10,274 nt of DNA. Origin: Deltaproteobacteria bacterium. GTDB lineage: Bacteria > Desulfobacterota > Syntrophia > Syntrophales > UBA5619. The notes beneath the pieces were generated by a model. It did no database searches, was not told where the DNA came from, and was given only the letters and a program-made list of their open reading frames with translations. The stretch spans positions 1-10,274 of the forward strand of contig JAPLJW010000185.1 of the NCBI GenBank assembly GCA_026388365.1. The letters run 5' to 3'. Every line of letters begins with the position of its first letter. Within the stretch, counting starts at the first letter, position 1. Shown one piece after another: positions 1 through 10,274 of the stretch. The position numbers and the translations under genes were made by a program.

Positions 1-1
1 G

Positions 2-547
2 CCGGACTGCGTCCCCGATGAGACGCTTGCGCTGATTCGATCCTACGCCGAGCGGTCTCACGTCTGGCTGGAGTTCGGCCTCCAGTCGATCCACGACCGG
101 ACGCTTGGGGCGATCAACCGGGGCCACGACGCGGCAGCCTTCCGCGACGCCGTCCGTCGCGCCTCTGGTGGGCCCATCCTGATCTGTGCCCACATTATCG
201 TGGGGCTTCCCGGCGAGACCCGCGAGGAGATCCTGGAGACGGCCAAGGCGATCGCCTCATTGCCGGTTCAGGGAATCAAGATTCACAGTCTCCTAGCTTT
301 GGAGGGGACGGCGCTCGGCGGGCGTTTCAAGCGGGGAGAGATCACCCTGATGACCCGGGCGTCCTATGTCGGCGCCGTCTGCGACATCCTGGAAATTCTA
401 CCGCCGGAGATGGTCATCCAGCGGCTGACTGCAGACGGCTACCGGGAGATATTCCTCGGCCCGGCGTGGGCGGGAAATAAACTCGCCGTCCTCAACGCCA
501 TCGACCGGGAGTTAGAAGCGCGCGACAGTTGGCAGGGGAAACGGTAG
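2..547 (+). CDS. Radical SAM protein, YhcC/TIGR01212 family (3' part; start is outside the window)
   Basis: The frame is open from the left edge to TAG at 545-547, giving about 181 residues of the C-terminal part. It begins PDCVPDETL, followed by VWLEFGLQS, then INRGH and then HIIVGLPGET. These blocks match the second half of the TIM-barrel in E. coli YhcC-type radical SAM proteins (TIGR01212), a family related to the HemN/Elp3 group. The CxxxCxxC motif that binds the iron-sulfur cluster would lie upstream and cannot be seen. The family's reaction is not firmly established, so no substrate is assigned. The last 25 codons are repeated in decayed form at about 8196-8283, directly before hisH. 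This implies that the gene once sat immediately upstream of hisH. Family assignment is confident; function is not. Confidence 0.88.
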   Translation, partial: PDCVPDETLALIRSYAERSHVWLEFGLQSIHDRTLGAINRGHDAAAFRDAVRRASGGPILICAHIIVGLPGETREEILETAKAIASLPVQGIKIHSLLALEGTALGGRFKRGEITLMTRASYVGAVCDILEILPPEMVIQRLTADGYREIFLGPAWAGNKLAVLNAIDRELEARDSWQGKR

Positions 548-617
548 GAAGAAACGACATGATCGGGATCGTCGACGACCGGGCGGGAAATCCGGCCAGC
601 GTCGCAAGACCGGCGGA
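457..617 (+). repeat. Direct repeat copy 1: radical SAM 3' end plus hisH 5' start
   Basis: This stretch aligns without gaps to 8211-8357 (offset 7,740) from about 471 to 617; upstream of that, similarity continues to about 457 with a one-base shift. By hand count, 94 of 120 bases match between 481-600 and 8221-8340. Here the radical SAM reading frame is intact and the hisH part is dead. The matching copy has the opposite pattern. The pair brackets the exporter locus. Confidence 0.9.
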
Positions 618-669
618 GGCCGTGAATCATATCCGTCTGGCAAAGTCTGTGGGGTTCTGTTATAAGTAG
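559..669 (+). pseudogene. hisH 5' fragment (decayed, about 20 recognisable codons)
   Basis: An ATG at 559 opens a 36-codon frame beginning MIGIVDDRAGNPASVAR and ending at TAG 667-669. The intact hisH at 8299 begins [17 protein letters not shown]. Similarity fades after about 20 codons; the rest of this frame does not resemble HisH. Amino acid changes (Y to D, L to P) and the loss of the other 90% of the gene show that it is a remnant. It lies 11 bases after the radical SAM stop codon, where the intact hisH presumably once stood. It may be translated into a short peptide, but there is no sign of function. Confidence 0.82.
637..666 (+). promoter_or_regulatory. Weak candidate promoter for the MFP gene
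   Basis: CTGGCA (637-642) and TATAAG (661-666) are separated by 18 bases, a mediocre sigma-70-like pair 65 bases before the MFP start. The rest of 548-730 contains the hisH fragment and nothing else recognisable. The MFP gene needs some promoter after the insertion, which is the main argument in favour. Transcription could also simply read through from the radical SAM gene. Confidence 0.22.
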
Positions 670-730
670 CCGAGAATTCGACAAATAGGAACTCTGTAGA
701 AAAACCTGTCCCCGTTCCGGAGAGCCTGTC

Positions 731-1951
731 ATGCCCGCTGAAGACATTGCAAAACTGAAGATTGAAAAATCGGAGAAGATCATCCAGCCCCGCAGGCGCG
801 GAAAGAAGCCGCTTGTCCTTGCAGCCGTCGTCCTGCTCATTCTGACCGCCGGCGGCCTTTACTTCGGCGGCATCCTCGTCCCGGCGATCTCCATCGATGT
901 GACGACCGTTTCCCAATTTTATCCTTCCCAGTCGCTGTCCCTGCTGAACGCCAGCGGCTACATCGTCGCCCAGCGGAAAGCCGCGGTGGCTTCCAAGGTG
1001 ACGGGCCGTCTGGTGGCGCTGATGGTGGAGGAAGGGAGCAAGATCAAAGAGGGAGACGTGATCGCTCGCATGGAGAATATCGACGTATCCGCAGTCAGAG
1101 ACCAGGCCGCAGCCAATCTGAACACGGCCCGCGCCACCCTGGAACAGACCCGGGCGGATCGGGACAACGCCCTGAAGGAGTATGAACGCTACAAACAGCT
1201 CATTGCCAAAGAATATGTCTCCAGGTCCGATTATGAGGCGGTGGAGACGCGCTACCGGCGGGCCGTTGAAGGGGTGAAGGCGGCGGAAGCCGTCGTTCAT
1301 GCCGGGGAGGCTGCGCTGAAAAACGCCGAGGCGGGTCTCGACTACACCCTGATCCGGGCCCCCTTCGATGCCGTCGTTTTGACCAAAAACGCGGACATCG
1401 GCGACATCGTCACCCCCATCGGGGCCGCCGCCAATGCCAAGGCGGCCGTCGTGTCGATCGCCGACATGAACTCCCTGCAGGTGGAGGTGGATGTCTCGGA
1501 AACGAGCATCACCGCCATCCGGGTCGGCCAGCCCTGCAACATCCAGTTGGACGCCCTCCCGGACACGCGGTTCCGCGGGGAGGTCCATGCCATTGTGCCG
1601 ACCGTGGATCGCAGCAAGGCCACTGTGCTGGTCAAGGTTCGCTTTCTAGACAAGGATCGCCGGATGCTTCCTGACATGAGCGCCAAGGTCTCCTTTCTCC
1701 CGCGCAAGCTCGCTCCCGAAGAGATCAAGCCGCGTCTTGCTGCCGCCCGGTCGGCGCTGATCGACCGGAACGGCAGGACATTCGCGTATCTCCTGGAGGG
1801 AAACCGGGTCCGGGAGACGCCGGTCCGGGTTGGGGCCACGTTTGGCGATATGGTGGAGATTCTGTCGGGACTGAAAGCGGGAGACCGCATCGTCGTAACC
1901 CCCCCGAAAGGACTGAAGGACGGATCGCGGATCAAAGTCGCCGAGCGGTGA
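731..1951 (+). CDS. Membrane fusion protein (HlyD/MacA-type periplasmic adaptor) of an ABC exporter
   Basis: This 406-residue protein has a basic N-terminus and one membrane segment at about 27-47, so it is anchored in the inner membrane with its body in the periplasm. The two halves of a lipoyl/barrel-sandwich domain are at about 83-118 (AAVASKVTGRLV, then EGSKIKEGDVI) and 205-245 (YTLIRAPFDAVV, then GDIVTPIG). Between them is an alpha-helical coiled-coil hairpin rich in Ala, Glu and Arg. A beta-barrel (about 245-325) and a membrane-proximal domain follow. Such adaptors link an inner-membrane pump to an outer-membrane channel. The likely partners are the ABC ATPase and permeases at 5018-8032, now separated from it by about 3 kb. 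ATG 731 is preceded by GGAG at 719-722. Codons about 318-362 are duplicated as a remnant at 3324-3474. An RND adaptor would look similar, but the neighbours favour an ABC system. Confidence 0.9.
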   Translation: MPAEDIAKLKIEKSEKIIQPRRRGKKPLVLAAVVLLILTAGGLYFGGILVPAISIDVTTVSQFYPSQSLSLLNASGYIVAQRKAAVASKVTGRLVALMVEEGSKIKEGDVIARMENIDVSAVRDQAAANLNTARATLEQTRADRDNALKEYERYKQLIAKEYVSRSDYEAVETRYRRAVEGVKAAEAVVHAGEAALKNAEAGLDYTLIRAPFDAVVLTKNADIGDIVTPIGAAANAKAAVVSIADMNSLQVEVDVSETSITAIRVGQPCNIQLDALPDTRFRGEVHAIVPTVDRSKATVLVKVRFLDKDRRMLPDMSAKVSFLPRKLAPEEIKPRLAAARSALIDRNGRTFAYLLEGNRVRETPVRVGATFGDMVEILSGLKAGDRIVVTPPKGLKDGSRIKVAER

Positions 1952-1988
1952 GCGTTCCCTCCGCAGAGGGGACAAATTGATGTACGAC

Positions 1989-1996
1989 AAAGGAGG
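1989..1996 (+). promoter_or_regulatory. Strong ribosome binding site of the peptidase gene
   Basis: AAAGGAGG lies 7 bases before ATG 2004. It decides the start, because a longer in-frame reading from ATG 1977 would place this site inside the coding region and put nine polar residues ahead of an otherwise ideal signal peptide. Confidence 0.75.
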
Positions 1997-2003
1997 CAAA
2001 CCA

Positions 2004-3299
2004 ATGAAAAGAAAAGGGTGCGGTGTTTTGGGACGGGTTCTGCTTGTGCTAATCCTGACGGTGCTGTGGATTGCGCCGGCGTCGGCGGACGATAAGACGC
2101 TGCTGGCGGCGATCGACGAACACACGGGGAACTGCAAGGTCGTTTCGCAGAAGATCTTCGAATATAAGGAGCTGGGACAGCAGGAGTTCAAAAGCTCGGC
2201 ACTGTTGAAAGAAGAACTAACGAAGCTCGGATTCAAAGTGACGGGCGATCTGAAGGTTCCCGCTGACTTGGTTAAGGATGGCATTGCCAGAACCGCCTTC
2301 AAAGCCGAGATGGCCGGAAATGGCCCCGGCCCCACGGTGACCCTCATGCTGGAGTATGATGCCCTGGCCAACGGCCATGCCTGTGGCCACAACCTGATTG
2401 CGACCTCGGGGCTGATGGCGGCGGCGGGTCTGGCCAAGGTCATGAAGGACACCCCCGGCCGGGTCTTTGTCATCGGCACGCCTGATGAGGAACGAGGGTC
2501 TCTGGGCGGCGGTAAGGTCGCCCTGCTCGAAGGCGGCCACTTCGATGGCTCTGACGTGGTGTTTATCACGCATGATGCAGACCGATGGAGCCTGGATCAG
2601 CGTTTTCTCGCCATGAAACGGGCCAACTTTACTTTCAAAGGCAAGTCGGCCCACGCCGCTGCGGCGCCCCACAAAGGGATCAATGCCCTGCGCGGCGTTC
2701 TGCTGACCTTCAATTGTGTCGACAATCTGCGTGAACATCTGCGCCAGGATGTGCGCATACACGGCATCGTCACCAAAGGCGGCGCCGTGGTGAACGTTGT
2801 GCCGGAACTGGCCCAGGCAGAGTTTGCCTGTCGAGCCCTCGATACGGCCACCATGGAAAACACCTACAACAAGATCGTAAATTGCGCCAAGGCAGCCGAG
2901 CTCGGTACAGGTGCGACGCTTGAATTCAAGGAGCCCCGGGTCGCCCTCAAAGCGACCGTCGCCGTTCCGGCCCTGCTCGGCACGGTTCGGGACAACCTGA
3001 AGACCCTCGGGATCACCGATAATCAGTTCAAGGATTTCGAGGAATTGGCTTCGTCCGACTTGGGCATGGTCAGCTATTCTTATCCGACGGTGAATCTCTG
3101 GTTTAAGGTCGCCGCGGAAGGTACTGCGCTGCATACCGATGCACTGCGTGAGGCGGCAATCTCCGACGATGGTTGGAAGTCCGCCGTGATCGCCGGCAAG
3201 GCCGTCGCGCTGTCGGCCTACGATATGCTGACGAACCCGGCTAAACTGAAGGCTGTCCAGGAGGGCTTCAAGGAGGCGAAGGCGAAAGAAGGAAAGTAA
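2004..3299 (+). CDS. Exported M20-family metallopeptidase/amidohydrolase (AbgB/PM20D2-like)
   Basis: This 431-residue protein has a Sec signal peptide: KRK, a hydrophobic core, and a probable cut after APASA at residue 28. It is therefore predicted to be periplasmic or secreted. The body follows the M20D peptidase/aminoacylase fold. Probable metal ligands are Cys127 and His129 (HACGHN), Glu162-Glu163 (TPDEE, also the catalytic acid region), His190 (ITHD) and His377 (ALHTDA). The dimerisation-domain motif GKSAHAAAAPHKGINAL is at 213-229. Known relatives hydrolyse amide bonds in N-acyl amino acids, p-aminobenzoyl-glutamate or dipeptides; the substrate here is unknown. Most AbgB-like enzymes are cytoplasmic, so the signal peptide is notable. 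The gene starts 52 bases after the MFP stop, with its own strong ribosome binding site, and is followed by an MFP remnant. This suggests it was inserted between the MFP and ABC genes. Confidence 0.88.
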   Translation: MKRKGCGVLGRVLLVLILTVLWIAPASADDKTLLAAIDEHTGNCKVVSQKIFEYKELGQQEFKSSALLKEELTKLGFKVTGDLKVPADLVKDGIARTAFKAEMAGNGPGPTVTLMLEYDALANGHACGHNLIATSGLMAAAGLAKVMKDTPGRVFVIGTPDEERGSLGGGKVALLEGGHFDGSDVVFITHDADRWSLDQRFLAMKRANFTFKGKSAHAAAAPHKGINALRGVLLTFNCVDNLREHLRQDVRIHGIVTKGGAVVNVVPELAQAEFACRALDTATMENTYNKIVNCAKAAELGTGATLEFKEPRVALKATVAVPALLGTVRDNLKTLGITDNQFKDFEELASSDLGMVSYSYPTVNLWFKVAAEGTALHTDALREAAISDDGWKSAVIAGKAVALSAYDMLTNPAKLKAVQEGFKEAKAKEGK

Positions 3300-3323
3300 C
3301 AAGCCAGAATCGCGTCATGGGGG

Positions 3324-3474
3324 AATCAAGATTTCCCTTCTCCCGCGCAGGCTTGCTCCCGAGGAGATGAGGCCTTGTCTTGCCGCCAGCCGGTCTATTC
3401 TGATGGACCTCAACCGCAGGACATGGGCCTACCTCCTCCAACAGCGATCTGGAAGCACAGAGACCTTTGCGTAA
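3324..3474 (+). pseudogene. Remnant of an MFP gene (duplicate of codons about 318-362)
   Basis: Bases 3324-3437 align without gaps to 1681-1794 of the MFP gene (offset 1,643). By hand count, 81 of 104 bases match from 1691 onward. The translated remnant reads KISLLPRRLAPEEMRP, against KVSFLPRKLAPEEIKP in the intact protein, and continues to AYLLQQ against AYLLEG. The frame stays open up to TAA at 3472-3474, inside the left arm of the palindromic element that begins at 3460. It has no start codon or ribosome binding site and lacks over 85% of the gene, so it is a dead fragment. With the intact copy it brackets the peptidase gene as a direct repeat. Confidence 0.85.
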
Positions 3475-3593
3475 TCCCCTTATTCGTCATTCCGGTGAAA
3501 ACCGGAATGTCTAGGAAACGCTTGATAATACTGGATACCGGCCTTCGCCGGTATGACATAATGGCTGGTTTTATGTAGTTGTGCAAAGGTCTC
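3460..3593. repeat. Palindromic MITE/REP-like element with 11-base terminal inverted repeats
   Basis: The ends are perfect inverted repeats: GAGACCTTTGC at 3460-3470 and GCAAAGGTCTC at 3583-3593. Inside are two perfect hairpins. CATTCCGGT (3488-3496) pairs with ACCGGAATG (3501-3509) around a GAAA loop. ATACCGGC (3535-3542) pairs with GCCGGTAT (3547-3554) around a CTTC loop. The hairpins resemble the common dispersed intergenic repeats of many proteobacteria that carry a palindromic CATTCCGG-type core. There is no transposase gene. The outer ends look like those of a small non-autonomous transposon. No clear target-site duplication is visible. It could fold as RNA and attenuate read-through from the peptidase gene, but it lacks a T-run. 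Confidence 0.8.
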
Positions 3594-3695
3594 GAACAGC
3601 GTACCGAAACCCCGAAGATCCTGGACGGGTTTCTGAAAGGCTTGGGGTATCTGGGGGACGGATCATGAGCCGGATCCACGCCGATCAAATCGTAC
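3594..3695. other. Unassigned intergenic stretch
   Basis: About 100 bases lie between the palindromic element and the promoter of the ATPase gene. A short open frame ending at TGA 3665-3667 reads PKILDGFLKGLGYLGDGS, which looks like the tail of a real protein. I cannot identify it, and it does not clearly continue the MFP remnant to its left. No start or ribosome binding site accompanies it. It may be a further scar fragment. Confidence 0.35.
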
Positions 3696-3724
3696 TTGAC
3701 ACCCAACAATGCTGTGAGTAAAAT
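3696..3724 (+). promoter_or_regulatory. Strong sigma-70-type promoter upstream of the ATPase gene
   Basis: TTGACA (3696-3701) and TAAAAT (3719-3724) are separated by exactly 17 bases, a near-consensus promoter. Transcription would start near 3731, giving a leader of about 60 bases before ATG 3793. The local sequence is AT-rich compared with its surroundings. It is the best promoter in the window and could also serve the ABC and permease genes downstream. Confidence 0.72.
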
Positions 3725-3744
3725 CGCTCAGCGTATTGAGTAAA
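3715..3744 (+). promoter_or_regulatory. Tandem TGAGTAAA repeats over the -10 box and early transcript (possible operator)
   Basis: TGAGTAAA occurs at 3715-3722 and again at 3737-3744, 22 bases apart, close to two helical turns. The first copy overlaps the -10 box. This is the geometry expected of a repressor binding as paired units. No regulator gene is nearby, so the reading is speculative. Confidence 0.3.
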
Positions 3745-3792
3745 TTGTATATCATATGTTGTCTGCACCGTTCATTGAGGAGATTCATAAGG

Positions 3793-4989
3793 ATGTATCA
3801 CCGCCCCATGTATGATACGTTGGTCAAAAGGATGCAGGAACCACGTCGATTCATCCAGGTCCTCGTCGGACCGAGGCAAACAGGGAAGACAACGCTCGTG
3901 CACCAAGTTGCGGATAATACCCCCATCCCGGTCCACTATGCCTCCGCAGACGAGCCCACCCTCCAGAGCCGGACATGGATCGAGCAACAATGGGAAACAG
4001 GAAGACTCCTGGATGCCGAGACGAAGGGCAAGGGCGGGGCGCTCTTGATTCTGGATGAAGTCCAGAAGGTGACCGGTTGGTCCGAGGTGGTTAAAAGGCT
4101 CTGGGATACCGACACCCGAAACAAACTCTTCCTCAAGGTCCTTCTCCTGGGGTCGGCACCCCTTCTGATTCAGCGGGGATTAACGGAAAGTCTCGCCGGC
4201 CGGTTTGAGATCCTTCCCGTGACCCACTGGTCCTATGCCGAAATGCGGAAGGCCTTCGGATGGGATCTTGACCGCTATATCTATTTCGGCGGCTATCCCG
4301 GTGCGGCCAACCTGACTGCCGACTGGCAGCGCTGGTCGCGCTACATCATCGATTCGCTCATCGAGACGACCCTTTCCCGCGACATCCTGCTTTTGACACG
4401 GGTCGACAAACCCGCGCTGCTCAGGCGTCTTTTCCAACTCGGATGCACCTTCTCAGGACAGATCCTTTCCTACCAGAAGATGATCGGGCAACTTCAGGAC
4501 GCGGGCAATACGACGACTCTGGCCCATTACCTGGAACTGCTGACCGGCGCGGGCATGCTGACAGGCCTGCAAAAGTTCGCCGCACATCAGGTCCGCGAGC
4601 GGTCGTCGAGCCCCAAGCTTCAGGTATTGAACACGGCGCTCATCAGCGCGCAGTCGCGGCTGACCTTCGATGAGGCCCGAAAGGACAGGGAGTTCTGGGG
4701 CAGGCTGGTGGAATCGGCGGTCGGCGCTCATTTGATCAACAGCGCCGCAGGAACGGGCGTCGAACTGTTCTACTGGCGCGAGCGTGGCCGGGAGGTCGAT
4801 TTCATTCTACGTTCCGGCAAGACCGTGGTCGCCATCGAGGTCAAGAGCGGCTCACACAAGGAGGGGCTTCCGGGGATGGACGCTTTTGACAAGATCTTCA
4901 AGCCAAAGCGAAAACTATTGGTCGGCGGCGACGGCATTCCTTTGGAGAAGTGCATGCTCACCCCGGCTGCAGATTGGGTTTCAGGATGA
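3793..4989 (+). CDS. AAA ATPase with DUF4143 C-terminal domain
   Basis: This 398-residue protein has a Walker A motif GPRQTGKT at 26-33 and a Walker B motif LLILDEVQK at about 84-92. A sensor-like strand LLLGSAPLL spans about 117-125, and GRF at 136-138 may carry the arginine finger. The segment YFGGYPGA (164-171) and the C-terminal block GREVDFILRSGKTVVAIEVKSG (332-353) are typical of AAA_14/DUF4143 proteins. The pattern EVD...EVK resembles a PD-(D/E)xK nuclease-like core. The biological role of the family is poorly known; members are often scattered as single accessory genes, which fits here. ATG 3793 is chosen because GAGGAG lies 10 bases upstream; an in-frame TTG at 3736 would add an unconserved leader. 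The gene has its own promoter and stops one base before an alternative ABC start, so it may lead an operon. Confidence 0.9.
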   Translation: MYHRPMYDTLVKRMQEPRRFIQVLVGPRQTGKTTLVHQVADNTPIPVHYASADEPTLQSRTWIEQQWETGRLLDAETKGKGGALLILDEVQKVTGWSEVVKRLWDTDTRNKLFLKVLLLGSAPLLIQRGLTESLAGRFEILPVTHWSYAEMRKAFGWDLDRYIYFGGYPGAANLTADWQRWSRYIIDSLIETTLSRDILLLTRVDKPALLRRLFQLGCTFSGQILSYQKMIGQLQDAGNTTTLAHYLELLTGAGMLTGLQKFAAHQVRERSSSPKLQVLNTALISAQSRLTFDEARKDREFWGRLVESAVGAHLINSAAGTGVELFYWRERGREVDFILRSGKTVVAIEVKSGSHKEGLPGMDAFDKIFKPKRKLLVGGDGIPLEKCMLTPAADWVSG

Positions 4990-5005
4990 AATGGTCTTGA
5001 GCGCG

Positions 5006-5012
5006 GGGGGAG
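5006..5012 (+). promoter_or_regulatory. Ribosome binding site that favours a TTG start for the ABC ATPase
   Basis: GGGGGAG lies 5 bases before TTG 5018. The alternative, ATG 4991, has only AGGA four bases upstream and would add nine residues (MVLSAGGVD) not expected in the family. Confidence 0.5.
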
Positions 5013-5017
5013 TTGAT

Positions 5018-5725
5018 TTGGCCGAACCGAAACCGCCCATCGTAGAAATCAGGAATATCTTCAAATCCTATCACCGGGAAAGCCTCGACGTCCCGGTCCT
5101 GCAGGACATCACCTTCGACATCGCCGACGGGGAATTCCTGGCGCTGATGGGGCCGTCCGGCTCCGGAAAGACGACCCTCCTGAACCTCCTGGCCGGGATC
5201 GACAAGGCAGACAGCGGGACGATCCAGGTGGGTGGCGTGGAGATCACCGCCCTTTCGGAGACCGAGCTCGCCCATTGGCGCGCCAATAACGTCGGCTTCA
5301 TCTTCCAGTTCTACAACCTGATCCCCGTCCTCAAGGCGGTCGAAAACGTCGAGCTGCCGCTCCACCTGACCGCGCTCTCCGGGCGGGAACGGCGCGAGCA
5401 CGCGGAAATGGCCCTGCGCATGGTGAGCCTGGAGCACCGGATGGATCACTATCCCAAAGAGATGTCCGGAGGCGAGCAGCAGCGGGTCGCCATCGCCCGC
5501 GCCATCGTCACCGATCCCACCCTCCTGGTCGCCGACGAACCGACCGGGGATCTGGACCGCGCATCGGCCGAAGAGATCCTGACGATGATGGAGCGCCTGA
5601 ACGCAGAGATGGGCAAGACCATCGTCATGGTCACCCATGACCCCCGGGCGGCCCAGCGGGCCAAGGTTGTGAGGCTTCTGGACAAAGGATACCTGAACGA
5701 TGCTCCAGCTCAAAATCCTTTTTAG
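5018..5725 (+). CDS. ABC transporter ATP-binding protein (LolD/MacB type)
   Basis: This 235-residue ATPase powers the exporter from the cytoplasmic face of the inner membrane. All motifs are intact: Walker A GPSGSGKT at 45-52, Q-loop Gln97 (FQFYNLIP), signature MSGGEQQR at 149-156, Walker B LLVADEP with Asp173 and Glu174, D-loop GDLD at 177-180, and switch His207. The stretch FIFQFYNLIPVLKAVENVELP is characteristic of the LolD/MacB/FtsE branch that works with FtsX-type permeases. TTG 5018 is chosen as the start because of its ribosome binding site; ATG 4991 is the alternative. The last 26 bases overlap the first permease gene, indicating translational coupling. Its natural MFP partner is probably the protein at 731-1951. 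Confidence 0.93.
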   Translation: MAEPKPPIVEIRNIFKSYHRESLDVPVLQDITFDIADGEFLALMGPSGSGKTTLLNLLAGIDKADSGTIQVGGVEITALSETELAHWRANNVGFIFQFYNLIPVLKAVENVELPLHLTALSGRERREHAEMALRMVSLEHRMDHYPKEMSGGEQQRVAIARAIVTDPTLLVADEPTGDLDRASAEEILTMMERLNAEMGKTIVMVTHDPRAAQRAKVVRLLDKGYLNDAPAQNPF

Positions 5726-6857
5726 GAACGCCTTCCACAACAAGCTTCGCAGCGGGCTGACGATCCTGGGCATCACCGTGGCCGTTCTGGCGTTTGGCGT
5801 GCTGCGGACGGTGATCGGCGCATGGTACGCCGGCGTCGATGCCGCATCGGCGTCCCGCCTCGTCACGCGAAACGCGATCTCCATCATTTTCCCCCTCCCG
5901 ATTGCCTACAACGAAAAGATCCGGCAGATCGAAGGAGTGAAGCTCGTCTCATACGGCAACTGGTTCGGCGGCATCTACATCGACGAAAAGAATTTCTTTC
6001 CGAACTTCTGCGTGGAACCGAGGACCTATATGACCATCTACCCGGAATTCGTTCTCAGCCCCCCGGAGAAGAAGGCCTTCTTTGCCGACCGGAAGGGCTT
6101 TGTCGCCGGAAGGAAGCTGGCGGCGAGATACGGCTGGAAGATCGGCGATCAGGTGACCCTGAAGGGGACCATCTTCCCGGGAAATTGGGATTTCGTCCTG
6201 CGGGGCGTCTATCGGGGCCGGGATAAGACCATCGATGAGACGCAGTTTCTTTTCCACTGGGATTACCTCAATGAAACCATGAAAAAGTTCTTCCCCGGAA
6301 GGGCGGACCAGGTAGGTTTCTACATGATCGCCGTCAAACGACCTGATCTGGCGGCGGATGTCGCCCTAAGCGTGGACCGGTACTTCAAGAACTCTCTCGC
6401 CGAGACGCTCACGGAGACGGAGAAGGCCTTTAATCAAGGATTCATCGCCATGAGCGGGGCCATCGTTACCGCAATCCAGATGGTCTCCTTCGTCGTGATC
6501 CTCATCATCATGGCGGTCGTCGCCAACACCATGGCCATGACCACCCGGGAGCGCATCGGCGATTACGCGATCATGAAAACCCTGGGTTTCGGCGGCGGAT
6601 CAATCGCGGCCATGATCTTCGGCGAATCCCTCGTGATCGCCCTGACCGGCTGCTTCACCGGGATGATTCTGACGTTTCCGGCGGCCAAGGCCTTCGGCCA
6701 AACCCTTTCGACCTACTTCCCCATCTTTATCGTCTCGGCTCAGACGCTCTGGCTCGACCTCCTGGCCGCCCTCCTGATCGCCTTTTTCGCGGCGATCATC
6801 CCGGCCCGCCGTGCGATCCGCGTCGGCATCGCCGAGGGATTACGGAGGATCGGCTGA
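5700..6857 (+). CDS. ABC transporter permease, FtsX/MacB family (first subunit)
   Basis: This 385-residue inner-membrane protein has the four-helix MacB/FtsX layout. One segment lies near the N-terminus (about 18-40), a large periplasmic domain follows (about 41-250), and three C-terminal segments lie at about 253-280, 305-332 and 347-369. The conserved cytoplasmic loop TRERIGDYAIMKTLGF (282-297) contacts the ATPase in this family. The tail PARRAIRVGIAEGLR is also typical. The start overlaps the ABC gene by 26 bases, with AAAGGA 10 bases upstream. The stop overlaps the second permease start by one base (TGATG). It probably forms a heterodimer with that subunit. The substrate is unknown: relatives export lipoproteins, macrolides, peptides or glycolipids. 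Confidence 0.92.
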   Translation: MLQLKILFRNAFHNKLRSGLTILGITVAVLAFGVLRTVIGAWYAGVDAASASRLVTRNAISIIFPLPIAYNEKIRQIEGVKLVSYGNWFGGIYIDEKNFFPNFCVEPRTYMTIYPEFVLSPPEKKAFFADRKGFVAGRKLAARYGWKIGDQVTLKGTIFPGNWDFVLRGVYRGRDKTIDETQFLFHWDYLNETMKKFFPGRADQVGFYMIAVKRPDLAADVALSVDRYFKNSLAETLTETEKAFNQGFIAMSGAIVTAIQMVSFVVILIIMAVVANTMAMTTRERIGDYAIMKTLGFGGGSIAAMIFGESLVIALTGCFTGMILTFPAAKAFGQTLSTYFPIFIVSAQTLWLDLLAALLIAFFAAIIPARRAIRVGIAEGLRRIG

Positions 6858-8032
6858 TGGCCATTCCGCTCTCCTACAGCATGCGGAATCTCTGGAAGCG
6901 CAGGCTGACGACGATTCTTACGGTTTCCGGGATGGCGCTGGTCGTGTTCGTCTTCGCCGCCGTCCTGATGATGGCCGCGGGGCTCCAGAAGACGCTCGTG
7001 GAGACGGGGTCGGACGACAACGTGGTCATCGTCCGCAAGGGATCGGCATCGGAGGTGATGAGCGGCATCGATCGCCGACAGGCCTCGATCGCGGAGATGC
7101 TGCCCCAGGTGGCGATCGGCGGGGAGGGCCGCAGACTCGTGGCCAAGGAGGTGGTGGTTCTGATCGCCCTCCCCAAGCGGGGCGCAGGGAAGACATCCAG
7201 CCATTCCAACGTCGTGGTCCGCGGTGTCCAGGAGGCATCGATCCCGCTGCGGCCGCAGGTGAAGCTCGTCGCGGGGCGACTGTTCCGGATGGGATCGTCG
7301 GAGATCATCGTCGGTAACAGCATCGCCAAGGGGTTCCTGGGGGTCGGGCTCCAGGGAACCCTGAACTGGGGGCAGCGGAGATGGACCGTGGTGGGCATCT
7401 TCGATGCGGGAAATACCGGCTTCAGCTCCGAAATCTGGGGGGACGTGGACCAGGTCATGCAGGCCTTCCGCCGGCCTGTTTACTCGTCGCTCATTTTCAG
7501 ATTGAATAACCCGGCCGCCTTCCCGGCGGCCAAAACGGCGATCGAAACGGACCCGCGGCTCACGCTCGAGGCCAAGCGGGAGACACGATACTATCTCGAC
7601 CAGTCGGAGATGATGGCGAAGTTCCTGCGGATCCTGGGTCTGTCGCTGACGATCATCTTTTCCATCGGCGCGATCATCGGCGCCATGATCACCATGTATT
7701 CGGCCGTGGCCAACCGGATCGGGGAGATCGGAACGATGCGCGCGCTGGGTTTTCGCCGGCGGAGCATCCTGGCCGCATTTCTCGCGGAGTCGCTCCTTCT
7801 GGGTCTCATCGGCGGCGGCACGGGGCTGTTCTTTGCCTCTTTCATGCAGTTCATCACCGTTTCCACCGTGAACTTTCAGACCTTTTCGGAATTGGCATTC
7901 AAATTCACCCTCACCGGGCGCATCGTCCTGCAGGCCATGGCCTTTGCACTCGTCATGGGCTTCATCGGCGGCATGTTGCCCGCGCTCCGCGCCTCCCGGA
8001 TGAGGATTGTTGACGCCCTGCGGGCGGGATAG
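6857..8032 (+). CDS. ABC transporter permease, FtsX/MacB family (second subunit)
   Basis: This 391-residue protein has the same layout as its neighbour: a membrane segment at about 18-42, a periplasmic domain to about 255, and segments at about 258-282, 305-330 and 353-376. The coupling loop NRIGEIGTMRALGFRRRSI (286-304) matches the FtsX consensus better than that of the first subunit. The tail PALRASRMRIVDALRAG is classic for the family. The N-terminal SYSMRNLWKRRLTTILT is the usual start of these permeases. GGAGG lies 8 bases before ATG 6857. The two permeases differ clearly in their periplasmic domains, so they are not a recent tandem copy. No outer-membrane channel gene follows. Confidence 0.93.
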   Translation: MAIPLSYSMRNLWKRRLTTILTVSGMALVVFVFAAVLMMAAGLQKTLVETGSDDNVVIVRKGSASEVMSGIDRRQASIAEMLPQVAIGGEGRRLVAKEVVVLIALPKRGAGKTSSHSNVVVRGVQEASIPLRPQVKLVAGRLFRMGSSEIIVGNSIAKGFLGVGLQGTLNWGQRRWTVVGIFDAGNTGFSSEIWGDVDQVMQAFRRPVYSSLIFRLNNPAAFPAAKTAIETDPRLTLEAKRETRYYLDQSEMMAKFLRILGLSLTIIFSIGAIIGAMITMYSAVANRIGEIGTMRALGFRRRSILAAFLAESLLLGLIGGGTGLFFASFMQFITVSTVNFQTFSELAFKFTLTGRIVLQAMAFALVMGFIGGMLPALRASRMRIVDALRAG

Positions 8033-8195
8033 TGGATGCCAGTCGCCCCCCTTGCTCCCGCTTGCAGTTGCGGCTGTCTCGGGATATAGTCCTCCTGCCA
8101 CCGATCGAGCAGATGCTTTGAGCGGTATCCCAAGGCGAAGATGACTTGGGCGCCACCTGTCCCGGATCCGCTTGACGCGGTGGAGTTAGGCTTAC
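8033..8195. other. Intergenic scar between the exporter and the hisH region
   Basis: There is no convincing gene. A 6-base inverted repeat, CCCAAG (8129-8134) and CTTGGG (8145-8150), has a 10-base loop and no T-run, so it is not a good terminator. On the minus strand, 8154-8081 encodes GAQVIF and later DRWQEDYIP. These resemble GTQVIF and DRSEEDDIP at HisH residues 81-95, but with about ten extra codons between them. This may be an inverted, decayed hisH piece or a chance match. Confidence 0.35.
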
Positions 8196-8283
8196 GGGCC
8201 CGGTTATCTGCGGGGAACAAACTCGCCGTCCTCAACGTCATCGGCCGGGAGCCGGAGACACGCGACAGTCGGCAGGAGAAAAG
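8196..8283 (+). pseudogene. Radical SAM (YhcC-type) 3' fragment upstream of hisH
   Basis: In frame, the fragment reads GNKLAVLNVIGREPETRDSRQEKR, against GNKLAVLNAIDRELEARDSWQGKR at the true gene end. The stop codon TAG (545-547) is TGG here (8285-8287), so the frame runs on to TGA 8300-8302 across the hisH start. Upstream of 8211 a one-base shift breaks the frame, and before about 8196 the similarity ends. It has no start codon and is dead. Confidence 0.82.
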
Positions 8284-8357
8284 GTGGGGGAGAGATTCAT
8301 GATCGGCATCGTGGACTACCGGGCGGGAAATCTGACCAGCGTCGCCCGGGCGCTGGA
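8196..8357 (+). repeat. Direct repeat copy 2: radical SAM 3' end plus hisH 5' start
   Basis: This is the partner of the repeat at 457-617, aligned gaplessly from about 8211. In this copy the hisH portion (from 8299) is intact and functional, while the upstream radical SAM portion is a fragment. Similarity fades after about 8357. Confidence 0.9.
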
Positions 8358-8934
8358 AAAACTGCATGAACCGTGCATCATTACCCATGATTCCAAATTA
8401 TTGGATGCCGCGAGCCATATCATCTTCCCCGGCGTCGGCGCCGCCGGACAGGCGATGGCGAACATCCGGGAGAACGGCCTGGACGGCCATCTGACAAGAT
8501 GGGTGCGGGAGGGCAAGCCGATCCTCGGGATCTGTCTCGGCACCCAGGTGATTTTCGACCGGAGCGAAGAGGACGACATCCCCTGCCTCGGCATCGTCCC
8601 GGGAGAGGTCAAGCGATTCCCGGCGGATCTCCGGGAGGGGGGGCAAAGGCTCAAGATTCCGCACATGGGATGGAATCGCGTGACCTTCCGGGAGGGCCAT
8701 CCGGTCTTCACAGGAATTCCCGGGGAGGCCGAGTTCTATTTTGTCCACTCCTACTACCCGGCTCCGGCGGATGCGGCCTGGGCCGCAGGCTGGACGGATT
8801 ACGGCATCCGCTTCTGTTCCGCCGTGGCCCGGGGAAACCTCGTTGCGGTCCAGTTCCACCCGGAGAAGAGCGGCCGGCCGGGGCTCACCCTGCTGGCCAA
8901 TTTCTGCGGCTGGAGAGGAAACCATGCTCAGTAA
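8299..8934 (+). CDS. hisH: Imidazole glycerol phosphate synthase, glutaminase subunit HisH
   Basis: This 211-residue class I glutamine amidotransferase takes ammonia from glutamine and passes it to HisF in histidine synthesis, in the cytoplasm. The catalytic triad is visible: Cys79 in GICLGTQ, and His187 and Glu189 in VQFHPEKSG. The oxyanion strand [11 protein letters not shown] is at 43-53. The length is normal. ATG 8299 is chosen over an in-frame GTG at 8284 because GGGGAG (8287-8292) precedes it and because HisH proteins begin MIGIVDYxxGN. The end overlaps hisF by 11 bases. The first 20 codons are duplicated as a dead fragment at 559. Its upstream neighbour was probably the radical SAM gene, so its present promoter is uncertain. 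Confidence 0.96.
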
Positions 8935-9703
8935 ACGGATCATCCCCTGTCTCGATGTCCGCGACGGCCGCCTGACCAAGGGGATCAAATTTAAAGAAAA
9001 CGTGGATATCGGCGACCCGGTGGAGGCCGCGCGGGAATATTACGAACAGGGGGCCGACGAAATCGTCTTCTACGACATCACGGCCTCCGCCGAGGGCCGC
9101 ACGATCATGCTCGATGTCGTAAAAAGGGTTGCCGAAACGATCTTCATTCCTTTTTCCGTAGGGGGCGGCATCGGGACGGTGGAGGAGATGCGGCGGGTGA
9201 TCCTCGCCGGGGCGGAAAAGATCAGCGTCAATTCAGAGGCGGTGAAAAATCACGGCATCATCGCGGAGGGGGCGAGGGCCTTTGGCAGCCAGTGCATCGT
9301 CCTCGGCATGGACGTGAAAAAAGTGCCTGCAAGCAATGAGATTCCTTCCGGATATGAGATGGTCATCCACGGCGGACGGACCGTAACCGGCCTCGACGCC
9401 CTCCGGTGGGCAAAGGAGGCGGAACGTCTCGGCGCGGGGGAGATCTGCCTCAACTCCATCGACGCCGACGGGACTTTAGACGGCTACGAACTCGACCTAA
9501 CCGCGCTGATCTCAAGTCATGTAGGCATCCCGGTGATCGCCTCCGGCGGTGCGGGAAAGCCGGAGCATCTCCTCGATGTCCTCACCCGGGGAAAGGCCGA
9601 CGCCGCCCTGATTGCCTCGATGGTCCACTACCGGACACACACCATCCCGGAGATCAAGAACTTTCTCCATGACCACGGCGTGAAGACAAGGCTGCAGTGG
9701 TAG
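8924..9703 (+). CDS. hisF: Imidazole glycerol phosphate synthase, cyclase subunit HisF
   Basis: This 259-residue TIM-barrel enzyme uses ammonia from HisH to convert PRFAR to imidazole glycerol phosphate and AICAR. The catalytic acids are Asp11 (PCLDV) and Asp130 (LGMDV). Phosphate-binding loops are FSVGGGI at 77-83 and [11 protein letters not shown] at 205-215. [15 protein letters not shown] and DITASAEGR are the HisF variant I associate with deltaproteobacteria, rather than the more usual forms. ATG 8924 is preceded by GGAGAGG and overlaps the hisH end, so the two are translationally coupled. No other his genes are in the window. The last 50 bases overlap the tail of the convergent response regulator gene. 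Confidence 0.96.
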
Positions 9704-10265
9704 GAGAAGTGCCGTTGCCAACGCCTTCCGTATCTTCTTTCGTCTTTGACTTATCCTTATCCAGCAGCCATCGAATTTGGGATTGTTTCAAAATCTCCCG
9801 GCACAGGGTATCGGCCTTCCTCGCCCGTTCGGGTTCCTTCTTTGCGTAATAACCCAGGATCTTTGCCCCTATTTCCTGGAGCGAAAAGGGTTTGATGATG
9901 TAGCCCTCAACACCCAGCGTCATGCAGGACAGGACATCCTCACGGCCGGACAGCGACGTTGCCATCACGATGGTTGTCTTCTTGTCTTCGATGTTTGTCC
10001 GAATCGCTTTCAATATCTGGTACCCGGTCATTTCCGGCAGATATATGTCAAGTATAATGATATCGGGATGCCATTCTTCATAGACGAGAAGCGCTTCTTT
10101 CCCCGAAGCAACCAATTTTTTGTCGAATATTTGATTGAATAGTCCCTTGTCATATAGCAACTGGGTGGTATGGTCATCCTCAACAACCAGTATCTTGATC
10201 TTATCCGTACCACTCGGTGAGCACTGTGGCTCAAGCAGACAATTCACTTCGTCTTTTGACAACAT
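9654..10265 (-). CDS. CheY-like response regulator with FliM-like N-terminal motif
   Basis: This 203-residue protein has one receiver domain (about 22-140). The acidic pocket is Glu29-Asp30-Asp31, the phosphorylated residue is Asp73 ([10 protein letters not shown]), and the switch residues are Thr103 (MATS) and Lys125 (IIKPF). No DNA-binding or enzymatic output domain follows. The tail from 141 is charged, then low-complexity, and its last codons lie antisense to the end of hisF. The N-terminus [11 protein letters not shown] resembles the LSQDEIDALL peptide with which FliM binds CheY. The base composition is visibly more AT-rich than the neighbours, which fits a separate origin. The start is ATG at 10265-10263 with GGAAC upstream; the window ends 9 bases further on, so an earlier start cannot be excluded. 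Confidence 0.85.
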
Positions 10266-10274
10266 GCGGGTTCC

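Follow-up and report, generated by a model that had tools for sequence, protein, structure and literature searches.

A duplicated radical SAM-hisH junction on either side of a predicted ABC exporter locus in a Syntrophales genome

Results

Organization of the locus

The window, which is the whole stretch of 10,274 nucleotides that was analyzed, carries a predicted exporter between a radical SAM (RSAM) gene and the hisH and hisF genes, with all features read on the forward (+) strand. The RSAM gene is of the MnmL/YtqA type and is represented by its 3' part with an intact 3' end (2-547; TIGR01212, 214 bits against a cut-off of 180; PF16199). At the far side lie intact hisH (8299-8934; TIGR01855, 211 bits against 105) and intact hisF (8924-9703; TIGR00735, 347 bits against 295). 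The intervening DNA starts with an exporter upstream region (625-730), which also stands upstream of HlyD at other sites in relatives, and continues with a HlyD/MacA-like periplasmic adaptor (731-1951; TIGR01730, 191 bits; PF16576), an M20-family amidohydrolase (2004-3299; TIGR01891, 171 bits), an AAA_14-DUF4143 ATPase (3793-4989; PF13173, PF13635), a LolD/MacB-like ABC ATPase with a putative start codon (4991-5725; PF00005; TIGR02211 at 233 bits, below the cut-off of 308), FtsX-type permease 1 (5700-6857; PF02687) and FtsX/MacB-type permease 2, or FtsX2 (6857-8032; PF12704, PF02687). The trailing sequence of the exporter (8048-8144) is common to genome G129 (97 bp) and partly to G132 (49 bp). 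The idea of a LolA-like start after FtsX2 proved to be unsupported. The gene content (HlyD, ATPase and two FtsX permeases) is the same as that of MacAB/LolCDE-type ABC exporters with a HlyD-type adaptor. However, the HlyD of the window passes only the broad model TIGR01730 and the ATPase and permeases score under the cut-offs of the models shown.

In agreement with the earlier note, which saw no recombinase gene, a scan of the 10 window proteins returned zero recombinase domains. The domain scan found no transposase among these proteins, and no integrase either among them or among 10 scanned proteins of the G132 version of the locus. An Rfam scan gave no match at gathering score. Within the region of a decayed HlyD segment described below there is a hairpin-forming element with 16-nt inverted ends (3460-3593; DNA fold z -5.33, with 0 of 200 shuffles equally stable), of which no second full copy was found among the loci compared.

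A direct repeat of the RSAM-hisH junction bounds the insert

The best local self-alignment of the window joins positions 470-605 to 8210-8345 at 81.8% identity over 137 columns (113 bits, E 6e-27), and the top score from 60 Markov-resampled windows was 32.5 bits. With the offset set at 7,740 nucleotides, 114 of 147 positions are equal (77.6%; 471-617 against 8211-8357). Thus the duplication reported in the earlier note as a gapless repeat of 147 bases is real, but it is not strictly gapless, as the aligner places three small gaps in the short stretch that separates the hisH start from the RSAM stop (545-547). The division of each copy into a live and a dead half, also put forward in that note, is borne out. 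Specifically, the left copy (470-605) contains the intact RSAM 3' end followed, 11 bp after the stop, by a decayed hisH start (psi-hisH, 559-623; common to G132 and G129) that aligns clearly over 559-605, fades in likeness toward ~623 and has a frame that by eye ends after 36 codons. The right copy (8210-8345) opens with a decayed RSAM 3' end and spacer (psi-RSAM, 8210-8297), with roughly the final 75 nt of the RSAM gene, and runs into the intact hisH gene. These direct repeats bound the insert and the repeated sequence is single-copy in relatives, as expected of an insertion-duplication. The length of the repeat at birth may have differed from the present 136 bp.

A further direct repeat, missed by the earlier note, is nested inside this arrangement. 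Positions 1684-1794 of HlyD match 3327-3437 at 77.5% identity (E 5e-13), such that the M20 gene is flanked by two copies of an HlyD 3' segment, of which the downstream one (psi-HlyD) is decayed. Since HlyD and ABC adjoin in six outgroup genomes, with less than 60 bp between the matched stretches (G004, G012, G128, G151, G152 and G153), the M20 and AAA_14-DUF4143 genes look like later additions. The M20 gene apparently entered between HlyD and ABC in the same style as the exporter, with its own flanking duplication, and the ATPase looks like a further addition. An M20 relative is present in 3 of 20 close genomes, never on the exporter contigs, and a 93% copy of the ATPase occurs in G135 on a different contig. 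Thus, of the earlier proposal that one 7.7 kb exporter block was placed at a duplicated junction, the position of the exporter between the junction copies stands, but the single unit does not.

Ten of 16 relatives have the uninterrupted gene order

Relatives were found through hisH (best 80 of at least 592 stretches) and then among 155 genomes of the order, 134 of which have the RSAM part and 125 hisH (E to 1e-40), with exporter permease 1 in 62 (E to 1e-60). The detailed comparison covered sixteen relatives (G001, G122, G123, G125-G127, G129-G137 and G139). Ten of these have the RSAM-hisH-hisF order uninterrupted, with an RSAM-hisH gap of less than 400 bp (G001, G122, G123, G125, G127, G130, G131, G135, G137 and G139), which upholds the ancestral order suggested in the earlier note. 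The matched RSAM and hisH stretches are only 14-20 bp apart in G122, G123 and G125. Among the remaining relatives the two genes are separated by 2.25 kb in G126 and by 17.6 kb in G132, lie on different contigs in G129 and G134, and have no RSAM match in G136. G133 is probably uninterrupted as well, because one contig ends in the hisH start soon after RSAM and the next contig opens with the same 29 bp. RSAM and hisH also lie within 300 bp of each other in G120, G121 and G128, which are outside the tree, and 6-8 kb apart in G151 and G152. The idea of a junction hotspot with duplications was rejected, as no flanking duplication was found around the inserts of 2-8 kb at loci L004 and L020 (G004 and G008) and in G126.

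The joints recur in other genomes

The order in G132 is RSAM, psi-hisH, HlyD, a 12 kb stretch that includes AbiE-type genes, ABC, FtsX, FtsX, an Ldh_2 gene and hisH. In G129, one contig carries RSAM, psi-hisH and the exporter upstream sequence, and another carries FtsX2, the trailing sequence, psi-RSAM and hisH, without the ~85 bp that the window has between the exporter tail and psi-RSAM. HlyD of G129 is on a third contig with an unrelated upstream sequence. In G134, psi-RSAM precedes hisH, and no exporter genes were found on the examined parts of its two contigs. The left copy of the window groups with those of G132 and G129 (84-90% pairwise). Identity between the window's own two junction copies is 75% when all columns are counted, and the right copies are nearer to the uninterrupted G123 junction (82 and 90%). 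Since the left joint is also present in G132, and both this joint and the right arrangement in G129, an assembly artefact, which the earlier note had named as a possible refutation of its account, is unlikely.

A tree of RSAM, hisH and hisF combined makes the window and G132 sisters (support 94) and places G129 with G135, G137 and G139 (support 100), the last three of which are uninterrupted. In all 60-column steps of the RSAM gene except the last, G129 is 87-100% identical to G135, G137 and G139. In that final step, the identity of G129 falls to 70-73% with these genomes and is 90-95% with the left copies of the window and G132. Read from the letters, the switch in ancestry falls between window positions 487 and 493, which is inside the repeat. 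Because of this switch, the simplest reading is that the junction block probably reached G129 by homologous recombination with a crossover within the repeat. Loss of the block from G135, G137 and G139 is a possible alternative.

Decay of the redundant gene ends

Duplicated gene ends of similar kind were seen at other places. In G131 the 3' end of FtsX2 is repeated 6.9 kb downstream, next to the gene that in G130 comes after FtsX2. Similar pairs involve an AMP-ligase-like end in G134 and, in G122 and G123, HlyD ends. A Desulfobacteraceae MAG has a duplicated hisH start, and nested duplicated ends occur in a G132 contig (gene names there assigned by eye).

Mismatches between intact and decayed copies were counted by codon position. 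The window pairs gave 4/4/5 for RSAM, 2/1/2 for hisH and 6/6/13 for HlyD, and their sum of 12/11/20 disagrees with a model of both copies constrained (p 0.011) and agrees with one constrained and one free copy (p 0.90). The same is true for 11 hand-picked pairs that sum to 31/21/54 (p 0.004 and 0.74, respectively). A uniform mismatch model is rejected for the 11 pairs (p 0.0003) but not for the window (p 0.18). Three ortholog yardsticks exhibit third-position bias. Some pairs lean toward constraint, namely L013 with 3/1/8, G134 with 3/2/9 and the G129 RSAM pair with 0/1/5, the last being outside the sum, and pairs in L117, L176, L243 and L245 were left out. The pattern thus has statistical support on small, hand-picked counts and fits copies that were alike at birth, one of which would then have decayed.

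The exporter occupies other sites in relatives

Permease 1 is present on another contig in six of the ten uninterrupted relatives (G123, G127, G130, G131, G135 and G137). G004, G151 and G152 have four gene families in common on the upstream side of the exporter. Few families are common to the exporter flanks of nine close genomes when these are compared with a crude gene caller (G123, G124, G126, G127, G130, G131, G132, G135 and G137). The exceptions, seen by eye, are a gene after FtsX2 common to G130 and G131, and one before HlyD common to G130, G131 and G136. In G123 and G130, HlyD and ABC-FtsX-FtsX are on separate contigs. With flanks mostly unshared and HlyD apart from the rest in these two genomes, the exporter has therefore been relocated and split more than once. 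Only one of the genomes examined, G051, has the exporter near hisF, about 3 kb downstream, and it is no close relative.

The ABC-FtsX-FtsX stretch of the window is 91.9-92.8% identical to that of G123, G124, G130, G132, G135 and G137. The corresponding values for the his locus are 82.7-87.9% for G123, G130, G135 and G137 (over 795 bp only in G135) and 93% for G132, with no value for G124, where a hisH match is absent. Horizontal spread of the exporter was considered on the basis of this higher identity and set aside, as G126 and G127 also have a higher value for the exporter (83.6 and 85.6 against 79.2 and 78.5 for the his locus), and the exporter may simply evolve more slowly.

Discussion

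How the junction may have been duplicated

The reading that we favor, and consider on balance probable, is an insertion that duplicated the junction and was followed by decay, by way of single-crossover entry of circular or recircularized DNA or an equivalent tandem duplication. In an ancestor of the window and G132, a tight RSAM-hisH pair with a gap of ~11-20 bp would have been opened when the exporter landed between two copies of the junction, leaving each gene with one intact end and psi-hisH on the left and psi-RSAM on the right to decay ever since. The incoming DNA would have brought the exporter together with part of RSAM-hisH and would have been circular or recircularized so that one crossover sufficed for entry, with the surplus lost later; alternatively, an equivalent tandem duplication would have preceded the loss of surplus sequence. 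The M20 gene may later have entered between HlyD and ABC in the same style, and homologous recombination, its crossover inside the repeat, would then have carried the junction allele into the lineage of G129. The order of these events is inferred, as is the passage through a circle or a tandem duplication.

The earlier note had offered integration by a single crossover or unequal recombination, which fits and has a laboratory precedent in PMC3240628, but which sequence cannot separate from other duplicating insertions. As described there, 56 of 60 Lac- Escherichia coli clones gave a PCR product diagnostic of duplication and 14 sequenced clones had duplications of 109-950 bp, which the authors attribute to single-crossover entry of circular DNA after partial loss of homology. 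Such Campbell-type insertion-duplication has in common with the window that host direct repeats of 0.1-1 kb flank the insert and that no site-specific recombinase is needed. In contrast, the repeat of the window is old and decayed and spans two gene ends, and no circular donor was found. Tandem-duplication merodiploidy in Streptococcus pneumoniae (PMC3784515) likewise involves a duplicated chromosomal segment and a novel joint, but those duplications are mostly large, recent and formed between repeats, with small ones lacking flanking repeats also reported.

Several observations count against the favored reading. The genomes examined yielded neither a donor nor an intermediate that has a second, complete hisH-hisF beside the exporter. 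G132 has no right psi-RSAM and has the Ldh_2 gene in its place. The right breakpoint differs between G129 and the window. A hisH-only tree pairs the window weakly with G130 (support 35) and not with G132. Finally, G123 is nearer to the right than to the left copies, which a single late duplication does not require. Mitochondrial genes are known to be reordered by tandem duplication and random loss, with redundant copies decaying. The window is alike in its reordering and decaying copies, but it is bacterial and has no full tandem copy left; self-comparison of the window found no remnant of hisF or other genes of a duplicated segment between the left junction and the exporter, where such remnants may have been lost later.

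The missing second hisH-hisF is what gives weight to staggered-end repair or template switching, which we rate as rather unlikely. Here the exporter would have been ligated or copied into a break and ~150 bp of junction duplicated once, either as break ends were filled in or as a fork returned slightly upstream, which yields exactly two joints and one flanking duplication with no need for that second copy; an independent sign of the process is absent, and no microhomology is demonstrable at the aged joints. Homology-facilitated illegitimate recombination with a diverged donor, by which one gene end would be foreign and the other native, is known in competent bacteria (PMC3240628) and would leave behind the remnant of a native gene end past the insert. 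According to the same source, however, it generally deletes recipient DNA, and the window has a duplication instead. The codon-position pattern also argues against two copies that diverged for long while both were constrained, and the G131 remnant is about equally close to the G130 gene (82/106) and to the intact copy (81/106). We thus regard this process as improbable. Another reading is that a transposon or site-specific integrase carried the block and that its recombinase has since been lost; integrase islands are able to duplicate gene ends. We give little credence to this either, as neither the 10 window proteins nor 10 of the 17 non-exporter frames of the G132 version (the 7 shorter frames left out) contain a recombinase, and the repeat is 136 bp long and spans two genes. 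Recurrence of the left joint in two more genomes and of the right arrangement in one of them makes an assembly or binning artefact extremely improbable.

Junction duplication as a possible route to operon splitting

Operons are broken and rebuilt during evolution, and to our knowledge the intermediates are rarely caught. At this locus, comparison with relatives reveals the two joints and the order of the genes before the insertion. It also shows the surplus halves in decay and points to a probable later transfer from one species to another. Because each gene keeps one good end when the junction is duplicated, a pair spaced by 11-20 bp may be able to take up an insert that survives selection. 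A broader proposal, possible but on the doubtful side, is that pieces of operons in Syntrophales move without a recombinase and leave behind decaying ends of neighboring genes of ~0.05-0.4 kb, that such duplications are the trace of a splitting of tightly spaced operons that harms neither gene, and that homologous recombination through the duplicated ends subsequently carries the alleles from species to species. A literature search found no paper on this insertion pattern in Syntrophales.

Operon splitting by junction duplication thereby becomes countable in other genomes. Isolated two-copy direct repeats numbered 7 in the 620,129 bp drawn from G132 (contigs chosen by number, with one of the 7 belonging to a 13-copy family), 4 in 400,000 bp of G077 and G028 together, and 3 in 1,266,442 bp of 80 hisH loci, the lower count in this mixed set being suggestive only. 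A looser count gave 6 in G132 (389 kb), 7 in other loci of the clade (268 kb), 4 in G077 (200 kb) and 27 in G028 (200 kb), 26 of the latter from one tandem array. Clade-specific machinery was therefore rejected, because repeat density in G132 is no higher than in the two other Syntrophales genomes, and duplicated gene ends look like the product of a background process. We also scored direction by the rule that a 3'-end remnant lies downstream and a 5'-start remnant upstream. In 757,285 bp of clade loci, some of them chosen because of the window finding, 8 pairs were consistent, 3 were not and 8 were unclassified, numbers too small for a firm claim, with the window pair scored as inconsistent when the crude gene picker took an antisense frame. 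The control gave 2 consistent, 1 inconsistent and 3 unclassified pairs, and the mixed set gave 2, 0 and 11.

Additional gene-end repeats in the window and in other genomes

Within the window there is a second, nested gene-end duplication in which a segment of the HlyD adaptor gene (1684-1794) recurs past the M20 gene (3327-3437), and a hairpin element is present in the region of this HlyD remnant. At the far end of the window, a response regulator frame on the minus strand (9654-10265; PF00072) overlaps the end of hisF.

Repeated gene ends are also observed in several of the compared genomes. Specifically, the 3' end of FtsX2, the second exporter permease, has a second copy 6.9 kb downstream in G131 (L122:11512-11586 and 18423-18497), and this downstream copy adjoins the gene that comes after FtsX2 in G130. 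In G132, genes that by eye are TRAP-transporter-like are flanked by nested gene-end remnants (L167:7203-13873), one 389 bp long with 96% identity and one of only 45 bp with 91%, which is a young example that is good for reading joints. The G134 genome has the end of a ligase-like gene recurring past the radical SAM gene (L140:757-833 and 5151-5227), as well as a hisH that is preceded by a decayed radical SAM end without the exporter (L139:3290-3359). The decayed hisH region of G129 contains an extra insert with CCGTGAATCAT at each flank (L141:1-345). Finally, in G135 a match to the opening ~208 nt of the ABC gene is sited 5.4 kb past HlyD (L220:986-1193); it ends short of the contig end and is possibly a further gene-start remnant.

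A Desulfobacteraceae MAG carries a decayed copy of the hisH start 6.2 kb upstream of its intact hisH (L013:3785-3860 and 10001-10076), apparently a separate, independent instance at the same gene as in the window.

Regarding the radical SAM gene, the gap between it and hisH in G008, another Syntrophales genome, is filled by a 2036-aa open frame (L020:2461-8571). G130 has an additional radical SAM copy (L147:4400-5335), which may be the product of a binning mixture; the gene after it is, judged by eye, glycosylase-like.
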